The position numbers and the translations under genes are program-made. From NCBI RefSeq assembly GCF_006970445.1, contig NZ_CP033877.1, forward strand, positions 2,550,750 to 2,614,749: DNA of 64,000 bases, in the 5' to 3' direction. Positions 1-64,000 of the stretch are shown here, piece after piece. The first letter of the stretch is position 1; each line of letters opens with the position of its first letter. The notes under the pieces were generated by a model. That model worked only from the letters and a program-made list of their open reading frames with translations, made no database searches and was not told the DNA's origin. This DNA comes from Stenotrophomonas maltophilia (GTDB taxonomy: Bacteria; Pseudomonadota; Gammaproteobacteria; Xanthomonadales; Xanthomonadaceae).

Positions 1-1006
1 CGGACTGCAGGTCGCCGGTGCGCAGGTGGCGGGTGGCGCCACTGACGCGGTCACAGCTGCAGGTGTTGCAGATGCCCATGCGGCAGCCATGCTTGGGCTT
101 GATGCCATGGGCTTCGAGGCTCTCCAGCAACGAGCTGCCGCGCGGCACGCTCAGCTGGCGGCCACTGCGCGCCAACGTCAGCACTACCTCGCCTTCGCTG
201 CTGGCGTCACGCAACGGCGCCGGCGGGGTGAACGCTTCCGCCTGGAAACCAGCGACCTGGTACGCCAGGCGTTCGCGCGCAGCGGCAACGAATCCGTCCG
301 GGCCACAGGCCAGCACGTGGCGCTGCGCCAGCGGGGTGTCATCGCCTGCCACCTGCAGCGCGTGGGTATCGATGCGTGCGGCAGGTACATCACCTTCGCG
401 GGTGGTCAGCAGATGCACACGCAGGTTCGGCTGGCTCGCGGCCAGTGCCTGCAGCTCATCACGGAACTGCAGGTGGGCGGCACTGCGCTCCCAGTAGAAC
501 AGGTCCACGGGTGCGGCCAGCGGACGCTGGCAGGCCTCGCGCAGCAGGCTGCGCATCGGCGTGATGCCACTGCCGGCGGCCAGCAGAAATACCGGAGCCG
601 CCGCTGGCAACTGGAATTCACCGAACGCAGCCTCCAGGCGGAACAGCTCACCCGGCTGTGCGTGGTTGACCAGATGCTGGCTGACCCGGCCGCCCTCGAC
701 CGCCTTGACGGTGATCGCCAGTTCGCGCGGCCCGAGTGCGGTCGGGCTGTAGCTGCGCTGCCACAGGCGTCCTTCAATCTCTACGCCCAGGGTGACGTGC
801 TGGCCCGCGCGCATGCCGGCCCAGTGCCGGTTGGTGCGCAGGACCAGGGTTGCCGCGCCCTCGCCGGCCGGCTCGCGCCGCACCAGGCGGGCCACCGGCT
901 CGCGCAGGGTCCACAGGGGATTGAGCTGGCCCGCCCAGAAATCGAACAGCGACGGCGAGACCCAGCGGTACGGAGAGAACAGGGACGGACGGACGACAGC
1001 GCTCAT
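1..1006 (-). CDS. Ferredoxin reductase-like oxidoreductase with C-terminal [2Fe-2S] domain (partial, 3' end off window)
   Basis: The reading frame starts at the ATG at 1006 and stays open to the window edge, so the C-terminus is missing. The order is an N-terminal tail, an FAD-binding ferredoxin-reductase domain (RxYSPT for flavin), an NAD-binding domain (AAGSGITPMRS and ACGPDGF), and a plant-type ferredoxin domain whose cluster motif reads CRMGICNTC (C-x4-C-x2-C). Such proteins pass electrons from NAD(P)H to an oxygenase or desaturase. The divergent neighbour is a FabR/DesT-like repressor. In Pseudomonas the DesT repressor controls an acyl-CoA desaturase and a similar reductase (DesB/DesC), so I infer electron supply to a fatty acid desaturase encoded beyond the left edge. 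Confidence 0.85.
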   Translation of the reverse strand, partial: MSAVVRPSLFSPYRWVSPSLFDFWAGQLNPLWTLREPVARLVRREPAGEGAATLVLRTNRHWAGMRAGQHVTLGVEIEGRLWQRSYSPTALGPRELAITVKAVEGGRVSQHLVNHAQPGELFRLEAAFGEFQLPAAAPVFLLAAGSGITPMRSLLREACQRPLAAPVDLFYWERSAAHLQFRDELQALAASQPNLRVHLLTTREGDVPAARIDTHALQVAGDDTPLAQRHVLACGPDGFVAAARERLAYQVAGFQAEAFTPPAPLRDASSEGEVVLTLARSGRQLSVPRGSSLLESLEAHGIKPKHGCRMGICNTCSCDRVSGATRHLRTGDLQS

Positions 1007-1028
1007 GGGCGAACTATACGGGCGCACA

Positions 1029-1050
1029 TACACCTGTGTATACATGTGTA
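1029..1050. promoter_or_regulatory. Candidate operator for the TetR regulator in the divergent promoter
   Basis: TACACCTGTGTA (arms TACAC/GTGTA, 2-bp spacer) is followed directly by TACATGTGTA, which contains the palindrome ACATGT. The pair sits between the divergent reductase and TetR genes, where an autoregulating DesT/FabR-like repressor would bind. The assignment is by position and symmetry only. Confidence 0.45.
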
Positions 1051-1098
1051 TATTGAACCGGATTGGGTATGATTCAGCCTCGCCCCACCGGAACCCCC

Positions 1099-1755
1099 AT
1101 GGCCGCCGCCACCGCCTTGTCGACGCCCGAAGATGCCAACAGCCCGGCCCGCCGTACGGTGAGCCGCGAGGATCTGCTGGCCGCCGCCCTGAAACTGATC
1201 GGGCCGCACCGCAGCCTGTCCACGCTCAGCCTGCGCGAAGTGGCACGTGAGGCCGGCATCGCGCCGAACAGCTTCTACCGGCAGTTCCGCGACATGGACG
1301 AACTGGCCGTGGCGCTGATCGACGCAGCCGGCCGCTCGCTGCGCACCATCATCGGTGAGGCCCGCCAGCGCGCCACCTCCACCGCCACCAGCGTGGTGCG
1401 GGTTTCGGTGGAGACCTTCATGGAACAGCTGCGCGCCGACGACAAGCTGCTGCACGTGCTGCTGCGCGAAGGCGCGGTCGGCTCGGACGACTTCAAGCAT
1501 GCGGTCGAGCGCGAACTGCACTATTTCGAAGAAGAGCTGCAGCACGACCTGGTGCGCCTGGCCGCGCTGGATGGCGCCGTGCTGCATGCCCCTGAACTGG
1601 TGGCCAAGGCCATCACCCGGCTGGTGTTCGCGATGGGCGCCACCGCCATGGACCTGCCGCCGGAGAAGGATCCGGAGCTGATCGAACAGATCTCCACGAT
1701 GATCCGCATGATCATTGTCGGCGCCCGCACGCCCGCCGCATTCCGCCGCGGCTGA
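1099..1755 (+). CDS. TetR-family regulator, FabR/DesT-like
   Basis: The protein has 218 residues from the ATG at 1099. An in-frame ATG at 1069 would add ten residues but leaves almost no room downstream of the operator. The N-terminal helix-turn-helix reads SLREVAREAGIAPNSFYRQF and is followed by RDMDELAVALID, which is the signature of FabR/DesT, repressors that sense acyl-CoA or acyl-ACP and tune unsaturated fatty acid synthesis. The C-terminal ligand domain is helical and of normal length. It is divergent from the ferredoxin-reductase gene, and it likely represses that gene and itself. Which acyl ligand it reads is unknown. Confidence 0.82.
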   Translation: MAAATALSTPEDANSPARRTVSREDLLAAALKLIGPHRSLSTLSLREVAREAGIAPNSFYRQFRDMDELAVALIDAAGRSLRTIIGEARQRATSTATSVVRVSVETFMEQLRADDKLLHVLLREGAVGSDDFKHAVERELHYFEEELQHDLVRLAALDGAVLHAPELVAKAITRLVFAMGATAMDLPPEKDPELIEQISTMIRMIIVGARTPAAFRRG

Positions 1756-1767
1756 CGATCGCCCCCC

Positions 1768-1803
1768 GGGTCGGATCCCTTTCCAAGGGAAAGGGCTCTG
1801 ACT
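1768..1803. terminator. Terminator-like palindromic repeat (CCCTTTCC/GGAAAGGG family)
   Basis: The stem CCCTTTCC (1777-1784) pairs with GGAAAGGG (1788-1795), flanked by the imperfect arms GGGTCGGAT and CTCTGACTCC. It lies just after the TetR stop. Copies of the same design are at 6760-6798 and 12538-12577, so this is a dispersed family that probably ends transcription. Confidence 0.6.
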
Positions 1804-1943
1804 CCACCTCCCCTGCCCCCCACGGCAATTCCACCCTCCGCATATGACCACCGGCAGGGTTGTGGCCGTTATGTGTGATGTTATAACACTATCATGATCT
1901 GACTCGGCCAGTGCTTCACTCGGAATTGCTTCGGCTTCGTTAT

Positions 1944-1957
1944 ATAGCACTTGCTAT
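1944..1957 (+). promoter_or_regulatory. Candidate MntR box upstream of TonB receptor
   Basis: ATAGC-ACTT-GCTAT is a perfect inverted repeat with a 4-bp spacer. It matches the core of the Escherichia coli MntR operator (ATAGC-N4-GCTAT). It overlaps a TATATA element 88 bp before the receptor ATG, so binding would block transcription. The regulator gene mntR and a second box before mntH lie within 3.5 kb. Confidence 0.72.
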
Positions 1958-2033
1958 CTTCATAAGCCACTGCTTTCATATGCATCAGCCAGGTCGCCCT
2001 CGCCGCCTTTCTTCCCCCAAGGACGACGCCCTC

Positions 2034-4193
2034 ATGCGCTTTATCCCCCACCGCTTCCGCCGGTTGCCGCTCGCCGCCGCCATTGCCATCGCCCTGCCGC
2101 TGCCTGCTCTGGCCACCACTCCGAAACCGACCGAACTGGACCGTGTGCAGGTCAAGGTCAGCACTGCCACCCGCAGCGAACGCTTGCTCTCGGACGTGCC
2201 GATCCGCACCGAAGTGCTACGCAAGGAAGACATCGCGCTGCGCGCGGCCACGGACTTCTCGCGCGCCGCCGAGCTGATCAACGGCCTGCGCGTGGAGAGC
2301 AACTGCCAGAACTGCAACACCAGCGAAGTACAGTTGCTGGGCCTGCCCGGTGCCTACAACCAGCTGCTGTTCGATGGCATCCCGCTGCTGTCCACGCTGG
2401 GCAGCGTGTACGGCCTGGAACAGATCCCGGCCGGGTTCGTCGACCGCATCGAAGTGGTCAAGGGCGGTGGCTCGGCACTGTACGGCCCGGGCGCGGTTGC
2501 CGGTGTGATCAACCTGATACCGCCGCTGCCGGCACGCAGCGGTGGCCATGTGCAGGCCGGCGTGGATGTCCTGAAAGGTACGCCGCAGAAGAACGCCGAC
2601 GTGCGGCTGGACCTGGTGGCCAAGGAAGCAGACGCGGGCCTGTCAGTGATTGCCCAGCGCAACTGGAACAGTGGCATCGACTACAACGGTGACGGCTATA
2701 CCGAGATCACCCGCAAGAATCTCAAGGTCGGCGGGCTGCAGGCCTGGTACGCGCCCACACCGGGCACGCGGCTGCGCCTGGACCTGCAGGTGACCGATGA
2801 AACCCGCCGCGGCGGCAACCGCCTGGACCAGCCCGAGTACCTGGCCAACATCGCCGAATCACTGGACACGAAATACCGCCGCGGCAGCGTGTCGTGGGAC
2901 CAGGAAATCAATGCGGACGTCGATTTCCGCCTGGCCTACGCCTTCGCCGACATCGACCGTGACAGCTTCTATGGCGGTCTGGGTGATGTGGTCACCGATC
3001 CGTCCGCGCCCGGCTATGACCCGTCGCAGCTGGACCCCAACGTGGCTGGCAGCGCGGCCTCACGCTCATGGCGCCAGTATGGCCGCACCCACAACCCGCT
3101 GCACTACATCGACAGCCAGCTGAACTGGCGGCTGGGCGCGCACGCGCTGGCCTTCGGCGTGCAGTACAAGCACGAGGCGCTGCGCGACGACAACCGCACC
3201 GGTGACGGGCAGCGTATTGCGGTGCTGGAGGATGCGACCTTCCACAACCTGGGCGCCTTCATCCAGGACGAATGGAGCCTGCGCGACAACGTCGACCTGG
3301 TGCTGGGCGCACGCGTGGACAAGAGCTCGGAGCTGGACAACGCGGTGTTCTCGCCGCGCATCGCGCTGGCCTGGCAGGCCACGCCGAACCTGAAGTGGCG
3401 GGCAGGCGTTGCCACCGGCTTCCGTGCCCCGGAGATCTTCGTCGAGGATGTGCACGTCGATACGCTCGGCGGCGAACAGGTACGCGTGCGCAATACCGAT
3501 GGCCTGAAGGAAGAGCGCGCATTGACCACCCTGTTCGGCTTCGACTGGCGTTCGGACCCGGCCAATCCGGTCTGGAGCTGGGATGCTACCGCCTCGTATG
3601 CACGCATCCGCGATACCTTCGCGCTGGGCGAGATCCAGCGCGGCGATGACGGCCAGCTGAGCCAGCTGCGCTACAACGCTTCCGGCTCGAACGTGCTGGG
3701 CGCGGAAACCAACCTGGGCTGGCAACCCTCACCGCAATGGCGCCTGACCGCCGGTGCCTCGTGGTATCGCTCGCGCTTCCGCGAACCGCAGCGCATCTTC
3801 GACGACACCGGCGACGGTGGCGACACCGTGATCGAAAGCCGCGACTACCTGAAGACCCCGCGCTGGACCGGCCTGGCACAGCTCAGCTGGATGCCGGCCG
3901 AACCGTGGGAGACCTTCGTGGCGCTGCGCCACACGGGCCCGATGTCGGTACTGAACAACCGGCTGGGCGAGCTGCACCGCACGCGCTCGTTCCTGGTCAC
4001 CGACCTCGGGGCGCGCTGGCACCGGCACCTGGGCGCGCAGGCACAGCAGGAAGTGTCGGTGGCCGCGGGCGTCAAGAACGTCTTCGACCAGCGACAGAAA
4101 GACCTGGAAGTGGGGGCGCTGCGAGACAGCGACTATGTCTACGGGCCCCGTTTCGCACGTTCGTGGTACGTCAACCTGCGCTATGCGTTCTAA
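2034..4193 (+). CDS. TonB-dependent outer-membrane receptor, putatively manganese-linked
   Basis: The protein has 719 residues from the ATG at 2034. An upstream in-frame start would put the signal peptide inside the protein and run through the MntR box. The order is signal peptide (about 1-27, ending ALA), a plug domain with a CQNC pair at residues 91-94 and the plug signature RIEVVKGGGSALYGPGAVAG, then a 22-stranded-type barrel ending in the aromatic residue F (LRYAF). Its substrate cannot be read from the sequence. The MntR-type box and neighbouring mntR/mntH suggest uptake of manganese or a manganese chelate across the outer membrane. The last four codons overlap the next gene, which implies translational coupling. 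Confidence 0.85.
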   Translation: MRFIPHRFRRLPLAAAIAIALPLPALATTPKPTELDRVQVKVSTATRSERLLSDVPIRTEVLRKEDIALRAATDFSRAAELINGLRVESNCQNCNTSEVQLLGLPGAYNQLLFDGIPLLSTLGSVYGLEQIPAGFVDRIEVVKGGGSALYGPGAVAGVINLIPPLPARSGGHVQAGVDVLKGTPQKNADVRLDLVAKEADAGLSVIAQRNWNSGIDYNGDGYTEITRKNLKVGGLQAWYAPTPGTRLRLDLQVTDETRRGGNRLDQPEYLANIAESLDTKYRRGSVSWDQEINADVDFRLAYAFADIDRDSFYGGLGDVVTDPSAPGYDPSQLDPNVAGSAASRSWRQYGRTHNPLHYIDSQLNWRLGAHALAFGVQYKHEALRDDNRTGDGQRIAVLEDATFHNLGAFIQDEWSLRDNVDLVLGARVDKSSELDNAVFSPRIALAWQATPNLKWRAGVATGFRAPEIFVEDVHVDTLGGEQVRVRNTDGLKEERALTTLFGFDWRSDPANPVWSWDATASYARIRDTFALGEIQRGDDGQLSQLRYNASGSNVLGAETNLGWQPSPQWRLTAGASWYRSRFREPQRIFDDTGDGGDTVIESRDYLKTPRWTGLAQLSWMPAEPWETFVALRHTGPMSVLNNRLGELHRTRSFLVTDLGARWHRHLGAQAQQEVSVAAGVKNVFDQRQKDLEVGALRDSDYVYGPRFARSWYVNLRYAF

Positions 4194-4731
4194 GCTGCAG
4201 CGAACGTTGTTGCTGGCCTGTGCCGTGCTGCTGGCCGTACCGGCGATGGCTGCGGACCTGCACACGCAGGTTTCGGCCTCGCTGATGCGGCCGGAACAGC
4301 GCTCGCTGCGGCCGATGCAGTGGCCGCGGCCGCCGAAGCTGGTGGCGCTGTACTTCGGCGCCGACTGGTGTGCACCGTGCCATGCCTTCGTACCCACGCT
4401 GCGCAGCGTGCGCGACGCATTGCGCGAAGCCGGCGCCGATACCGAAGTGGTGTACGTCAGCCTGGACGAAAGCGAGGCTGCGTTGCGCCGCTACATGCAC
4501 GCGCAGGACATGCCGTGGCCGGTGCTGGACCCGCGCCGCGCCGCGCGCATGCCCGCGCTGCAGGCATTGGCCGGGTTGGCACCGCCGAACCTGGTGCTGA
4601 TCGATGCCGACGGGAATGTACTTGCCAATGGCTGGCACGGGCGCCGCTACGATGGCCTGCAGCCGGTGTTGAAGGAATGGACGAAACGCGCGTGCGCGCA
4701 GCAGCAGGCGCGCTGCCCGCCTGGATTGTAG
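4183..4731 (+). CDS. Exported thioredoxin-fold protein coupled to the TonB receptor
   Basis: The protein has 182 residues. Its ATG (4183) lies inside the last codons of the receptor gene. A signal peptide (about 1-23, AMA end) predicts periplasmic location. The fold reads as thioredoxin/TlpA: a beta-strand LVALYFGAD, then the active site WCAPC at residues 62-66, and a cis-proline-like APPNLVLIDADG segment. It could reduce or isomerise disulfides of an envelope protein. The receptor has its own CxxC in the plug, which is the obvious candidate partner. Function is inferred from fold and context only. Confidence 0.8.
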   Translation: MRSKLQRTLLLACAVLLAVPAMAADLHTQVSASLMRPEQRSLRPMQWPRPPKLVALYFGADWCAPCHAFVPTLRSVRDALREAGADTEVVYVSLDESEAALRRYMHAQDMPWPVLDPRRAARMPALQALAGLAPPNLVLIDADGNVLANGWHGRRYDGLQPVLKEWTKRACAQQQARCPPGL

Positions 4732-4771
4732 GATCGCGCGAAATGCCGCCGGGCATGGCCCGACGCAACCG

Positions 4772-5242
4772 TTACGGCGCCCCGCCCTCGGCCTTGCGCA
4801 CGAACGCTTCGAACAAGGCCAGTGTCTGTTCGCTCACATGGTGCTCGATGCCCTCGGCATCGCGCCGTGCGGTATCCGGGTCCACGCCCAGCGCCAGCAG
4901 GAAACGCTCCACCGTCTGGTGGCGCTGGCGGCTGGCATGGGCCAGCGCCTCGCCTTCCGGGGTCAGGAACACGCCGCGGTACGGCCGCTGCACCACCCAG
5001 CCATCGCGGGCCAGGCGCCGCAGCATCTTCGCCACGGTGGGCTGGGCAACACCCAGGCGCGTGGCGATGTCGACCTGGCGGGCCTCGCCGCCATCGGCCA
5101 GCAGGTCCGAAATCAGCTCGACATAGTCCTCCACCAGCTCCATCCGGTGCGCCTCGCGTACCTGCCGGAAGCTCTCGACCTGGCGCTCGGCCTCGATCAA
5201 GGGGGTGCTTTTCAGCGATGTCGAATCGTCGGTCTTGCCCAC
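4772..5242 (-). CDS. mntR: Manganese-dependent transcriptional repressor MntR
   Basis: At 156 residues the length fits the enterobacterial-type MntR, a DtxR-family one-domain-plus-dimerisation regulator. Recognisable stretches are [20 protein letters not shown], the winged helix [29 protein letters not shown], and the metal-site tail [13 protein letters not shown]. It binds Mn(II) and represses uptake genes. It is divergent from mntH, with the operator placed on the mntH side, and convergent with the receptor/thioredoxin pair. Two ATAGC-N4-GCTAT boxes nearby are its expected targets. Confidence 0.95.
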
Positions 5243-5323
5243 GCCTGCGCCTGTCCTTCCGGTGTAATCCGGTGTTGAACCTGAATTCTGGACCAGTAAC
5301 GCGATAAAGACGATTGTTTCACA

Positions 5324-5352
5324 TTGCTAATGACTATAGCAGGAGCTATATT
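5324..5352 (+). promoter_or_regulatory. mntH promoter with MntR box
   Basis: TATAGC-AGGA-GCTATA (5335-5350) is a perfect 16-bp palindrome with the MntR spacing. A -35-like TTGCTA (5324-5329) and a -10-like TATATT (5347-5352) stand 17 bp apart, so the operator covers the spacer and the -10 element. The start codon at 5360 lies about where transcription would begin, so the mRNA could be leaderless or nearly so. Confidence 0.75.
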
Positions 5353-5359
5353 CGGACCC

Positions 5360-6691
5360 ATGAACACCCTGGCGCCCCGCGACCCTTCGGCCTCCACTCC
5401 GGCCAGCCTGGGTGCGCTCAACGCCTCGGTCGCGGTGCCCGACAAGGGCCATTGGTGGTTCCGCCTGCTGGCCTTCCTCGGCCCCGGCTACATGATCTCG
5501 GTCGGCTACATGGATCCGGGCAACTGGGCCACCGACCTCGCCGGCGGTTCGCGCTTCGGCTACCTGCTGCTGTCGGTCATCCTCATCTCCAACCTGATGG
5601 CGGTGATCCTGCAGGCGCTGTCGGCGCGGCTCGGCATCGCCACCGGCATGGACCTGGCGCAGGCCTGCCGCGCGCGCTACCCGAAGCCGGTGAACCTGGC
5701 GCTGTGGGCACTGTGCGAGGCCGCGATCATCGCCTGCGACCTGGCCGAGGTGATCGGCACCGCGATCGCACTGAAACTGCTGTTCGATCTGCCCCTGTTG
5801 TGGGGTGCGGTGATCACTGCGCTGGATACATTGCTGGTACTGCTGCTGATGAACCGCGGCTTCCGTGCGCTGGAGGCCTTCGTGATCGCGCTGCTGATGG
5901 TGATCTTCGCCTGCTTCGTGGTGCAGATCGCGATGGCTGCGCCGCCGGTGATGGCGGTGCTGGGCGGCTTCATTCCGCGTGCGCAGGTGGTGACCGATCC
6001 GCACGCGCTGTACATCGCGATCGGCATCATCGGTGCCACGGTGATGCCGCACAATCTCTACCTGCATTCGTCCATCGTGCAGACCCGCGCCTACCCGCGC
6101 ACGGATGAAGGTCGCCGCAGCGCGCTGCGCTGGGCGGTGACCGACAGCACCATTGCGCTGACCCTCGCATTGTTCATCAACGCCAGCATCCTGATCCTGG
6201 CGGCGGCGGTGTTCCATGCCAATGGACGTTTCGACGTGGAAGACATCGAGCAGGCGCACCAGCTGCTGGCGCCGATGCTGGGCGTCGGCGCGGCGGCGAC
6301 ATTGTTTGCGATCGCGCTGCTGGCCTCCGGCCTGAACTCGACGGTGACGGCGACGCTTGCCGGCCAGATCGTGATGGAAGGTTTCCTGCACCTGCGCCTG
6401 CCGCCGTGGCTGCGTCGGCTGATCACGCGCGCACTGGCGATCATTCCGGTGGTGGTGGTGATCATGCTGTTCGGCGACCAGGGCGCGGTGAAGCTGCTGG
6501 TGCTGAGCCAGGTGGTGCTGTCGATGCAACTGCCGTTCGCAATCATCCCGCTGGTGCGGATCGTGACCGACAAGGTGACGATGGGGGCGCTGGTGGCGCC
6601 GCGCTGGCTGGGCGCGATCGCCTGGGTGATCGCGCTGGTGATCGTGGTGCTGAACGTGAAGCTGCTGGTGGATACCTTCAGCGGCGGGTGA
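5360..6691 (+). CDS. mntH: Nramp-family Mn(II)/H+ symporter MntH
   Basis: The protein has 443 residues with about 11 transmembrane segments. The first-helix metal motif DPGN is at residues 52-55, and the second metal motif [13 protein letters not shown] in the sixth helix is intact. Both are hallmarks of Nramp manganese transporters in the inner membrane. The start at 5360 follows the MntR operator directly. It is repressed by MntR by inference from the box and the divergent mntR gene. It is convergent with the ribonucleotide reductase operon. Confidence 0.95.
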
Positions 6692-6720
6692 TGCCAATTG
6701 CCGGGGTCGGTCCTGCCCCA

Positions 6721-6743
6721 GTAGATCCACGCCATGCGTGGAT
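6721..6743. repeat. SMAG-type GTAG palindromic repeat
   Basis: GTAG followed by the palindrome ATCCACGCCATGCGTGGAT. The GTAG head and short hairpin are typical of the SMAG repetitive elements of Stenotrophomonas. Related copies are at 29592-29614 and 30363-30423, with a degenerate one near 23523. Confidence 0.75.
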
Positions 6744-6759
6744 GACTTTACACGGCGTG

Positions 6760-6798
6760 GGGGTCAGAGCCCTTGCCGCTGGCAAGGGCTCCGACCCC
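6760..6798. terminator. Bidirectional terminator-like hairpin between mntH and the nrd operon
   Basis: GGGGTC-A-GAGCCCTTGCC pairs with GGCAAGGGCTC-C-GACCCC around a 3-nt loop. The long stem has one internal mismatch and lies between convergent genes. It belongs to the same family as 1768-1803 and 12538-12577. Confidence 0.7.
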
Positions 6799-6810
6799 GC
6801 CACCTCCGCG

Positions 6811-7137
6811 CTATAGATGCAGCGCGATCGCGGCCTCGATCTGCTGCGGCGACTGGAATCCGGCCAGGCGCGTGCGCTCATCACCGTCACGGAACAGCGA
6901 GAGGGTCGGTGTCTGCCGCAACCCCAGCTCCCGGAAGAACGCCTCACCCAGCACCTCCAGCTGCACGCGCAGCAACGTGGTGCCCTGCCCCGCGACGCTG
7001 TTGGCCACCCGGTGCAACGACATCTCCAGCATCCGGCAGCCCGGGCACTGGTCCTTGTGAAAATCCACCAGCACCCGCGGGTGCTCGGCCAGCAACTGCT
7101 GGAACTGCTCAGGCGTGGTGGCGTCGATGATCTGCAT
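6811..7137 (-). CDS. Thioredoxin-family protein of the ribonucleotide reductase operon
   Basis: The protein has 108 residues from the ATG at 7137 and no signal peptide, so it is cytoplasmic. The thioredoxin fold shows a VLVDFHKDQ strand, the active-site motif CPGC, and a QTPTLSLFRDG cis-proline segment. The start overlaps the end of the flavodoxin gene by 29 bp. Its position at the end of nrdA-nrdB-flavodoxin suggests that it reduces the C-terminal cysteine pair of NrdA, as NrdH does in class Ib systems. The CPGC site differs from the usual NrdH motif. Confidence 0.8.
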   Translation of the reverse strand: MQIIDATTPEQFQQLLAEHPRVLVDFHKDQCPGCRMLEMSLHRVANSVAGQGTTLLRVQLEVLGEAFFRELGLRQTPTLSLFRDGDERTRLAGFQSPQQIEAAIALHL

Positions 7138-7591
7138 CGCTGTTGCTCCAGTAATGGGCCAGGACCGCCTCGGTCCAGGCGTCGATGGCCTCGGCATGAC
7201 GCTCGCCATGCGGCATCTGTTCGATCTCCAGCGGCGGGTAGTCGCTGCGGAAATAGCGGATCAGCCGGTGCACGGCACCGCAGTAGTACTCCTGCCCCCA
7301 CTGCGTTTCGCCGGTGCCGAACACCGCCAGCTGCCGTGGCCGCTCGCCGCGCTCGGCAATGCCCGCCACCCACGCCTTCATCTCCGCCGGCGTGCGGCCG
7401 GCGTTGTCGGTCCAGCAGCCCAGCAGGACCAGATCGGCCTCGCCGGCGGCCAGCGGCGGCGCCTGCCGCAGGTCGTCGGCCTCGTGCCAGTGCACGGCGT
7501 GACCTGCAGCGCGGCAGCGCTCGGCGATCTGCCGGCCGAGCTCTCGGGTGTTGCCGCTCAAGGAGGCGACCACCACCAGGATGCTCAGCAC
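7109..7591 (-). CDS. Flavodoxin, putative NrdI-like partner of ribonucleotide reductase
   Basis: The protein has 160 residues from a GTG start at 7591, 10 bp after the nrdB stop. The FMN phosphate loop reads ASLSGNTRELG, followed by LLGCWTDNAG and AVFGTGETQWGQEYYCGA, which match short-chain flavodoxins. In class Ib systems NrdI is a flavodoxin that supplies oxidant for building the Mn(III)2-tyrosyl cofactor. This protein is not a clear NrdI by motif, so that role is inferred from its place in the operon. Alternatively it may reduce the diferric cofactor. Confidence 0.78.
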   Translation of the reverse strand: MLSILVVVASLSGNTRELGRQIAERCRAAGHAVHWHEADDLRQAPPLAAGEADLVLLGCWTDNAGRTPAEMKAWVAGIAERGERPRQLAVFGTGETQWGQEYYCGAVHRLIRYFRSDYPPLEIEQMPHGERHAEAIDAWTEAVLAHYWSNSDADHRRHHA

Positions 7592-7601
7592 GGCGCCGGG
7601 C

Positions 7602-8642
7602 TCAGAGATCGTCGAAGCCGTTGTCGACGTTGGTCTTCTTGTAACTTGCATTGCGCATCTCGAAGAAGTCGGTCTTGGTTTCAGTGAAGTTGTCGGCGTA
7701 GGCCTTGATCCACGGCATCACGTTGTCGGTGGTGTCGCTGTACAGGCGTTCGATGCCGAGCATGCCGGCCATCTTGTTGGCGCGGTACTTTACGTAGCGC
7801 ACCATCTCGTCCACGTCGATGCCATCGATACCGTCCAGCACCTCCGACGACCATTGCGTCTCCAGCTCGATGGCGTGCTCGAACGATTGGTGCACGTAGG
7901 CGGTCAGCTCGTTGGTCTGCAGCTCCGGGTTCTCGCCGATGATGGCGCGGATCAACTCGCTGATGAACTTGGTATGCGCCAGCTCGTCGCGGTTGATGAA
8001 GCTGATGATCTTGCCGGTGCCGTTCATGCGGTTCTGCCGCACCATGTTGTAGAAGTAGGCGAAACCGGAATAGAAGTTGATGCCTTCCAGGATCGAGGAC
8101 TGGATCAACGACTTCAGCAGGGTCTCGGCGGTCTTCTCGCGCATGAAGTCGTCATACGCGCCCATGATCGGTGCGTTGCGTTTGATGATGGTCGGGTGGG
8201 TGCGGGCGATCTCGAAGATGCGGTTCTGGTTCGGCAGGTCGGTGATCGAGGCCAGCACGTAGCTGTAGCTCTCGTTGTGGATCACTTCCTGCTGGCCGAT
8301 GATCGCCGCGTTGGCATGTGCAGCCGGGTCGGTGATGTACTCAGCCACGTTGTAGATGAAGCGCGTCTGCGGTGAATCCAGCGTGGCCAGCAGGCCGATG
8401 ATCGAGTCGTAGGCATTCTTCTCGCGTGCGTTGAGCTCGCCGTACTGGCGGGCGTCCAGCTTCATGTCGACCTCGTCGGGAATCCAGAAGTTGGTCGACA
8501 GCTCCTTGTAGGCCCGATAGAAGGACGGATAAGGAATGTCGTTCCAGTTGAGGATGCCACTGGTCTGGCCGTTGATGATGCCGGTGCTGCGATTGGGATG
8601 GCGCGGTTCGAGAATCTTGATGCGGTCGAGGGGGGTTGCCAT
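7602..8642 (-). CDS. nrdB: Ribonucleoside-diphosphate reductase beta (R2) subunit
   Basis: The protein has 346 residues of the ferritin-like R2 fold. All six metal ligands can be placed: D89 (TLDSPQTR), E119 and H122 (EVIHNESY), E186 (ILEGINF), and E220 and H223 (RDELAH). The radical tyrosine is Y126. The C-terminal tail ends GFDDL and carries a conserved-position tyrosine (ASYKK) for radical transfer to NrdA. It makes deoxynucleotides for DNA synthesis with NrdA. The subclass and metal (Fe or Mn) cannot be settled from sequence by eye. Confidence 0.92.
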   Translation of the reverse strand: MATPLDRIKILEPRHPNRSTGIINGQTSGILNWNDIPYPSFYRAYKELSTNFWIPDEVDMKLDARQYGELNAREKNAYDSIIGLLATLDSPQTRFIYNVAEYITDPAAHANAAIIGQQEVIHNESYSYVLASITDLPNQNRIFEIARTHPTIIKRNAPIMGAYDDFMREKTAETLLKSLIQSSILEGINFYSGFAYFYNMVRQNRMNGTGKIISFINRDELAHTKFISELIRAIIGENPELQTNELTAYVHQSFEHAIELETQWSSEVLDGIDGIDVDEMVRYVKYRANKMAGMLGIERLYSDTTDNVMPWIKAYADNFTETKTDFFEMRNASYKKTNVDNGFDDL

Positions 8643-8673
8643 GGGTTTCTGCCTTCGTTCTCTTTCTATCGTG

Positions 8674-8735
8674 TTGCCGGCCAGCGGCCGGCACTACCGT
8701 GGATCGCGATGTTGCCGGCCAGCGGCCGGCATTAC
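8674..8735. repeat. Two tandem SMAG repeats between nrdA and nrdB
   Basis: TGCCGGCCAGCGGCCGGCA followed by CTAC (8674-8696 core), and a second copy from 8713 ending CATTAC. Each is a 9-bp-arm hairpin with the GTAG tetranucleotide (read on the minus strand). They sit inside the nrd operon, where they could stabilise or process the mRNA. Confidence 0.85.
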
Positions 8736-8751
8736 CGTGGGTCGCCGGCGG

Positions 8752-11115
8752 TCAGCTGGAGCACCACTCGCATTCGCTGATGTCGATGTCGTTGGAGCGC
8801 ACGTAGTAAGTGGTCTTCAGGCCTTCGCGCCAGGCGCTCAGGTGCAGCTCCAGCAGGGTGCTGGCGCGGATCGTGCTGGGCACATACAGGTTGAAGCTGA
8901 TCGACTGGTCGACATGGCGCTGGCGCCGCGCGTTCTGGCGCACGCTGGCGAACTGGTCGACCTTGTAAGCCCCTTTCTCGTAGTACGGCCAGGTTTCCAG
9001 CGACAGGCCCGGCGCCGCCACCGGCCGCCGGAAGTCCTTCTTTTCCTCGTAGTAGAACGCGCTGTAGATCGGGTCGATCGACGCGGTGGAACCGGCAATC
9101 TGCGCGGTGCTCATGTTCGGCGCGACGGCCAGCAGCCAGCCGTTGCGCAGGCCGTGCGTGGCGACCTCGTGAGCCAGGCTGTCCCACGCGGCGCCAGTGT
9201 AGCCACGGTCGCGGAAGTAGCGCCCGTTGTGCCAGTCGCTGCCCGCGAACATCGGGTAGCTGCCCTTCTCCTGCGCCAGTTGCGCGCTGGCCTGGATGGT
9301 CAGGAAGTTGATGCGCTCGTATAGGCGGTCGGCCAGCGCTTCAGCATCCGGTGATTCCCACTGGATTGCCTGCTGCGCCAGCAGGTGGTGCCAGCCGAAC
9401 GTGCCCAGGCCGATGGCGCGGTACTTGCGGTTGGTGATGGTGGCCTGCGGCACCGGCAACGCGTTGAGGTCGATCACGTTGTCGAGCATGCGCACCTGGA
9501 TCGGGATCAGGCGCTCCAGCACATCGGTGGCCAGCAGGTCATCCGGCGCACTGATCGCCCGGCCGAGGTTGATCGAGGAGAGGTTGCAGACCACGAAGTC
9601 ACCGGCACGGCGTGTGGTGACGATCTGGTCGCCGCTGACGATCTCCTGGATCATCCGCGTCGGGCTCATGTTCTGCAGGATCTCGGTGCACAGGTTGCTG
9701 GAATAGATCATGCCCGCATGCTTGTTCGGATTCCGGCGATTGACCTCGTCGCGGTAGAACAGGAACGGGTTGCCGGTTTCCAGCTGGCTGAGCATGATCC
9801 GCTTGAACAGATCGATGGCCTTCACCGTGCGCCGGCTGATGCGCTCATCGGCCACCAGTTCGGCGTAGCGGTCGCGGAAGCTGCCCGCGCCGCGCGTCTC
9901 ATCATAGAAGTCCTGCAGGTACCAGCCCTTGGCCTGCTTCACCTCGTGCGGGTCGAACAGGTACCAGTCGGCGCGACGCTCGACCGCTTCCATGAACAGG
10001 TCGGGCACGCACACCGAGGTGAACACATCGTGCGCGCGCAGGCGCTGGTCGCCGTTGTTCAGGCGCAGGTCCATGAACGCTTCGATGTCGCGATGCCAGA
10101 TGTCCAGGTACACCGCCACCGCGCCCTTGCGCTGGCCAAGCTGATCGACCGACACCGCGGTGTTGTTGAGCTGCTTGATCCACGGCACCACGCCGCCGGA
10201 GGAATTGGCCACACCGCGGATCGGTGCGCCGCTGCTGCGCACGTAGCCCAGGTAGGCACCAACACCACCGCCGTGCTTGGACACGCGGGCGATATCGGTA
10301 TTGGAGTCATAGATGCCCTGCAGGCTGTCGTCGACCGTGTCGATGAAGCAGCTGGACAGCTGCCCACCCACCTTGCCGGCATTGGCCAGGGTCGGTGTGG
10401 CGACGGTCATGTACAGGTTGGACAGCGCCCAGTACGCCTCGCCGACCAGCTGCATGCGCCGCTCGCGCGGTTTTTCCTCCTGCATGAGGTACAGCGCGAT
10501 GGTCAGCCAGCGCTCCTGCGGCAGTTCATAGACCTCGCGGCTGCGGTCGCTGGCCAGATAGCGCGTGGCCAGCAGGTACAGGCCGTTGTAGGCGAACAGG
10601 CGGTCGCGTTCCGGGTCGATCATCTCGCCGGCCTGCTGCAGCTCTTCCTTCGAATAGCAGCGCAGGATGTCGTTGCTGTAGATGCCGCGGTCGGCCAGGC
10701 TTTCCTGCAGGCCCACGTAGGAGCCGTACTTCAGACCGACATCGTAGAAGCGGTTGCGGCTGGCGCGCTTGTACAGGCGGCGCAGGTAGATGCGCGCGGC
10801 AAACTGCTCCCACTCCGGCGCGACCAGGTCCACGCGCGACTCGGCCTCACGGATCAGCAGATCGACCAGGTCGTCGGCGCTGATGCTGGGCTTGCGCTCG
10901 ACCATCGCCTGCACCACGCGGCGGTAGTCGCTCACATCCAGCTGCGGGAACTCGGCATGCACCGCATCGATGCTGCGCTGCAGGCGCTCGGCCTCGAACG
11001 GCAGGCGGCGGTTGCCGGCCTCCTTGGTGATCCAGGTCGGCACGCGCTCGCCACCGGCGCGCAAGGCGTCGCCAGCGCCGGCCAGATCGGCCACGCGGAA
11101 GGTACTGTCGGTCAT
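8752..11115 (-). CDS. nrdA: Ribonucleoside-diphosphate reductase alpha (R1) subunit
   Basis: The protein has 787 residues from the ATG at 11115. The N-terminus has a short ATP-cone-like stretch (RLPFEAERLQRSIDAVHAEF). Catalytic residues are present: C256 (LSSCFI) and C510 (VVCNLSSINLG) as the reducing pair, N474, C476 and E478 (SNLCTEI) with the thiyl-radical cysteine, and Y770/Y771 (TTYYVRSN) for radical transfer. The tail ends CEWC (C782, C785), the pair re-reduced by thioredoxin. The frame continues upstream to 11316, but that extension is Arg/Pro-rich and unlike protein. Two SMAG repeats separate it from nrdB. Confidence 0.93.
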   Translation of the reverse strand: MTDSTFRVADLAGAGDALRAGGERVPTWITKEAGNRRLPFEAERLQRSIDAVHAEFPQLDVSDYRRVVQAMVERKPSISADDLVDLLIREAESRVDLVAPEWEQFAARIYLRRLYKRASRNRFYDVGLKYGSYVGLQESLADRGIYSNDILRCYSKEELQQAGEMIDPERDRLFAYNGLYLLATRYLASDRSREVYELPQERWLTIALYLMQEEKPRERRMQLVGEAYWALSNLYMTVATPTLANAGKVGGQLSSCFIDTVDDSLQGIYDSNTDIARVSKHGGGVGAYLGYVRSSGAPIRGVANSSGGVVPWIKQLNNTAVSVDQLGQRKGAVAVYLDIWHRDIEAFMDLRLNNGDQRLRAHDVFTSVCVPDLFMEAVERRADWYLFDPHEVKQAKGWYLQDFYDETRGAGSFRDRYAELVADERISRRTVKAIDLFKRIMLSQLETGNPFLFYRDEVNRRNPNKHAGMIYSSNLCTEILQNMSPTRMIQEIVSGDQIVTTRRAGDFVVCNLSSINLGRAISAPDDLLATDVLERLIPIQVRMLDNVIDLNALPVPQATITNRKYRAIGLGTFGWHHLLAQQAIQWESPDAEALADRLYERINFLTIQASAQLAQEKGSYPMFAGSDWHNGRYFRDRGYTGAAWDSLAHEVATHGLRNGWLLAVAPNMSTAQIAGSTASIDPIYSAFYYEEKKDFRRPVAAPGLSLETWPYYEKGAYKVDQFASVRQNARRQRHVDQSISFNLYVPSTIRASTLLELHLSAWREGLKTTYYVRSNDIDISECEWCSS

Positions 11116-11546
11116 GGTGGTGAAACTCCAGGCTCGCACGCGCGTTGGCGGTCGATGCCATGGCGGCCCTGCACGCGATACCGGCGCACGGGGCGAACGG
11201 GTGGATTGCCAGGGCACGGGAACGTAGGTCGTCGGCATCTGCCTGCGCCTGCGGCCGGTATCCGGGCCGTGGGGGCGACCTGCGTCCGCACGATGGCGGC
11301 CGCGTCGACACGGCAAGCCTTCAGGGGCGGGCCGCGGGACGTTTGCTGCATGTCCGGCGGCGGCGGCTGACCGGGAGTGACGACCACAACATAGTGGGGA
11401 TACTCGGAGCCGTCAACACAAGATGCGGTAATCAGCACATGTCGCGACGATCAGTCGCAGGATGCCGTGTTGCACCGGCGGCGCCTTGTCGACAACGCCT
11501 GCGTCCCCAGTTCGGTAGAACATCAACTTTCCCCGGAACACCGCCC
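11116..11546. other. Intergenic region upstream of nrdA and the MDR gene, mostly nrdA leader
   Basis: This is 431 bp of divergent spacer. Its right third holds two NrdR-box-like sites, which would place the nrdA promoter near 11400 and leave a GC-rich leader of about 260 nt. I looked for a cobalamin riboswitch (conserved B12 box) in the leader and did not see one. No small gene can be supported. Confidence 0.5.
11384..11431 (-). promoter_or_regulatory. Two candidate NrdR boxes upstream of nrdA
   Basis: CCACAACATAGTGGGG (11384-11399) and ACACAAGATGCGGTAA (11416-11431) each partly match the NrdR consensus acaCwAtATaTwGtgt; the first keeps the core CAACATAGTG. They start 32 bp apart, which is the helical spacing of paired NrdR boxes. 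NrdR represses RNR operons when dATP is high. The second site is weak. Confidence 0.5.
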
Positions 11547-12524
11547 ATGCGCGCTGCCCAGTACCCCTCCTTCGGCGACCCGGCCGACGTCCTCGCCATT
11601 ACCGATGCGCCCCTGCCCGAGCCCGGCCCCGGCGAAGTGCGCATCCGCACCGTGCTGGCCTCGATCCACAATCACGACCTGCTGACCGTGCGTGGCCTCT
11701 ACGGCTACAAGCCGACGCTGCCGGCGATCGGTGGTAGTGAAGCACTGGGCGTGGTCGATGCACTCGGCGATGGCGTCGACGGCCTGCAGATCGGCCAGCG
11801 GGTGGCCGCCGCCTCGGTGCACGGCACCTGGGCCGAGGCGTTCATTGCACCGGCACGCATGGTGATTCCGATGCCGGACGCGATCCCCGACGAAATGGCC
11901 GCGCAGCTGATCGCCATGCCGCTGAGCGCGCTGATGCTGCTGGAATTCCTGCACGTCGAAGCAGGCCAGTGGATCGTACAGAACACCGCCAACGGCGCGG
12001 TGGGCAAGTCGCTGGCGATGCTGGCGCGGGCCCGTGGCGTGCATGTGGCCAACCTGGTGCGCAATGCCGATGCAGTCGCGCAGTTGCGGGCGCTGGGCAT
12101 CGATCATGTGTTCGACACCTCTGTGGATGGTTGGAAGGATCGCGTGCGTGAAGCGACCGGCGAAGCACAGGCCGCGGCCGCGGTGGATTCCATCGGCGGC
12201 GACGCCAGCGGTGACCTGGTCGACCTGCTCGGCCACCACGGCACGCTGGTGTCGTTCGGGGTGATGAGCGGCGAACCGATGCGCATCCCGGCCGGCGGCC
12301 TGATCTACAAGGAGGCCACGGTGAAGGGCTTCTGGGGCAGCAAGGTCAGTCAGGCGATGGCGGTGGAGGACAAGCGCCGGCTGGTTGGCGAACTGCTGAA
12401 TCGTGCTGCTGGCGGCGAACTGACCCTGCCGGTTGAGCAGATCTTCGCACTGGACGACATCGCCCAGGCGGCGAAGGTCGGCGCCGGTTCGGGCCGCAAC
12501 GGCAAGGTGTTGCTGCGGCCCTGA
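11547..12524 (+). CDS. Zinc-independent MDR oxidoreductase (quinone/enoyl reductase type)
   Basis: The protein has 325 residues from the ATG at 11547. It has a GroES-like N-terminal domain (GEVRIRTVLASIHNHDLLTVRG, GGSEALGVV) and a Rossmann domain with QNTANGAVGKSLAMLARARG, a variant of the AxxGxVG nucleotide motif. The catalytic zinc ligands of alcohol dehydrogenases are absent. The sequence resembles the mitochondrial-type trans-2-enoyl-CoA reductase branch of the MDR superfamily, so an NADPH-dependent enoyl or quinone reductase is likely. The substrate is unknown. It is divergent from nrdA and followed by a strong hairpin. Confidence 0.8.
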   Translation: MRAAQYPSFGDPADVLAITDAPLPEPGPGEVRIRTVLASIHNHDLLTVRGLYGYKPTLPAIGGSEALGVVDALGDGVDGLQIGQRVAAASVHGTWAEAFIAPARMVIPMPDAIPDEMAAQLIAMPLSALMLLEFLHVEAGQWIVQNTANGAVGKSLAMLARARGVHVANLVRNADAVAQLRALGIDHVFDTSVDGWKDRVREATGEAQAAAAVDSIGGDASGDLVDLLGHHGTLVSFGVMSGEPMRIPAGGLIYKEATVKGFWGSKVSQAMAVEDKRRLVGELLNRAAGGELTLPVEQIFALDDIAQAAKVGAGSGRNGKVLLRP

Positions 12525-12537
12525 GGGTCGGACAACC

Positions 12538-12577
12538 GGGGGCAGATCCCTTTCCGTTGGAAAGGGATCTGACCCCC
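12538..12577. terminator. Terminator-like palindromic repeat after the MDR gene
   Basis: GGGGGCAGATCCCTTTCC pairs with GGAAAGGGATCTGACCCCC around a 3-nt loop. It is the cleanest member of the family also found at 1768 and 6760. It lies 13 bp after the stop codon. Confidence 0.72.
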
Positions 12578-12772
12578 AGGAGGAGTGCGGACCAACGGTC
12601 CGCCCCCTCCACAGATCGGCCCGCACCAACCGAAGGACAGACCGCGCCGCCGGGTGCGCCTACTTTCGTTAAGAACCTGTGATGTATAACTGAATGCGCT
12701 TTCGTCATTGGAAGGCGCAGGTACCTGCATGCGGTACTGACGGCTCCTCCCCCGTTCGGCGTTGTCGCTTCC

Positions 12773-15400
12773 ATGTACCGCACCACCCTGAACCTGCTTG
12801 CCGGCGCGATCGCGCTGGGCCTCACCGCCGGCGCTGCCGGCGCCGCTGAATCCGCCGATGCCGGCAAGGACAGCACCACCCTGGGCACCGTGCTGGTGAC
12901 CGGTTCCAACATCAAGCGCAGCGATACCGCCGGGCCCAACCCGGTGCAGATCGTCAGCCGCGAACAGATCGAGCAGACCGGCCGCTCCACCCTCACCGAC
13001 GTGCTGCGCAACCTGTCGGCCAATGCCGGCAACAGCTTCGACGAGCAGTACACCGGCAGCTTCGCCGCGGGCTCGGCCTCGATCGGCCTGCGTGGCCTGT
13101 CGCCGAAGAACACGCTGGTGCTGGTCAACGGCTATCGTGTGTCCAACTTCGGCTTTGCGCTCAACACGCAGGACACCTTCGTCGACCTCAACGCGCTGCC
13201 GATCAGCGCGGTCGAACGCATCGAAGTGCTGAAGGATGGTGCGTCGGCGGTGTACGGTTCCGATGCCATCGCCGGCGTCATCAACATCATCCTGCGCAGG
13301 AACTTCCAGGGTGTGGAAGTGGGCGGCGGCTTCGGTACCGCCACCCAGGGCGGCCTCGATGAGCGCAAGGCCAACCTGCTGGCCGGCTTCGGCGACCTTG
13401 AACAGCAGGGCTGGAACGTGCTGTTCGGGCTGGACCTGCTCAAGCGCGACCGCCTCGATGGTGATGACCGCGCCTATACCCGCAGCGGCGACTTCCGCGA
13501 CAAGCCCGGTGGCCGCCTGGCCGGCTGGTCCACCGCCGGTGGCAACTGGCTGTCCAACCCGCGTGCACCGCAGCCGTTCGCCAGTTGCCCCGAGGGCAGC
13601 CAGCTGCGCCCCTACAGCGATTTCGGCAGCACCCTGCCCGGCCAGGCCTGCGCCTTCAACGCGCAACCGTTCAAGACCCTGCAGCCCGGCGCCGAGCGCC
13701 TGCAGGCGTCGTTGAGTGCGACCTACCGCTTCAATGACAGCGTCGAGGCATTCGCCGACGTGCTGTACAGCCACAACAAGGCCGACCAGATCTTCAGCGC
13801 GCCGCTGACCGTCGGCCCCGGCCTGCGCGCCTACAACCCGGCCACCGGCACCCTGATCGACGTACCGGCGGTGTTGCCGGTCGGCCATCCGAACAACCCG
13901 GGCAGCGCGCCGCTGCCGTTCGAGTACACCTTCTTCGATCTCGGCCCGCGCCTGAAGGACAACACGCAGGTGTTCTACCGTGCCCTGGCCGGCGTGCGCG
14001 GCAGCGGTGAACGCTGGGACTGGGAAGTGGCGGCGCTGACCTCGCAGAGTGCACAGCGCGAGTACGTCGACAATTTCGTCAACCGCTACGCGTTCGAACA
14101 GATCCTGCGCGATGGCAGCTACAACTTCCTCAACCCGTCCAGCACCCCGGGCGCGCTGGATGCACTGCGCCTGCAGACCAAGCGCCCGGGCTGGTACAAG
14201 CTGCACTCGTTGAACGTGAAGGCCTCGACCTCGCTGTGGGAGCTGCCGGCCGGTGCGGTCGGCTTCGCCTGGGGTGCCGAGTTCCGCAAGGAATCACTGG
14301 ATGCCCGCACCAGCGCACAGGTGCTGTCGGGCACCGAACTGCGCCCGGCCATCAACGTGGTCAACGGCGAGCGCCAGGTCAGCGCCGCCTACGCCGAACT
14401 GAGCGTGCCGCTGCACCGCACGCTGGAACTGCAGGTGGCCGGCCGCGGCGACCACTACGATGATTTCGGCAAGGCGTTCTCGCCGAAGGTGGCGCTGCGC
14501 TGGCAGCCGTTGGACAGCCTGCTGCTGCGCGGTTCGTTCTCGCGCGGGTTCCGCGCGCCTTCGCTGCCGGAGATCGCGCCGGGCCAGACCGTCAGCTACG
14601 GCTCGGTGATCGATCCGCTGGACCCGCTGCAGCCCGGCGGCAGCCGTGGCATCACCAACATCCGTACCGGCAACCCGGACCTGAAGGCCGAGCGCTCGCG
14701 CAACTTCAACGTCGGTGCAGTGTGGTCGCCGGATGGCGACACCAGCATCGGCCTGGACTGGTACCGCATCGAGCAGGACAACCTGGTCAAGCCGGACAGC
14801 GCGCAGTTCATCGTCGACAACCCGACGCTGTTCCCCGGCCGCGTGCAGCGTGATGCACAGGGACGCATCCAGTTCATCACCAACCAGTACGCCAACCAGG
14901 GCGAACTGACCACCTCGGGGCTGGACCTGGACGCCAACCACACCTTCCGCACCGAGGGCTGGGGCAACTTCACCGTGGCCGGCAGCTGGACCCACCTGCT
15001 CAGCTTCAAGCAGCCGCTGGTGGCCGGCCAGGCGCCCTATGACGGGGCCGGCAACAACCGCCACGGCGCACTGCCGCGCACCCGCGGCACCACCTCGCTG
15101 AACTGGGCGGTGGGTGACTGGAGCAGCACGCTGAGCCTGCAGTACGTGAGCGGCTACGACCAGCGCGTGGCGACGGCGACCAGCAACCCGGGCCTGCGCG
15201 ACCGCATCAAGCCGTATCACCAGCTGGACCTGTACGTGGCGTACGAAGGTATTCCCAACACCACGCTGTCGCTGTCGGTGCTGAACCTGACCGACAAGGA
15301 CCCGCCGTTCGATCCGGCCGGCGGCTCCAATGGTTTCGACATCAGCCAGTACAACCTGCGCGGGCAGTTCGTCTCGCTGGGTGCGCGCTACCGGTTCTGA
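12773..15400 (+). CDS. TonB-dependent outer-membrane receptor, CirA/Oar-like large type
   Basis: The protein has 875 residues from the ATG at 12773. It has a signal peptide (about 1-25) and a TonB-box-like LGTVLVTGSNIKRSD, the plug beginning GPNPVQIVSREQIEQTGRST, the plug end ISAVERIEVLKDGASAVYGSDAIAGVINI, and a long barrel ending FVSLGARYRF. This GSNIKRSD-type plug is common in the many Xanthomonad receptors thought to take up plant or polymer breakdown products, so the substrate need not be iron. There is no sigma/anti-sigma pair beside it and I see no Fur box. The 250-bp upstream region holds only the preceding hairpin and a plausible promoter. Confidence 0.88.
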   Translation: MYRTTLNLLAGAIALGLTAGAAGAAESADAGKDSTTLGTVLVTGSNIKRSDTAGPNPVQIVSREQIEQTGRSTLTDVLRNLSANAGNSFDEQYTGSFAAGSASIGLRGLSPKNTLVLVNGYRVSNFGFALNTQDTFVDLNALPISAVERIEVLKDGASAVYGSDAIAGVINIILRRNFQGVEVGGGFGTATQGGLDERKANLLAGFGDLEQQGWNVLFGLDLLKRDRLDGDDRAYTRSGDFRDKPGGRLAGWSTAGGNWLSNPRAPQPFASCPEGSQLRPYSDFGSTLPGQACAFNAQPFKTLQPGAERLQASLSATYRFNDSVEAFADVLYSHNKADQIFSAPLTVGPGLRAYNPATGTLIDVPAVLPVGHPNNPGSAPLPFEYTFFDLGPRLKDNTQVFYRALAGVRGSGERWDWEVAALTSQSAQREYVDNFVNRYAFEQILRDGSYNFLNPSSTPGALDALRLQTKRPGWYKLHSLNVKASTSLWELPAGAVGFAWGAEFRKESLDARTSAQVLSGTELRPAINVVNGERQVSAAYAELSVPLHRTLELQVAGRGDHYDDFGKAFSPKVALRWQPLDSLLLRGSFSRGFRAPSLPEIAPGQTVSYGSVIDPLDPLQPGGSRGITNIRTGNPDLKAERSRNFNVGAVWSPDGDTSIGLDWYRIEQDNLVKPDSAQFIVDNPTLFPGRVQRDAQGRIQFITNQYANQGELTTSGLDLDANHTFRTEGWGNFTVAGSWTHLLSFKQPLVAGQAPYDGAGNNRHGALPRTRGTTSLNWAVGDWSSTLSLQYVSGYDQRVATATSNPGLRDRIKPYHQLDLYVAYEGIPNTTLSLSVLNLTDKDPPFDPAGGSNGFDISQYNLRGQFVSLGARYRF

Positions 15401-15409
15401 CGCGATATC

Positions 15410-15433
15410 GGGGCGGCGGTGATGCGCCGCCCC
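15410..15433 (+). terminator. Terminator of the TonB receptor gene
   Basis: GGGGCGGCG and CGCCGCCCC form a perfect 9-bp stem around a 6-nt loop, 10 bp after the stop and followed by ATTT. Confidence 0.75.
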
Positions 15434-15441
15434 ATTTGTGC

Positions 15442-15464
15442 TGCCGGCCAGCGGCCGGCACTAC
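15442..15464. repeat. SMAG repeat
   Basis: TGCCGGCCAGCGGCCGGCA followed by CTAC, the same sequence as in the nrd operon. It lies between convergent genes. Confidence 0.85.
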
Positions 15465-15468
15465 CACC

Positions 15469-15493
15469 GACCGCCGGGGCAAGCCCGGCGGTC
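15469..15493 (-). terminator. Terminator of the choline transporter gene
   Basis: GACCGCCGGG pairs with CCCGGCGGTC around a 5-nt loop, immediately downstream of the transporter stop on the minus strand. Confidence 0.65.
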
Positions 15494-15498
15494 GTGCA

Positions 15499-17478
15499 TC
15501 AGCGGCTCAGGTGCAGGAACTGCAGGTGCCGTTCGTACTGGCTGATGATGTCGTTGATGATCTGCTTGCGGCTGTAGCCCACCAGGTCGTAATCCTGGCT
15601 GCCTTCGTACAGGTGCACTTCGGCGCGGTAGTAGCGCTGGTTGCGCAGCTGCTGTGCGGCGAACGATGGGGTCAGGTAGCCACTGAGGATCACCCGGTAC
15701 AGGAAGTCCTGCTGCTCGCCGTGGTTCACCGTCAGCTCCATGTCGCCGGCCTCGAAGCGCGTCGCCACGTCCCAGCCCTGCCCGCGCAGCTGTTCGGCCA
15801 CCGCTTCCATCGCCGGCTTCACCGTGTCATCCATGAAGCGGTAGACCTGGTCGCGCACCGGGAAGTGCATGGCCTGGCTCAGGCGCTGGCGCCAGCCCTG
15901 ATGGTGGCGGTCGTCACCGATCAGCGGCGAGGGCCGGTACTGCAGCGCGCGCTTGCGGTGCGATTCGTCACTGAAGGCGCGGGTCAGGCCCCACATCATC
16001 AGCAGCAGCACCGCCGAGAACGGCAGCGACGCCAGCACCACCGCAGATTTGAGCGCATCGATGCTGCCGGCCAGCAGCAACCCGGCGGTCAGCACCGCGA
16101 TCACCGTGCCCCAGAACACGCGCAGCCAACGCGGACCATCATCCTCCGGCGCGCCGCCATGCGAGGACAACGTGGACAACACTACCGCCCCCGAGTCGGC
16201 CGAGGTCACGAAGAAGATGAAGCTGACCAGCACCGTCACCGCGATCACCGTGCGGCTCCACGGGTAGCCATCCAGCAATGCATACAGCACCGTCGGTGGA
16301 TCATCCACCGCCAGCTGTGCCAGCTGCTGCTGGCCGTGATGCAGCACCTGGTCCAGCGCGCTGTTGCCGAAGATCGACAGCCAGGCCAGGGTGAAGCCCA
16401 GCGGGATCAGCAGCACACCGAACACGAATTCGCGGATGGTGCGGCCACGCGAGATGCGCGCGATGAACAGGCCGACGAACGGCGCCCAGCCGATCCACCA
16501 GGCCCAGTAGAACACCGTCCAGCCACCCAGCCATTCCGGCCGGCCGCCATAGGCGTACACATCGAAACTCTTGCCGACCACGCTGCCCAGGTAGTCGCCC
16601 AGGTTCTGCATCAACGTGCTGAGCAGGTACTGGGTGGGGCCGGCGCACAGCATGAACAGCACCAGCGCGATCGCCAGCAGCATGTTGATGTTGGCCATCC
16701 AGCGCACGCCCTTCTCCACGCCTGAAACCGCCACGGCCACCGCCGCGCCCATCATGCTGACCACCAGGATGATCTGCACCAGGTTGGAATGCGGGATGTT
16801 GAACAGGTGCGACAGGCCGGCGTTGAGGTGCAGCACGCCGAAGCCCATGTCGGCACCGATGCCGAACACGGTGGCGACGATGCCCAGCGCATCCACGGTG
16901 TAGCCGATTGGCCCGTTGATGCGCTTGCCGATCAGCGGATACAGCGCCGAGCGCAGGGCAAGTGGCAGGTTGTGGCGGTAGGCGAAGTAGGCCATCGCCA
17001 TCGCCGCCAGCGCGAACACGCCCCAGCCATGCAGGCCCCAGTGCAGGAACAGCAGCTGCATGGCCTGGCGCGCGCCGGCCTCGCCCGCGGCGGGATCGCC
17101 CTGCGGCGGCTGCAGGTAGTGGGTCAGCGGTTCGGAAACGCAGAAGAAGAACAGGGTGATGCTGATGCCGGCGGCGAACAGCATGCCGGCCCAGGAGAGG
17201 TAGCTGAACTCCGGCTCGTCATGGTCGGCGCCGAGTTTGATGCCACCATACTTGGACAGCGCCACACCGACCACGAACACCAGGTACAGGGTCATTGCCA
17301 GCAGGTAGTACCAGCCGACATTGAGTGCGGCCCAGTCCTGCGCCTTGACCAGCAAGCGGCCTGCGCCGAGCGGGAACAGGCTGACGAACAGCGCGAACGC
17401 CACGACAACGATCGCCGCGAAGGCGAACACAGGCCGAAGGGTGCGCACCGGGGATTGTTGCGGCTCCAGTACTTCCAT
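15499..17478 (-). CDS. betT: BCCT-family high-affinity choline transporter BetT
   Basis: The protein has 659 residues, close to the 677 of Escherichia coli BetT, with 12 transmembrane segments. The family signature tryptophan-rich segment reads WTVFYWAWWIGWAPFVGLFIA, and the first half has the ATVFGIGADMGFGV stretch. The roughly 140-residue hydrophilic C-terminal tail (from about 520) is the osmosensing extension seen in BetT-type but not in short BCCT carriers. It takes up choline with protons for glycine betaine production under osmotic stress. No bet catabolic genes are adjacent. Confidence 0.9.
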   Translation of the reverse strand: MEVLEPQQSPVRTLRPVFAFAAIVVVAFALFVSLFPLGAGRLLVKAQDWAALNVGWYYLLAMTLYLVFVVGVALSKYGGIKLGADHDEPEFSYLSWAGMLFAAGISITLFFFCVSEPLTHYLQPPQGDPAAGEAGARQAMQLLFLHWGLHGWGVFALAAMAMAYFAYRHNLPLALRSALYPLIGKRINGPIGYTVDALGIVATVFGIGADMGFGVLHLNAGLSHLFNIPHSNLVQIILVVSMMGAAVAVAVSGVEKGVRWMANINMLLAIALVLFMLCAGPTQYLLSTLMQNLGDYLGSVVGKSFDVYAYGGRPEWLGGWTVFYWAWWIGWAPFVGLFIARISRGRTIREFVFGVLLIPLGFTLAWLSIFGNSALDQVLHHGQQQLAQLAVDDPPTVLYALLDGYPWSRTVIAVTVLVSFIFFVTSADSGAVVLSTLSSHGGAPEDDGPRWLRVFWGTVIAVLTAGLLLAGSIDALKSAVVLASLPFSAVLLLMMWGLTRAFSDESHRKRALQYRPSPLIGDDRHHQGWRQRLSQAMHFPVRDQVYRFMDDTVKPAMEAVAEQLRGQGWDVATRFEAGDMELTVNHGEQQDFLYRVILSGYLTPSFAAQQLRNQRYYRAEVHLYEGSQDYDLVGYSRKQIINDIISQYERHLQFLHLSR

Positions 17479-17671
17479 GGGGCGGCGTTCTCCGGTAGAT
17501 CAAAGGGTTAGCCGACCAATTCTGGCTGAACCGCAGTGGACAGAGCATGAAGTTGCGACCTGCGATCGCAGGCCCGATCCACCATTCCGTGTTATCACGC
17601 GCGCGCCGGCAGACGCCTGCTTGCACAGCCGCGCGCACTGCCTGCGACGCGGCCATGCGCGTACTGTCCAA

Positions 17672-18052
17672 TTACGACATCACATGCACCGCGCACAGCT
17701 TGTTGCCGTCCGGATCGCGCAGGTAGGCCAGGAACAGCTGGCGGCCGGCCATGCTGCGGATGCCAGCCGGGTCTTCAATGGCGGTGCCACCGTGGGCCAC
17801 GCCTGCATCCTGCCAGCCACGCACGGCCTCGGTACTGTCGAGGGTGAATCCAATCGTGCCGCCGTTGGCATGGCATGCGGGCTGACCGTCGATCGGTGCG
17901 GTGACGATGAACATGCGGCCATCCTTGAAGTACACCAGCCGGCCCTTGTCATCGAACACACCCGGACGGGCGCCCAGCGCAGTGAACAGGGCATCGTAGA
18001 AGCGATGCGCGACGTCCATGTCGTTCGTTCCAACGGTGATGTGGCTGAACAT
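17672..18052 (-). CDS. VOC-superfamily (glyoxalase/bleomycin-resistance-like) protein
   Basis: The protein has 126 residues from the ATG at 18052. It begins MFSHITVGTNDMDVAHRFYD and ends FLAYLRDPDGNKLCAVH, the paired beta-alpha-beta-beta-beta modules of VOC proteins. It is one module pair long. The substrate is unknown; many such proteins are isomerases or small-molecule binders. It stands alone, convergent with nothing, divergent from the sigma-factor operon. Confidence 0.82.
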   Translation of the reverse strand: MFSHITVGTNDMDVAHRFYDALFTALGARPGVFDDKGRLVYFKDGRMFIVTAPIDGQPACHANGGTIGFTLDSTEAVRGWQDAGVAHGGTAIEDPAGIRSMAGRQLFLAYLRDPDGNKLCAVHVMS

Positions 18053-18141
18053 GCGGGCACTCCTTGTGGAAAACCGCAGTGTCGGCGAGCACGCCGGGCA
18101 TCGCAAATGGGCGCGCTACCCCGCTGCGCCCTGCGCAACGT

Positions 18142-18187
18142 TTGTCGCGCGCCGCTCGATCATTCTATAATGGGAATCATTCTCATT
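18142..18187 (+). promoter_or_regulatory. Fur-regulated promoter of the fecI-like operon
   Basis: A -35-like TTGTCG (18142-18147) and a perfect TATAAT -10 (18166-18171) are 18 bp apart. AATGGGAATCATTCTCATT (18169-18187) overlaps the -10 and resembles the Fur box (GATAATGATAATCATTATC). This fits iron repression of the sigma factor that follows. Confidence 0.75.
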
Positions 18188-18195
18188 AATGACCC

Positions 18196-18720
18196 ATGCC
18201 GATGGCCGTGCCCGCCGCCTCCAGCACTGCGCTGGCGGGGTTCTACCGCGAACACCATGGCTGGCTGCTCGGCTGGCTGCGCCGACGTACCCACAACGCC
18301 GACTGCGCCGCCGACCTGACCCAGGACACCTTCCTGCGGCTGCTCAGCCGCCGGATCGATCCCTCCGAGCTGCGCCTGCCCCGCGCCTATCTCAGCACCA
18401 TCGCCCATGCACTGCTGGTCAACCATTGGCAGCGCGCGGACCTGGAGCGCGCCTACCTGGCCGCGCTGGCTGCTCAGCCGGAACCCGTACATCCCTCGGC
18501 GGAAGAGCGCACGCAGGCGCTGCAGCTGCTGCACGCGATCGCCGACATGCTGTCCGGCCTGGCCGAGCGGCCACGGCGTGCGTTCCTGCTGGCGCGGCTG
18601 TCCGGCCTGGGCTATGCGGAGATCGGCGTGCAGCTCGGCGTGTCCGAACGCATGGTCAAGAAGTACATGGCGCAGGCCATGCTGCATTGCCTGCGCCTGT
18701 CCGGGGATGCTGCGGCATGA
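18196..18720 (+). CDS. FecI-family ECF sigma factor
   Basis: The protein has 174 residues. Region 2 reads FYREHHGWLLGWLRRRTHNADCAADLTQDTFLRLL, typical of iron-starvation ECF factors. Region 4 reads LPERPRRAFLLARLSGLGY-like with the helix-turn-helix GVSERMVKKYMAQAM. It directs RNA polymerase to the receptor gene downstream when FecR reports ligand. Its stop overlaps the FecR start (ATGA). Expression is under the Fur-box promoter at 18142-18187. Confidence 0.9.
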   Translation: MPMAVPAASSTALAGFYREHHGWLLGWLRRRTHNADCAADLTQDTFLRLLSRRIDPSELRLPRAYLSTIAHALLVNHWQRADLERAYLAALAAQPEPVHPSAEERTQALQLLHAIADMLSGLAERPRRAFLLARLSGLGYAEIGVQLGVSERMVKKYMAQAMLHCLRLSGDAAA

Positions 18721-19661
18721 GCGCGGTGATGGCTTCACCGGCATTGGAACAGGCTGCCGAGTGGTTCGCGTTGCGCCAGCAGGGCTGGTCTGACGGCGAC
18801 CAGCAGCGCTGGCACGCCTGGCTGCAGGCCGATGCCGGGCATGCCGATGCATGGCGCCGGGTCGAGTCGGTCTGGCAATCATTCGCCCCGCTGTCTGCAC
18901 CGGCCGCGGCAACGGCGCTCGATGCCGCCGGCCGCCGCCGCCGTCGCGCGCTTCGCAGCCTCGGCGGCGCCCTCGGCATCGGTGCGATCTCCCTGCTCGG
19001 CCTGCACGGGCTGCGCGAACAACGCAGCCTGCAGACGCAACACACGGTTGCGGGGCGCACCGGTCATTGGACGTTGGCCGATGGCAGCCAGTTGTGGCTC
19101 AACGCCGGCAGCGAAGTGACCATCGACATCGGCAACGGTCGCCGTGCCCTGCACCTGCTGCGCGGCGAACTGCTGCTGCAGACCGGCCACCACCCTGCGT
19201 TCACCGGCTTGCCGCTGACCGTGCATGTACCGGGCGCGCGCCTGCAGCCGATCGGCACCCGCTTTGCGGTCGGGCGCGAGGCACAGGGCAGTCGACTGGA
19301 TGTATTCGAAGGAGCGGTGCGCTGCCTGCCGCAGTTCGGCGCAGCGCTGGACGTGGCTGCGGGAGACGCTGTGCGGATCGGCCCGATGGGCGGGCTCTCA
19401 ACGCTCGCTGCGGATCCGCTGCGCGGCGACTGGCAGGACGGACGCCTGCAGGTGCAGGACACGCCGCTGATCCGGGTGATCGACGAACTGGCCCGCCACC
19501 ACCGGGGCTATCTGGGCTGCGATCCGGCGCTCGCCACACTCAACGTCACCGCGGTACTACCGCGCCTGGACAGCCTGCAGGCCCTGAAACTGCTGGCGCG
19601 CGCCCTGCCGATCCGCATCGAGCAACGCTGGCCATGGTGGACCGTCGTGCGTCCGATCTGA
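18717..19661 (+). CDS. FecR-family anti-sigma factor/sensor
   Basis: The protein has 314 residues. The N-terminal cytoplasmic DUF4880 part has AAEWFALRQQGWSDGDQQRW and the W-rich VWQSF. A single membrane segment (about residues 83-97, LGIGAISLLGL) is followed by the periplasmic FecR domain (WTLADGSQLWLNAGSEV) and a C-terminal DUF4974-like region (DTPLIRVIDELARHH). It holds the sigma factor inactive and signals across the inner membrane when the receptor is loaded. It starts within the sigma stop codon. Confidence 0.9.
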   Translation: MSAVMASPALEQAAEWFALRQQGWSDGDQQRWHAWLQADAGHADAWRRVESVWQSFAPLSAPAAATALDAAGRRRRRALRSLGGALGIGAISLLGLHGLREQRSLQTQHTVAGRTGHWTLADGSQLWLNAGSEVTIDIGNGRRALHLLRGELLLQTGHHPAFTGLPLTVHVPGARLQPIGTRFAVGREAQGSRLDVFEGAVRCLPQFGAALDVAAGDAVRIGPMGGLSTLAADPLRGDWQDGRLQVQDTPLIRVIDELARHHRGYLGCDPALATLNVTAVLPRLDSLQALKLLARALPIRIEQRWPWWTVVRPI

Positions 19662-19730
19662 AATGGCGGTTCCCTTTCTGCGCGCTCGGCGGGCCCTACA
19701 AGGGAACCCATTGCGGATGTCGCCGCCCCC

Positions 19731-22679
19731 ATGAAACTACCCTGCCCTTCCCCTCGCCCGCTGGCCATCGCGCTGTGCCTGGCCCTGGCCACCCCGTGCC
19801 TGTTGCCGGCCGCCGCCCATGCACAGGATGCTGCCGCTGCCGTTCGCTGGCAGATCGCGGCCGGACCGCTCGACCAGGCCTTGACCACATTCGGCCAGCA
19901 GTCCGGCCTGTCCATCGCCGCCGATGCGCGCCTGACCCGAGGCCGCCACAGCGGCGGCGTGCAGGCCGCGCTCACTGCCGAGGCCGCGCTGGCGCAGCTG
20001 CTGGCCGGTACCGGCCTGACCTTCCAGCGTGATGCCAGTGGCGTGGTACTGCAGGCCGCCCCGCCCACCGACGCCGGCGTGCGCCAGATCGGCACCCTGC
20101 GTGTGGCCGGCCAGGCCAGCGAAGGCGCCTCGCCGTGGGGCCTGGCCGATGCCGATGCGGTCTACCGTGACAGCGGCTCGCGCGTGCACCTGGACCACCA
20201 GCAGCTGGAGCGCTTCCGCGGCCAGTCGATCGGCGACGTGCTGGCCGGCGCGGTCGGCGTGCACACCGGAGACGTGCGCAATGGCGGAGCACTGGACGTC
20301 AACATCCGCGGCCTGCAGGGCCAGAACCGGGTGCCGGTGATCATCGACGGCGGCCAGCAGGCCATCGACGTGTACCGCGGTTATGCCGGCGTGCAGCAGC
20401 GCAGCTACCTCGACCCGGACCTGATCAGCGCGGTCAGCATCGAGAAGGGGCCGAGCCTGGCCGCCAACGCCGCCAGCGCAATCGGTGGCGTGGTCTACAT
20501 GGAAACGCTGAACGTCGATGACATTCTCGACGACGGCCAGGCCTGGGGCCTACGCGTGCGCGGCGGCGTGGCCGACAACAGCATCGACCGCACCCGCACG
20601 TTCAAGCAGATCGCGCGTGGCAGCGACAACCGCAACAGCCTGCGCGACCCGCGCGACTGGAACGGCAGCGTGGCCTTCGCCCAGCGCGGCGAAGACTGGC
20701 AGCTGGTGGCCGCTTACGCACGACGCCGCCAGGGCAACTACTTCGCTGGCAGCAACGGCGCCCACCGCTACGACGACCAGCACCTCTCCAGCGGCGGCAC
20801 CGGTATGTCCAGCCAGGCGGTCTCGGACATGTACCACCCCGGCGATGAGGTACTCAACACGCACACCGACAACGAATCGTCGCTGCTGAAATTCACCTGG
20901 ACACCCAACCCCGACCAGCGCCTGGAGCTGAGCCACCGCTACTTCAATTCCAGCTTCGGCGAAATCATGCCGTCGGCAATCGGGCGCGTGGGCGAGTCCA
21001 ACGAATGGGTGACCTACGTGGACAAGGCCAACACCATGTTCCAGTTCGAGCCCGGGAAGATGCGGGTCAACGCCACCTCCCTACGCCATCGCTACCGCCC
21101 CGAGGCGCACCCGTGGCTGGACCTGAGCAGCACGCTGTGGTTCACCACCGCCACCAGCCGCATGTTCAACAGCAATATCGCCAATACGCCGCTGTTCAAG
21201 GAAATGGCCTCCGACCAGATGCCCGACACGCTGGGCGAGACTTACGGCCCCGGCTTGCAGTCGGACGTGAAGACCCGGCGTTGGGGCCTGGACAGCAGCA
21301 ACACCACCCGCTTCAGCAACGGCCTGGGCGACTGGACGCTCCGTTATGGCGCCTCCTTCCAGCACGAGGACACCGCACCGAACTCGCCGGTGCTGCCGGT
21401 GGACTACAACAACAACCGTTACCTGCGATCGGGCACGCGCCGCGAGGCCAGCGTGGTGGCCTCGTTGCAATGGCAGCCGTGGGACTGGCTGTCACTGACC
21501 GCCGGCGGCCGCTTCATCGACTACCGCACCCGCGACCGCAACCGCGTGGCCTTCGTCAGCGAATCGCGTGACCTGCGCTACACCTTCGCGCGCCTGAGCA
21601 AGGGCGGCCAGCTGCTGCCGGGCTGGTACAAGGAGTGGTACCCGGATGTACAGGGCAACTACACCTATGACTCGCTGCGCGCCACGCCCTATGGCGACAG
21701 CACGCTGGGCCAGACCTACGATTTCGACGGATTCATCCGCGATCCGCGTGGTGCCAATGGCTTCTACACCAAGCAGATTCCCACCGCCTGGGGCTACAAG
21801 CCGGCGATCCGGCGCTCCGGCCACGGCTTTGCGCCCTATGCCGAGGCGCGCTTCAACCTCGACGCGGACACGTTCTTCTACGTGAAGTACGCGCAGGGCT
21901 GGAAGATGCCCAGTCTGTTCGAGTCGACGCTGGGCAACAGCACCTCGGCGCCGGTGGCCGACCTGAAGCCGGAGAAGAACCGTTCCTGGGACATCGGCTT
22001 CAGCCTGCTCAAGCAGGACCTGTGGCGCGACGGTGATCGCCTGGCATTCAAGGTCGCCTGGTTCAAGAACGATATCGACAACGCGATCACCCGTCGCTTC
22101 GATTCCAGCAACTGGGCCTTCTATGTCGACAACGTCGACAACTACACGGTGTCCGGTTACGAGCTGCAGTCCGGTTATGACGCCGGCATTGCCTACCTGG
22201 ACCTGTCGGCCAGCTATTACCAGCGCGCGCGCACCTGCGATGCGGCCACCGCCAAGCGCCTGCGCGAAGATCCGTATGCGAAGTGGAGCAAGCTGGACGC
22301 CAAGCCAGACTGCGTGGACGGCGGCTTCGGCACCTCGTTCGTCAACGCACAGAACCCGCCGAAGTACTCGATCCACAGCACGCTGGGCTTCCGCCTGTTC
22401 GATCGCCGCCTGGATACCGGTATCCGGCGTACCTACAACAGCGGCCCTACCCATGAACTGGACAAGCCCTGGAACACCACCGGCTCGACTGGCCTGCAGA
22501 ACATCTACCTGCCGACCGCGATCTACGACTTCTATGCACGCTGGCAGTTCACCCCGCGCAGCGAAGTGGAGCTGGTGGTCAGCAACCTGCGCAACACCTA
22601 CTACATGGACACGCTGGCGATGAGCCTGATGCCCGGCCCGGGCCGCACCACGCGGCTGAACTTCACCGCACGCTTCTAA
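19731..22679 (+). CDS. TonB-dependent transducer with STN domain (FecA/HasR type)
   Basis: The protein has 982 residues. Signal peptide 1-31 (AHAQ), then an STN signalling domain (about 35-110; FDQAL-type AAGPLDQALTTFGQQSGLS), a plug (SIGDVLAGAVGVHTGDVRNGG to SAVSIEKGPS) and a long barrel ending RLNFTARF. The STN domain and the sigma/anti-sigma pair directly upstream show it is a signal-transducing receptor. Its size and C-terminal part (YNSGPTHELDKPW, LRNTYYMDTLAMSLMPGPGR) look more like HasR-type heme receptors than ferric-citrate FecA; no hemophore gene is in view. Substrate therefore open, heme favoured. Confidence 0.85.
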   Translation: MKLPCPSPRPLAIALCLALATPCLLPAAAHAQDAAAAVRWQIAAGPLDQALTTFGQQSGLSIAADARLTRGRHSGGVQAALTAEAALAQLLAGTGLTFQRDASGVVLQAAPPTDAGVRQIGTLRVAGQASEGASPWGLADADAVYRDSGSRVHLDHQQLERFRGQSIGDVLAGAVGVHTGDVRNGGALDVNIRGLQGQNRVPVIIDGGQQAIDVYRGYAGVQQRSYLDPDLISAVSIEKGPSLAANAASAIGGVVYMETLNVDDILDDGQAWGLRVRGGVADNSIDRTRTFKQIARGSDNRNSLRDPRDWNGSVAFAQRGEDWQLVAAYARRRQGNYFAGSNGAHRYDDQHLSSGGTGMSSQAVSDMYHPGDEVLNTHTDNESSLLKFTWTPNPDQRLELSHRYFNSSFGEIMPSAIGRVGESNEWVTYVDKANTMFQFEPGKMRVNATSLRHRYRPEAHPWLDLSSTLWFTTATSRMFNSNIANTPLFKEMASDQMPDTLGETYGPGLQSDVKTRRWGLDSSNTTRFSNGLGDWTLRYGASFQHEDTAPNSPVLPVDYNNNRYLRSGTRREASVVASLQWQPWDWLSLTAGGRFIDYRTRDRNRVAFVSESRDLRYTFARLSKGGQLLPGWYKEWYPDVQGNYTYDSLRATPYGDSTLGQTYDFDGFIRDPRGANGFYTKQIPTAWGYKPAIRRSGHGFAPYAEARFNLDADTFFYVKYAQGWKMPSLFESTLGNSTSAPVADLKPEKNRSWDIGFSLLKQDLWRDGDRLAFKVAWFKNDIDNAITRRFDSSNWAFYVDNVDNYTVSGYELQSGYDAGIAYLDLSASYYQRARTCDAATAKRLREDPYAKWSKLDAKPDCVDGGFGTSFVNAQNPPKYSIHSTLGFRLFDRRLDTGIRRTYNSGPTHELDKPWNTTGSTGLQNIYLPTAIYDFYARWQFTPRSEVELVVSNLRNTYYMDTLAMSLMPGPGRTTRLNFTARF

Positions 22680-22695
22680 CGGCTGCAGGAACAGC

Positions 22696-22726
22696 AGCGC
22701 CCCGGAGAGATCCTCCCCGGGGCGCT
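22696..22726. terminator. Terminator after the STN receptor gene
   Basis: AGCGCCCCGG pairs with CCGGGGCGCT around an 11-nt loop and is followed by TGCTTG. It lies between convergent genes. Confidence 0.7.
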
Positions 22727-22749
22727 TGCTTGTGGCGGCTCACGCTCTG

Positions 22750-22795
22750 GCAGGTGCCAACCGTGGTTCTGGTAGGCGCCAACCTTGGTTGGCGC
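22750..22795. repeat. GTAG-type palindromic repeat, second subfamily, with a partial copy
   Basis: GTAGGCGCCAACC-TT-GGTTGGCGC (22772-22795) is a clean hairpin with a GTAG head. A partial copy (GCAGGTGCCAACCGTGGTTC) precedes it. The stem sequence differs from the CCGGCC and ATCCACGC subfamilies. Confidence 0.75.
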
Positions 22796-22804
22796 AACGA
22801 TGCA

Positions 22805-23128
22805 TCACTTCGCGGTACTCAGCAGCAGCACCGCGAAAGTGACCAGCGCGATGCCGATCCAACCAATCGGACGCAGGCGGTTGCCGAACAGCAGGCGACC
22901 GCAGGTGGCGGTACCGATCACGCCGATCGCCCCCCACATTGCATAGGCGGTGGCCAGGTCCATATAGCGCACGGCCTGGCCGAGCAGGGCAAAGGCGATC
23001 CAGACCAGGACGATCGCACCGACGCCCCAGCGCCAACGACGGAAACCTTCCGACTTGGCCACCATCATGTTGGCGGCGACGTCGATCAGTGCCGAACAGA
23101 TCACGAAAAACAGGGCCAGGGTATTCAT
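22805..23128 (-). CDS. mdtI: Small multidrug-resistance protein MdtI-like (spermidine export complex)
   Basis: The protein has 107 residues with four transmembrane helices. The segment SEGFRRWRWG then LLGQAVRYMDLATAYAMWGAIG aligns with MdtI, and RLRPIGWIGIALV matches its C-terminal helix. The membrane glutamate of classical SMR pumps is replaced, as expected of a paired subunit. It overlaps the preceding mdtJ-like gene by one base (TGATG). With MdtJ it should form a heterodimeric exporter of spermidine and possibly cationic drugs. Confidence 0.88.
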   Translation of the reverse strand: MNTLALFFVICSALIDVAANMMVAKSEGFRRWRWGVGAIVLVWIAFALLGQAVRYMDLATAYAMWGAIGVIGTATCGRLLFGNRLRPIGWIGIALVTFAVLLLSTAK

Positions 23129-23481
23129 CAGTGCGCCTCCCCGAGAGTGACGCAGACGATGCCCACCACCGCCAGCACCAGGCCGGCCAGCTGCTGCAGC
23201 GACAGGCTCTCACCGAAGACGGTGAGGCCGACCACGGTCAGCAGGGTCAGGCCGAGGCCTTCCCACACCGCGTAGGCCACGCCCACCGCGATGCGGCGCA
23301 CCGACTGCGCCAGGAAGAAGTAGGACAGCGCCAGCGCGCCGGCCATGACCAGATAGCCGGTCCAGCCGCCATCGCGGGCGGCATGGGCCATGAACGAGGT
23401 GCCGACCACTTCGGCGATGATCGCCACGGTCAGGCAAGCCCAGGCGACCAGCGCGCCACGGGCGGGAACAGTACGGGACAT
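23128..23481 (-). CDS. mdtJ: Small multidrug-resistance protein MdtJ-like (spermidine export complex)
   Basis: The protein has 117 residues and four transmembrane helices. The first helix keeps the SMR glutamate (AIIAEVVGTSFM). SYFFLAQSVRRIAVGVAYAVWEGLGL matches MdtJ, and FGESLSLQQLAGL matches its loop. It is the first gene of the pair and is divergent from a LysR-type regulator, the likely controller. Confidence 0.88.
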   Translation of the reverse strand: MSRTVPARGALVAWACLTVAIIAEVVGTSFMAHAARDGGWTGYLVMAGALALSYFFLAQSVRRIAVGVAYAVWEGLGLTLLTVVGLTVFGESLSLQQLAGLVLAVVGIVCVTLGEAH

Positions 23482-23522
23482 GTGAAACTCCTTGCAGGAC
23501 GGGGACCGCGCCGCCTCATCAA

Positions 23523-23574
23523 TGGATCCACGCCGCGCGTGGAGGGTCCGGAACGCCCCTCGCAGACAGGGGCG
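23523..23574. repeat. Degenerate GTAG-type repeat and a hairpin in the mdtJ/lysR spacer
   Basis: GGATCCACGCCGCGCGTGGA resembles the ATCCACGC repeat subfamily without GTAG. CGCCCCT (23554-23560) pairs with AGGGGCG (23568-23574). The promoters of both divergent genes must lie in the remaining bases up to 23643, which include the direct pair GTATCA at 23586 and 23606. Confidence 0.45.
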
Positions 23575-23643
23575 ACGGGGATTAGTATCATCGTCTTTTA
23601 CGGTGGTATCAAAATGGATTCCATCGATAGGAGCGATGGATCA

Positions 23644-24495
23644 ATGCCCTATTCCCCTGAATCCCTGCAGGCCTTCGTGGAAGCCGCCGCGCTGGGCTCG
23701 TTCTCGGCCGCGGCACGGCGGCTGCGCAAGACCCAATCGACGGTCAGCACCGCCATCGCCCACCTGGAGGCCGACCTGGGCGTGAGCCTGTTCGATCGCA
23801 GCGGGCGCTACCCGCAGCTGACCGAGGCCGGGCGCCAGGTGCTGGGGCACGCGCAGGAGATCCTGGCCGCCGATGCGCGCCTGCAGCAGTTGAGCGTGCG
23901 TCTGGCCGCGCCGGTCGAGCCGCGCCTGACCGTTGTGTTTTCCGATGTCTACCAGCTCGATCCCGAGCAACGGATCCTGCAGCGCTTCGCCGAGGCATTC
24001 CCGGAAATCGAACTGGAATGGCTGGATGCCGAGGGCGAGGACGTACTGGAGCTGGTCGCCAGTGGTCGTGCCGGTCTGGGCCTGCTGCCACGGCAGGAGC
24101 ACTATCCGGATGGGCTGGTGGCACGGCCGCTGGCGCATCACAGCGAACTGTCGGTGTACGTGGCGCGCGAACACCCGCTGGCCAGCGCCGGGCGTCGCGC
24201 TGCCGCACAGCTGGCGCGGCACCGGCAGGTGCGCCTGAGCGCGGAAGTCGATCAATCGCGCGTGGTCACCGGCCTGGCGTGGACCGCCACTGACTATCTG
24301 ATGGTGATGGAGATGGCCGAGGACGGCATCGGCTGGGCCGAACTGCCGCGGGCACTGGTGCAGCGCTACGACCGTGGCCGGCTGGTGGAACTGACCCTGC
24401 CCGGCTGGCCGCGGCGCATCCACAGCGACCTGCTGTGGCGCCGCGACACGCCGCCGGGACCTGCCGCACTATGGTGGGCCGACGCGCTGGGGTGA
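23644..24495 (+). CDS. LysR-family transcriptional regulator
   Basis: The protein has 283 residues from the ATG at 23644, chosen because AGGAG stands 10 bp before it and the family sequence (SPESLQAFVEAAALGSFSAA) begins right there; an in-frame ATG at 23614 would add ten residues. The winged helix-turn-helix (FSAAARRLRKTQSTVSTAIA) is followed by an effector domain (about 90-283). It is divergent from mdtJI, so control of that exporter is the simplest reading. The inducer is unknown. Confidence 0.87.
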   Translation: MPYSPESLQAFVEAAALGSFSAAARRLRKTQSTVSTAIAHLEADLGVSLFDRSGRYPQLTEAGRQVLGHAQEILAADARLQQLSVRLAAPVEPRLTVVFSDVYQLDPEQRILQRFAEAFPEIELEWLDAEGEDVLELVASGRAGLGLLPRQEHYPDGLVARPLAHHSELSVYVAREHPLASAGRRAAAQLARHRQVRLSAEVDQSRVVTGLAWTATDYLMVMEMAEDGIGWAELPRALVQRYDRGRLVELTLPGWPRRIHSDLLWRRDTPPGPAALWWADALG

Positions 24496-24499
24496 ACCG

Positions 24500-24565
24500 A
24501 AAAAGGGGACGGAGGGGATTAAGTCGTTTATGCATAAACGACTTAATCCCCTCCGTCCCCTTTTT
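24500..24565. repeat. 66-bp perfect palindrome between convergent genes
   Basis: The left arm AAAAAGGGGACGGAGGGG... is mirrored exactly around the centre ATGCAT (24530-24535), giving 33-bp arms. It starts 4 bp after the LysR stop and ends 6 bp before the M14 peptidase stop. A GC-rich stem with A and T runs at its ends gives an intrinsic terminator in both directions. Copies: 31733-31810, 54841-54904, half copy 29547-29574. Confidence 0.9.
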
Positions 24566-24571
24566 TGTGTG

Positions 24572-25492
24572 TCAGCGGTGGGCGAGCGCGTAATCCAGCG
24601 CCGAGCATACTGCCGCCACCTGCGCGTCGTTGCACTGCTGCGGGGTCGCGCGCGGGCTGTCCGGGTAGACCTCGGTGGTGGTGGTGTACTTCGCGCCGGT
24701 AATGCCGGCGCACAGGCCCAGCTTCACCAGCGGGTACTCGATCACGCCATGGGCCACCACCGGCGAACCGATGATCTCGCCCTTGTCGTCGGCCGGCGCG
24801 ATGTGGGTGACCTTCTCCACCGCGGCGATGACCGCCTGCTGGAACGCCGCCTGCGGGTTCTCGCTGTCGTCCACCAGGTAGAAGCCATCGGGAATCAGGC
24901 CCGGCTCGAACGGCTTGCCGTCACGCGCGGCCAACGCCGGGCGGAACTCACTCTCGTCGCTGTCGGTGGTCTCGTGCAGGTCGATGTGCAGCACGAACTG
25001 GTCCTTGATCGGTGCGATCAGCTCGATCAGCGCGGTCGACTCGCGGGCCGGGCCATCGGCGCGGAAATTGCGGTTCGGGTCGATCGCATCGAAGTTCCAG
25101 CGGTTGATGCGCTCGAAGCCCCACGGATTCACGCACGGTGCCACCAGCAGGTTGGCCTTGCCGGCGTAGTCGGCGGCGTGCTTTTCGAGGAATTCCAGCG
25201 CACCCATCACGCCGCTGGTCTCATAACCGTGCACGCCACCGGTAACCAGGGCAGCCGGCAGCGCCGGGTTCCAATCGCGGCTGCGCAGGGCGAACAGAGT
25301 GTAGGTATCGCCAGCGTAGTCGAGCTGGCCATACGCCACCTTGTCGAAGCGCGAGGCCAGCGACTCGATGCGCGGCAGCACCTCCTCGTCATAGCGACGC
25401 AGGCGCTGCTGGCGGCCACGCCACAGCTCCCGTTCCGCCGCTCCCCACGGCTGGCCAGGGGTTCCGACGGGGTAGAAGGCGGCTTGGGACAT
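24572..25492 (-). CDS. M14-family metallocarboxypeptidase
   Basis: The protein has 306 residues from the ATG at 25492. Zinc ligands are visible as HGYE (GGVHGYETSG) and a later histidine (HIDLHETTDS), with a C-terminal glutamate (TTTTEVYPDS) in the place of the catalytic base; NPWGFERINRWN and DPNRNF match the substrate-binding R/N region. No signal peptide is seen, so it acts in the cytoplasm. It resembles the succinylglutamate-desuccinylase/carboxypeptidase branch with a VTGGVHGYE start. The substrate is not known. Confidence 0.87.
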   Translation of the reverse strand: MSQAAFYPVGTPGQPWGAAERELWRGRQQRLRRYDEEVLPRIESLASRFDKVAYGQLDYAGDTYTLFALRSRDWNPALPAALVTGGVHGYETSGVMGALEFLEKHAADYAGKANLLVAPCVNPWGFERINRWNFDAIDPNRNFRADGPARESTALIELIAPIKDQFVLHIDLHETTDSDESEFRPALAARDGKPFEPGLIPDGFYLVDDSENPQAAFQQAVIAAVEKVTHIAPADDKGEIIGSPVVAHGVIEYPLVKLGLCAGITGAKYTTTTEVYPDSPRATPQQCNDAQVAAVCSALDYALAHR

Positions 25493-25575
25493 GGCGGATC
25501 TCAGCGAGTCAGGAAGCAATCGCCCACTCTATCACCGGGGCGTCGGCATGAACCGGGGATGCATTCCAATAGCGA

Positions 25576-25600
25576 ATGGAATCAGCAATAATTCTCATTT
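25576..25600 (+). promoter_or_regulatory. Candidate Fur box before the FecA-like receptor
   Basis: ATGGAATCAGCAATAATTCTCATTT reads on the other strand as an interrupted GAGAAT-TATTGC-TGATTC, a common form of Fur box. It lies 24 bp before the ATG at 25624, where binding would block transcription. Confidence 0.6.
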
Positions 25601-25623
25601 ACGACCTTCCACAGCCCGCACCG

Positions 25624-27705
25624 ATGCCCATCCACGCCCTGCAACCGGCCGGCCTACCCCTGGCCGCCGCCCTCGCCCTGTGCCTGCTTCCGGCCACCCG
25701 CGCCTTCGCCCAGGACAGCGCCACCACGCTGGACAGCATCCAGGTCTCCGGCAGCTGGCTGGGCACCGGCCTGCATGACAGCGTCAAGAGCTTTGCCGGT
25801 GCACGCACGGTGGTCGACCGCCAGCGCATCGAGGCCAGCGGCGCGGCCAGCATCGGTGATGCCATGCGCCGCATCCCCGGCGTACAGGTCACCGACAACT
25901 CCGGCACCGCCGGCAGCTCGGTCTCGCTGAACATCGGCGTGCGCGGCCTGACCGGGCGCTACTCGCCGCGCTCGACCGTACTGCTGGACGGCGTGCCGCT
26001 GGCGGTGGCGCCGTATGGCCAGCCGCAGCTGTCGTTCGCGCCGACCAGCCTGTCCAACATCGAATCGATCGATGTGGTGCGCGGCGGCGGTGCGGTGCGC
26101 TACGGCCCGCAGAACGTGGGCGGCATCATCAACTTCAGCACCCGTGCCATTCCCACCGGCGCCGGCCTGCACGGCGAAGCCGGCGTGCGTTACACCGCCT
26201 ACGACCACGGCGGCGGCGACAGCACCCAGTACAACGCCTTCCTCGGCGGTACCGGCGACAATGGCCTGGGCGCGGCCCTGCTGTACTCCGGCCAGGACGG
26301 CCGCGGCTGGCGCCAGGGCAGCGATGACCGCTTCAACGACCTTGCGCTGAAGTTCGCCTACGCCATCGATGCGCAGCAGGAACTGCGCGCCAAGCTGTCC
26401 TACTACGATGTGCGCTCGCTGACCCCGGGCGGCCTGACCCGCGCCCAGTACGAGGCCGATCCGTTCCAGAACACCCGCCCCACCGATTTCTGGAAGGGCC
26501 ACCGCACCGGCATAGACCTGGGCTACACCAACACGCTGTCCGACAACAGCGAGTTCGAGGTGCTGGCCTATTACAACGAAAGCAACCGTGCCAGCTCGCT
26601 GGTCAATGCCGCCAATACCCAGTTGACCGTGCAGCCGCGCGACTACCGCGTGCTCGGCATCGAGCCACGCTACACCCAGCGCCTGCACTGGGGCGCCAGC
26701 GTGCACGACATCACCGCCGGCTACCGTTTCCTGCGCGAGCGTGGCAACGACCGCAGCTACACCGTCACCCGCCGCACTGGCGCGGCCAGCGCCACCACCC
26801 GCTTCGACAACGCCACCGATGCCCATGCGTTCTACATCGACGACCGCATCGCGATCGGCCAGTGGCGGATCACCCCGGGCGTGCGCATGGAATGGATCGA
26901 CATGGACCGCCGCCAGGCCGGGGGCACGGCGACCTTCAGCAGCCGCAACGACAAGGCCCTGCCCTCGCTCAACATCGCCTACCTGCTGACCCCGCAGCTG
27001 ACCGTGTTCGGCAACTACACCACCTCGTTCGGGCCGGTGCAGAACATCCAGCTGAATTCGCAGACCGCCAGCAATCCGCTGAACCCGGAGGTGGCAAAGA
27101 CCGCTGAACTGGGCGCGCGCTGGCAGGACGGTGCACTGCGTGCGGAAGTGACCGTATTCAAGATGCGCTTCGACAACCAGATCCTGCAGGTGCCGGGGAT
27201 CACCCCGCCGACCTTCCAGAACATCGGCGCCACCGACCACAAGGGCGTGGAAAGCGCGCTGGAGTACCGCTTCGCCGAAGACAGCGCACTGGCCGGGCTG
27301 GAGCTGTACGCCAACTACACCTGGACGAAGGCGATCCAGCAGTCGGGCGACAACCGTGGCCTGGACGTGCCGTTCTACTCGCGCGACACCGACAGCGTCG
27401 GCGCCCGCTACGCGCTGGCCGGCTGGACCTTCAATGTCTCCAGCACCCACCAGAGCGGCCAGTTCTCCGATGCCGCCAACACCTGGGAAGAAACCGCCGA
27501 TGCGCGCGTGGGCCGCGTGCCGGGCGTGCGCCTGTGGAACGCGCAGGTGGCCTGGCAGGTGCCGGGCCTGGGCGACAGCGAGATCGCGCTGGGCGTGAAC
27601 AACCTGGCCGACAAGCGCTGGTACACCCGCAACGTCGATGGCAACGCCGGCCGCATGGTGGCCGCGCCGCGCACGTTCTACGTGCAGGGCCGCTACCGCT
27701 TCTGA
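25624..27705 (+). CDS. TonB-dependent siderophore receptor, FecA-like without STN domain
   Basis: The protein has 693 residues from the ATG at 25624. Signal peptide 1-30 (FAQ), plug with AASIGDAMRRIPGVQVTDNSG and the conserved IESIDVVRGGGAVRYGPQNVGGIINF, barrel ending FYVQGRYRF. The plug and the RYGPQNVGG element match ferric-citrate-type (FecA) receptors, but the N-terminal STN domain is absent, so this one transports without signalling. A Fur-box-like site precedes it. Confidence 0.85.
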   Translation: MPIHALQPAGLPLAAALALCLLPATRAFAQDSATTLDSIQVSGSWLGTGLHDSVKSFAGARTVVDRQRIEASGAASIGDAMRRIPGVQVTDNSGTAGSSVSLNIGVRGLTGRYSPRSTVLLDGVPLAVAPYGQPQLSFAPTSLSNIESIDVVRGGGAVRYGPQNVGGIINFSTRAIPTGAGLHGEAGVRYTAYDHGGGDSTQYNAFLGGTGDNGLGAALLYSGQDGRGWRQGSDDRFNDLALKFAYAIDAQQELRAKLSYYDVRSLTPGGLTRAQYEADPFQNTRPTDFWKGHRTGIDLGYTNTLSDNSEFEVLAYYNESNRASSLVNAANTQLTVQPRDYRVLGIEPRYTQRLHWGASVHDITAGYRFLRERGNDRSYTVTRRTGAASATTRFDNATDAHAFYIDDRIAIGQWRITPGVRMEWIDMDRRQAGGTATFSSRNDKALPSLNIAYLLTPQLTVFGNYTTSFGPVQNIQLNSQTASNPLNPEVAKTAELGARWQDGALRAEVTVFKMRFDNQILQVPGITPPTFQNIGATDHKGVESALEYRFAEDSALAGLELYANYTWTKAIQQSGDNRGLDVPFYSRDTDSVGARYALAGWTFNVSSTHQSGQFSDAANTWEETADARVGRVPGVRLWNAQVAWQVPGLGDSEIALGVNNLADKRWYTRNVDGNAGRMVAAPRTFYVQGRYRF

Positions 27706-27767
27706 GGCGATAACCGCCCGATGCAGTGACGGTGGCGATCACGGTGGCGGCGTATCATGCCGCCACC

Positions 27768-29540
27768 ATGTCACTGCCTGTTTCGCCATCGCGCCTGCAT
27801 TCGGCCTTCCAGGGCCTGCGCCTGCGGCTGCGCGGCAGTGACCTGTGGTTCATTGCGCTGGCGCTGCTGGTCGGCCTGCTTGCCGGCTACCTGACCCTGC
27901 TGCAGTCGGGCATCGCGCGCTGGCTGCAGGGCACCCTGTACGGGCTGGACGAAGGCATGCGCCTGAGCTCCCTGCCCGCGCTGACCTGGACCGCGCTGCT
28001 GGTGCTGCCGCTGGGTGGCCTGCTGGTGGGCCTGGTCAGCCTGGCGGCGACACGACTCAAACGGCCCCTGCTCGATGCGGTGGAAGCCAATGCCCTGCAC
28101 GGCGGCCGCATGTCGATGCGCGACAACCTGATCGTGCTGACCCAGACCCTGCTGTCCAATGGGTGCGGCGCCTCGGTGGGTCTGGAGGCTTCGTATACAC
28201 AGATGGGCGCCGGCAGTGGTTCGCAGCTGGGCCGGGTGATGCGCCTGCGCCGCAATGACGTGCGCATCCTGGTCGGCGCCGGTGCCGCCGGTGCCATCGC
28301 CGCCGCCTTCGGTGCGCCATTGGCCGGTGCGTTCTACGCCTTCGAGATCGTCATCGGCGCCTACACCCCGGCCGCACTGGCGCCGGTGGCGGTGGCTGCA
28401 CTGGCCGGCGCGTTCGTGGCCGACCAGGCCGGCATCGAGGCCTACCTGCTGCCCGCTGCCTCGACCATCGACGTGCGCGCCGCCGACTACGCCATCTACG
28501 GCCTGCTCGGCTGCTGCTGCGCGATGGTCGGCATCGCGGTGATGCGGCTGATCGCCTCGATCGAGGGCACGGTCAAGCGCAGCCCGTTGCCGCTGTGGGG
28601 CCGCCCGGTGGTGGGCGGCCTGCTGCTGATTCCGCTGGCCCTGGCCAGCCCGCAGGTGTTGTCGTCCGGCCATGGCGCCCTGCACCTGGACCTGACCACG
28701 CATCTGCCGCTGATCTGGATCGGCGGCCTGCTGACCCTGAAGTGCCTGGCCTCGGGCATCTCGCTGGGGTTCGGCTTCCGGGGCGGGCTGTTCTTTGCCT
28801 CGCTGTTCATGGGCACCCTGGTCGGCGCGTTGTTCGCCGGCCTGCTGGCCATGGCCACCGGCGTGCCGGTGATCGACGCCACCTCCGCCGCGCTGGCCGG
28901 CATGGCGGCGCTGGCCGCAGCCGTGGTCGGCGCGCCAATGACCATGGCCATGCTGGTGCTGGAAGGCACCCACGACTTCCTGTTGACCAGCGTGGTGATG
29001 AGTGCGGTGCTGGTCTCCAGCACGCTGGTGCGGCAGTGGTTTGGTTACTCGTTCTCGACCTGGCGCATGCACCTGCGCGGCGAGACCATCAAGAGCGCCC
29101 GCGACGTGGGCTGGGTGCAGAACCTCAACGCCGGCCGGCTGATGCGCAAGGGCGTGGCCACCGCCCCGTCCGACCTTGACGCCGAGGCGTTCCGCCAGCG
29201 CTTCCCGCTGGGCTCGGGCAGCCGGGTGATCCTGATCGACAGCGAGGGCCACTACGCCGGCATCGTGCAGATTCCACGCGTCTACGGCGACGGCGTGAAA
29301 CCGGAGACCGCGATTGGCGAGCTGGCCGAGAACCGTGACGTGTCACTGTCGCCGGCCTCGGACGTGGTCAGCGTGATGCAGCGCTTCGACCAGACCCAGG
29401 CCGACGAACTGGCCGTGGTCGCCGCCGACGGCCAGGTGCTGGGCGTGGTCTCTGAAGCCTTCGTACGCAAGCGCTACGCCGAGGAGCTGGACAAGCGCCA
29501 GCGCGAACTGATGGGCGAGCGCGTCGACGACACCGACTGA
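27768..29540 (+). CDS. ClC-family chloride channel/antiporter with C-terminal regulatory region
   Basis: The protein has 590 residues from the ATG at 27768. About ten membrane helices are followed by a soluble C-terminal part (about 450-590) resembling a CBS pair. The gating-glutamate motif reads GASVGLEASYTQ in place of GREGP; the glutamate is kept. The GSGIP loop is replaced by VEANALHGGRMS, and the GxFxP motif reads GGLFFASLFMG without the proline. This is a known divergent branch of bacterial ClC proteins, so ion preference cannot be assumed to be chloride. Confidence 0.85.
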   Translation: MSLPVSPSRLHSAFQGLRLRLRGSDLWFIALALLVGLLAGYLTLLQSGIARWLQGTLYGLDEGMRLSSLPALTWTALLVLPLGGLLVGLVSLAATRLKRPLLDAVEANALHGGRMSMRDNLIVLTQTLLSNGCGASVGLEASYTQMGAGSGSQLGRVMRLRRNDVRILVGAGAAGAIAAAFGAPLAGAFYAFEIVIGAYTPAALAPVAVAALAGAFVADQAGIEAYLLPAASTIDVRAADYAIYGLLGCCCAMVGIAVMRLIASIEGTVKRSPLPLWGRPVVGGLLLIPLALASPQVLSSGHGALHLDLTTHLPLIWIGGLLTLKCLASGISLGFGFRGGLFFASLFMGTLVGALFAGLLAMATGVPVIDATSAALAGMAALAAAVVGAPMTMAMLVLEGTHDFLLTSVVMSAVLVSSTLVRQWFGYSFSTWRMHLRGETIKSARDVGWVQNLNAGRLMRKGVATAPSDLDAEAFRQRFPLGSGSRVILIDSEGHYAGIVQIPRVYGDGVKPETAIGELAENRDVSLSPASDVVSVMQRFDQTQADELAVVAADGQVLGVVSEAFVRKRYAEELDKRQRELMGERVDDTD

Positions 29541-29546
29541 CCCCGC

Positions 29547-29574
29547 AAAAAAGGGGACGGAGGGGATTAAGTCG
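29547..29574. repeat. Half copy of the long palindrome family
   Basis: AAAAGGGGACGGAGGGG and ATTAAGTCG are present once, without the mirrored arm. It follows the ClC stop, upstream of the co-directional MgtC gene. Confidence 0.85.
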
Positions 29575-29591
29575 CTTCTGGCACTTTCGAA

Positions 29592-29614
29592 ATCCACGCA
29601 TGGCGTGGATCTAC
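29592..29614. repeat. SMAG-type GTAG repeat
   Basis: ATCCACGCATGGCGTGGAT followed by CTAC, the inverse orientation of the copy at 6721-6743. It lies 29 bp before the mgtC-like gene. Confidence 0.75.
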
Positions 29615-29642
29615 TGTCACCTCGACCGGGTAGACTCCGGCC

Positions 29643-30359
29643 ATGCGCTTCATTGAGACCTTCCAGGCCGGCCCCTTCGCCGACACCGTGGTCAGCCTGC
29701 TGGCCGCCTTCGTGCTGGGTACGCTGATCGGCGCCGAGCGCCAGTACCGGCAACGCACGGCCGGCCTGCGCACCAACGTGCTGGTGGCGGTAGGCGCCGC
29801 CGCCTTCGTCGACCTCGGCATGCGCATCGCCGGCAGTGCCGAGGCGGTACGGGTGATCTCCTACGTGGTCTCCGGTGTCGGCTTCCTCGGTGCCGGCGTG
29901 ATCATGAAGGAAGGCATGAACGTGCGCGGCCTGAACACCGCCGCCACCCTGTGGTGCTCAGCGGCGGTCGGCAGCTGCACCGGCGCGGACATGCTGGCAG
30001 AAGGCGTGCTGCTGACAGTCTTGATCATCGCCGGCAACACCCTGCTGCGGCCTCTGGTGAATGCGATCAACCGCATTCCGATCAACGAGGCTGCCACCGA
30101 GGCCACCTACGAGGTGCGCCTGAGCGTGGATGCCGAAGCCGTGCCACGGGTACGCGAGCGCCTGGTCGATGCGCTGGAAGCCGCGCAGTACCCGGTCGGC
30201 GATGTGCAGGTGGTCGAGCATGCCGACGCACCTACCGATGTGATCGCGGTGCTGGTCAGTACGGCGGTCAGTGCCGACGAGCTGGACGTCGTGCTGGCAC
30301 GGATGGAGCATGTGCCGGGCGTGCTGCATGCCACTTGGGAAGTCAGTACCCGCGATTGA
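29643..30359 (+). CDS. MgtC/SapB-family membrane protein
   Basis: The protein has 238 residues. The N-terminal membrane half has LGTLIGAERQYRQRTAGLRTN and SGVGFLGAGVIMKEG, the MgtC signature, with RGLNTAATLWCSAAVG following. The C-terminal half (about 150-238) is soluble and ACT-like, as in true MgtC. MgtC proteins inhibit F-type ATPase or control Mg2+ and acid adaptation and are linked to survival in phagocytes in some pathogens. No magnesium transporter is adjacent. Confidence 0.88.
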   Translation: MRFIETFQAGPFADTVVSLLAAFVLGTLIGAERQYRQRTAGLRTNVLVAVGAAAFVDLGMRIAGSAEAVRVISYVVSGVGFLGAGVIMKEGMNVRGLNTAATLWCSAAVGSCTGADMLAEGVLLTVLIIAGNTLLRPLVNAINRIPINEAATEATYEVRLSVDAEAVPRVRERLVDALEAAQYPVGDVQVVEHADAPTDVIAVLVSTAVSADELDVVLARMEHVPGVLHATWEVSTRD

Positions 30360-30362
30360 GTC

Positions 30363-30423
30363 ATCCACGCATGGCGTGGATCTACCGAGGTCGCGTCGCA
30401 GCAGATCCACGCCATGCGTGGAT
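30363..30423. repeat. Inverted pair of SMAG-type repeats
   Basis: ATCCACGCATGGCGTGGAT-CTAC (30363-30385) and, in the opposite orientation, GCAG-ATCCACGCCATGCGTGGAT (30401-30423; GTAG changed to GCAG). The inverted pair, about 60 bp across, is the usual BIME-like arrangement and lies between convergent genes. Confidence 0.8.
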
Positions 30424-30432
30424 GCTCGTCCC

Positions 30433-30840
30433 TCACCCACCCGCCATGCGCTGCTGTGCCCGCAGCAACTTGCGGAATGAACCGCACTGCCGCGCGTCCT
30501 GCGCTTCCGGGCAGGCCGCCGCACGTTGCAGGTGCCGGCGTACCCGCTGCAGCCGGGTGATCTGCCGCTGCAGCACATCGGCTTGCGCCAGCAGGGCCTC
30601 CCGGTCCAGCGAGATACATCCACGCTGCGGCGGCAGCGATGCTCCGATCTGCTGCAGCGACAGCCCGGCTGCCTGGCCGAGACCGATCAATGCCAGCCGT
30701 TCCAGCACCTGCTCGTCATACTGCCGACGCAGGCCGCGACGGCCCAGCGCCTGCAACAACCCCAGCTGTTCGTAGTAACGCAGGGTCGAGGCCGGCACGC
30801 CACTGCGCCGCACCACCTCGCCGATATCCAGTTCATGCAC
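30433..30840 (-). CDS. MerR-family transcriptional regulator
   Basis: The protein has 135 residues. The start is MHELDIGEVVRRSGVPASTLRYYEQLGLL, the MerR winged helix. A coiled-coil dimerisation helix follows (about 70-110). The C-terminal part contains two cysteines (CPEAQ, CGSF), so metal or redox sensing is possible but unproven. It is divergent from a methyltransferase gene, with a MerR-type promoter element between them. Confidence 0.88.
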   Translation of the reverse strand: MHELDIGEVVRRSGVPASTLRYYEQLGLLQALGRRGLRRQYDEQVLERLALIGLGQAAGLSLQQIGASLPPQRGCISLDREALLAQADVLQRQITRLQRVRRHLQRAAACPEAQDARQCGSFRKLLRAQQRMAGG

Positions 30841-30843
30841 GGG

Positions 30844-30866
30844 CTTGACCTCAAGTGACCTTCAAG
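30844..30866 (+). promoter_or_regulatory. Candidate MerR operator/promoter of the methyltransferase gene
   Basis: CTTGACCTCAAG (inverted repeat CTTGA/TCAAG) is followed directly by TGACCTTCAAG, giving a tandem TGACCTCAAG-type direct repeat. TTGACC at 30845-30850 is a good -35; an AACCTA-like -10 near 30871 would give a 20-bp spacer, the long spacing typical of MerR promoters. Confidence 0.5.
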
Positions 30867-30903
30867 CGCCAACCTATGGGCAACTACCCACCGAGGCAAG
30901 GCC

Positions 30904-31731
30904 ATGGCCAGCACGTCCCCCGTTGATCAGAACGCCCTGTGGAACGGCCCTGGTGGCCAGATCTGGGTTGCGCAGCAGGCCATTCTCGACGGCCTGTTCC
31001 AGCCGATGGCCGACCTGCTGGTGGCCGAACTTCCGGATACCGTCACGCAACTGCTCGACATCGGCTGCGGTACTGGCGCCAGCCTGCTGGCTGCTGCCGC
31101 AGCGCGCCCGGCGGCACACTGCACCGGCCTGGACATCTCCGCGCCGATGCTGGCGCTGGCCCGCCAGCGCGCCGAGGCCGCCGAGCTGGATGCGGAATTC
31201 ATCGTCGCCGACGCGCAGCGGCATCCGCTGCCGCCCGCACACTTCGACTGGATCCAGTCACGCTTGGGCGTGATGTTCTTCGAGGATACCGGTGCGGCCT
31301 TCGCCAACCTGCACCGCGCGGCACAGTCCGGTGCCGGACTGCGCTTCATCGCCTGGCGCAGTGCCGGGGAGAATCCGTTCATGACCACCGCCGAGCGCGC
31401 CATCGGCGATGAACTGGATCTTCCAACCCGGGTACCCGGCGCACCAGGACAATTCGCCTTCGCCGATGGCGAGCGTGTGCAGCGCCAGCTGCAGGACGCC
31501 GGTTGGAATGACGTGGAGGTTGTTGCAGTGGACCTGCCCTGCTCGATTGCCCGCGAAGACCTGCCGACCTACGTCGGCCAGCTGGGCCCGTTGGGATTGG
31601 CACTGCGATCGATGCCGGAAGCCCGCGCCGCCGTGCTTCGCGAAAAGGCATTGGCCGCATTCGCGCCGTTCATCGAAGGTGACCGCGTTCGCGTGGATGC
31701 CGCCTGTTGGCTGGTCCGCGCCCGCGCCTAG
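30904..31731 (+). CDS. Class I SAM-dependent methyltransferase
   Basis: The protein has 275 residues. The SAM motif I reads LLDIGCGTGASLL, motif II LDISAPMLALARQRAE, with a ubiquitous DAQRHPLP acidic loop. It belongs to the Methyltransf_25/11 group; the substrate is unknown. Divergent from and probably controlled by the MerR-family gene. Its TAG stop overlaps the start of a long palindrome. Confidence 0.85.
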   Translation: MASTSPVDQNALWNGPGGQIWVAQQAILDGLFQPMADLLVAELPDTVTQLLDIGCGTGASLLAAAAARPAAHCTGLDISAPMLALARQRAEAAELDAEFIVADAQRHPLPPAHFDWIQSRLGVMFFEDTGAAFANLHRAAQSGAGLRFIAWRSAGENPFMTTAERAIGDELDLPTRVPGAPGQFAFADGERVQRQLQDAGWNDVEVVAVDLPCSIAREDLPTYVGQLGPLGLALRSMPEARAAVLREKALAAFAPFIEGDRVRVDAACWLVRARA

Positions 31732-31732
31732 A

Positions 31733-31810
31733 AAAAAGGGGACGGAGGGGATTAAGTCGCACATGCCCCGTTTGTGCCGGATACGACTTAATCCCCTCCG
31801 TCCCCTTTTT
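31733..31810. repeat. Palindrome family copy with 24-nt loop, between convergent genes
   Basis: Arms of 27 bp (AAAAAGGGGACGGAGGGG then ATTAAGTCG, 31733-31759; mirror at 31784-31810) are perfect. The 24-nt loop contains GCACA...TGTGC, which can extend the stem. It stands between the methyltransferase stop and the stop of a convergent small gene. Confidence 0.9.
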
Positions 31811-31813
31811 CTT

Positions 31814-32104
31814 CTACAGCGCCTCGCCGGCGTCGGCCAGGCGCGATTCGATCAGGGCGTACCACTGCTGCAGCACGTCTATCAGCATGTCCAGCTCGGC
31901 GTCGGTGCGCTGCGCGCGGCCGCTGCGCAGGCAGGCCTGGGCTTCCTGCAGCTGGGCCAGGAACCCGGCCACGGTATCGGCCTGCAGGATCAGGCCCGGC
32001 AGGCGCCGCCCGGGGATGCGCACCACGGCATGGTTGCCGAGCTGGCCGTACACGCTGAGCGTAGCTTCCGTCTTCATGGAGAGTGGCAGGAATTGGGCAT
32101 TCAT
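31814..32104 (-). CDS. Hypothetical 96-residue protein
   Basis: The reading frame from the ATG at 32104 gives MNAQFLPLSMKTEATLSVYG and a C-terminal half rich in Q, A and L (about 45-96) that looks helical (FLAQLQEAQACLRS, LIDVLQQWYALIESRLAD). No signal peptide, membrane segment or catalytic motif is visible. I do not recognise a named family with certainty; an uncharacterised Xanthomonad DUF is likely. It is convergent with the methyltransferase, and its own upstream neighbour is the tpgA-like lipoprotein terminator region. Confidence 0.6.
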   Translation of the reverse strand: MNAQFLPLSMKTEATLSVYGQLGNHAVVRIPGRRLPGLILQADTVAGFLAQLQEAQACLRSGRAQRTDAELDMLIDVLQQWYALIESRLADAGEAL

Positions 32105-32134
32105 CGCGTGCACCGTTTGAAAACCTGAGCCGCA

Positions 32135-32216
32135 GGCAGGCGTGGACGACGGGGGAGACGTTGCCACGCCTGCCGGCGGTCAGGGGGGACTCGGGATGCC
32201 GGGGCATCGCCCCGGC
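32135..32216 (-). terminator. Two hairpins downstream of the lipoprotein gene
   Basis: GCCGGGGC (32198-32205) pairs with GCCCCGGC (32209-32216) around ATC, 9 bp after the stop of the lipoprotein gene. A second hairpin, GGCAGGCGTGG (32135-32145) with CCACGCCTGCC (32164-32174), lies further on. They end the adhesin/lipoprotein transcript and separate it from the small gene. Confidence 0.65.
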
Positions 32217-32225
32217 GCAGGAAGG

Positions 32226-33068
32226 TCAACGTGGCTGCGCCATCCCGGCGATCTGCACGCGCCGGTTCGGCGCCAGGCAGGCAATCAGCTCGCGCCGGTT
32301 GCGCTGCCCGCACTGAACAATCGGCTCGGCCGCGCCGCGCCCCTCGGCACTGATGCTGGCTGCAGGCACACCCCCCTGCACCAGCGCGTTGCGCACGGCG
32401 TCGGCGCGGCGCTGCGACAGCGTCTGGTTGTAGCTGGCGCTGCCGATACGGTCGGTGTAGCCGGTTACCCGGATCGACTGCACCTGCGCTGCGTCGCGCA
32501 CCTGCGCCAGGACGCCCTGCACCGCATGCTGGCCTTCAGCACTGAGCACCGCGCTGTCAAAGCCGAACAGCGCATCGGCCGACAGCCGCAGCGGCTGTTC
32601 CGGCAGCGGTGCCGGTGGCGGTACCGGCGGAGCCGGTGGCCGCGGCGGGTCGAGCACGGCTGCGCACGATTCCGGCTTCCAGTAACCCGCCTGGGCAATG
32701 CCCTTGCTGTCAAAGCGGACCTGGAACTGGCAGGTGAAGTACTCCGCGCCCTGTGCGGTGCGGAAATTGAACAGGTAGTTCCACTCGCGAACGCCCCACA
32801 TGCCTTCGTTGAAATGCGGCGTGCCCAGCAGCGTGTACAGCTGCCGCTTGCTCATGCCAGGCGCAAAGCGGCGCAGGTCGGCGACGTCGGGATAGATGCC
32901 TTCCTTCAGCGAGGCCTTCGAGGCCTCCGGGAAGTGCACGGCGGTGGCTTCGGCAGGACCGTCGGCGGCCGGCGCATGGCTGCGGCAGGCGGCCAGCAGG
33001 CCCATCCCCAGGATCAGGCCCAGCGTGGCGGCACACTGGCCGGCGCGGGCGATGCGATGCTGTTTCAT
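32226..33068 (-). CDS. BamE/OmpA lipoprotein, TpgA-like partner of the trimeric autotransporter
   Basis: The protein has 280 residues from the ATG at 33068. Lipoprotein signal (LGMGLLAAC, Cys near residue 28); then a SmpA/BamE-type domain (APGMSKRQLYTLLGTPHFNEG, about 65-110), a proline-rich linker, and a C-terminal OmpA domain (LSADALFGFDSAVLSAEG, VTGYTDRIGSASYNQTLSQRRADAV) that binds peptidoglycan. The same architecture is TpgA of Acinetobacter, which holds a trimeric autotransporter in the outer membrane. It lies immediately downstream of the giant adhesin gene, across a hairpin. Confidence 0.85.
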   Translation of the reverse strand: MKQHRIARAGQCAATLGLILGMGLLAACRSHAPAADGPAEATAVHFPEASKASLKEGIYPDVADLRRFAPGMSKRQLYTLLGTPHFNEGMWGVREWNYLFNFRTAQGAEYFTCQFQVRFDSKGIAQAGYWKPESCAAVLDPPRPPAPPVPPPAPLPEQPLRLSADALFGFDSAVLSAEGQHAVQGVLAQVRDAAQVQSIRVTGYTDRIGSASYNQTLSQRRADAVRNALVQGGVPAASISAEGRGAAEPIVQCGQRNRRELIACLAPNRRVQIAGMAQPR

Positions 33069-33097
33069 GTCATTCCCCCTGTAGACGTTTCCGCGAT

Positions 33098-33121
33098 GCC
33101 GGGCCGCGCGTGCGGCCCGGC
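33098..33121 (-). terminator. Hairpin between adhesin and lipoprotein genes
   Basis: GCCGGGCCGC pairs perfectly with GCGGCCCGGC around GCGT. It stands in the 61-bp gap between the adhesin stop and the lipoprotein start. It lacks a T-run on the minus strand, so partial termination or 3'-end protection of the adhesin message are both possible. Confidence 0.6.
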
Positions 33122-33129
33122 GGCGGGGA

Positions 33130-36100
33130 TCACCACTGGATGCCGGCACCGACGGCCACACCGGCCTCGCCACGGCTGTTGGTCGAACCGCTGAACTTGT
33201 AGATCCAGCGGCCGCCTTCGGAGACACCGGAGATGCCGAGCGCCACGCCCGATTCGCCGTTGTAGCTGCCAGCCGCGATCGAGGCCATGCTGCGGCCCGC
33301 CTCGCTGGGCTGCGGCAGCGCTGCGGTGGCCATCGCCGAGGCGATACCGGCCGAGGCACGGTTGTCGGTCTTGCGCAGGTCACGTTCGAAGCCGCCCATG
33401 CGCTCGTCGGTGTAGGCCTTGGACCAGTCCAGGGTCTGCGCCATGCCCGACTTCAGCTGGTCCACGTTGACCGCATCGGTACCGGCGGTGCCCGCAGCAA
33501 CGTTGCGCACCGTGGTCGGGCCGCTGCTGGTGCTGCCAAGGGTGACACTGTTGTAGTTGGTGGCACCGTTGACCGTTGTGTCGTAGCGGATGGTGCCCTG
33601 CTGAGAGGCCTGCAGCTGGCGCACGTTGACCGCATCGGTAGCCTGCGAGCCGTCGGCCACGTTGACCACCTGGCGTTCGGCACCGCTGGCGCCCACCGAA
33701 ACCGTGTTGGCCCGGTTCGCCACCGAACCCGCACCCAGCGCCACCGAGTTGTCGGCCTGCGCCTGCGAACCATTGCCCAGCGCGGTCGAGTTGGCACCGG
33801 CTGCGGTGGAGCCTGCACCGCCGGCGGCCGAGTTGGCACCGCTGGCGGACGGATCGGCCAGGTTGTTGGTGTTGTTGGCACGGAAGCTGCCGGCCACGTT
33901 GGTGATGTTCTGGATCTTCTGGTCCGTGTAGGACTTGGACTGGTCAATGGCGTAGTTCACGCCATTCTTCAGCTGGCCGACATTGGTCGCATCGTGGTCG
34001 TCCGAGCCATCGGCAACATGGGTGATCTTGCGCTCGCTGCCGCTGCTGCCGATCGACACCTCGCCAGCGGAGTTGCTGGCACCGGTCTGGCCGTAGGCGC
34101 CGGTATAGCCGCTCTGCGCGCCGACACTGGCCACCGAACCGGCACCCAGCGCCACGCTGTTGCCGGCACTGCTGCTGGCGCCGTTACCGACCGCCACGCT
34201 GTTGGCACCGGCTGCACTGGCCTGCGGACCGACCGCAACCGCTTCCGCACCGGCCGCGGTGGCTGCGGCTGCCGTCGAGTTCACCGCCAGGTAGGCACTG
34301 CCACCGCCACCGTTGGTGATGCGCTGGTTGAGGACCTTCAGCGAGCCATCGACGGCAGTGAAGGCGGCGGTGACGTTGTTGTAATCGCCGCTGGTGAAGG
34401 TGCCATCGGTGGCGATGCTGGAGATGCTGAACTTCGGCGCGGTCCACACATTGGTGGTGCCGTTGTAGGCGGTGGTGCCACCGAAGTAGTTGGCGATGGT
34501 GCTGTTCGTGCTGAACAGCTGGTCGCCAGTGATCGCATCACTGCTGCCGGCCAGGATGCTGCCGGCAGCGACGTTGGTCACCTTCACTGCACCCGTGCCG
34601 GTCCCCTTGAGCGTCACGCTGTTGACCACATTGCCAGCGCCATCGACGTCGTACTTCACGGCCAGCTTGTCGATCTCGCCGGTCTGGTCGGCAACGTTGG
34701 CCAGCGAGTTGCTGACCGCATCGAACGCGGTGCCGACATCGTTGTAGCTGCCCTTGGTCACGGTGCCGTTGGCGGCGACGTTGTTGATCGAGTAGGTCGG
34801 CGCGGTCAGCACGCCACTGGCGTTGACTGCTGCGCCACCGCCCAGATGGGTGGCCACTGCCTGGTTGGCGGCGAACAGCTGGGCACCATTGATGGCCTCG
34901 CTGCTGGTGGCACTGACCTGGCCCGGGCCGAGGTTGCGCAGCGTGGTGGCGGTGCCGGCCTGGCCCAGCGTGGCGCTGGCGTAGTTGACGCTGCCATCGG
35001 CGTTGAGGTCATAGCGCAGCGCCCCCTGCTCCGACGCCTGGAGCTGGCCCACGTTGACCGCATCGGTCGCCGCGGTACCGGCCGCCATGTTGGTGACCTG
35101 GCGCTCGGCACCGGCGGCGCCGATCGACACCGAGTTGGCACGATCGGCCAGGCTGCCCGCACCCACCGCGATGCTGTTGGCCGCCGTCGCCCGCGCATTG
35201 GTGCCGACCGCGATCGAATCGGTGCCACTGGCCACCGCTTCAGTGCCAGTCGAGTTCACCCGCAGGTATTTGGTACCTCCGTTGCGGATATCGGTGATCT
35301 GCGAGTTGAGGTTGACCAGCGAGCCATCCACCGCCGCGAAGGCATCGGTGGCATTGGTGTACAGGCCCTTGGCGATGGCGCCACCGGTGGAGATCGTGCT
35401 GATCTCGAACAGCGGTGCAGTGAAGATGCCGCTGGCAGGATCGAAGGCCGCACGACCACCGAAGAAGCCGGCGATCGCGCTGTTGGTGGCCGCCAGCTGG
35501 CCGCCGTTGACCGCTTCCAGGCTGCCGGCGGTGACCGCACCGGCGGCGAGGTTGCCGATGGTGGTGGTGCCGGTGCCTGCGCCGAGCGTGACCCGGCGAT
35601 AGTTAGGATTGCCGCCGGCGTCCAGATCGTAGGTCACCGCAGCATCCGCCACGCCGTTGATCAGGCTGATCGCGCCCTTCAACTGCGCCACGTTGACCGC
35701 GTCGGTGTTGACGCTGCCGGCGGCCACATTGGTGATCTGGCGCTCGCCGCCTCCGGCGGTGCCCACCGACACTTCACCCGCCGAGACCTGCGGTGCGGTG
35801 AGGCCATAGGCACTGTAGCTGGCCTGCGCGCCGCGCAGCGCGGCCGAGCGGTAGCCCAGCGCAACCGAGTTGGCCTGGTTGGAGGTGGATTCGGCACCCA
35901 GCAGGGTCTGCCCGTTGGCGGTACCGACGGCACTGTCACCGACGACGACCGAGTGGCCCATGCGCGCGGCATAGTCGGCCGTCGGCACGCCGGTGGGGTT
36001 GCTGGGATCGTTCACACCATCGCCGGGGAAGGCGACATTGGCATCGACCTTCGGCAGCTCGTGGCGTGCGTTGGCACCGATCACCACTTCCTTCGACCCG

Positions 36101-38823
36101 TTGGCGAAGGCGCCATCGCCCATCAGCACCTGGTAGTCCTGGGCCGCGTTGACGGCCCAGCAGGAAATGTCGGCCAGCGCGATGTCCAGGCACTTGGCCG
36201 CCCAGGCCGGAGAATCCTTCGGCAGCAGCAGGCCCAGCAAGCCCCCCGGATTGCCGTTGTTGATGTTGTAGATATAGCTGTCGGAGGTGACGCCACCGAT
36301 CAGGGTCAGGTGCGAGCTGCCACCCGTAGCCGCGCCGCCCAGACCGTTGAGCGTGCTGCCAACTGGCGACAGGTTGACCACCGGCAGGCCCAGCACATTG
36401 ACCGTCGAATAGGTCTGCATCACGTTGGCGTTGCTGAGCTTGAGATTGCCGTTGCTCAGGTAGCCGTTGCCGCCGAACAGGCTGGTGGTGGTCGGCCCGA
36501 TCAGCTGGCCGACATTGCCGACCAGGCCACCGGTACCGATGATCAGGCCCGCATTGGGATCGGCCGCCGCCGGCGCCTTCGGGCTGGTCGGCGGAATCGC
36601 CGAGGGTTTGGTCAGGCCGAGACCGCCCAGCGTGCCTCCCACCAGGCCGCCCACTGCGCTGCCCAGGTTGCCGATGGTGCCATTGAGATTGCCGTTGAGC
36701 AGGTTGCCCACCGCGCTGCCGACACTGCCCAGCGTGCTGCCCAGCACGCCACCCAGGCCGCTGGCGGGGCTGCCGGTGGTGCCGTTGAGAATGCCGCCGA
36801 CTGCTCCGCCGACCGTGCCGACGGTATTGTTGAGCGTGCCGCCCACCGCGCTGCCGACCTGGCCAACCGTGCCGTTGAGTGCACCACCCACTGCACTGCC
36901 AACCTGGCCGACCGTGCCGTTCAGCGCACCACCGACCGCGCCGCCGACAGTGCCGACAGTTCCGTTCAGAGCACCACCCACCGCACTGCCGACGGTACCG
37001 ACGGTGCCGTTCAGTGCGCCACCGACTGCGCTTACCGTGTTGTTGAGCGTACCGCCCACTGCGCCGCCGACGGTACCGACGGTACCGTTCAGTGCGCCAC
37101 CGACCGCGCCGACCGTGTTGTTGAGCGTGCCGCCCACTGCGCTGCCTACCTGGCCAACGGTGCCGTTCAGAGCTCCGCCCACCGCACCGCCGACGGTACC
37201 GACGGTACCGTTCAGTGCGCCACCGACCGCGCCGACCGCGTTGTTGAGCGTGCCGCCCACCGCGCTGCCTACCTGACCAACCGTTCCGTTGAGCGCGCCG
37301 CCCACTGCACTGCCAACAGTGCCGACAGTACCGTTCAGAGCACCGCCAACTGCACCACCAACTGCGCCGACCGTGTTGTTGAGCGTGCCGCCCACTGCGC
37401 CGCCTACCTGGCCAACGGTGCCGTTCAGAGCTCCGCCCACCGCACCGCCGACGGTGCCGACGGTACCGTTCAGTGCGCCACCGACCGCGCCGACCGCGTT
37501 GTTGAGCGTGCCGCCCACTGCGCTGCCTACCTGACCAACCGTTCCGTTGAGCGCGCCGCCCACTGCGCCGCCAACGGTGCCGACCGTGCCGTTCAGAGCA
37601 CCGCCAACTGCACTACCAACAGTGCCGACAGTACCGTTCAGAGCACCGCCAACTGCACCACCGACTGCGCCGACCGTGTTGTTGAGCGTGCCACCCACTG
37701 CGCTGCCAACCTGACCAACCGTTCCGTTGAGTGCGCCACCCACTGCACTACCAACGGTGCCGACCGTGCCGTTCAGCGCGCCGCCCACCGTGCTACCGAC
37801 CGCACCTGCGGCACCGTGAAGCGTCCCACCGACAGCGCCCACCGCTCCGCCCACCAGGTTGCCAACGCCCAGCGCGCTGTGCTGCGCGGCCACGGTCGTC
37901 TGTCCGGCCAGCTTCAGGTTGCGATCGGCGACTACTTCCTGGCCGTCCGGCGCCTGCACGCGCACCTTGCCGGCGACGCCGGCATCGAACGCGGCACTGA
38001 TGGCACGATCATGGGTTTCACCCGGCAGTTCTTCCTTGGCCGGCAGCGTGACCGCCGCCGTCGCCCTGGCCTGGCCCTGCCCTTCGATGTGATGGCCGGC
38101 GACCGCCAGATGCGTGTCGGCCTTGCCGTCGACGGTGGCTTTCAGCCCAGGCAGTGATCCGGCGGATGCACCGCTGAGGCCGGCGGCGGCCTGGGCACCC
38201 GTATCGATCGAAGCGACCTGGCGGCCAGCGATGCCGACCTTCGCCTTGGCGCGCGCATCGGCAGCGACGCCCAACGGTGCCTGCGCGCCGGGCGCAACGT
38301 GCGCAGCCAGCGATGCATCCACCTGTGCCGCCCTGCCCGCGGCGTTGCCCAGGCCAACATTGGCGCGGACATCAGCCGCCAGCGCCGGCACGGCCACCTG
38401 CTTCGGCGCGGTGTTCGCTGCCAGCTTCACCTGCACGGTGGCCGGCAATACGTCACGCACCACCGGCAGCGACGTGGTGTTCAACTGCAGGCCCAGGCGA
38501 GCGTCCGCACTGATTGCGGGGCTGCTCTGCGCCTGTCGCGCAGCGGCGGCCAGGGCCACTTCCGCGTCGACCTTGACCGGCATCGGCTGCGCATACTTCG
38601 CCGCAAGCGCTTGCAGGTCACGCAGCGATTGATTGGTTTCCGATGCCCCTGCGTGGCCGCTGGCCAGCGCACACAGCAGTGCCAGGGCCAGCGCGGTCGG
38701 CATCAGCAGGAAGGCGCGCGGATCGCGTGCGGCGCTGCCGCCGCTATCGCCGGTGGCCAGTTCCGAGGCCACAACCAGAGCATTGAGCTGGCGGTTCCAT
38801 ACACGCCGGTAGATGCGGTTCAT
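33130..38823 (-). CDS. Trimeric autotransporter adhesin (YadA/Hia family) with a glycine-rich repeat region
   Basis: The protein has 1,897 residues from the ATG at 38823 (a GGGGG element 8 bp before; the ATG at 38829 is too close to it). An extended signal peptide (MNRIYRRVWN..., cleaved near residue 60) opens it. Residues 349-677 are 23 tandem glycine-rich units. Then come YadA-type head repeats (SVALGYRSAAL, NSIAVGAGSLADRANSVSIG), HIM/neck stretches (ITNVAAGSVNTDAVNVAQLK, repeated several times), short stalks, and the C-terminal anchor (GIASAMATAALPQPSEAGRS to AGIQW). It should form a trimeric surface adhesin in the outer membrane. Confidence 0.92.
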   Translation of the reverse strand: MNRIYRRVWNRQLNALVVASELATGDSGGSAARDPRAFLLMPTALALALLCALASGHAGASETNQSLRDLQALAAKYAQPMPVKVDAEVALAAAARQAQSSPAISADARLGLQLNTTSLPVVRDVLPATVQVKLAANTAPKQVAVPALAADVRANVGLGNAAGRAAQVDASLAAHVAPGAQAPLGVAADARAKAKVGIAGRQVASIDTGAQAAAGLSGASAGSLPGLKATVDGKADTHLAVAGHHIEGQGQARATAAVTLPAKEELPGETHDRAISAAFDAGVAGKVRVQAPDGQEVVADRNLKLAGQTTVAAQHSALGVGNLVGGAVGAVGGTLHGAAGAVGSTVGGALNGTVGTVGSAVGGALNGTVGQVGSAVGGTLNNTVGAVGGAVGGALNGTVGTVGSAVGGALNGTVGTVGGAVGGALNGTVGQVGSAVGGTLNNAVGAVGGALNGTVGTVGGAVGGALNGTVGQVGGAVGGTLNNTVGAVGGAVGGALNGTVGTVGSAVGGALNGTVGQVGSAVGGTLNNAVGAVGGALNGTVGTVGGAVGGALNGTVGQVGSAVGGTLNNTVGAVGGALNGTVGTVGGAVGGTLNNTVSAVGGALNGTVGTVGSAVGGALNGTVGTVGGAVGGALNGTVGQVGSAVGGALNGTVGQVGSAVGGTLNNTVGTVGGAVGGILNGTTGSPASGLGGVLGSTLGSVGSAVGNLLNGNLNGTIGNLGSAVGGLVGGTLGGLGLTKPSAIPPTSPKAPAAADPNAGLIIGTGGLVGNVGQLIGPTTTSLFGGNGYLSNGNLKLSNANVMQTYSTVNVLGLPVVNLSPVGSTLNGLGGAATGGSSHLTLIGGVTSDSYIYNINNGNPGGLLGLLLPKDSPAWAAKCLDIALADISCWAVNAAQDYQVLMGDGAFANGSKEVVIGANARHELPKVDANVAFPGDGVNDPSNPTGVPTADYAARMGHSVVVGDSAVGTANGQTLLGAESTSNQANSVALGYRSAALRGAQASYSAYGLTAPQVSAGEVSVGTAGGGERQITNVAAGSVNTDAVNVAQLKGAISLINGVADAAVTYDLDAGGNPNYRRVTLGAGTGTTTIGNLAAGAVTAGSLEAVNGGQLAATNSAIAGFFGGRAAFDPASGIFTAPLFEISTISTGGAIAKGLYTNATDAFAAVDGSLVNLNSQITDIRNGGTKYLRVNSTGTEAVASGTDSIAVGTNARATAANSIAVGAGSLADRANSVSIGAAGAERQVTNMAAGTAATDAVNVGQLQASEQGALRYDLNADGSVNYASATLGQAGTATTLRNLGPGQVSATSSEAINGAQLFAANQAVATHLGGGAAVNASGVLTAPTYSINNVAANGTVTKGSYNDVGTAFDAVSNSLANVADQTGEIDKLAVKYDVDGAGNVVNSVTLKGTGTGAVKVTNVAAGSILAGSSDAITGDQLFSTNSTIANYFGGTTAYNGTTNVWTAPKFSISSIATDGTFTSGDYNNVTAAFTAVDGSLKVLNQRITNGGGGSAYLAVNSTAAAATAAGAEAVAVGPQASAAGANSVAVGNGASSSAGNSVALGAGSVASVGAQSGYTGAYGQTGASNSAGEVSIGSSGSERKITHVADGSDDHDATNVGQLKNGVNYAIDQSKSYTDQKIQNITNVAGSFRANNTNNLADPSASGANSAAGGAGSTAAGANSTALGNGSQAQADNSVALGAGSVANRANTVSVGASGAERQVVNVADGSQATDAVNVRQLQASQQGTIRYDTTVNGATNYNSVTLGSTSSGPTTVRNVAAGTAGTDAVNVDQLKSGMAQTLDWSKAYTDERMGGFERDLRKTDNRASAGIASAMATAALPQPSEAGRSMASIAAGSYNGESGVALGISGVSEGGRWIYKFSGSTNSRGEAGVAVGAGIQW
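36793..37779 (-). repeat. Coding tandem repeat: 23 units of 45 or 33 bp within the adhesin
   Basis: The units encode ALNGTVGTVGSAVGG-type 15-mers (19 copies) and TLNNTVGAVGG-type 11-mers (4 copies); 19x15 plus 4x11 equals the 329 codons spanned. The 11-mers are the 15-mer minus AVGG. Synonymous changes (gcg/gct/gca, acc/act) show the copies are not all recent. Array length is likely to vary between strains. Confidence 0.93.
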
Positions 38824-39058
38824 GAGCATTTCCCCCGTAGGCGAACAACTGGAATGTCAGTGGACTTGCCGTTAGGCAGGTGACTGACATTTCAGCGGTT
38901 GCAACGGCGGCGGTGCACTTCAATCCGGCACGGAAATCGCGCATTCCGGCAAATCCACGGTCGGAATCGGCAGCCGGTTATGCAGAAGCGGCAACACGAT
39001 CGGCAAGCGGATACGCAATTCCGGCATGAACGCCGCGAAAACCCTTACCGGACTTGGC
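38824..39058. other. Intergenic region upstream of the adhesin
   Basis: About 235 bp, containing the adhesin ribosome-binding GGGGG (38832-38836) and a near-palindrome TGCCGTTAGGCA (38867-38878). It must carry the adhesin promoter. I see no further gene in it. Confidence 0.4.
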
Positions 39059-40111
39059 TCAGGCCGGTTGGCCGATCTGCGCGGGCGCGCGCATCAGGGT
39101 GTCGCGCGGCAGTTCGCCGAATACCTTGCGGTAATTGTCGGCGAAGCGCGAGAGATCCCACAGGCCGCAACTCAGGGCGATGGCTTTCACTGAGCGGCGG
39201 CTGGAATCGGCCATCGACAGGCTGCGGCAGGCCGCGCACAGGCGCAGCATGGAGAGATAGCGGTTCGGCGAGGTTCCAAACAGGTCCTCGAACGCATAGC
39301 GCAGGCCGCGCTCGCTGACGCCTGCGGCATCACAGATCTCGTTCATGTAGATATTGCGGCGCAGGTTGAGCCGCATGAAGTTCTCTGCACGCTGCGCGAT
39401 CAGATAATGCGTGCGCCGCGCACGGCTGCAGCCCGGGCGATCCGCCGCACCGGCGCCCAGAAGAGCCTGCACATGCTCATGCAGCAGGCTTTCGGTTTCT
39501 TCCGGCTGCAGGCCTGCACCCTGCCCCAGCTGCAGGTGCAGCTGCTGGTAGTGGCGTGCCAGCGGCGTGGCTTCGCTGGCCAGGTTGAACAATGACAGTG
39601 CCTGGCCAGCAGGTGGCGTGCTGCGCAGGCTCAGTTCGGTCAGCTTGCGCTGCACGCGGGCCACCGGCACCAGCATCAGGGTCATGTGCGTGCCCGGGCT
39701 CAGGGTGAACTCACTGATGCCCTCCGGCATGATCGTCAGCGCCATTCCGGGCGTGAGCGGCACGCCATGGCACCAGCTCAGCGTTTCATCGGTGGCGTGC
39801 AGATACCCCAGCATCGCCCAGTCCGGCGGCAGCATGAAGCGGCCACGGCAATGGAAACCGCAACTGATGCTGCAGAACAGGGCTTCCTCGTGCACGCGCG
39901 AAGCGAACGCCGCACGTGGCCCATTGCCATCAAGCAGCAGCAGTTCGACATCACAGACACGAAGCACGCCGCTCAGCGTGGCCAGGTCTATCGACCGGAG
40001 GCCGCTGTCGTCGCTGTCTTCTACCCCACCATCGACCATGACAGTGTTGTCCCCCGTTGATCCGCCATGCGATGCGGCCCCCACTGCCTGACAGGGCGCG
40101 CATCGATCCAT
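39059..40111 (-). CDS. AraC-family transcriptional regulator
   Basis: The protein has 350 residues from the ATG at 40111, preceded by GGAAG 6 bp away. An AraC-type sensing domain (about 60-220) leads to two helix-turn-helices (IYMNEICDAAGVSERGLRYAFEDLFG; IALSCGLWDLSRFADNYRKVFGELP). It lies between the adhesin gene and the tad pilus operon and could control either. The effector is unknown. Confidence 0.85.
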   Translation of the reverse strand: MDRCAPCQAVGAASHGGSTGDNTVMVDGGVEDSDDSGLRSIDLATLSGVLRVCDVELLLLDGNGPRAAFASRVHEEALFCSISCGFHCRGRFMLPPDWAMLGYLHATDETLSWCHGVPLTPGMALTIMPEGISEFTLSPGTHMTLMLVPVARVQRKLTELSLRSTPPAGQALSLFNLASEATPLARHYQQLHLQLGQGAGLQPEETESLLHEHVQALLGAGAADRPGCSRARRTHYLIAQRAENFMRLNLRRNIYMNEICDAAGVSERGLRYAFEDLFGTSPNRYLSMLRLCAACRSLSMADSSRRSVKAIALSCGLWDLSRFADNYRKVFGELPRDTLMRAPAQIGQPA

Positions 40112-40731
40112 TAACCACTTCCGATGCCGTGCCGGCCGCACCGGCTTCGATGCGACCGACCAGGGAAATGCAATAGCTTGAATGCGAGTATGCCCAATAA
40201 TCCGCAAAGGTAAACCCGCGGACTTAAATGATAAAAATAGATACACAGGTGAAGAAAATGTCGGAGCGAGTGGCACGGTTTTCGCATGCACCCGGAAAGC
40301 GAATCACATTATCTACACGACAATGAATCGTTTTGCCTTCGAACGGATTTTCGTCACAGAAGCAATCTGAAATTTTCAGGTTTTCGGGGTTTCTGCCGAA
40401 TTTGCATATAGGTTCCAGTTGCAGCCAACCGCCATTCAGGCAAAGTCGATATCACGGTGATCCGGCCATCTGATCTGGCCGCACCCAGGGGGACAGCATG
40501 ACCACGCACGCATCATTGGATGCCTCGACCACCGGCCCCAAGCCGTGCGGTCGCGACCGTGCGGCCAATGTCCCGGCTGGAAACGATCACCCTGCTTGAG
40601 CACAGCGGGTCCATCCCGCCGTGCCTCCTCCGCCAGGACGCGCGGAGGCCCACGGACGATCCCGGCGGAGCCGGGCCACCGCCCAACGCAGGTGTACTGC
40701 ATCCGCAGACAGGTAGAGGGAGACATTGGTC
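40112..40731. other. AT-richer regulatory region between the AraC gene and flp
   Basis: This 620-bp spacer is clearly more AT-rich than the rest of the window in 40170-40440. It contains a sigma-54-type promoter (40271-40286), an AT-rich palindrome CTGAAATTTTCAG (40367-40379), and the ribosome-binding GAGGGAGA before flp. A 62-codon frame across 40182-40370 lacks coding character and is ignored. It may be the regulatory hub of the tad operon. Confidence 0.55.
40271..40286 (+). promoter_or_regulatory. Candidate sigma-54 promoter upstream of the tad operon
   Basis: TGGCACGGTTTTCGCA keeps the -24 GG and -12 GC separated by 10 bp, with the TGGCAC and near-TTGCA elements of RpoN promoters. It points at flp, but 446 bp upstream, so a long leader would follow. 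Confidence 0.5.
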
Positions 40732-40920
40732 ATGAACGCATCGATCCGCAAATTCCTGAAGGAAGAAGACGGTGTCACCGCGCTCGAGTACGGGCTGCTG
40801 GCTGCCGTCATCGCCGGCATCCTGATCGCGGTCGGCAACGACCAGATCAAGGGGTTCTTCGAAACGCTGTTCAAGAACCTCTCCGCACTGGCCACCAAGG
40901 CGTCGGGCTCGACGACCTAA
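40732..40920 (+). CDS. flp: Flp-type IVb pilin prepilin
   Basis: The protein has 62 residues. The leader ends in the prepilin site (EEDG|VTALEYGLLA), where the G/V cut by a TadV/CpaA peptidase leaves the E+5-containing mature pilin, followed by a hydrophobic helix (AVIAGILIAVG). This is the major subunit of the tad pilus. SD GAGGGAGA stands just upstream. Confidence 0.93.
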   Translation: MNASIRKFLKEEDGVTALEYGLLAAVIAGILIAVGNDQIKGFFETLFKNLSALATKASGSTT

Positions 40921-41009
40921 GCGGCGACCGCGCGCGGCCGGCAGGGCCGCGACGGCGGGGCGCATGGAACCAGGCGAAGACCGTCCAGTGACGGACGATG
41001 GAGTGTGCG

Positions 41010-41555
41010 ATGACACTGCTGGGACTGTTGGCCATCGGCGTGTGCCTGCGGATCGCGATCAGTGATCTGTATGCCCGCCGGGTGCCCAACACCTGGCTCG
41101 TCGCCGCATGCGTGATCGCCACTGCGGTGATCGTCGTCGGCCAGTTCAGCGCGCCGCGCCAGCCGTGGCTGCCCCACGTTGCCGGCGCGGCGCTCGGCCT
41201 GTTGGCGCTGCTGCCGTTCTATGCCCTGCGCTGGATGGGCGCCGGCGACGTGAAGTTCTTCGCTGTACTGGGGCTGATGCTGGGCTGGCAGGCGCTGCTG
41301 CCGGTCTGGCTGGTGGCCAGCCTCGCGGCCGGGTTGCACGCCGTGCTGGTGCTGGCTGGCCGGCGCCTTGGCGTGCTGCTGCCCGGCCACCTGCAGATGC
41401 AGGTCAATCGCACCAGCACGCAGTGGCAGGCACACCCGGCACTGCGCGATATGCAGGCGGCCCGCCAGGGACGACGTGGCATTCCCTATGCAGCCTACCT
41501 GGCACTCGCCGCCATCGGTTGGGTGCTGGCCCGCATCTACGGAGGTGCACCATGA
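41010..41555 (+). CDS. cpaA: Prepilin peptidase TadV/CpaA
   Basis: The protein has 181 residues from the ATG at 41010 (GGAG 6 bp before). It is a polytopic A24-family aspartyl protease; the catalytic GAGDVKFFA motif is present, and the first aspartate lies in SDLYARRVPN. It cuts the Flp leader. Its stop overlaps the tadE start (ATGA). Confidence 0.9.
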   Translation: MTLLGLLAIGVCLRIAISDLYARRVPNTWLVAACVIATAVIVVGQFSAPRQPWLPHVAGAALGLLALLPFYALRWMGAGDVKFFAVLGLMLGWQALLPVWLVASLAAGLHAVLVLAGRRLGVLLPGHLQMQVNRTSTQWQAHPALRDMQAARQGRRGIPYAAYLALAAIGWVLARIYGGAP

Positions 41556-42028
41556 ACACCCGCAGCCCACGCCTGCAACGCGGTGTCGCCAGCATCGAGT
41601 TCGCCCTGATGCTGATGCTCGGCCTGTTACCGCTGCTGCTGTTCACCTTCTCGGGGGTGATGATCATGGCGGCACAGCAGACCCTGGCCACCGCCTCGGC
41701 CGAGGGCGCGCGTGCCTCGCTGCGCTACGGCACCGCCGGCGAACGGCGCACGGCCGCCTGCGTCGCCGCACGCACATCGATGCAGTGGCTGCTGCAGTTC
41801 TCCAAGCAGAACGTGGACTGCAGCGCAGGGGGCAGCAGCGCCATCGTGGTGTCGGCACAGGCGCCCTGCGCCGGCCTGGCCACGGCCCAGTGCATGACCG
41901 TGACAGTCAGCTACGACTACGCCAGCTATCCCTTCCTGCCCGGCACCGCCACGCTCTACAAGTGGGTGATGCAGGCTCCCATCCGCAGCGTCGCGGTCGC
42001 CCAGCTCGATCTCGGCAGCGGCAATTGA
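41552..42028 (+). CDS. tadE: TadE-like minor pseudopilin
   Basis: The protein has 158 residues. An N-terminal type-IV-prepilin-like segment (QRGVASIEFALMLMLGLLPLLLF) with E+5 and a membrane helix, then a short cysteine-containing periplasmic part. It matches TadE minor pilin pseudopilins, which prime or tip the pilus. ATGA overlap with cpaA. Confidence 0.87.
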   Translation: MNTRSPRLQRGVASIEFALMLMLGLLPLLLFTFSGVMIMAAQQTLATASAEGARASLRYGTAGERRTAACVAARTSMQWLLQFSKQNVDCSAGGSSAIVVSAQAPCAGLATAQCMTVTVSYDYASYPFLPGTATLYKWVMQAPIRSVAVAQLDLGSGN

Positions 42029-42053
42029 TGATCGGTACTTTGGAGACGGTTCC

Positions 42054-43088
42054 ATGCTCAAGTTGACCCGCATCGCTGCCGTCGCCCTGATCGGCCTGGC
42101 CGTGCTGCTGGCGCTGATCGCCTTCATGATCGGGCGCAAACCGGCCGCACCGGTCACGGTCGCACCAATCGCCCATAGCGAGGCGCAGGCGATCACCGTG
42201 GTGGAGGCCGTGGCACGGCTGCCCGCCGGCGAACCGATCAGCGCCAACGGCCTGCGCCTGGCCCAGCGCACCTCACCCGTTGCCGGTGCCGCCACCAGCA
42301 TCGCCGCCGTGGTCGGCAAGGTGCCGGTACAGGACATTGCCGAAGGCAGCCCGATCAACAGCAGCGCGCTGGCACAGGGCTTCTCGCTGCAGCTGCGGCC
42401 GGGCGAGCGCGCACTGGCCGTGCCCGTGGACGAACTGGTCGGTGCCGGCAACCGCATCCTTCCCGGTGATTTCGTCGACGTCTTCCTCAACCTGCGCAAC
42501 GCCCAGCCCAACATCAACAGCCCTGGCGAAGCCGCGCAGACGCGCCTGCTGCTGTCGCGCCTGCGCGTCCTGAGCTATGGCCAGCAGGACATCGTGCCGG
42601 TGGCCACAGAGGCGACTTCCAACAGCGAGGCCGACACCCGCAACGACCCGCGCGCAGCCGACATCACCGGAAGTGGCAGCACGCACAGCAGCAATGAAGC
42701 CCCGCAACCCGCACGCAGCGCGGTGCTGGCGGTACCCGTGGCCGACGCCAACCGGCTGCTGCTGGGTGCACAGCAGGGCAAGCTGTTCCTGGCCCTGCGC
42801 AATCCCGCCGATACCGGCCTGCCCGACCTGGCGCTGTTCCCGCAATCGCGCGGTGTGATCGACCCGCTGCGCGGGCTCGACGCAGAGCAGCAGGTGGCCC
42901 TGCAGCGGCCGGAGAACCACGCCTTTGCCGGCATCGACGGGGACGCGCTGGCCGGACGCGGCAGTGCCCCGCCACGCAGCAACCCGGATGCACCGGCGCG
43001 CGCGCCGGCGCCACGTCGCAGCGCCCCGCGCGCGTCGGGAATCGAGATCATCCGTGGCGACAGTTCCGCCCCCCGTGGCTCCCTTTGA
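42054..43088 (+). CDS. cpaB: Flp pilus assembly protein CpaB/RcpC
   Basis: The protein has 344 residues. One N-terminal membrane segment (AVALIGLAVLLALIAFMIG), then a SAF-like domain (VEAVARLPAGEPISANGL) and RAVAVPVDE-like core (ALAVPVDELVGAGNRILPGDFVDV), as in CpaB. It acts in the periplasm with the secretin. The C-terminal 60 residues are Pro/Ala/Arg-rich and disordered. Confidence 0.9.
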   Translation: MLKLTRIAAVALIGLAVLLALIAFMIGRKPAAPVTVAPIAHSEAQAITVVEAVARLPAGEPISANGLRLAQRTSPVAGAATSIAAVVGKVPVQDIAEGSPINSSALAQGFSLQLRPGERALAVPVDELVGAGNRILPGDFVDVFLNLRNAQPNINSPGEAAQTRLLLSRLRVLSYGQQDIVPVATEATSNSEADTRNDPRAADITGSGSTHSSNEAPQPARSAVLAVPVADANRLLLGAQQGKLFLALRNPADTGLPDLALFPQSRGVIDPLRGLDAEQQVALQRPENHAFAGIDGDALAGRGSAPPRSNPDAPARAPAPRRSAPRASGIEIIRGDSSAPRGSL

Positions 43089-43106
43089 CCTGCATCGAGT
43101 GCATCC

Positions 43107-44465
43107 ATGACCGAACGTCGCCGCCGTCCACGCATCTCCCCCCGCCAGCGCTGGCTGGCCCTGCTGCTGGTGCTGCTGGCACCGGCAACGAGCGTGGCCG
43201 CCGACGACCTGGTGCTGCAGGCCCGTGAGCAGCGTCCCTGGAACCTGCCTGCCGACCTGGAGCGGGTGGCCATTGCCGACCCTGGCGTGGCCGACATCGT
43301 GATGCTGCGCGGCCAGCGCCAGGCGCTGCTGGTCGGCAAGATGCCCGGCACCACCACCCTGCTGCTGTGGCACCGCAAACAGGCTGAGCCGCAGCGGTTG
43401 ACGGTAAGGGTGCAGAGCGCCGTACAGGGTGCCGCCAGTACCGGTGGCAACGATCTGGTGTTCACCCAGCAGGACCAGCAGGGCCTGTTGCAGGGAAGCA
43501 CCGACAGTGTGCTCTCGCACATGCAGGAGCAACGCACCGCCGCGATGGCGCTGGGCAAGGACGGCATGCTTGCCGACACCTCCACCATCAGCAGTGGTGG
43601 CGTGGTCCAGGTCGAGGTCAAGGTGGTCGAATTCAACAAGACCGCGATGAAGCAGATTGGCATCAACTTCCAGAACCGCAACGGCGGCTTCGCCTATGGC
43701 TTCGCACGGCCCGGTACCGGGTTGCCGGGCAACACCGGCGTACTGCCAGGCATGAAGGAAGGCAACGTCAGCAACGAAGCGGTATCACCGATTTCCTCGG
43801 CATTCCGCCTGGTGTTCGGATCGACCAAGGGGCTGTGGAACGCCGACGTCGAACTGCTGCAGAGCAATGGCATGGCCCGCGTACTGGCCGAGCCGACACT
43901 GGTGGCACTGTCCGGGCAAAGCGCCAGCTTCCTGGCCGGTGGCGAACTGCCGATCCTGGAACCGCAGGGGCTCGGTACCACCACCATCACCTACAAGCCC
44001 TTCGGCATCGGCCTGACGGTGACCCCGACCGTGCTGGCGGCGAACCGGATCGCACTGAAGGTCGCGCCCGAAGCGAGCGACCTGGACTACAGCAATTCCA
44101 TCATGCTCAACAACGTGCAGATCCCCTCGATCACCACCCGCCGCGCCGACACCACGGTCGAGCTGGGCGATGGTGAGAGCTTCGTCATCGGTGGCCTGGT
44201 CAGCTCCAACATCGTCTCCAACGTCAGCAAGATTCCGCTACTGGGCGACCTGCCGATCATCGGTTCGTTCTTCCGCAACTTCGACTACAAGCGCCAGGAC
44301 AAGGAACTGGTGATCATCGTCACCCCGCGCCTGGTGCAGCCGCTGGCACGCAACGCCGAACTGCCGCTGCCTGGCGAGCGCGAAGCCAAGCCGCATCTTC
44401 CCGAGTGGGGTTCCTGGTTGCTGGGTCCGGTCAGCCAGGACCCGGTGCCCGGGTTCTCGCGCTGA
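43107..44465 (+). CDS. cpaC: Tad secretin CpaC/RcpA
   Basis: The protein has 452 residues with a signal peptide (about 1-31, ATSVAA). An N-terminal pilus-assembly domain (PADLERVAIADPGVADIVML) is followed by the secretin core (VEVKVVEFNKTAMKQIGINF, RVLAEPTLVALSGQSASFLAGGELPI, GDGESFVIGGLVS, PLLGDLPIIGSFFR). It forms the outer-membrane pore of the pilus. 18 bp after cpaB. Confidence 0.93.
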   Translation: MTERRRRPRISPRQRWLALLLVLLAPATSVAADDLVLQAREQRPWNLPADLERVAIADPGVADIVMLRGQRQALLVGKMPGTTTLLLWHRKQAEPQRLTVRVQSAVQGAASTGGNDLVFTQQDQQGLLQGSTDSVLSHMQEQRTAAMALGKDGMLADTSTISSGGVVQVEVKVVEFNKTAMKQIGINFQNRNGGFAYGFARPGTGLPGNTGVLPGMKEGNVSNEAVSPISSAFRLVFGSTKGLWNADVELLQSNGMARVLAEPTLVALSGQSASFLAGGELPILEPQGLGTTTITYKPFGIGLTVTPTVLAANRIALKVAPEASDLDYSNSIMLNNVQIPSITTRRADTTVELGDGESFVIGGLVSSNIVSNVSKIPLLGDLPIIGSFFRNFDYKRQDKELVIIVTPRLVQPLARNAELPLPGEREAKPHLPEWGSWLLGPVSQDPVPGFSR

Positions 44466-44537
44466 ATCCATGATGCCTGCGATACCACGCCCATGCCCTA
44501 CGCCACTGCCCAGCCGCTGCATCCGCAAGGACCCCCG

Positions 44538-45749
44538 ATGAACCTGGTCCTGTATGGAATGGATCGCGAACTGCTGCCCCGGCTGGCTGCCAAGCTGCCG
44601 CCGAGCACCACGCTGCATTGGCAGGACAGCAACGCTCCTACCTCCGCGCAGGACCTGCAACGCGGCCCGCAGAGCCTGGTGCTGCTCGACTTCCGGCCCG
44701 AGCATGCGGCCGCGTCGAGCGTCCTGGCACAGCAGCTGCAGCAGACCCAGCCGGACCTGCCCCTGGTCGCGGTCGGCGCCACCAGCGCCGGCCAGGTTGA
44801 GGGCGTGGTGATCGCGCTGCGCGCTGGCCTGCGCGATGTGCTGGACCTGGACAGCGACAACACCGGCATCGAGGCCGCCCTGCGGCGTGCGCTGTCACCA
44901 CGCCCGGCCGCCGTGGCCCAGCACGCGCACAAGGCGCGTCTGGTTGTGCTGCTGGGCGTACGCGCCGGCGTCGGCACCAGCACGCTGGCCGCGCATCTTT
45001 CGGTGCTTGCGCAGCAGACGCGCGCACTGGCCCAGGGCGACGCGCTGCAGCAGGACGGCCTGCTGATGGAACTGGCGCAGCCGTCCGGTGACCTCGCCCT
45101 GTACCTCAATCTCGACAGCCGCTTCCACTACGAAGACGCACTGCGCAACGCCAGCCGCATCGATGCCACCCTCGCCCGCACGGCCATGGCCCGCCATGAC
45201 TCCGGGCTGGTGCTGCTGGATCGCGCCGGCGGCAGTGACGCCGTTCCGCCGTCCGACCCGGGTGCGCTGCTGCAGCGCCTGCGCGGTGTGTTTGCCAGCG
45301 TACTGTGCGATGCCGGCGGCTGCCCGCTGCGGCAACTTCCGCCCCTGTTGCTGGACCAGGCCGACGAGATCTGGCTGGTCACCGACGCTTCGATCGCCAC
45401 GCTGGTCTCGCTGGACCAGGCCCTGAAGCACCTGGCCGGCCAGCGCGAGCGCGAGAAGCGCCTGCAGCTGGTGATCAACCGCCACGACGACAGCAGCGGC
45501 ATGAGCCCGGAACAGATCGCGCGCCGCTTCGAAGTACCGCTGCTGGCGACGCTGCCCGAACGACCGCGCGTGCGCCTGGCCGCCAGCCAGGGCCACCTTC
45601 TGCTGCAGGATGCGCCGCGCGACCCCTATCTGCGTGCCCTCGCCCCGCTCGTGTCACGCCTGGATCCGGCCGCCTGCCCGGTCCAGCCGCATGGCCTGCG
45701 GGAAAGACTCTCCCTTGCCCTGGGTGGATCGCAATGGAAGACAAGGTAA
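44538..45749 (+). CDS. cpaE: TadZ/CpaE-like pilus localisation ATPase
   Basis: The protein has 403 residues from the ATG at 44538 (AAGGA 6 bp before). An N-terminal receiver-like domain is followed by a MinD/ParA-type domain whose deviant Walker A reads GVRAGVGTSTLAAHL, with RAGV in place of KGGV, and EIWLVTDASIATLVSLDQAL. It places the tad machine at its site in the cell. The lost signature lysine suggests weak ATPase, as for other TadZ. Confidence 0.87.
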   Translation: MNLVLYGMDRELLPRLAAKLPPSTTLHWQDSNAPTSAQDLQRGPQSLVLLDFRPEHAAASSVLAQQLQQTQPDLPLVAVGATSAGQVEGVVIALRAGLRDVLDLDSDNTGIEAALRRALSPRPAAVAQHAHKARLVVLLGVRAGVGTSTLAAHLSVLAQQTRALAQGDALQQDGLLMELAQPSGDLALYLNLDSRFHYEDALRNASRIDATLARTAMARHDSGLVLLDRAGGSDAVPPSDPGALLQRLRGVFASVLCDAGGCPLRQLPPLLLDQADEIWLVTDASIATLVSLDQALKHLAGQREREKRLQLVINRHDDSSGMSPEQIARRFEVPLLATLPERPRVRLAASQGHLLLQDAPRDPYLRALAPLVSRLDPAACPVQPHGLRERLSLALGGSQWKTR

Positions 45750-47083
45750 CCCCGTTCCCGCATGCCGTGGCCCGCCCGGTGCTGCCCGAAAGCACCCCGG
45801 GCCACCTGCCGTTCGCGCAGACCGAGCAGTACCAGAAAGTGCTGTCGGCTGCGCATGAGCATCTGCTCAACAGCATCGAGGACGAGCGCATCGACATCGA
45901 TTCCTGGGCACCGGACACCATCGCCCGCTGGGTGCAGGTGCAGACCGTGGGCTTCATCCAGGAGTGGCGCATCCCGATCAACGAAGAAGAGATGCAGGTG
46001 GTCGCCGAGGGCCTGGTCAAGGAGTTGACCGGTTTCGGCCCGCTGGACGACCTCCTGCATGACCCTTCCATCGAAGACATCCTGATCAACGGCTTCAAGG
46101 ACGTGCACGTTTCGCAGGGCGGCCAGCTCAAGCGCGCCACCCAGCGCTTCACCGATGACACCCACCTGCTGCGCATCCTGCGCCGCATCCTCGCGCCGCT
46201 CGGCCGCCGGCTGGATGATTCCAATCCGATGGTCGACGCGCGCCTGCCCAACGGTGGCCGCCTCAACGCGATCATCTCGCCGCTGGCGGTGGACGGACCG
46301 ATGGTGTCCATCCGCAAGTTCCGCAAGGATCCGTTCACCCCCGACGAACTGCTCGCCAAGGGCACCTTCGACGCGCCGATGCAGGCGCTGTTGAAGGCGA
46401 TGGTGCTGGGGCGCTGCAACATCCTGGTCTCCGGCGGCACCAGCTCGGGCAAGACCTCGCTGTTGAATGCCCTGGCCAGCTACGTGCCGGCCAACGAGCG
46501 TGTCATCACCGTGGAGGACACCGCCGAGCTTTCGCTGAACCATCCGCACGTGGTGCGCCTGGAAAGCAGGATCGGCGGCGCCGAGGGCCAGGGTGCGGTC
46601 AGCATCCGCGACCTGGTGCGCAACAGCCTGCGCATGCGCCCGGACCGTATCGTGGTCGGCGAAGTACGTGGCGCCGAAGTGCTGGAAATGCTGCAGGCGA
46701 TGAACACCGGCCACGACGGATCGATGGCCACCATCCACGCCAACACGCCGCGCGACTGCCTGTACCGCATCGAGATGCTGGCCGGCTTTGCTGGCTTCCA
46801 GGGCAGCGAGGACAGCCTGCGCCGGCAGATCGCCAGCGCCATTGATTTCATCGTGCAGATCTCACGACTGGGCAGCGGGCGCCGGGTGCTGGTCTCGATC
46901 ACCGAAATCACCGGGGTCAGCGACAACCTGATCACGACGCAGGAGATGTTCCGCCACGAGGTACAGATCGATGGCACCGGCCGCGAGACCGACCGCTGGA
47001 TCGGCCTGGGCTTCCATCCGCATTCGCACAAGCTGGAGCCGTTCCGCCAGCAGCTGCGCGAATCCCTCTACGGAGACTTCTGA
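45734..47083 (+). CDS. cpaF: Tad secretion ATPase TadA/CpaF
   Basis: The protein has 449 residues from the ATG at 45734, overlapping cpaE by 16 bp. It is a type II/IV secretion hexameric ATPase with Walker A GGTSSGKTSLLNAL, an Asp box and Walker B RPDRIVVGEVRG, and the His box (GSMATIHANTPRDCL). It powers Flp pilus assembly at the inner membrane. Confidence 0.95.
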   Translation: MEDKVTPFPHAVARPVLPESTPGHLPFAQTEQYQKVLSAAHEHLLNSIEDERIDIDSWAPDTIARWVQVQTVGFIQEWRIPINEEEMQVVAEGLVKELTGFGPLDDLLHDPSIEDILINGFKDVHVSQGGQLKRATQRFTDDTHLLRILRRILAPLGRRLDDSNPMVDARLPNGGRLNAIISPLAVDGPMVSIRKFRKDPFTPDELLAKGTFDAPMQALLKAMVLGRCNILVSGGTSSGKTSLLNALASYVPANERVITVEDTAELSLNHPHVVRLESRIGGAEGQGAVSIRDLVRNSLRMRPDRIVVGEVRGAEVLEMLQAMNTGHDGSMATIHANTPRDCLYRIEMLAGFAGFQGSEDSLRRQIASAIDFIVQISRLGSGRRVLVSITEITGVSDNLITTQEMFRHEVQIDGTGRETDRWIGLGFHPHSHKLEPFRQQLRESLYGDF

Positions 47084-47085
47084 GC

Positions 47086-48042
47086 ATGGGCACCGGCCTG
47101 CTGCTGGGCGTGTTGAGCATCATCTCGGTGCTGCTGGCGCTGGCCGTCTGGCTGTGGGGCACCGCCAGCAGCCGTGAGCAGCGCCAGGCCTCGCTGCAGC
47201 ATGCCGAGCAGCAGCTGGCCCGTGGCAGCGCGGCCGGTGCGGTACCGGCCGGGCCTGCCGTTGCGGCGGCCAATGATTCGGCCCGCCCTGCCAGCAGTGC
47301 GAACCGCGTACTGCCCTGGGACGACGTGTTGCAGCGTGCCGGCCTGCAGCCCGGCTGGAAGCTGCCGCTGATGCTGCTGGTGCCGGGACTGGTGCTTGCG
47401 GTCGTGGCGGCGATGCGGCTGGGCACGGCCTGGATGTTTCCGCTGACCCTGCTGCTGTACCTGCTGGGCTGCTGGCTGTGGGTGATGCGCCGGATCACGA
47501 AACTGCGTGCGCAACTGCTGCACCAGATGCCGGACTTCCTCGACAACCTGGTCCGCCTCACCGCGCTGGGCAACAGCCTGCAGGCCGCGTTCCAGGTGTC
47601 TTCGATGCAGACCAGCGCACCACTGCGTGGCCTGCTCGACACCACGGTGCGCTATGCGCGCAGCGGCATGGACCTGGATCGTGCATTGAGCCTGGCCGCG
47701 CAGCCGTACCGGATGGACGTGCTGAAAGTGCTGGCGGTGGTGATCGGGGTGAGCGTGCGTATCGGCGGCCGCGCCGACCAGATCCTGCAACGCATGGGCG
47801 ACTTCATGCGCGACCTGGAGCAGGCCCAGCAGGAGCTGGCGGCCACCACCTCGGAAACCCGCATGTCGGCCTGGGTACTGGGCCTGCTGCCACCAGCCAG
47901 TGCGGTGCTGATGGCGATCTCCAGCCCAGCGTTCTTCCAGCCGGTGCTGCACGACCCGCTCGGCCACAGGATCCTGCTGATCGCTCTGGGCCTTGAACTG
48001 CTCGGGGCGTTCCTGCTGTACCGCCTGGCCAAATCGCTATGA
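47086..48042 (+). CDS. tadB: Tad inner-membrane platform protein TadB
   Basis: The protein has 318 residues, 2 bp after cpaF. N-terminal membrane helix, then two hydrophobic segments, the T2SSF domain (FLDNLVRLTALGNSLQAAF, LDRALSLAAQPYRMDVLKVLAV) and C-terminal helices. TadB and TadC form the platform for the ATPase. Confidence 0.92.
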   Translation: MGTGLLLGVLSIISVLLALAVWLWGTASSREQRQASLQHAEQQLARGSAAGAVPAGPAVAAANDSARPASSANRVLPWDDVLQRAGLQPGWKLPLMLLVPGLVLAVVAAMRLGTAWMFPLTLLLYLLGCWLWVMRRITKLRAQLLHQMPDFLDNLVRLTALGNSLQAAFQVSSMQTSAPLRGLLDTTVRYARSGMDLDRALSLAAQPYRMDVLKVLAVVIGVSVRIGGRADQILQRMGDFMRDLEQAQQELAATTSETRMSAWVLGLLPPASAVLMAISSPAFFQPVLHDPLGHRILLIALGLELLGAFLLYRLAKSL

Positions 48043-48070
48043 CAGGCCGCCGCCACCCCGGAGGTGCACG

Positions 48071-49006
48071 ATGAGCGCCAGCGCCTGGTTCGCCCTCTCG
48101 CTGCTGGTACTGGCTGCGGGCGTCGCCCTGCTCGGCATTGCCGGCTGGGTGCGCAGCCATCGCGAGCACCGCACCTCGGCTACGCTGAAAACCGCCCTGC
48201 AGCCACGCGAGGAAACCCGCGACACCGAGGCCACGCGCCGCGACTCGCTGGGCTGGCTCGAGCGCTTCGGGCGCTCGCTCAGTGGCGGCCGCCTGGAGGC
48301 CGCGCTGCTGGCCAACGAGGACAAGCTGCTGCTGGACCTGGCCGGCTGGAACACGCGCCGTGGCACCGCCATCTATCTCGGCCTGCGCCTGTTGCTTGCC
48401 CTGCTGGTGCTGGCCCTGGCGCTGGCGTTCAGCAGCGCGCATGGGCTGGCCAAGGTGATGGTGGTGATCGGTGCGCTGGCGGCCGGGCTGCTGCTGCCCA
48501 AGTTCGTGCTGTCGTCGTGGGTCAAGCGCCGCCGCCGCGCGGTCGACAACGAGCTGCCCTTGCTGATCGACCTGCTGCGGCTGCTGCAGGGCGTGGGCTT
48601 CAGCATGGACCAGAGCCTGCAGACACTGGGCGACAAGCTGCGCGATGCATTGCCGGTACTGGGCGGCGAGCTGCAGGAAGCCAATGTGGCCTACACCCAC
48701 GGCCGCACCCGTGCGCAGTCATTGCGGCGGTTGAGCGAGGTCTACGCCGATGACGACCTGACCAGCCTGATGCAGCTGATCCTGCAGGTACATGCGCACG
48801 GCGGCGCCGTGCAGGAACCGCTGCGCCAGTTCAGCATCCGCCTGCGCGAACAGCGCCGCAACACCTTGAAGGAAAAGGTCGGCAAGCTCTCGGTGAAGAT
48901 GACCGTGGTGATGATGCTGACCCTGTTGCCGGCCCTGATGCTGGTGCTTGCCGGTCCAGCGCTCGTCGCGCTGGCCACCACCATGTCCAAGATGGGATCT
49001 CCCTGA
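48071..49006 (+). CDS. tadC: Tad inner-membrane platform protein TadC
   Basis: The protein has 311 residues from the ATG at 48071 behind GGAGGT. T2SSF domain (LPLLIDLLRLLQGVGFSMDQ, RSLRRLSEVYADDDLTSL) with four membrane helices. Its TGA overlaps the ATG of tadD by one base. Confidence 0.92.
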   Translation: MSASAWFALSLLVLAAGVALLGIAGWVRSHREHRTSATLKTALQPREETRDTEATRRDSLGWLERFGRSLSGGRLEAALLANEDKLLLDLAGWNTRRGTAIYLGLRLLLALLVLALALAFSSAHGLAKVMVVIGALAAGLLLPKFVLSSWVKRRRRAVDNELPLLIDLLRLLQGVGFSMDQSLQTLGDKLRDALPVLGGELQEANVAYTHGRTRAQSLRRLSEVYADDDLTSLMQLILQVHAHGGAVQEPLRQFSIRLREQRRNTLKEKVGKLSVKMTVVMMLTLLPALMLVLAGPALVALATTMSKMGSP

Positions 49007-49902
49007 TGCCTGCCCTGCGCCCCCCCTGCCTGCTGCTTGCCGTCGCCCTCGCCGCCCTGGCCAGTGGCTGTGCCTCGACCACGCCAAAGTACGTGCAGGC
49101 GCCCAGCCTTGCACCGCCGGAACCCGATCCGCAGGACAGCCGCAACGCCTACCTGGAGCTGATCGAACGCATGCAGCAGCAGGGTGCGTGGTATGCCTCG
49201 CTGGCCCATGTGGAGGCGTTCCGCCAGCGCTATGGCGATCGTCCCGCCTTGCGCCTGCTGCAGGCCGACGCACTGCGCGAGACCGGCCAGACCGATGCGG
49301 CGGTCGCGTTGTACCGCGAGCTGTCCAGCGGGCCGCAGGCCGCCGCAGCCGCCCATGGCCTCGGCCTGATCGCCGCACGCCGCGACGACGATGCCGGCAG
49401 CGAACAGGCCCTGGCGCGCGCGACGCAGTTGCAGCCCTTGAACACCGATTACTTGGGCGACCTGGGCTATGCACGGCTGCGCGCGGGCCAGTTCGACCAG
49501 GCCCGCGAACCGCTGGCCAAGGCCCTGGAGCTTTCACCCGGCAACGCCAAGGCCACGGCCAATCTCGCACTCTGGGCAGTGCTGCGCGGCGACCAGGCCA
49601 CCGCAGAGCGCCTGGCGGCCCAGGCCAACCTCAACGACGAAACGCGCCGCAGCATCCAGCAGCAGGCCCAGCAGATCCGCACGCGCCTGCAACAGCGGCA
49701 GGCCGCTGCCACGCCTGCCTTCAACGCATCCGCACCTGCGCACACGGCCAGCGTCGAAGGCGGCGCTCGTGCATCGGGCAGCGCACGGCTGGCGGCCGAA
49801 CCACGCCGCGATCCGCGTGACGAGCGCGATCCGCAGCGCCTGCCACCGTCGATGCTGGAACGCTTCAGCACCACCGAACACCCGACCGGAAGCACACCAT
49901 GA
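49006..49902 (+). CDS. tadD: TPR lipoprotein TadD
   Basis: The protein has 298 residues. Lipoprotein signal LAALASGC (Cys at about residue 23), then tetratricopeptide-type helices (DSRNAYLELIERMQQQGAWY, GDRPALRLLQADALRETGQ, LNTDYLGDLGYARLRAGQ). TadD helps place the secretin in the outer membrane. The Ala/Arg-rich C-terminal third is poorly conserved. ATGA overlap with the next gene. Confidence 0.87.
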   Translation: MPALRPPCLLLAVALAALASGCASTTPKYVQAPSLAPPEPDPQDSRNAYLELIERMQQQGAWYASLAHVEAFRQRYGDRPALRLLQADALRETGQTDAAVALYRELSSGPQAAAAAHGLGLIAARRDDDAGSEQALARATQLQPLNTDYLGDLGYARLRAGQFDQAREPLAKALELSPGNAKATANLALWAVLRGDQATAERLAAQANLNDETRRSIQQQAQQIRTRLQQRQAAATPAFNASAPAHTASVEGGARASGSARLAAEPRRDPRDERDPQRLPPSMLERFSTTEHPTGSTP

Positions 49903-50360
49903 CTGCGATGCGCCTGACCCGACGCCTGTTGCCCGTGCTGTCCTGCCTGCTTGTTGCCGGTGCGGTGCAGGCACAGCAACAGCCATTGACCGGACAGATG
50001 CTCGGTGGCCCCTCGCCGTCGGCACCGGCCACGGCGCCGATGCAGGCCGAGCCGCTTCCCACCGTGGAGTTGGCCGCACCGGCCGCACCCGCCGCGGGGA
50101 TTGCGGCGCAACCGGCAACCGTCGCAACCGACGTTGCGCCGCCCGCAGCACCGCGCGCGCGCCTGCAGAGCGGCGAGGCCACCCGCAACCTGTTCCGCAT
50201 GCAGGCGTCCGGGCAGCAGGCCGGCCAGCGCCTGCCGATCCTGGGCGACCAGGCCACGCTGAGCTATGCGCGTTACCTGAAGAGCTTTGAACACGAGATC
50301 CCGGACTTCTTTGAGACCGATGTTGCCCGGTCCAAGGACGCCTCTTCCTCCGGACGCTGA
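49899..50360 (+). CDS. DUF3613-family protein of the tad operon
   Basis: The protein has 153 residues with a signal peptide (about 1-26, VQA). A low-complexity Ala/Pro linker leads to a C-terminal conserved segment GEATRNLFRMQASGQQAGQR and YLKSFEHEIPDFF, the DUF3613 core found next to tad genes in beta- and gamma-proteobacteria. Its role in pilus assembly is unknown. Confidence 0.8.
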   Translation: MTAMRLTRRLLPVLSCLLVAGAVQAQQQPLTGQMLGGPSPSAPATAPMQAEPLPTVELAAPAAPAAGIAAQPATVATDVAPPAAPRARLQSGEATRNLFRMQASGQQAGQRLPILGDQATLSYARYLKSFEHEIPDFFETDVARSKDASSSGR

Positions 50361-50368
50361 GGTCGGCC

Positions 50369-52522
50369 ATGAAACGCCCACGCCAGTCCAGTTTCAGCCG
50401 CGCACGCGGCGGCATGTCGGTCACGATGATGCTGGTCATGCTGGCGCTGCTGGCCATGCTGGGCCTGATCGAGATCGGCTATCTGTTCTGGGCCAAGCGT
50501 GACGCGCAGAAGGTGGCCGACCTGGCCGCGCTGGCCGGCGCACAGCGACTGGAGCTGTGCAGCTCGGACAACAGCGACAACAGCGCGGCCCGGCAGAACG
50601 CGCTGGTCCAGAACAAGTTCGCGGGCACCCTGCAGATCCGCTGCGGGAACTGGAGCGCCAGCCGCGGCACCGGCAACCGCTTCGTCACCAGCGTCGATGC
50701 CAGTAATCCGCGCAATGCGGTGCAGGTGGTCGCCGAACGCAGCGTGCTGCCCTTCTTCGGGCAGAACGCCAGCCTGCCCACCGTGAGCGTGCAGGCCGTG
50801 GCGCGCCGCGCCGAACCCACTGCGGTGTTCGCGGTGGGCTCGCAGCTGCTGCGGACCAATGGCGATTCCGTCCTGCTGTCGACCCTGCGCCTGGTCGGCC
50901 TGGACGTCACCAATGCCACGGTGCTGTCCTATGACGGACTGGCACAGGCCAACATCACCCCGTCCGGCCTGCTGAAAGCGCTCAACATTCCGGTGAGCGC
51001 CAACCTCAGCGTGGCCGACTTCAACCGTCTGCTGTCGGTCAACAAGATTTCGCTGGCGCAGCTGGTGGATGCGACCGCCACCGTGGTCGGCCGTGACTCC
51101 ACGGTGGGCGTGCAGCTGCGCGCCCTGTCCGACCTGGTCGCCACCCAGCTGGACATCAACAAGCTCAACATCGTGCTCGGCAGCCAGTCCGGCGGCGGCG
51201 GACTGTTCGCGGAAGTTGTCTCACCCGACGGTACCGTCGGCAGCGCGCTGGAGTCACAGATCAACGTGCTCAACCTGATCAGCACCGCGATCTCCATCGC
51301 CAACGATGGCAACGGCGTGACGATCAAGGGGCTGGACCTGCTGGGCATCAAGATCCAGGGCGGCGTGGTCGAACCACCGTCGATCGCCATCGGTGGTGTC
51401 GGCAGCCGCGCCTACAATGCGCAGGTGCGGCTGATGGTGGACGTGGACAGCAACAACCTGTTCGCGCTGGGGCCGCTGCTGAACCTGCTCGGCACGCGCC
51501 TGCACCTGCCGCTGCACGTCGATGTAGCCAACGGCATGGGCACGTTGACCGGTATCCAGTGCGGCGGCAGCCCCCCCAAGGCCACCATCCAGGTCGATTC
51601 GTCGGTGCTGCGCGCCTGCGTCGGCAACGTCGATCCCGCACAGCGCTTCTCCAAGGCCAATGTCTGCGACACCACGCTGCAGAACGAACAGCTGCTGAAG
51701 CTGCTGGGCCAGCCGTTGATCAACGACAAGATCACCCTGCCCGCCCTGACCAGCACGCAGAGCCTGACCCTGGCCGCCGGCGAGACCGGCTCGACCCGGA
51801 TCAATCCGCTCGCGATCGGTGATGCGGTGTCGAGCCTGGTCAACGAACTGCTGCGGGTGCTGTCGGGCATGCTCAGCTCGCCCAAGCAGGGCATGAACGC
51901 CAACGACACCGCCAAGGCACTGGCCGATCGCTATCTGCAGGCGGCGTTTCCGCCCAACACCCGCTACGACGTCGACAAACTGATTCCGCTGCTGCGCGAT
52001 GGCGATCCCAGCCGGCAGCTGGCACCGCTCAACAGCTGGACCGTGCCGGGTGGCCTGCCCTATGCGTGCGGGCTGCTCAACCTGACCACCTGCCACAAGG
52101 ATGGCCCGGTCTGGGATGCGCTCAGAGTCACGGTCACCGGCCAGGGCCTGGGCGTCCTCGATGGTCTGCTCGGCTCGCTGGTCGGCGGCCTGCTGATCAA
52201 CCGCTGCGACAGCCTGCTCGGCAACCTGATCGATTACAACGGCTGCGTGCGCAACAACCTGGCGTCCTACATCCAGACCGCACCGGCCGGCTTCCTCGAT
52301 GGTGCCGGGGGAACGGGCGTCACCAACCCCGACGGCAGTGTCAGCTGCAGCGGCCTGCTGTGCACGCTGCTGAAGCCGATCCTGGCCGCACTGCGGCCGG
52401 TGCTCAACAGTGTCGGCACCCTGCTGACCAACCTGCTGGCCAGCGTGCTGGGCCTGGAACTGGGCCGGACCGACGTCAACGTGCAGTCGATCCAGTGCAG
52501 CGCGGCACAGCTGGTCTATTGA
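50369..52522 (+). CDS. tadG: TadG-like protein with N-terminal pilin-type helix
   Basis: The protein has 717 residues. The N-terminus (RGGMSVTMMLVMLALLAMLGLIEIGYLFWAKRDAQKVADLAALAGAQRL) is the TadE/TadG membrane segment and coiled Asp/Ala helix. The large periplasmic part has repeated LLGSLVGGLL and LLNLLG stretches and conserved cysteines, unlike a VWA domain. It may tether or adjust the pilus. Last gene of the operon, followed by a terminator hairpin. Confidence 0.8.
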   Translation: MKRPRQSSFSRARGGMSVTMMLVMLALLAMLGLIEIGYLFWAKRDAQKVADLAALAGAQRLELCSSDNSDNSAARQNALVQNKFAGTLQIRCGNWSASRGTGNRFVTSVDASNPRNAVQVVAERSVLPFFGQNASLPTVSVQAVARRAEPTAVFAVGSQLLRTNGDSVLLSTLRLVGLDVTNATVLSYDGLAQANITPSGLLKALNIPVSANLSVADFNRLLSVNKISLAQLVDATATVVGRDSTVGVQLRALSDLVATQLDINKLNIVLGSQSGGGGLFAEVVSPDGTVGSALESQINVLNLISTAISIANDGNGVTIKGLDLLGIKIQGGVVEPPSIAIGGVGSRAYNAQVRLMVDVDSNNLFALGPLLNLLGTRLHLPLHVDVANGMGTLTGIQCGGSPPKATIQVDSSVLRACVGNVDPAQRFSKANVCDTTLQNEQLLKLLGQPLINDKITLPALTSTQSLTLAAGETGSTRINPLAIGDAVSSLVNELLRVLSGMLSSPKQGMNANDTAKALADRYLQAAFPPNTRYDVDKLIPLLRDGDPSRQLAPLNSWTVPGGLPYACGLLNLTTCHKDGPVWDALRVTVTGQGLGVLDGLLGSLVGGLLINRCDSLLGNLIDYNGCVRNNLASYIQTAPAGFLDGAGGTGVTNPDGSVSCSGLLCTLLKPILAALRPVLNSVGTLLTNLLASVLGLELGRTDVNVQSIQCSAAQLVY

Positions 52523-52535
52523 AATCGGGCCGTGA

Positions 52536-52557
52536 CGGGCGCCCTTGGCGGCGCCCG
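52536..52557 (+). terminator. Terminator of the tad operon
   Basis: CGGGCGCC and GGCGCCCG form an 8-bp stem around 6 nt, 14 bp after the tadG stop. Confidence 0.7.
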
Positions 52558-52627
52558 CGCCCATGCTAGACTCCCGGCGGGGAACCACCTTCATCTCAAC
52601 CCACACTCATCCGTGGATGGTCTAGAC

Positions 52628-53332
52628 ATGCGAGAAACTTCAGGGGGCGCGGTCTTCGCCCGGCACGCGCGCAGCGCGGCAGTGCTGGCCGTGGCCATGA
52701 TGCTGGTGGCACCGGCGGCGATGGCCGCACGTGGCGACCGTGAGGCTGCAGCCGAACCGGTACGCAGCGCGCCGGTAGTGCGCAACACCGTGGACGAGCT
52801 CAAGCAGTTGATGGATTCGCGCCAGCTGACCGAGCTGCGCACCACCTACAACGGCAACTACGGCGCCAGCCTGCTGTTCAACGCCAACACCCTGACCTAC
52901 TACGTCGCCCTGTTCCAGGAGAAGAACTTCTGGCGGGTGATCAAGACCGATGCGGTGGACAACGCCGAGCGTGTCTACCGCACCTTCGCGCAGCAGTCCG
53001 AACAGCTGGCCCAGGTCTACATCGACACCACCCGCCTTGAAGCCGGCAAGCGCTACACCGAGCGCCTGGTGGCCTACAACGAAGAACGCCTGCGCACTCT
53101 GCAGCAGGAAATGGAACAGCAGCAGGCGCAGTCGGCACAGGTCAGCGCCGCCCTGCAGCAGGCCCAGCAGCAGGCCGTGAGCCTCAGCACCGATGTGCAG
53201 AGCACCAACAGCCAGCTGGACGCCCTGCAGCGCCGCATCCAGATCCTGCAGGCCGAACAGGGCAACCCGGAGTTGAGCCTGCCCAAGCCGGACAGCGTGC
53301 CCGCACCGGCGGCCGCCAGCGACGGTCGCTGA
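52628..53332 (+). CDS. DUF2968-family exported protein
   Basis: The protein has 234 residues from the ATG at 52628. Signal peptide about 1-34 (AMAARG), then TVDELKQLMDSRQLTELRTTYNGNYGASLLF and a long coiled coil rich in Gln (about 130-220). This is the DUF2968 pattern known from Xanthomonads and Burkholderia; function unknown. It probably has its own promoter in the 105 bp after the tad terminator. Confidence 0.78.
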   Translation: MRETSGGAVFARHARSAAVLAVAMMLVAPAAMAARGDREAAAEPVRSAPVVRNTVDELKQLMDSRQLTELRTTYNGNYGASLLFNANTLTYYVALFQEKNFWRVIKTDAVDNAERVYRTFAQQSEQLAQVYIDTTRLEAGKRYTERLVAYNEERLRTLQQEMEQQQAQSAQVSAALQQAQQQAVSLSTDVQSTNSQLDALQRRIQILQAEQGNPELSLPKPDSVPAPAAASDGR

Positions 53333-53358
53333 GACCTGCACTCACGGCATTCCACGCG

Positions 53359-53378
53359 ACGGCGCCCTACGGCGCCGT
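53359..53378. terminator. Terminator after the DUF2968 gene
   Basis: ACGGCGCC, CTAC loop, GGCGCCGT, then TGTCGTTTTC. It serves convergent genes on both sides. Confidence 0.75.
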
Positions 53379-53407
53379 TGTCGTTTTCGGCACTTCACCC
53401 CCCCGCA

Positions 53408-53785
53408 TCATTGGCAGGCGCCGTAGACCGCGTCATCAAGCTGCCGGCGCTGCACGAAATCCAGCCGCCGACGCTTGAGCAGCGCCTGTTCGCGTTTGCG
53501 CCGGGCGCGCTCGCAGGCCGCCGCATCCGTGCTGATCGTGATCAATGCACCCTGTGCCCGGGCGACGCGCCGCTGGCGACGCGACGGCTTCGATGGCGTG
53601 ACCGCTGGAACCACCGCGCCGCGGGACAATGACTGCTCCGCCGGGACGTCCCAGCGCCAGGCTGCGCGCCCCTGGCAGGGTGTCTGCTGGTAGACAGGGT
53701 GCGGTCCATCCACGCACTTGTAGACGTGGGTCTGTGCCGCCACCGCCATCGGCAACAGCAGGTACAGCATCAGAGACCATCGCAT
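53408..53785 (-). CDS. DUF4124-type exported protein
   Basis: The protein has 125 residues from the ATG at 53785 (an upstream ATG at 53794 is also possible). Signal peptide ends MAVAAQ near residue 17, then the DUF4124 core [19 protein letters not shown]. The Arg-rich C-terminal half includes [17 protein letters not shown]. Envelope role unknown. Confidence 0.75.
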
Positions 53786-53980
53786 GGTGGGCATCCGGGC
53801 GTTCCACAGGCAGGCTGCGGACATCCTCGGCCCGCAACTCCGGTCCCGCCAGAGCGATACGCGTCACACCCTTTGCAATCCAGCACAGCGATGCAAGCCC
53901 GGCGTTGGCACCTGCGCTGTACTGCCGGAGGCACCGGCAGCCAGCCGGTGCCTTCCCTCCCTTCCGCCAAGGAACCTGCA

Positions 53981-54805
53981 ATGAGCAACTTCGTCACCGT
54001 CGCCGACGGCGCCCGCATCTTCTACAAGGATTGGGGTACCGGCCAGCCGATCGTGTTCGCCCACGGCTGGCCGCTGTCCTCCGATGCCTGGGACCCGCAG
54101 ATGCTGTTCATGGGCCAGAACGGCTTCCGCGTGATCGCCCACGATCGTCGCAGCCACGGTCGCTCCAGCCAGACCTGGGATGGCAACAACATGGACACCT
54201 ACGCCGACGATCTGGCGGCGGTGATCGAGGCGCTGGACCTGAAGGACGCGATCCTGGTCGGCCATTCCACCGGTGGCGGCGAAGTGGCCCACTACGTGGG
54301 TCGCCATGGCAGCAAGCGCGTGGCCAAGGTGGTGCTGGTCGGTGCTGTACCGCCGCTGATGCTGAAGACCGCCGGCAACCCGGCCGGTACCCCGCTGGAG
54401 GTCTTCGACGGTATCCGCAAGGGTACCGGCGGCGACCGCTCGCAGTTCTTCAGGGACCTGACCACCCCGTTCTTCGGCGCCAACCGCGACGGCAACACGG
54501 TCACCCAGGGCATGCGTGACTCGTTCTGGCTGCAGGGCATGCTCGGTGGCGTCAAGGGCCAGTACGACTGCGTGCACGAATTCTCGGAAGTGGACTACAC
54601 CGAGGACCTGAAGAAGATCGACGTGCCGGCGCTGGTGGTGCACGGCGACGACGACCAGATCGTGCCGTTCGATGCCTCGGCCAAGCTGTCCTCGCAGATC
54701 ATCAAGGATGCCGAGCTGAAGGTGTACGCCGGTGCGCCGCACGGCCTGACCGTCACCCACGCCGAGCAGTTCAACGCTGACCTGCTGGCGTTCGCACGGA
54801 AGTGA
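53981..54805 (+). CDS. Alpha/beta-hydrolase, non-heme chloroperoxidase-like
   Basis: The protein has 274 residues from the ATG at 53981 (AAGGA 7 bp before). Catalytic nucleophile in GHSTGGGE, the acid in [11 protein letters not shown], and the histidine in [21 protein letters not shown] forms the oxyanion loop. This is the bacterial chloroperoxidase/arylesterase group, cofactor-free. Single-gene unit with strong hairpin after it. Confidence 0.9.
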
Positions 54806-54811
54806 TGCACC

Positions 54812-54837
54812 GCGGCGGCGCTACCCAGCGCCGCCGC
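54812..54837 (+). terminator. Terminator of the hydrolase gene
   Basis: GCGGCGGCGCT pairs perfectly with AGCGCCGCCGC around ACCC, 6 bp after the stop. Confidence 0.75.
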
Positions 54838-54840
54838 ACA

Positions 54841-54904
54841 AAAAGGGGACGGAGGGGATTAAGTCGTTTGTGCATAAACGACTTAATCCCCTCCGTCCCC
54901 TTTT
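54841..54904. repeat. 64-bp palindrome family copy, between convergent genes
   Basis: AAAAGGGGACGGAGGGG... mirrored around TGCA, with a single mismatch (G at 54870). It ends 4 bp before the stop of the MFS gene. Same family as 24500-24565 and 31733-31810. Confidence 0.92.
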
Positions 54905-54908
54905 CGCG

Positions 54909-56555
54909 TCAGATGTCGGTGTGGTGATGTGGCACAGCGGCAGGCAGCGGGTCATGCCCACCCACGAAGTGGCGCACCACCGGCGCACGCTCACCTCGAT
55001 GCAATCCGCGCAACACTTCCTGGATCGCCTTGTCATCAGCGGTGATGCGCTCGTGCTGGCGCAGGTGCTCCAGCCACGACGGGGTCACGAAGTACTCCAG
55101 GTGAATGCCCGGGCTGGCCACATCCTCGACCACACCCCAGACCACCGCGCCATCGCGGCGACGAATCGCGCCCAACGCGCGCATCTGCGCCTGGAACGCG
55201 GCACGATCAGCATCGTCGATGCGGTACTCGAGGGTGACCAGCACCGGGCCGCGATCGTTCGACACCGGCACCGACAGCTCGGGTGCCGGCCAGTGCCCGG
55301 CCGGGCTCAGGTTCAGGTCCTCGGTACCGGCGATGCGCACGCGCCACACCAGCAATCCGCCGATCACCGCGCCTGCGGCAGCCACCAGCAATGCCAGTTC
55401 CGGCGAGGTACGCTGTGCGAGCGCGCCCCAGCTCAGTCCGCCGGCCGCCATGCCGGCCGAGAACACCATGATGTACAACGCCAGCGCACGCGCACGTACC
55501 CATGCCGGCACCGCGGTCTGCGCGGCAATCTGCAGCGACGACAACACGGTGATCCAGGCGAAGCCATTGACCAGCATCACCGCCGGAAGCACGTACCAGC
55601 TGCGGGTCAGTGCCAGCCCGACCAGGCTCAGCGCCAGCGACAACGTCGCCAGCAGCACCAGCAGGTCCCGATCCATCTGCGCGCGCAGCTTCGGCAGCAG
55701 CAGCGCACCGCCCACCGCACCGATGCCGATGCAGCCCAGCAGCATGCCGTACTGCCCCGCCCCGCCGTGCATCTGCCCACGCACTACCACTGGCAGCAAC
55801 GCGTTCATCGCCGCGGCGAAGAAGAAGAAGCCCACCGACTTGATCAGCACCGCCTGCAGGCGTCCCGCACGGCTGGCGTAGCGCAGGCCCGCTTTCAGTC
55901 CAGCACCGAAGCCTTCCGGTGGCAGACTCGACTGCTTCGGGTCACGCTTCCAACCCCACACCACGAACAGCATTGCGGCGAAGGTGATGGCGTTGAAGCC
56001 GAAGGCCCAGACCGCACCGAGCTGGGCGACGATCACGCCGCCGATGGCCGGGCCGATCGAGCGCGCGATGTTGATGCCGATCGAGTTCAGCGCCACCGCC
56101 GAGGCCAGCATCGGCTGCGGTACCAGTTCGGACACGATTGCGGCCTGCGCCGGCATCGCCATCGCCGCACCGCAGCCCATGCAGAAGGTCAGCAGCACCA
56201 GCAGCTGCGGGGTCAGCAGGTCCATCGCGGTCAGCGTCGCCATCACGGCGGCGACCAGCAGCATCCAGCCCTGGGTCGCCAACAGGTACCTGCGGCGATC
56301 AACGATGTCGGCCAGCGTGCCTGCGGCCAGCGCCAGCAGCACGATCGGCACGGTGGTGGCCGACTGCACCAGGGCCACCATCAGTGGTGAGCCGGTACGC
56401 TCGGCCATCACCCAGGCGGCGGCCACGTCGTTGACCCAGGTGCCGATGTTGCTGGCCAGGATCGCCAGCCAGATCGAACGGAACATCTGGATCTTCAGCG
56501 GGGACCAGGCGCCTGCGGCCTGTGCGGGGGGTTGCGACGCGGTTGCGTTCACCAT
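54909..56555 (-). CDS. MFS exporter with C-terminal soluble domain (EntS/MFS_3 type)
   Basis: The protein has 548 residues from the ATG at 56555 (GGAG 7 bp before). Twelve membrane segments with LASNIGTWVNDVAAAWVMAE and VDRRRYLLATQGW in the first half, as in MFS_3 exporters. Residues about 430-548 are a soluble domain (VLVTLEYRIDDADRAAFQAQMRAL) like antibiotic-biosynthesis monooxygenase folds. The start overlaps the porin stop. It is the last gene of the operon and should export the product or substrate of the upstream enzymes. Confidence 0.82.
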   Translation of the reverse strand: MVNATASQPPAQAAGAWSPLKIQMFRSIWLAILASNIGTWVNDVAAAWVMAERTGSPLMVALVQSATTVPIVLLALAAGTLADIVDRRRYLLATQGWMLLVAAVMATLTAMDLLTPQLLVLLTFCMGCGAAMAMPAQAAIVSELVPQPMLASAVALNSIGINIARSIGPAIGGVIVAQLGAVWAFGFNAITFAAMLFVVWGWKRDPKQSSLPPEGFGAGLKAGLRYASRAGRLQAVLIKSVGFFFFAAAMNALLPVVVRGQMHGGAGQYGMLLGCIGIGAVGGALLLPKLRAQMDRDLLVLLATLSLALSLVGLALTRSWYVLPAVMLVNGFAWITVLSSLQIAAQTAVPAWVRARALALYIMVFSAGMAAGGLSWGALAQRTSPELALLVAAAGAVIGGLLVWRVRIAGTEDLNLSPAGHWPAPELSVPVSNDRGPVLVTLEYRIDDADRAAFQAQMRALGAIRRRDGAVVWGVVEDVASPGIHLEYFVTPSWLEHLRQHERITADDKAIQEVLRGLHRGERAPVVRHFVGGHDPLPAAVPHHHTDI

Positions 56556-57832
56556 TGCCATGCTCCAACGATCGAGGCGAACAACGTGTCCTGGCCACCG
56601 GCCTGCTTCAGTGCAGGCCCGGCATCGACCCAGGCCAGCTGCAGCTGCCATTGCCAGTGTTCGCTGGCCTGCCAGCGGGTTTCGGATTTGTACTGAGTGC
56701 CGATGCGGCGCGCGCCACCGGCGCTGCCCGGCAACGCCACCAGCGGTGCCGGCGTGGTGTAGACCGCATCGGCGCGACGATGCTTCCAGGCCATCTGTAC
56801 GCCCAGTTCCGTCGTCACCGCGTCGTGCAGGCGCAGGGTCAGGGTCGGCTGGACGTCCATCAAGTTGGCCGGGGCCAGCAGGCTGGCCTCGCTGAAGTAG
56901 GCCGATTTCGGGAACAGTGCATTGAAGGTTCCCAGGCGGCCGTCATGCAGGTTGCCATCGCCACTGGCGATGTCGGCCTTCAGCCCCAGCCGCGGCTGCA
57001 ACGGCAGGTCCGTCCAGCGCCACCCCGTATCGGTGGCCAGCGTCCAGGCGCGGATATCGAGCGTGCCGACGGCCGTTCGCAGTTCACCTCCCTGTGCCAC
57101 CAGCTCGCCGTTCCAGTCCAGCGCAGCGACCTGGCCGAACCAGCGCGCGCCGAGGGTCTGTCGTCGCTCGGTGCCGGAGCCCGCTGCGAAGCGCGCGCCG
57201 TCGCGGCGGTAGTCCAGCAGGTACAGATCCCACTGTCCCGCGTCCTGCCCACGTGCCGTGGTGGCATAGGCACCCCACAGGTGGGCACCGTGTTCGCCAC
57301 GATCATCAAAGGCACCCGGCCGGTTCTCCACCGGCCGCAGCGCCATCAGATCAAGCGCACCGAGGCGACCCTTCCAGCCCAGACGCGCACCGTCGAAGGC
57401 CAGGCGGATGTTCGGCCCATCGCGCACCGACAACAGCCGCGAGCTGCCATAGCCGGCTTCCTGCCGGCCGAGTTGCAGGTGGAAGCCACCGCGCTGCCAG
57501 CGCCAGTACGCCTGCTGCACGTCCAACGCGCCACGGTCGGTGCGGGCCGGGCCGCCGGCCTTGCCATTCTCGGCATGCACGCCCAGCTGCAGCTTCGCCT
57601 GCCAGCTGTCCTCCACATAGGTGGCTGAGGCCAGCGCACGCAGCAGGCCATAGCCATCTTCGCTGCCGCCGATGCCGAACCGGGTCGGGTCGTAGTACAG
57701 GCCACGCACGCGCAGCGAGGCGTCCAGCTGCAGCTGGCCGTTGCCAGCATCACTGCAACGGCCCCCCTCGCAGGCCAGCGCCAGCGAGGGCACGGCCAGC
57801 AGCGCCAGGCTCAGAACGCGAAGCACGAGCAT
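56549..57832 (-). CDS. Outer-membrane porin with alginate-export (AlgE-like) fold
   Basis: The protein has 427 residues. Signal peptide 1-21 (SLALAC), then amphipathic strands such as LQLDASLRVRGLYYDPTRFG and VQQAYWRWQRGGFHLQLGRQE; the C-terminus ends FASIVGAWQW. It matches the Alginate_exp porin group, often encoded beside exporters or catabolic enzymes. Its start overlaps the amidohydrolase stop (22 bp). Confidence 0.82.
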   Translation of the reverse strand: MLVLRVLSLALLAVPSLALACEGGRCSDAGNGQLQLDASLRVRGLYYDPTRFGIGGSEDGYGLLRALASATYVEDSWQAKLQLGVHAENGKAGGPARTDRGALDVQQAYWRWQRGGFHLQLGRQEAGYGSSRLLSVRDGPNIRLAFDGARLGWKGRLGALDLMALRPVENRPGAFDDRGEHGAHLWGAYATTARGQDAGQWDLYLLDYRRDGARFAAGSGTERRQTLGARWFGQVAALDWNGELVAQGGELRTAVGTLDIRAWTLATDTGWRWTDLPLQPRLGLKADIASGDGNLHDGRLGTFNALFPKSAYFSEASLLAPANLMDVQPTLTLRLHDAVTTELGVQMAWKHRRADAVYTTPAPLVALPGSAGGARRIGTQYKSETRWQASEHWQWQLQLAWVDAGPALKQAGGQDTLFASIVGAWQW

Positions 57833-59781
57833 CCCATCGCGCCCCAGAACGCGGTCAGGTCATCGGTGGGCGCCGCATGCTGCGCGGCATGACCGTGAGC
57901 ACCATGCGTACTGCAGGCCACACCGTGATGGTGGCGATGGGCGGCGGCCAATCCGGTGGCGGCACCGCCGACGTGGTAGCCACCGAACCGGTTGACCGGC
58001 GACCAGTCCGGCATCGCCGGCGGCAGCTGCGGCGCAAGCCCGGCGTAGTCGCCGTCGGCATGCACGATGCGGCCACCCACCACGGTCAGCACGCTGGTGA
58101 TATCGGCAATCTGCGCATCATCGACACGGAAGAAATCGGCCGATAGCACGATGAAATCGGCCAGCTGGCCGGCTTTCAGCGTGCCCTTCACCGCTTCGTC
58201 GCCGGAGAACCAGGCGCTGCCCTGGGTCCACAGGCGCAGCGCCTGCTCACGTTCGAGCAGGTTCTCATCGCCATACAGGGCCAGCCCACCCACGGTGCGC
58301 CCGGTCACCAGCCAGGACAACGCCACCCACGGGTTGTAGCTGGCCACGCGGGTGGCATCGGTGCCGGCACCGACCGGCACGCCTTCGGCCAGCATGCGCT
58401 TGACCGGCGGCGTGTGCCGCGCCGCCTGCACGCCATAGCGCTCGACGAAGGCCTCGCCCTGGTAGGCCATGCGGTGCTGCACGGCGATACCGCCACCCAG
58501 CGCACGGATGCGTTCGATGTTGCGCGGGGTGATGGTCTCGGCGTGGTCGATGAACCAGTGCAGGCCATCGAACGGCACCTCGCGGTTGACCTGTTCGTAC
58601 ACATCCAGGATGCGGGTGATGCTCTCGTCGTAGGTGGCGTGGATGCGGAACGGCCAGCGCTTCTCGACCAGCAGCTTCACCACGTCATGCAGTTCGGGCT
58701 CCAGCTCCGGCGGCAGTTCCGGGCGGGGCTCGTTGAACAGTTCGAAGTCGGCCGCCGAGAACACCAGCATCTCGCCGGCTCCGTTGTGGCGCAGCAGGTC
58801 ATCGCCCTGGCGCGGCTGCAGGATCTCACTCCAGCCACGGAAGTCATCCACTTCCCTGCCCTTGTTCTGGGTGAACAGGTTGTAGGCGATGCGCACCGTC
58901 AGCTGGTCATCGCGATGCAGCTGCTCGATGACCTGGTAGTCCTCGGGGTAGTTCTGGAAGCCACCGCCGGCGTCGATCACCGAGGTGATGCCAAGCCGGT
59001 TCAGCTCGCGCATGAAGTGGCGCGTCGAGTTGGCCTGGTATTCGATCGGCAAGCGCGGGCCCTTGGCCAGCGTGGCGTACAGGATCAGCGCATTGGGCTT
59101 GGCCAGCAGCAGCCCGGTCGGGTTGCCCAGCGAATCGCGCACGATCTGCCCGCCCGGCGGATCCGGCGTGTCCTTGCTGTAGCCGCACGCGCGCAGCGCG
59201 GCACGGTTGAGCAGCGCGCGGTCATACAGGTGCAGCAGGAACACCGGCGTATCCGGCGCAATGTCGTTGAGCTCCTGCAGCGTCGGCAGGCGCTTCTCGT
59301 TGAACTGCGCGGCAGTGAAGCCACCGACCACACGGACCCACTGCGGTGCCGGAGTCCGATCGACCTGGGCCTTCAACATGTCCAGCGCGTCGCCGAGCGA
59401 GCGCAGGCCGTCCCAGCGCAGCTCCAGGTTGTAGTTCAGGCCACCACGGATCAGGTGGGTATGGCTGTCGTTGAGGCCGGGCAGCAGGCGCCGGCCTTGG
59501 GCGTCGATCAGGGTCGCTTCATTGCCCCAGCCGCGTATGATCTCCTCATCGCTGCCGACGGCGACGATGCGTCCTTCCTGCACAGCCAGCGCCTGCGCAT
59601 GCGGCTGCTGCGGGTCGAGGGTGGTGATGCGGGCATTGCGGATGACCAGCGTGCTCATGCGACGCTCCTTGGGAGTGGAATCGAGTGCGGCACCGGCGCG
59701 ACCGGCCAGGCCAAGCGCAACAGCGGCACCACTGGCCAGCACCACGTTGCGGCGGCCGTGGTCGAGGGGATCGTGACTCAT
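57811..59781 (-). CDS. Amidohydrolase (YtcJ-like) with Tat-like signal and His-rich tail
   Basis: The protein has 656 residues from the ATG at 59781, where its ATG overlaps the DoxX stop. The N-terminus (DHGRRNVVLASGAAVALGLAGRAGA) has a twin-arginine-like signal, so it may be periplasmic. The core has LLPGLNDSHTH, a YtcJ-type metal motif, HATYDES, and GAGTDATR. After residue about 590 there is a His-rich tail (HRHHHG, HGAHGHAAQH) ending CSCFAF. Such enzymes hydrolyse cyclic amides or formyl groups; substrate unknown. Confidence 0.82.
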   Translation of the reverse strand: MSHDPLDHGRRNVVLASGAAVALGLAGRAGAALDSTPKERRMSTLVIRNARITTLDPQQPHAQALAVQEGRIVAVGSDEEIIRGWGNEATLIDAQGRRLLPGLNDSHTHLIRGGLNYNLELRWDGLRSLGDALDMLKAQVDRTPAPQWVRVVGGFTAAQFNEKRLPTLQELNDIAPDTPVFLLHLYDRALLNRAALRACGYSKDTPDPPGGQIVRDSLGNPTGLLLAKPNALILYATLAKGPRLPIEYQANSTRHFMRELNRLGITSVIDAGGGFQNYPEDYQVIEQLHRDDQLTVRIAYNLFTQNKGREVDDFRGWSEILQPRQGDDLLRHNGAGEMLVFSAADFELFNEPRPELPPELEPELHDVVKLLVEKRWPFRIHATYDESITRILDVYEQVNREVPFDGLHWFIDHAETITPRNIERIRALGGGIAVQHRMAYQGEAFVERYGVQAARHTPPVKRMLAEGVPVGAGTDATRVASYNPWVALSWLVTGRTVGGLALYGDENLLEREQALRLWTQGSAWFSGDEAVKGTLKAGQLADFIVLSADFFRVDDAQIADITSVLTVVGGRIVHADGDYAGLAPQLPPAMPDWSPVNRFGGYHVGGAATGLAAAHRHHHGVACSTHGAHGHAAQHAAPTDDLTAFWGAMGCSCFAF

Positions 59782-60203
59782 GCGAAATCTCCCGGAAGAC
59801 GTTGGCCGTCCAGCGCCCAGGCGCCGGGCCCGGACAGCGCGAGGGCCAGCAGCACCGTGGTCCACATCAACGGGTACTCACTGCCGCCGCGCATCCAGAA
59901 CCAGCCCTTGGGCAGGGCCAACAGAACGGTGAAGCCGATGAAAGCGGCCGCCGCAAATGCGGCGATACGGGTCTGCCATCCCAGCAGCACGGCCAGCCCG
60001 GACAGCACCTGCAGCAGGGCCAGCAACAGCGGCAACGGCGCCATCGCCGGCAACCCGAAGCCGCGTAGCTCGGTAGCGAAGCCGGACAGCCCCGGTCCAC
60101 CGAACCAGCCGAACAGCTTGCCCAACGCGTGTGGCAGCAGGAAGCCTCCTGCCGCCACGCGCAGCATCAGCAGGGCCAGGTCGAGGCCATGGCCAGCCAG
60201 CAT
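59778..60203 (-). CDS. DoxX-family membrane protein
   Basis: The protein has 141 residues and four membrane segments. FLLPHALGKLFGWFGGPGLSGFA and GWQTRIAAFAAAAFIGFTVLL match DoxX, and the C-terminus ends WALDGQRLPGDFA. It starts 3 bp after the isochorismatase stop and overlaps the amidohydrolase start. DoxX proteins are linked to quinone or redox functions in envelope operons. Confidence 0.85.
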   Translation of the reverse strand: MLAGHGLDLALLMLRVAAGGFLLPHALGKLFGWFGGPGLSGFATELRGFGLPAMAPLPLLLALLQVLSGLAVLLGWQTRIAAFAAAAFIGFTVLLALPKGWFWMRGGSEYPLMWTTVLLALALSGPGAWALDGQRLPGDFA

Positions 60204-60205
60204 GC

Positions 60206-60862
60206 TCAGTGCCCGCCTTCCTGCGCGCCGAACATGCTCTTGGCGTACTGGATGCCGATGCCATAGCCGCCGGCGTGGTCGCGGGCGATACCGGTGGTCA
60301 GATCGTAGGTTTCACCACGTGCCCAGTCACGCTGCAGCTCAAGCAGGTACTGCACGCTGGTCATCGGCACCGCACCGGCCTGCACCATGCGGGTGATCGC
60401 ACGCTCGTGCGCTTCTTCGCTAACATCGCCACAGGCATCGGTGATCACGTAGACCTCGAAGCCCTGCGCCAGCGCCGACAGTGCCGGGCCGACGATGCAG
60501 ACGCTGGTCCACAGGCCGGCAACAACCAGGCGGCGCTTGCCGAGACGGTTGATCTCATCGATCACCGGCTGGTCTTCCCAGGTGTTCATCGAAGTGCGGT
60601 CGAACACCGTCTGGCCCGGGAAGATCTGCGGCAGTTCCGGGAACATCGGGCCGGAGAATGACGTTTCGGCGACCGTGGTCAGCACGACCGGCACATTGAA
60701 GCCCTTGGCACCCTTGCTGATCAGCGACACGTTGTTGCGCAGCGCAGAGATGTCGATGGTGTGGGTGGCAAACGCCATCTGCGACTGGAAGTCGATCAGC
60801 ACCAGGGCGTGGTCGGTCGGCGACAGCAGGGCCGGGGCGGGAGTGGCGGTGGCAAGGCTCAT
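60206..60862 (-). CDS. Isochorismatase-like cysteine hydrolase (YcaC type)
   Basis: The protein has 218 residues from the ATG at 60862. Catalytic triad: D in VLIDFQSQMAF, K in RLGKRRLVVAG, and C in LWTSVCIVG; the NTWEDQPV region matches YcaC. Cytoplasmic. It overlaps the AraC stop (ATGA). The substrate is a small amide or ester, not identified. Confidence 0.87.
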   Translation of the reverse strand: MSLATATPAPALLSPTDHALVLIDFQSQMAFATHTIDISALRNNVSLISKGAKGFNVPVVLTTVAETSFSGPMFPELPQIFPGQTVFDRTSMNTWEDQPVIDEINRLGKRRLVVAGLWTSVCIVGPALSALAQGFEVYVITDACGDVSEEAHERAITRMVQAGAVPMTSVQYLLELQRDWARGETYDLTTGIARDHAGGYGIGIQYAKSMFGAQEGGH

Positions 60863-61275
60863 GGATGGACTCCGTGGGAAACAAGGTCGGGGGGAAGCAA
60901 CAGGGCGGCATCCCCGGCCAGGAACTGGCCGGGACTGCATCCGGTCTCCGCGCGGAAGCTGCGGACGAAATGGCTCTGGTCGAAGAAGCCCAGCTGCTGC
61001 GCCAGGCGGGACATCGGCAGCTGCGCGCTGGGCAGCAGCTGGCGTGCACGTTCGATGCGGCGACGGCGCACATAGCGCAGCGGACTGGCGCCGGTACCGG
61101 TGCGGAACAGACGCACCAGATGGAAGCGACTGACGCAGGCGGCGGCTGCCAGCTCGGTCACCCGCAGCGGCTGCGACAGGTGCTCATCGACATAGCGCAG
61201 GGCGCGCTGCAGTGCGGCGGCCTGCTGCGGTGCCAGCGACACGACGGACGGATCAGGCGGAAAAACGGTGGCCAT
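60859..61275 (-). CDS. AraC-family regulator, first gene of the operon
   Basis: The protein has 138 residues, a bare C-terminal AraC DNA-binding domain (helix-turn-helices LRVTELAAAACVSRFHLVRLFRTG and MSRLAQQLGFFDQSHFVRSFRAETG) without a sensing domain, starting at the ATG 61275. It is the first gene of the leftward operon, so it may control itself. Without a sensing domain it may respond only to its level. Confidence 0.85.
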   Translation of the reverse strand: MATVFPPDPSVVSLAPQQAAALQRALRYVDEHLSQPLRVTELAAAACVSRFHLVRLFRTGTGASPLRYVRRRRIERARQLLPSAQLPMSRLAQQLGFFDQSHFVRSFRAETGCSPGQFLAGDAALLLPPDLVSHGVHP

Positions 61276-61352
61276 GCGGGACGCCGCGAGGGGGTGCCCC
61301 ATGGTGCGTGGCCCCTACGCGATGCCCTACCCCCGTCGGTCGAGGCCAGCAC

Positions 61353-61685
61353 CTACCCGAATGGGGGAGGCCGACGGCCAAGCAGGCGGCGCCCGAACAG
61401 GCGCGCATCCAGTGAATAGGCCCCCGGCCCCACCATCAGCAGCGCCGGCGGCAACGCCACCAGCGGCCACGGTGCCTGCTGCGCGAACATGCCCACGGCC
61501 GCCAGCAGCACTGCCAGGGGCGTCAACACGCCCAGCATGAGCATGGCCGCCGCCAGCAGGCACAGCGCCGACCACCCACCCGCATGCGGGCCAGGCGTGC
61601 ACAGCGCGGCGGCCAGGCACAGTCGCAGCCACAGCAGGCCGATGCCCGGACCGCGGTCGGGGAACATCACGAACAGGCGCTGCAT
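61353..61685 (-). CDS. DoxX-like small membrane protein
   Basis: The protein has 110 residues from the ATG at 61685, with four hydrophobic stretches (LCLAAALC, SALCLLAAAMLML, TPLAVLLAAVG, LVALPPALLMVG) and the DoxX-like ending GPGAYSLDARLFGRR. It is divergent from the sensor gene. No function can be assigned. Confidence 0.7.
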   Translation of the reverse strand: MQRLFVMFPDRGPGIGLLWLRLCLAAALCTPGPHAGGWSALCLLAAAMLMLGVLTPLAVLLAAVGMFAQQAPWPLVALPPALLMVGPGAYSLDARLFGRRLLGRRPPPFG

Positions 61686-61790
61686 GGCGGGGCTCCAGAG
61701 GGCATGCCGGCGTGATAGCCGAGGTCGGCGCACGCCGCCTACCCCGTTCGGGTCACCCCGGGCTGCCCCGCACCTGCCAGAATGCGCGCC

Positions 61791-64000
61791 ATGCGTGGCC
61801 GCCCCTTCCCGTTCCTGTGTCGCCTGCCGACGCTGCTGACCTGCCTGCTGTTGTTGATCGCCCTGCCCGCCCTTGCCGTGCAGCGTCCGCCGGTGAGCGG
61901 CGGGCTGCCCGATTACGAGCACACTGCCTGGCGCGTCGGCCAAGGCGCACCTGGCGACATCTGGGACATCACCCAGGACCGTGACGGCCTGTTGTGGCTG
62001 GCCACCGGCTCGGGCCTGTACCGCTTCGATGGCCGTCGTTTCGAACGGCAGGCGGCGCCCGTTGGCAGCCACTTCCCGTCCACCAACATGGTCACGCTGG
62101 CGCAGGGCCGCGATGGCGCCCTGTGGATCGGCTACTTCCAGGCCGGCATCAGCCGGTTCGCGCAGGGGCAGCTGCACAGCTATGGCCGCGAACAGGGAGT
62201 GCCGGTCGGTGTGGTGCCGCACTTCAGCCAGGATCGCGAGGGTCGGCTGTGGGCGGCGATCAATGGCGGGCTGCGCCGCTTTGATGGACAACGCTGGCAG
62301 CCACTGCCGGCCAGTGCCGGGCTGCCGGAACGCCGAGTGCAGTGGCTGCTGCACGACAGCCGGGACACGTTCTGGGTCCTGGCCGATCTGAAGGTGTGGA
62401 TGCGCGCTGCCGGCCAGGCAACCTTCCAGGACACCGGCATCGCCGTCTCGCAGATGGCGACGCTGGCCGAAAGCCCGCAGGGCGAAGTGTGGCTGGCCGA
62501 CCGGCTGCGCGGCACCTCGCCACTGGCCAACGCGCAGGGCCTGCTGCCGGACAGCGAGCGCGAAGCGCGACGGCTGCCGGAGCTGGTCGCCGCGCGCCTG
62601 CAGTTCACCGCCGACGGTTCGTTGTGGGCCACGATGAGCCCGCACGGCGGCGTCGCCCGCGTCTCCTTCGACGGCGCCCAGGCCGTACGCATGGAGCGTT
62701 TCGATTCGCCGCACGGGCTGACCGCCACCTCGGCGGTACCGATCATCGTCGATCGCGAAGGCAATCTCTGGGTCGGTACCAATCTCGGCCTCAACCGCTT
62801 CCGCGCACGCAGCGTGCACACCCTGGCGGTGGGTCCGAGCGATCCCTACCGCTCGCTGGTGCGGGCCAGCAATGGCCGCGTGTATGGCTACGGCGAAGAT
62901 CTCAAGCCCTACGACCTGCGACGTACCGTGCTGGATGGCAGCGCCTCGCAGCTGCAGGCCGCCGCACGCCAGGCACCCACGCCGATCTGGCAGTTCGACT
63001 GGGTCAACCTTGCGCGCACCGTAGCCGGCCACACCACACTGATCCCGCTGCCTCCGCCATTCACCGGGCAGCCGCTGCATGCCCTGCTGTTCCCCGACGA
63101 CGGACAGGCCTGGGCCTGCACCGGCGAACGAGGGGTGCTGCACTACCAGCACGACCAGTGGCAACGCGAAAGTCGCCTCCCCGAGCAGGCCTGCTCATCA
63201 CTGGCGCTGGATGCCCGTGGCCAGCTGCTGCTCGGCTATGCCGATGGCCGACTGCGCCGGATGGACGCAACCGGCATCGAGACCTTCGATGCCGGCCACG
63301 GCCTGTCAGTGGGGCCGATCACGGCGCTGCTGCATCACCAGGACCTGCTGCTGGTCGCCGGGGAGGCCGGGCTGGCCGCGCGGCTGGGCAGTGGACGTTT
63401 CGTTCCGGTGCGCACCGACATGGCCGGCGTCCTGGAAGGCATCACCGGCATGGTCGCCGATGCCAATGGGCACCTGTGGCTCAACGGCAGCCGTGGCCTG
63501 GTACGGATGGAAAGCGGGTTGCTGCGCCGTGCCCTGCGCACCGGCCTGCCGGTAACGCCTCGCCTGTTCGATGCCATTGACGGCATGCCCGGCATCGCCC
63601 TGCAGAGCGGACCGATCGCCACCGCCGCCCTGGCCGATGACGGCCTGCTGTGGCTGGCCACCAACCAGGGCCTGGCCTGGCTGGACACCACCCGCTCGCA
63701 CGTCAATACGATGGCTCCCAGCGTGCGCATCGGCGAGGTGCTGTACGGCAGCGAGCACGAGCCCCTGCGCGATGACCTGCGCCTCCCGGCCGGGACCAGC
63801 CAGCTGCAGATCGATTACGTGGCGCTGTCGTTGGCACGTCCGGAGCGCAACCGCTACCGATACCGCCTCTCAGGCGTCGACGATGGCTGGCAGGACGCAG
63901 GCAGCAGCACCCGCGCGTATTACACCAACCTTGCGCCGGGCAACTACCGGTTCGAGGTGGAAGCCGCCAACGAGGACGGCATCTGGAGCACCGCGCCGGC
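61791..64000 (+). CDS. Two-component-regulator-propeller sensor (partial, 3' end off window)
   Basis: The reading frame from the ATG at 61791 (or 61782) is open to the window end, 736 residues so far. Signal peptide about 1-30 (LALPALAVQ). The periplasmic part has many Reg_prop blades (DRDGLLWLATGSGLYRFDG, GRDGALWIGYFQAGISRF, REGNLWVGTNLGLNRF, ANGHLWLNGSRGLVRM) and a Y_Y_Y domain at the end (YRYRLSGVDDGWQDAGSSTR). The missing C-terminus should hold a membrane segment and a kinase, GGDEF or LytTR output. Confidence 0.87.
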   Translation, partial: MRGRPFPFLCRLPTLLTCLLLLIALPALAVQRPPVSGGLPDYEHTAWRVGQGAPGDIWDITQDRDGLLWLATGSGLYRFDGRRFERQAAPVGSHFPSTNMVTLAQGRDGALWIGYFQAGISRFAQGQLHSYGREQGVPVGVVPHFSQDREGRLWAAINGGLRRFDGQRWQPLPASAGLPERRVQWLLHDSRDTFWVLADLKVWMRAAGQATFQDTGIAVSQMATLAESPQGEVWLADRLRGTSPLANAQGLLPDSEREARRLPELVAARLQFTADGSLWATMSPHGGVARVSFDGAQAVRMERFDSPHGLTATSAVPIIVDREGNLWVGTNLGLNRFRARSVHTLAVGPSDPYRSLVRASNGRVYGYGEDLKPYDLRRTVLDGSASQLQAAARQAPTPIWQFDWVNLARTVAGHTTLIPLPPPFTGQPLHALLFPDDGQAWACTGERGVLHYQHDQWQRESRLPEQACSSLALDARGQLLLGYADGRLRRMDATGIETFDAGHGLSVGPITALLHHQDLLLVAGEAGLAARLGSGRFVPVRTDMAGVLEGITGMVADANGHLWLNGSRGLVRMESGLLRRALRTGLPVTPRLFDAIDGMPGIALQSGPIATAALADDGLLWLATNQGLAWLDTTRSHVNTMAPSVRIGEVLYGSEHEPLRDDLRLPAGTSQLQIDYVALSLARPERNRYRYRLSGVDDGWQDAGSSTRAYYTNLAPGNYRFEVEAANEDGIWSTAP

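Follow-up and report, generated by a model that had tools for sequence, protein, structure and literature searches.

The operon beside mntR in this Stenotrophomonas maltophilia genome, which encodes a TonB-dependent receptor and a periplasmic thioredoxin-fold protein (pTFP), may be an inducible, thiol-assisted system of metal acquisition at the outer membrane, gated by both MntR and Zur, with manganese and probably zinc as cargo. We give this reading a probability of roughly 45%. Control of the operon by MntR, as proposed in the initial annotation, is well supported, both by a conserved box and by the published derepression of a reporter in an mntR deletion strain. The operon and its MntR regulation are already known from strain Sm18 (Argueta-Zepeda et al., May 2026, PMC13217887), so the receptor/thioredoxin pairing can no longer be called undescribed, as it was initially. 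According to the text of that paper, orf2357-orf2358 (TBDR-pTFP) of Sm18 have the same operon and the same mntR and mntH neighbours, an MntR box in the same place, which the paper puts 75 bp ahead of the start codon, the same CQNC and CAPC motifs and likewise three MntR sites per genome; the locus itself shows no difference. Neither Zur nor Xanthomonas is mentioned in its main text.

In the 64-kb window (the whole stretch of DNA analysed), the receptor gene lies at 2034-4193 on the forward strand, and its product is of the TonB-dependent class, plug and barrel domains (PF07715, PF00593) and fold all being present. The pTFP gene follows at 4183-4731 on the same strand, and its product matches PF13905 with 50.5 bits. 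The receptor stop falls inside the pTFP start region, the two genes sharing 11 bases, in line with the overlap noted in the initial annotation. Next come mntR, at 4772-5242 on the reverse strand (NF008273, 249 bits against a cut-off of 153), and mntH, encoding an NRAMP manganese importer, at 5360-6691 on the forward strand (NF001923, 650 bits against 430). An Rfam scan of positions 1-9000 gave no RNA over its gathering score, and therefore no cobalamin or metal riboswitch stands ahead of the receptor; scanning 1756-2040 for sigma-70 promoters gave no match.

Only two exact ATAGC-N4-GCTAT palindromes occur in the window, ATAGCACTTGCTAT at 1944-1957 before the receptor operon and ATAGCAGGAGCTAT at 5336-5349 before mntH. 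Their starts are 3392 bases apart and mntR sits between them, just as the initial annotation had it when it recognised in the receptor promoter (ATAGC-ACTT-GCTAT) the operator core of the mntH box. With up to two mismatches allowed, 11 matches were obtained in the window against 10.3 expected, which is chance, and the analysis was therefore restricted to exact or symmetric variants. Across the 4.55-Mb genome the exact pattern is found three times and a reversed control pattern once. The third box lies directly 5' of a manganese riboswitch (Rfam RF00080), itself followed by an ORF recognised by eye as MntP-like. At least three exact boxes are present in 31 of 33 receptor-positive versus 5 of 58 receptor-negative Stenotrophomonas genomes, but, because the reversed control matches 0-6 times per genome across the genus, it is the position of a box and not the count that is informative, and no argument was built on box numbers by themselves.

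The receptor is present in 33 of the 91 Stenotrophomonas genomes. Thirty of these 33 loci were fetched for promoter comparison, and the MntR box is exact in every one. It also stands at the receptor in all three Xanthomonas loci, where mntR and mntH are located elsewhere, and in 7 of 10 Luteimonas promoters; the box is indeed conserved upstream of orthologs. Versions of the type TTAGC..GCTAA or GTAGC..GCTAC lie beside mntR in Sphingomonas (L037-L039) and Verrucomicrobiota (L030, L067), and in L048 with no mntR in view. Altogether, the receptor is repeatedly accompanied by MntR-type genes and TAGC-N4-GCTA boxes, with cases in Xanthomonas, Luteimonas, Sphingomonas and Verrucomicrobiota, and among the matches listed an mntR-like gene is found in 30 of 38 close receptor loci. 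The receptor family is called sparse in PMC13217887, and its full set exclusive to Stenotrophomonas; in our survey, which analysed 80 of 115 matching loci, receptor, thioredoxin and box extend to Xanthomonas and Luteimonas. The matches listed also include CQNC receptors of more distant kinship in Acidobacteriota, Aminicenantes and other phyla.

As reported for Sm18 in PMC13217887, the receptor-operon reporter is derepressed in the mntR mutant, and expression is lost at 80 nM manganese. Iron also silences the promoter, and manganese retains a residual repression in the mntR mutant; the paper describes an unexplained MntR-independent input. Deleting either the receptor gene or the pTFP gene caused no growth phenotype, and the text of that paper contains no MntR footprint on the receptor promoter.

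The receptor promoter carries a second conserved element, TGTGATGTTATAACA at 1874-1888, which differs by one mismatch from the Zur box GTTA-N5-TAAC. It is kept in all 18 aligned upstream regions, L017 being a paired-change variant, and in all 30 fetched Stenotrophomonas promoters; at the remaining 3 of the 33 loci it was judged from match coordinates (G219, G407) and, for G369, from L017, whose contig coordinates are identical. TGTTATAACA is found once in this genome. The element is single-copy in 36 of the 91 Stenotrophomonas genomes, and it is borne by 32 of the 33 receptor-positive versus 4 of the 58 receptor-negative ones; in these last four it precedes ZnuD-related receptors. Exact Zur boxes are found in Luteimonas L021, L022/L121 and L024, and a Zur box lies within 500 bases in 3 of the 10 Luteimonas receptor promoters, the same three that lack the MntR box, these genomes and the named loci largely overlapping in the same sites so that the counts are not independent. 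Two of the three Xanthomonas promoters have no Zur-like site and the third has one at one mismatch. The present genome contains nine Zur-type sites with at most three mismatches (three for the control), three of the nine at genes that have no obvious connection to zinc. Its Zur-like protein scores 125 bits against a family cut-off of 167. Judging from conservation and from the genes sharing the element, the zinc sensor Zur would most likely bind 1874-1888. Dual control by MntR and Zur is predicted, together with a manganese and zinc cargo, and the receptor may serve zinc besides manganese. The earlier description of a manganese receptor stands as regards MntR control, whereas manganese alone appears too narrow given the Zur-like element, the Luteimonas Zur boxes and the ZigA-like or MerC genes found as neighbours. 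Fur was also considered as owner of the element and was rejected, the fit to a Fur box being poor by eye. A Zur responding only to zinc would not obviously give the iron silencing or the residual manganese repression described in PMC13217887.

The receptor has no cysteines other than the pair in its motif C91-Q-N-C94 (codons at 2304-2315, forward strand). The alignment also reveals a conserved DxNxDGxxE loop, residues 216-224 (2679-2705, forward strand), in which D216 and D220 are invariant and E224 nearly so. In pTFP, C63 and C66 of the CAPC motif (codons at 4369-4380, forward strand) are invariant in a 15-row alignment. Of 38 close loci among the matches listed, 34 have the pTFP gene adjoining the receptor gene and four lack it. 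Redox-assisted import is a candidate function resting on CQNC in the receptor and CAPC in the thioredoxin. All four close Verrucomicrobiota loci among the matches listed (L028, L029, L030, L041) have a CQNC receptor and none has this thioredoxin, an observation that weighs against the redox-assisted reading. The legend of Fig. 6D in PMC13217887 states that Opitutales also have pTFP; in view of these four loci, the figure may mean other taxa.

The importers beside the receptor differ from one relative to another. Among the matches listed, mntH is found in all 16 Stenotrophomonas receptor loci; an ABC importer of Sit/Mnt type, with a SitB-type ATPase over cut-off, is found in L027 and L030, the ABC importer of L041 being 81-90% identical to that of L030; and a ZIP-like protein is found in L034/L035. 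An outer-membrane uptake arm is plausible from this company of three kinds of divalent-metal importer. A receptor for manganese only, which both the initial annotation and PMC13217887 propose, would leave MntR alone to set the logic, with Mn2+ or a manganese chelate as cargo and the upstream element belonging to another, perhaps iron-linked, regulator. The frequency of mntR-like genes, the MntR boxes kept across relatives, the adjacent ABC ATPase of Mn/Fe type and the loss of expression at 80 nM manganese all argue for it. We nevertheless consider it unlikely, because 3 of 10 Luteimonas have Zur boxes where the others have MntR boxes, ZigA-like/MerC genes are neighbours and the 1874-1888 element is common to ZnuD-related receptors.

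A further view, that a zinc receptor was recruited into the MntR regulon, appears improbable. The thiolate CQNC would then bind Zn2+, and MntR control would reflect shared manganese and zinc starvation, for example through host chelators or peroxide stress. It is consistent with the CQNC dithiol, with the Zur boxes and the ZigA-like or MerC genes at the receptor in some Luteimonas, both of these genes occurring in Coralloluteibacterium too, and with the ABC substrate-binding proteins, which match zinc AztC equally or better than manganese EfaA, all under cut-off. However, MntR is the commoner neighbour, the adjoining ATPase is of Mn/Fe type, the Stenotrophomonas MntH belongs to a manganese importer family, and the ZnuD model NF038289 is absent among the 24 families matching at E 0.001. 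It is quite improbable that the Cir/BtuB-like fold denotes a receptor for a siderophore or other organic complex, relevant when manganese and iron are both short: scores are far under the cut-offs of siderophore, B12, heme and copper receptor models (BtuB, TIGR01779, 48.6 of 599.7 bits; copper, TIGR01778, 31.8 of 472 bits), and at other loci the receptor has metal regulators and importers beside it. A siderophore-type NRPS gene lies a few kb away in two of three Xanthomonas receptor loci, which counts against the favoured reading, but the 64-kb window holds no relative of it. An OprC copper lead from the fold was dropped, the receptor being far below the copper-receptor cut-off.

For the favoured reading of dual MntR and Zur gating, we propose the following scenario. 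When manganese is sufficient, Mn-MntR on 1944-1957 would block the promoter, in keeping with the published Sm18 reporter regulation, while the operator at 1874-1888, most likely through Zur, would add zinc to the decision. Release of both operators would allow the TonB-energised receptor to be made. Its plug cysteines, placed by homology in a loop on the outward face, would be kept or made reduced by the co-translated thioredoxin, probably during the crossing of the periplasm, because after folding the loop is expected on the outer side. The cargo entering the periplasm would be a Mn2+ species and probably also Zn2+ or a chelate common to both. As gene order suggests, it would be handed to the species' own inner-membrane importer, which is MntH in the present genome, an ABC importer of Sit/Mnt type in Luteimonas XNQY3 and Cephaloticoccus, and ZIP-like in two alphaproteobacterial MAGs.

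A broader and more doubtful proposal, which we advance tentatively, is that CQNC receptor and thioredoxin form an outer-membrane module, serving first-row divalent metals and passing from manganese to zinc regulons or back, its redox partner gating metal binding at the plug thiols. Its promoters would then carry an MntR box but no clear Zur box in Xanthomonas and most Luteimonas, and a Zur box alone in other Luteimonas. In Stenotrophomonas they would carry the two boxes together and so read manganese and zinc shortage jointly. The passage of manganese across the outer membrane is poorly known and few receptors are described. If the proposal is true, this would perhaps be the first known case of a dedicated periplasmic reductase priming the thiols at the metal site of a TonB receptor, and through such priming TonB-dependent transport would gain a redox step. 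Silent phenotypes in manganese-centred tests could also be explained if the promoter has a zinc operator.

Si et al. 2017 are said to have described MnoT of Burkholderia thailandensis as a manganese-dependent TonB receptor, which reportedly works with a secreted manganese-binding protein, TseM. Likened by description only, the window receptor is, as MnoT, a TonB-dependent outer-membrane receptor tied to manganese, and differs from it in that the MnoT partner is secreted. In ZnuD and the Zur-regulated TonB receptors ZnuK/L/M of Caulobacter (PMC4176598), receptor genes for a divalent metal stand behind GTTA-N5-TAAC boxes, as proposed here; unlike ZnuD, the window receptor has CQNC and no match to the ZnuD model. 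The thioredoxin is placed in a clade of its own in PMC13217887, and it does not reach the cut-offs of the curated ResA/TlpA models (33 bits against 170 for the ResA model NF002854; 22 against 230 for NF047696). Its PF13905 match and invariant CAPC cysteines nonetheless agree at the domain level with the TlpA/ResA-type periplasmic thioredoxins, which combine a thioredoxin fold with CxxC. In the case of TlpA, the target is a cysteine metal site, which it reduces ahead of metal loading.

The promoter and operon feature proposed in the initial annotation is real. In this 4.55-Mb Stenotrophomonas genome, a TetR-type gene (1099-1755; NF008402 (FabR), 172 bits, above the cut-off of 151) is followed, after a gap of 278 bases, by the gene of a TonB-dependent receptor (2034-4193) that is 99% identical to an S. 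maltophilia receptor. The receptor gene overlaps by 11 bases that of a periplasmic thioredoxin-fold protein, pTFP (4183-4731); mntR (4772-5242) lies on the opposite strand and mntH (5360-6691) comes next. The same operator core had been claimed at the receptor promoter and at mntH, with mntR between them, and both boxes (1944-1957 and 5336-5349) are indeed exact ATAGC-N4-GCTAT palindromes. The genome holds one further exact copy, 5' of a manganese riboswitch (RF00080, 46.8 bits for a gathering score of 45) and an MntP-like ORF, and a single occurrence of the reversed control pattern. Directly past mntH, the minus strand (6814-11130) carries genes for a thioredoxin, a flavodoxin (TIGR01754, 'RNR-associated', 159 bits for a cut-off of 163.8) and a ribonucleotide reductase, nrdB and nrdA (153 of 355 bits on the class Ib model). 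Thioredoxin, flavodoxin and nrdB are kept in 16/16 Stenotrophomonas loci and also lie close to the receptor in Luteimonas L026 (NrdB 92%). If this reductase uses Mn, its place next to the Mn importer would be of interest.

The receptor/thioredoxin pairing, thought to be undescribed, is already in print for S. maltophilia Sm18 (PMC13217887, Curr Res Microb Sci, 12 May 2026), and the initial proposal is thus published in outline, as a candidate. According to the accessible part of that report, the operon, named orf2357-orf2358, goes with the same three MntR sites and is induced (RNA-seq and reporter) only under joint Mn and Fe shortage. Deletion of mntR causes derepression, with Mn still repressing residually, and deletion of either orf2357 or orf2358 gives no growth phenotype. 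The report also describes CQNC in the receptor plug, CAPC in the thioredoxin and the synteny of both genes, and suggests that the thioredoxin reduces CQNC. A literature search, at the level of listings, found no second publication on the pairing and no Zur link for the operon.

How far does the MntR link extend among relatives? Public genomes were scanned with the receptor alignment, and 80 of the 115 matching loci were analysed. Together with the window's own locus they make 81 loci and 1,171 kb, in which 29 of 52 TAGC-N4-GCTA sites fall inside the 63 kb surrounding receptor starts. The other 23 are 16 mntH boxes, two sites directly 5' of mntR (L034 and L035), four scattered sites and the receptor box of L017, counted outside the zone because the L017 ORF opens early. 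The close clade comprises 38 loci (L004-L039, L041, L071), and 30 of these include an mntR-like gene. Seven of nine neighbouring regulators scanned exceeded the MntR cut-off (L025, L028, L030, L033, L035, L039 and, outside the close clade, L067); L047 and L068 missed it. Conservation of the box upstream of orthologs, the check suggested at the outset, was found: it is perfect in 7/10 Luteimonas receptor promoters and retained in 3/3 Xanthomonas, although mntR and mntH sit there on a different contig from the receptor. The Xanthomonas argument is one of box position, because in two of the three genomes box and control matches are equal (4 and 4). Lineages differ in the palindrome's outer base pair, which is A/T in Stenotrophomonas, Xanthomonas and Luteimonas, T/A in Sphingomonas (L037-L039) and Verrucomicrobiales (L067), and G/C in L030 and L048. 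A perfect receptor box is absent despite mntR in two Sphingomonas (L032, L033), Ereboglobus (L028) and Cephaloticoccus primus (L041). The C. primus receptor gene (L041 7716-10048) is in two overlapping frames, a frameshift or sequencing error.

The inner-membrane importer beside the receptor changes between lineages, which points to a divalent-metal cargo rather than one single metal. The partner is mntH in 16/16 Stenotrophomonas loci, whereas Luteimonas XNQY3 (L027) has a metal ABC importer immediately after the receptor-thioredoxin pair, and two Cephaloticoccus (L030, L041) have one after the receptor. The ABC ATPases of L027 (415.7 bits) and L030 (394.8) exceed the Mn/Fe (SitB-type) cut-off of 393 bits, and that of L041 is assigned by its 90% identity to the latter; the substrate-binding proteins score at least as high on the zinc AztC model (200-209 bits) as on manganese EfaA (185-204), below both cut-offs. 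Two alphaproteobacterial MAGs (L034 3681-6082, L035 5433-7828) encode, between the boxed mntR and the receptor-thioredoxin pair, a ZIP-like protein (25 bits, cut-off 35) and a multicopper oxidase that is conceivably a Mn oxidase. The ligand could instead be an organic complex, for example a siderophore. We gave this slightly more weight because two of three Xanthomonas loci carry a siderophore-type NRPS gene on the minus strand, opposite to and 1.5-2.6 kb from the thioredoxin gene (L036 13257-17240, with condensation, AMP-binding, carrier and thioesterase domains; L020 12081-16064, 89% identical). The NRPS is absent from the third Xanthomonas locus (L019) and from the window, and we regard an organic ligand as improbable beside a divalent metal.

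The thioredoxin partner adjoins the receptor in 34/38 close-clade loci and is absent next to it in the other four, all Verrucomicrobiota. In 6/42 remote loci (L046, L058, L060, L067, L074, L075), the pTFP profile hits an ORF beside the receptor with 39-51 bits; the sole one scanned, from L067, is nearest to ResA, below cut-off. Stenotrophomonas pTFP has extra cysteines near its C-terminus, C171 and C178, which its Luteimonas and Xanthomonas relatives lack in the pTFP alignment.

Besides the MntR box, 18 aligned upstream regions (the window, 16 Stenotrophomonas loci and L117) share a near-invariant block, TGT(A/G)ATGTTATAACA, at 1874-1888. It is most divergent in L017, where paired changes preserve the palindrome, and is present in 30/30 fetched genus promoters, with A in 28 and G in 2. 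The exact element occurs once per genome in 36/91 genus genomes, 32/33 receptor-positive and 4/58 receptor-negative, and its reversed control has no match in the same 91. In the four receptor-negative genomes a different TonB receptor gene has the element about 40 bases 5' of its first start codon; on the ZnuD model (cut-off 950), these receptors reach 694-697 bits in two genomes and 150-155 in the other two.

This element resembles a Zur operator. GTTA-N5-TAAC is the Zur motif described for many proteobacteria, and an activated Caulobacter Zur site has a GTAA half (PMC4176598); the window (GTGA-N5-TAAC) and most siblings (GTAA-N5-TAAC) differ from the motif by one mismatch each. The window's genome encodes two Fur-family proteins, Fur (162 bits, above cut-off) and a Zur-like protein (125 bits, cut-off 167) whose gene lies about 4 kb from that of a ZnuD-like receptor (447 of 950 bits). 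A longer Zur-type pattern with up to 3 mismatches has nine matches in this genome versus three for its control: one at the window element, one between MerC and a ZigA/CobW-type gene and two 5' of the ZnuD-like receptor, while other TonB receptors account for two (L128/L137, L133/L138) and genes without evident zinc link for three (L130, L132, L134). At 475500-481000 of the genome (L135), a Zur-type site separates divergent genes for a CobW/ZigA-type GTPase and MerC; this is probably a core zinc-starvation locus.

In Luteimonas, where 10/52 genomes have the receptor, the three promoters lacking the MntR box carry Zur boxes exact to GTTA-N5-TAAC about 81, 224 and 485 bases upstream. A Zur-type site also occurs in 5/7 MntR-box promoters, yet 738-875 bases distant, and in L025, L026 and L071 it is 5' of a ZigA-like gene past mntR. 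The L. panaciterrae locus (L022) runs from a ZigA-type GTPase gene (568 of 600 bits) through a Zur box and MerC to the receptor and then the thioredoxin; ZigA-like proteins encoded beside the receptor in L023, L025, L026 and L071 are 67-70% identical to this GTPase. Presence of an MntR box near the receptor requires at least five changes on a 30-row receptor tree, four forced by well-supported branches, with L034 and L035 scored as lacking it, their box being at mntR. Against Zur, only one of the three Xanthomonas promoters (L036) carries a Zur-like site, with 1 mismatch; the AT-rich palindromes of Coralloluteibacterium (L023) and L123 are only a loose fit; and the published iron effect is left unexplained. 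The interpretation as a manganese uptake arm under MntR is half right: feature and box are borne out, and a Mn-only reading is probably too narrow, given the Zur-like operator and the Zn-linked neighbours. What is new here and can be tested is the candidate Zur-like operator, together with the proposed switching between Mn and Zn regulons.

Cysteines occur at only two positions of the receptor, C91 and C94. All 109 sequences of the receptor alignment share C91 and Q92, and C94 is almost invariant; 18 rows, which came from the genome scan, are uninformative on CQNC since their bait included CQ[NS]C. CQ[NS]CN is found in 114 of the 120 homologues listed; of the other six, P0110 has CQNH, and partial or short sequences account for the rest (P0091, P0096, P0106, P0009, P0060). 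The AlphaFold2 model (pLDDT 90) has a BtuB/Cir fold and places CQNC in a loop between plug strands (90-96), opposite the Cir loop preceding its IRG strand; by analogy with TonB receptors in general, this loop probably faces outward. A DxNxDGxxE loop (residues 216-224; 2679-2705), almost invariant in the family, resembles calcium-binding loops, and calcium-bound structures exist for BtuB (1nqg, 1nqh), whose fold is a close match. At 30-40% identity, relatives extend to Acidobacteria, Aminicenantes, Verrucomicrobia and Ignavibacteria-like MAGs; the family, called 'restricted' in the accessible part of PMC13217887, thus spreads wider here.
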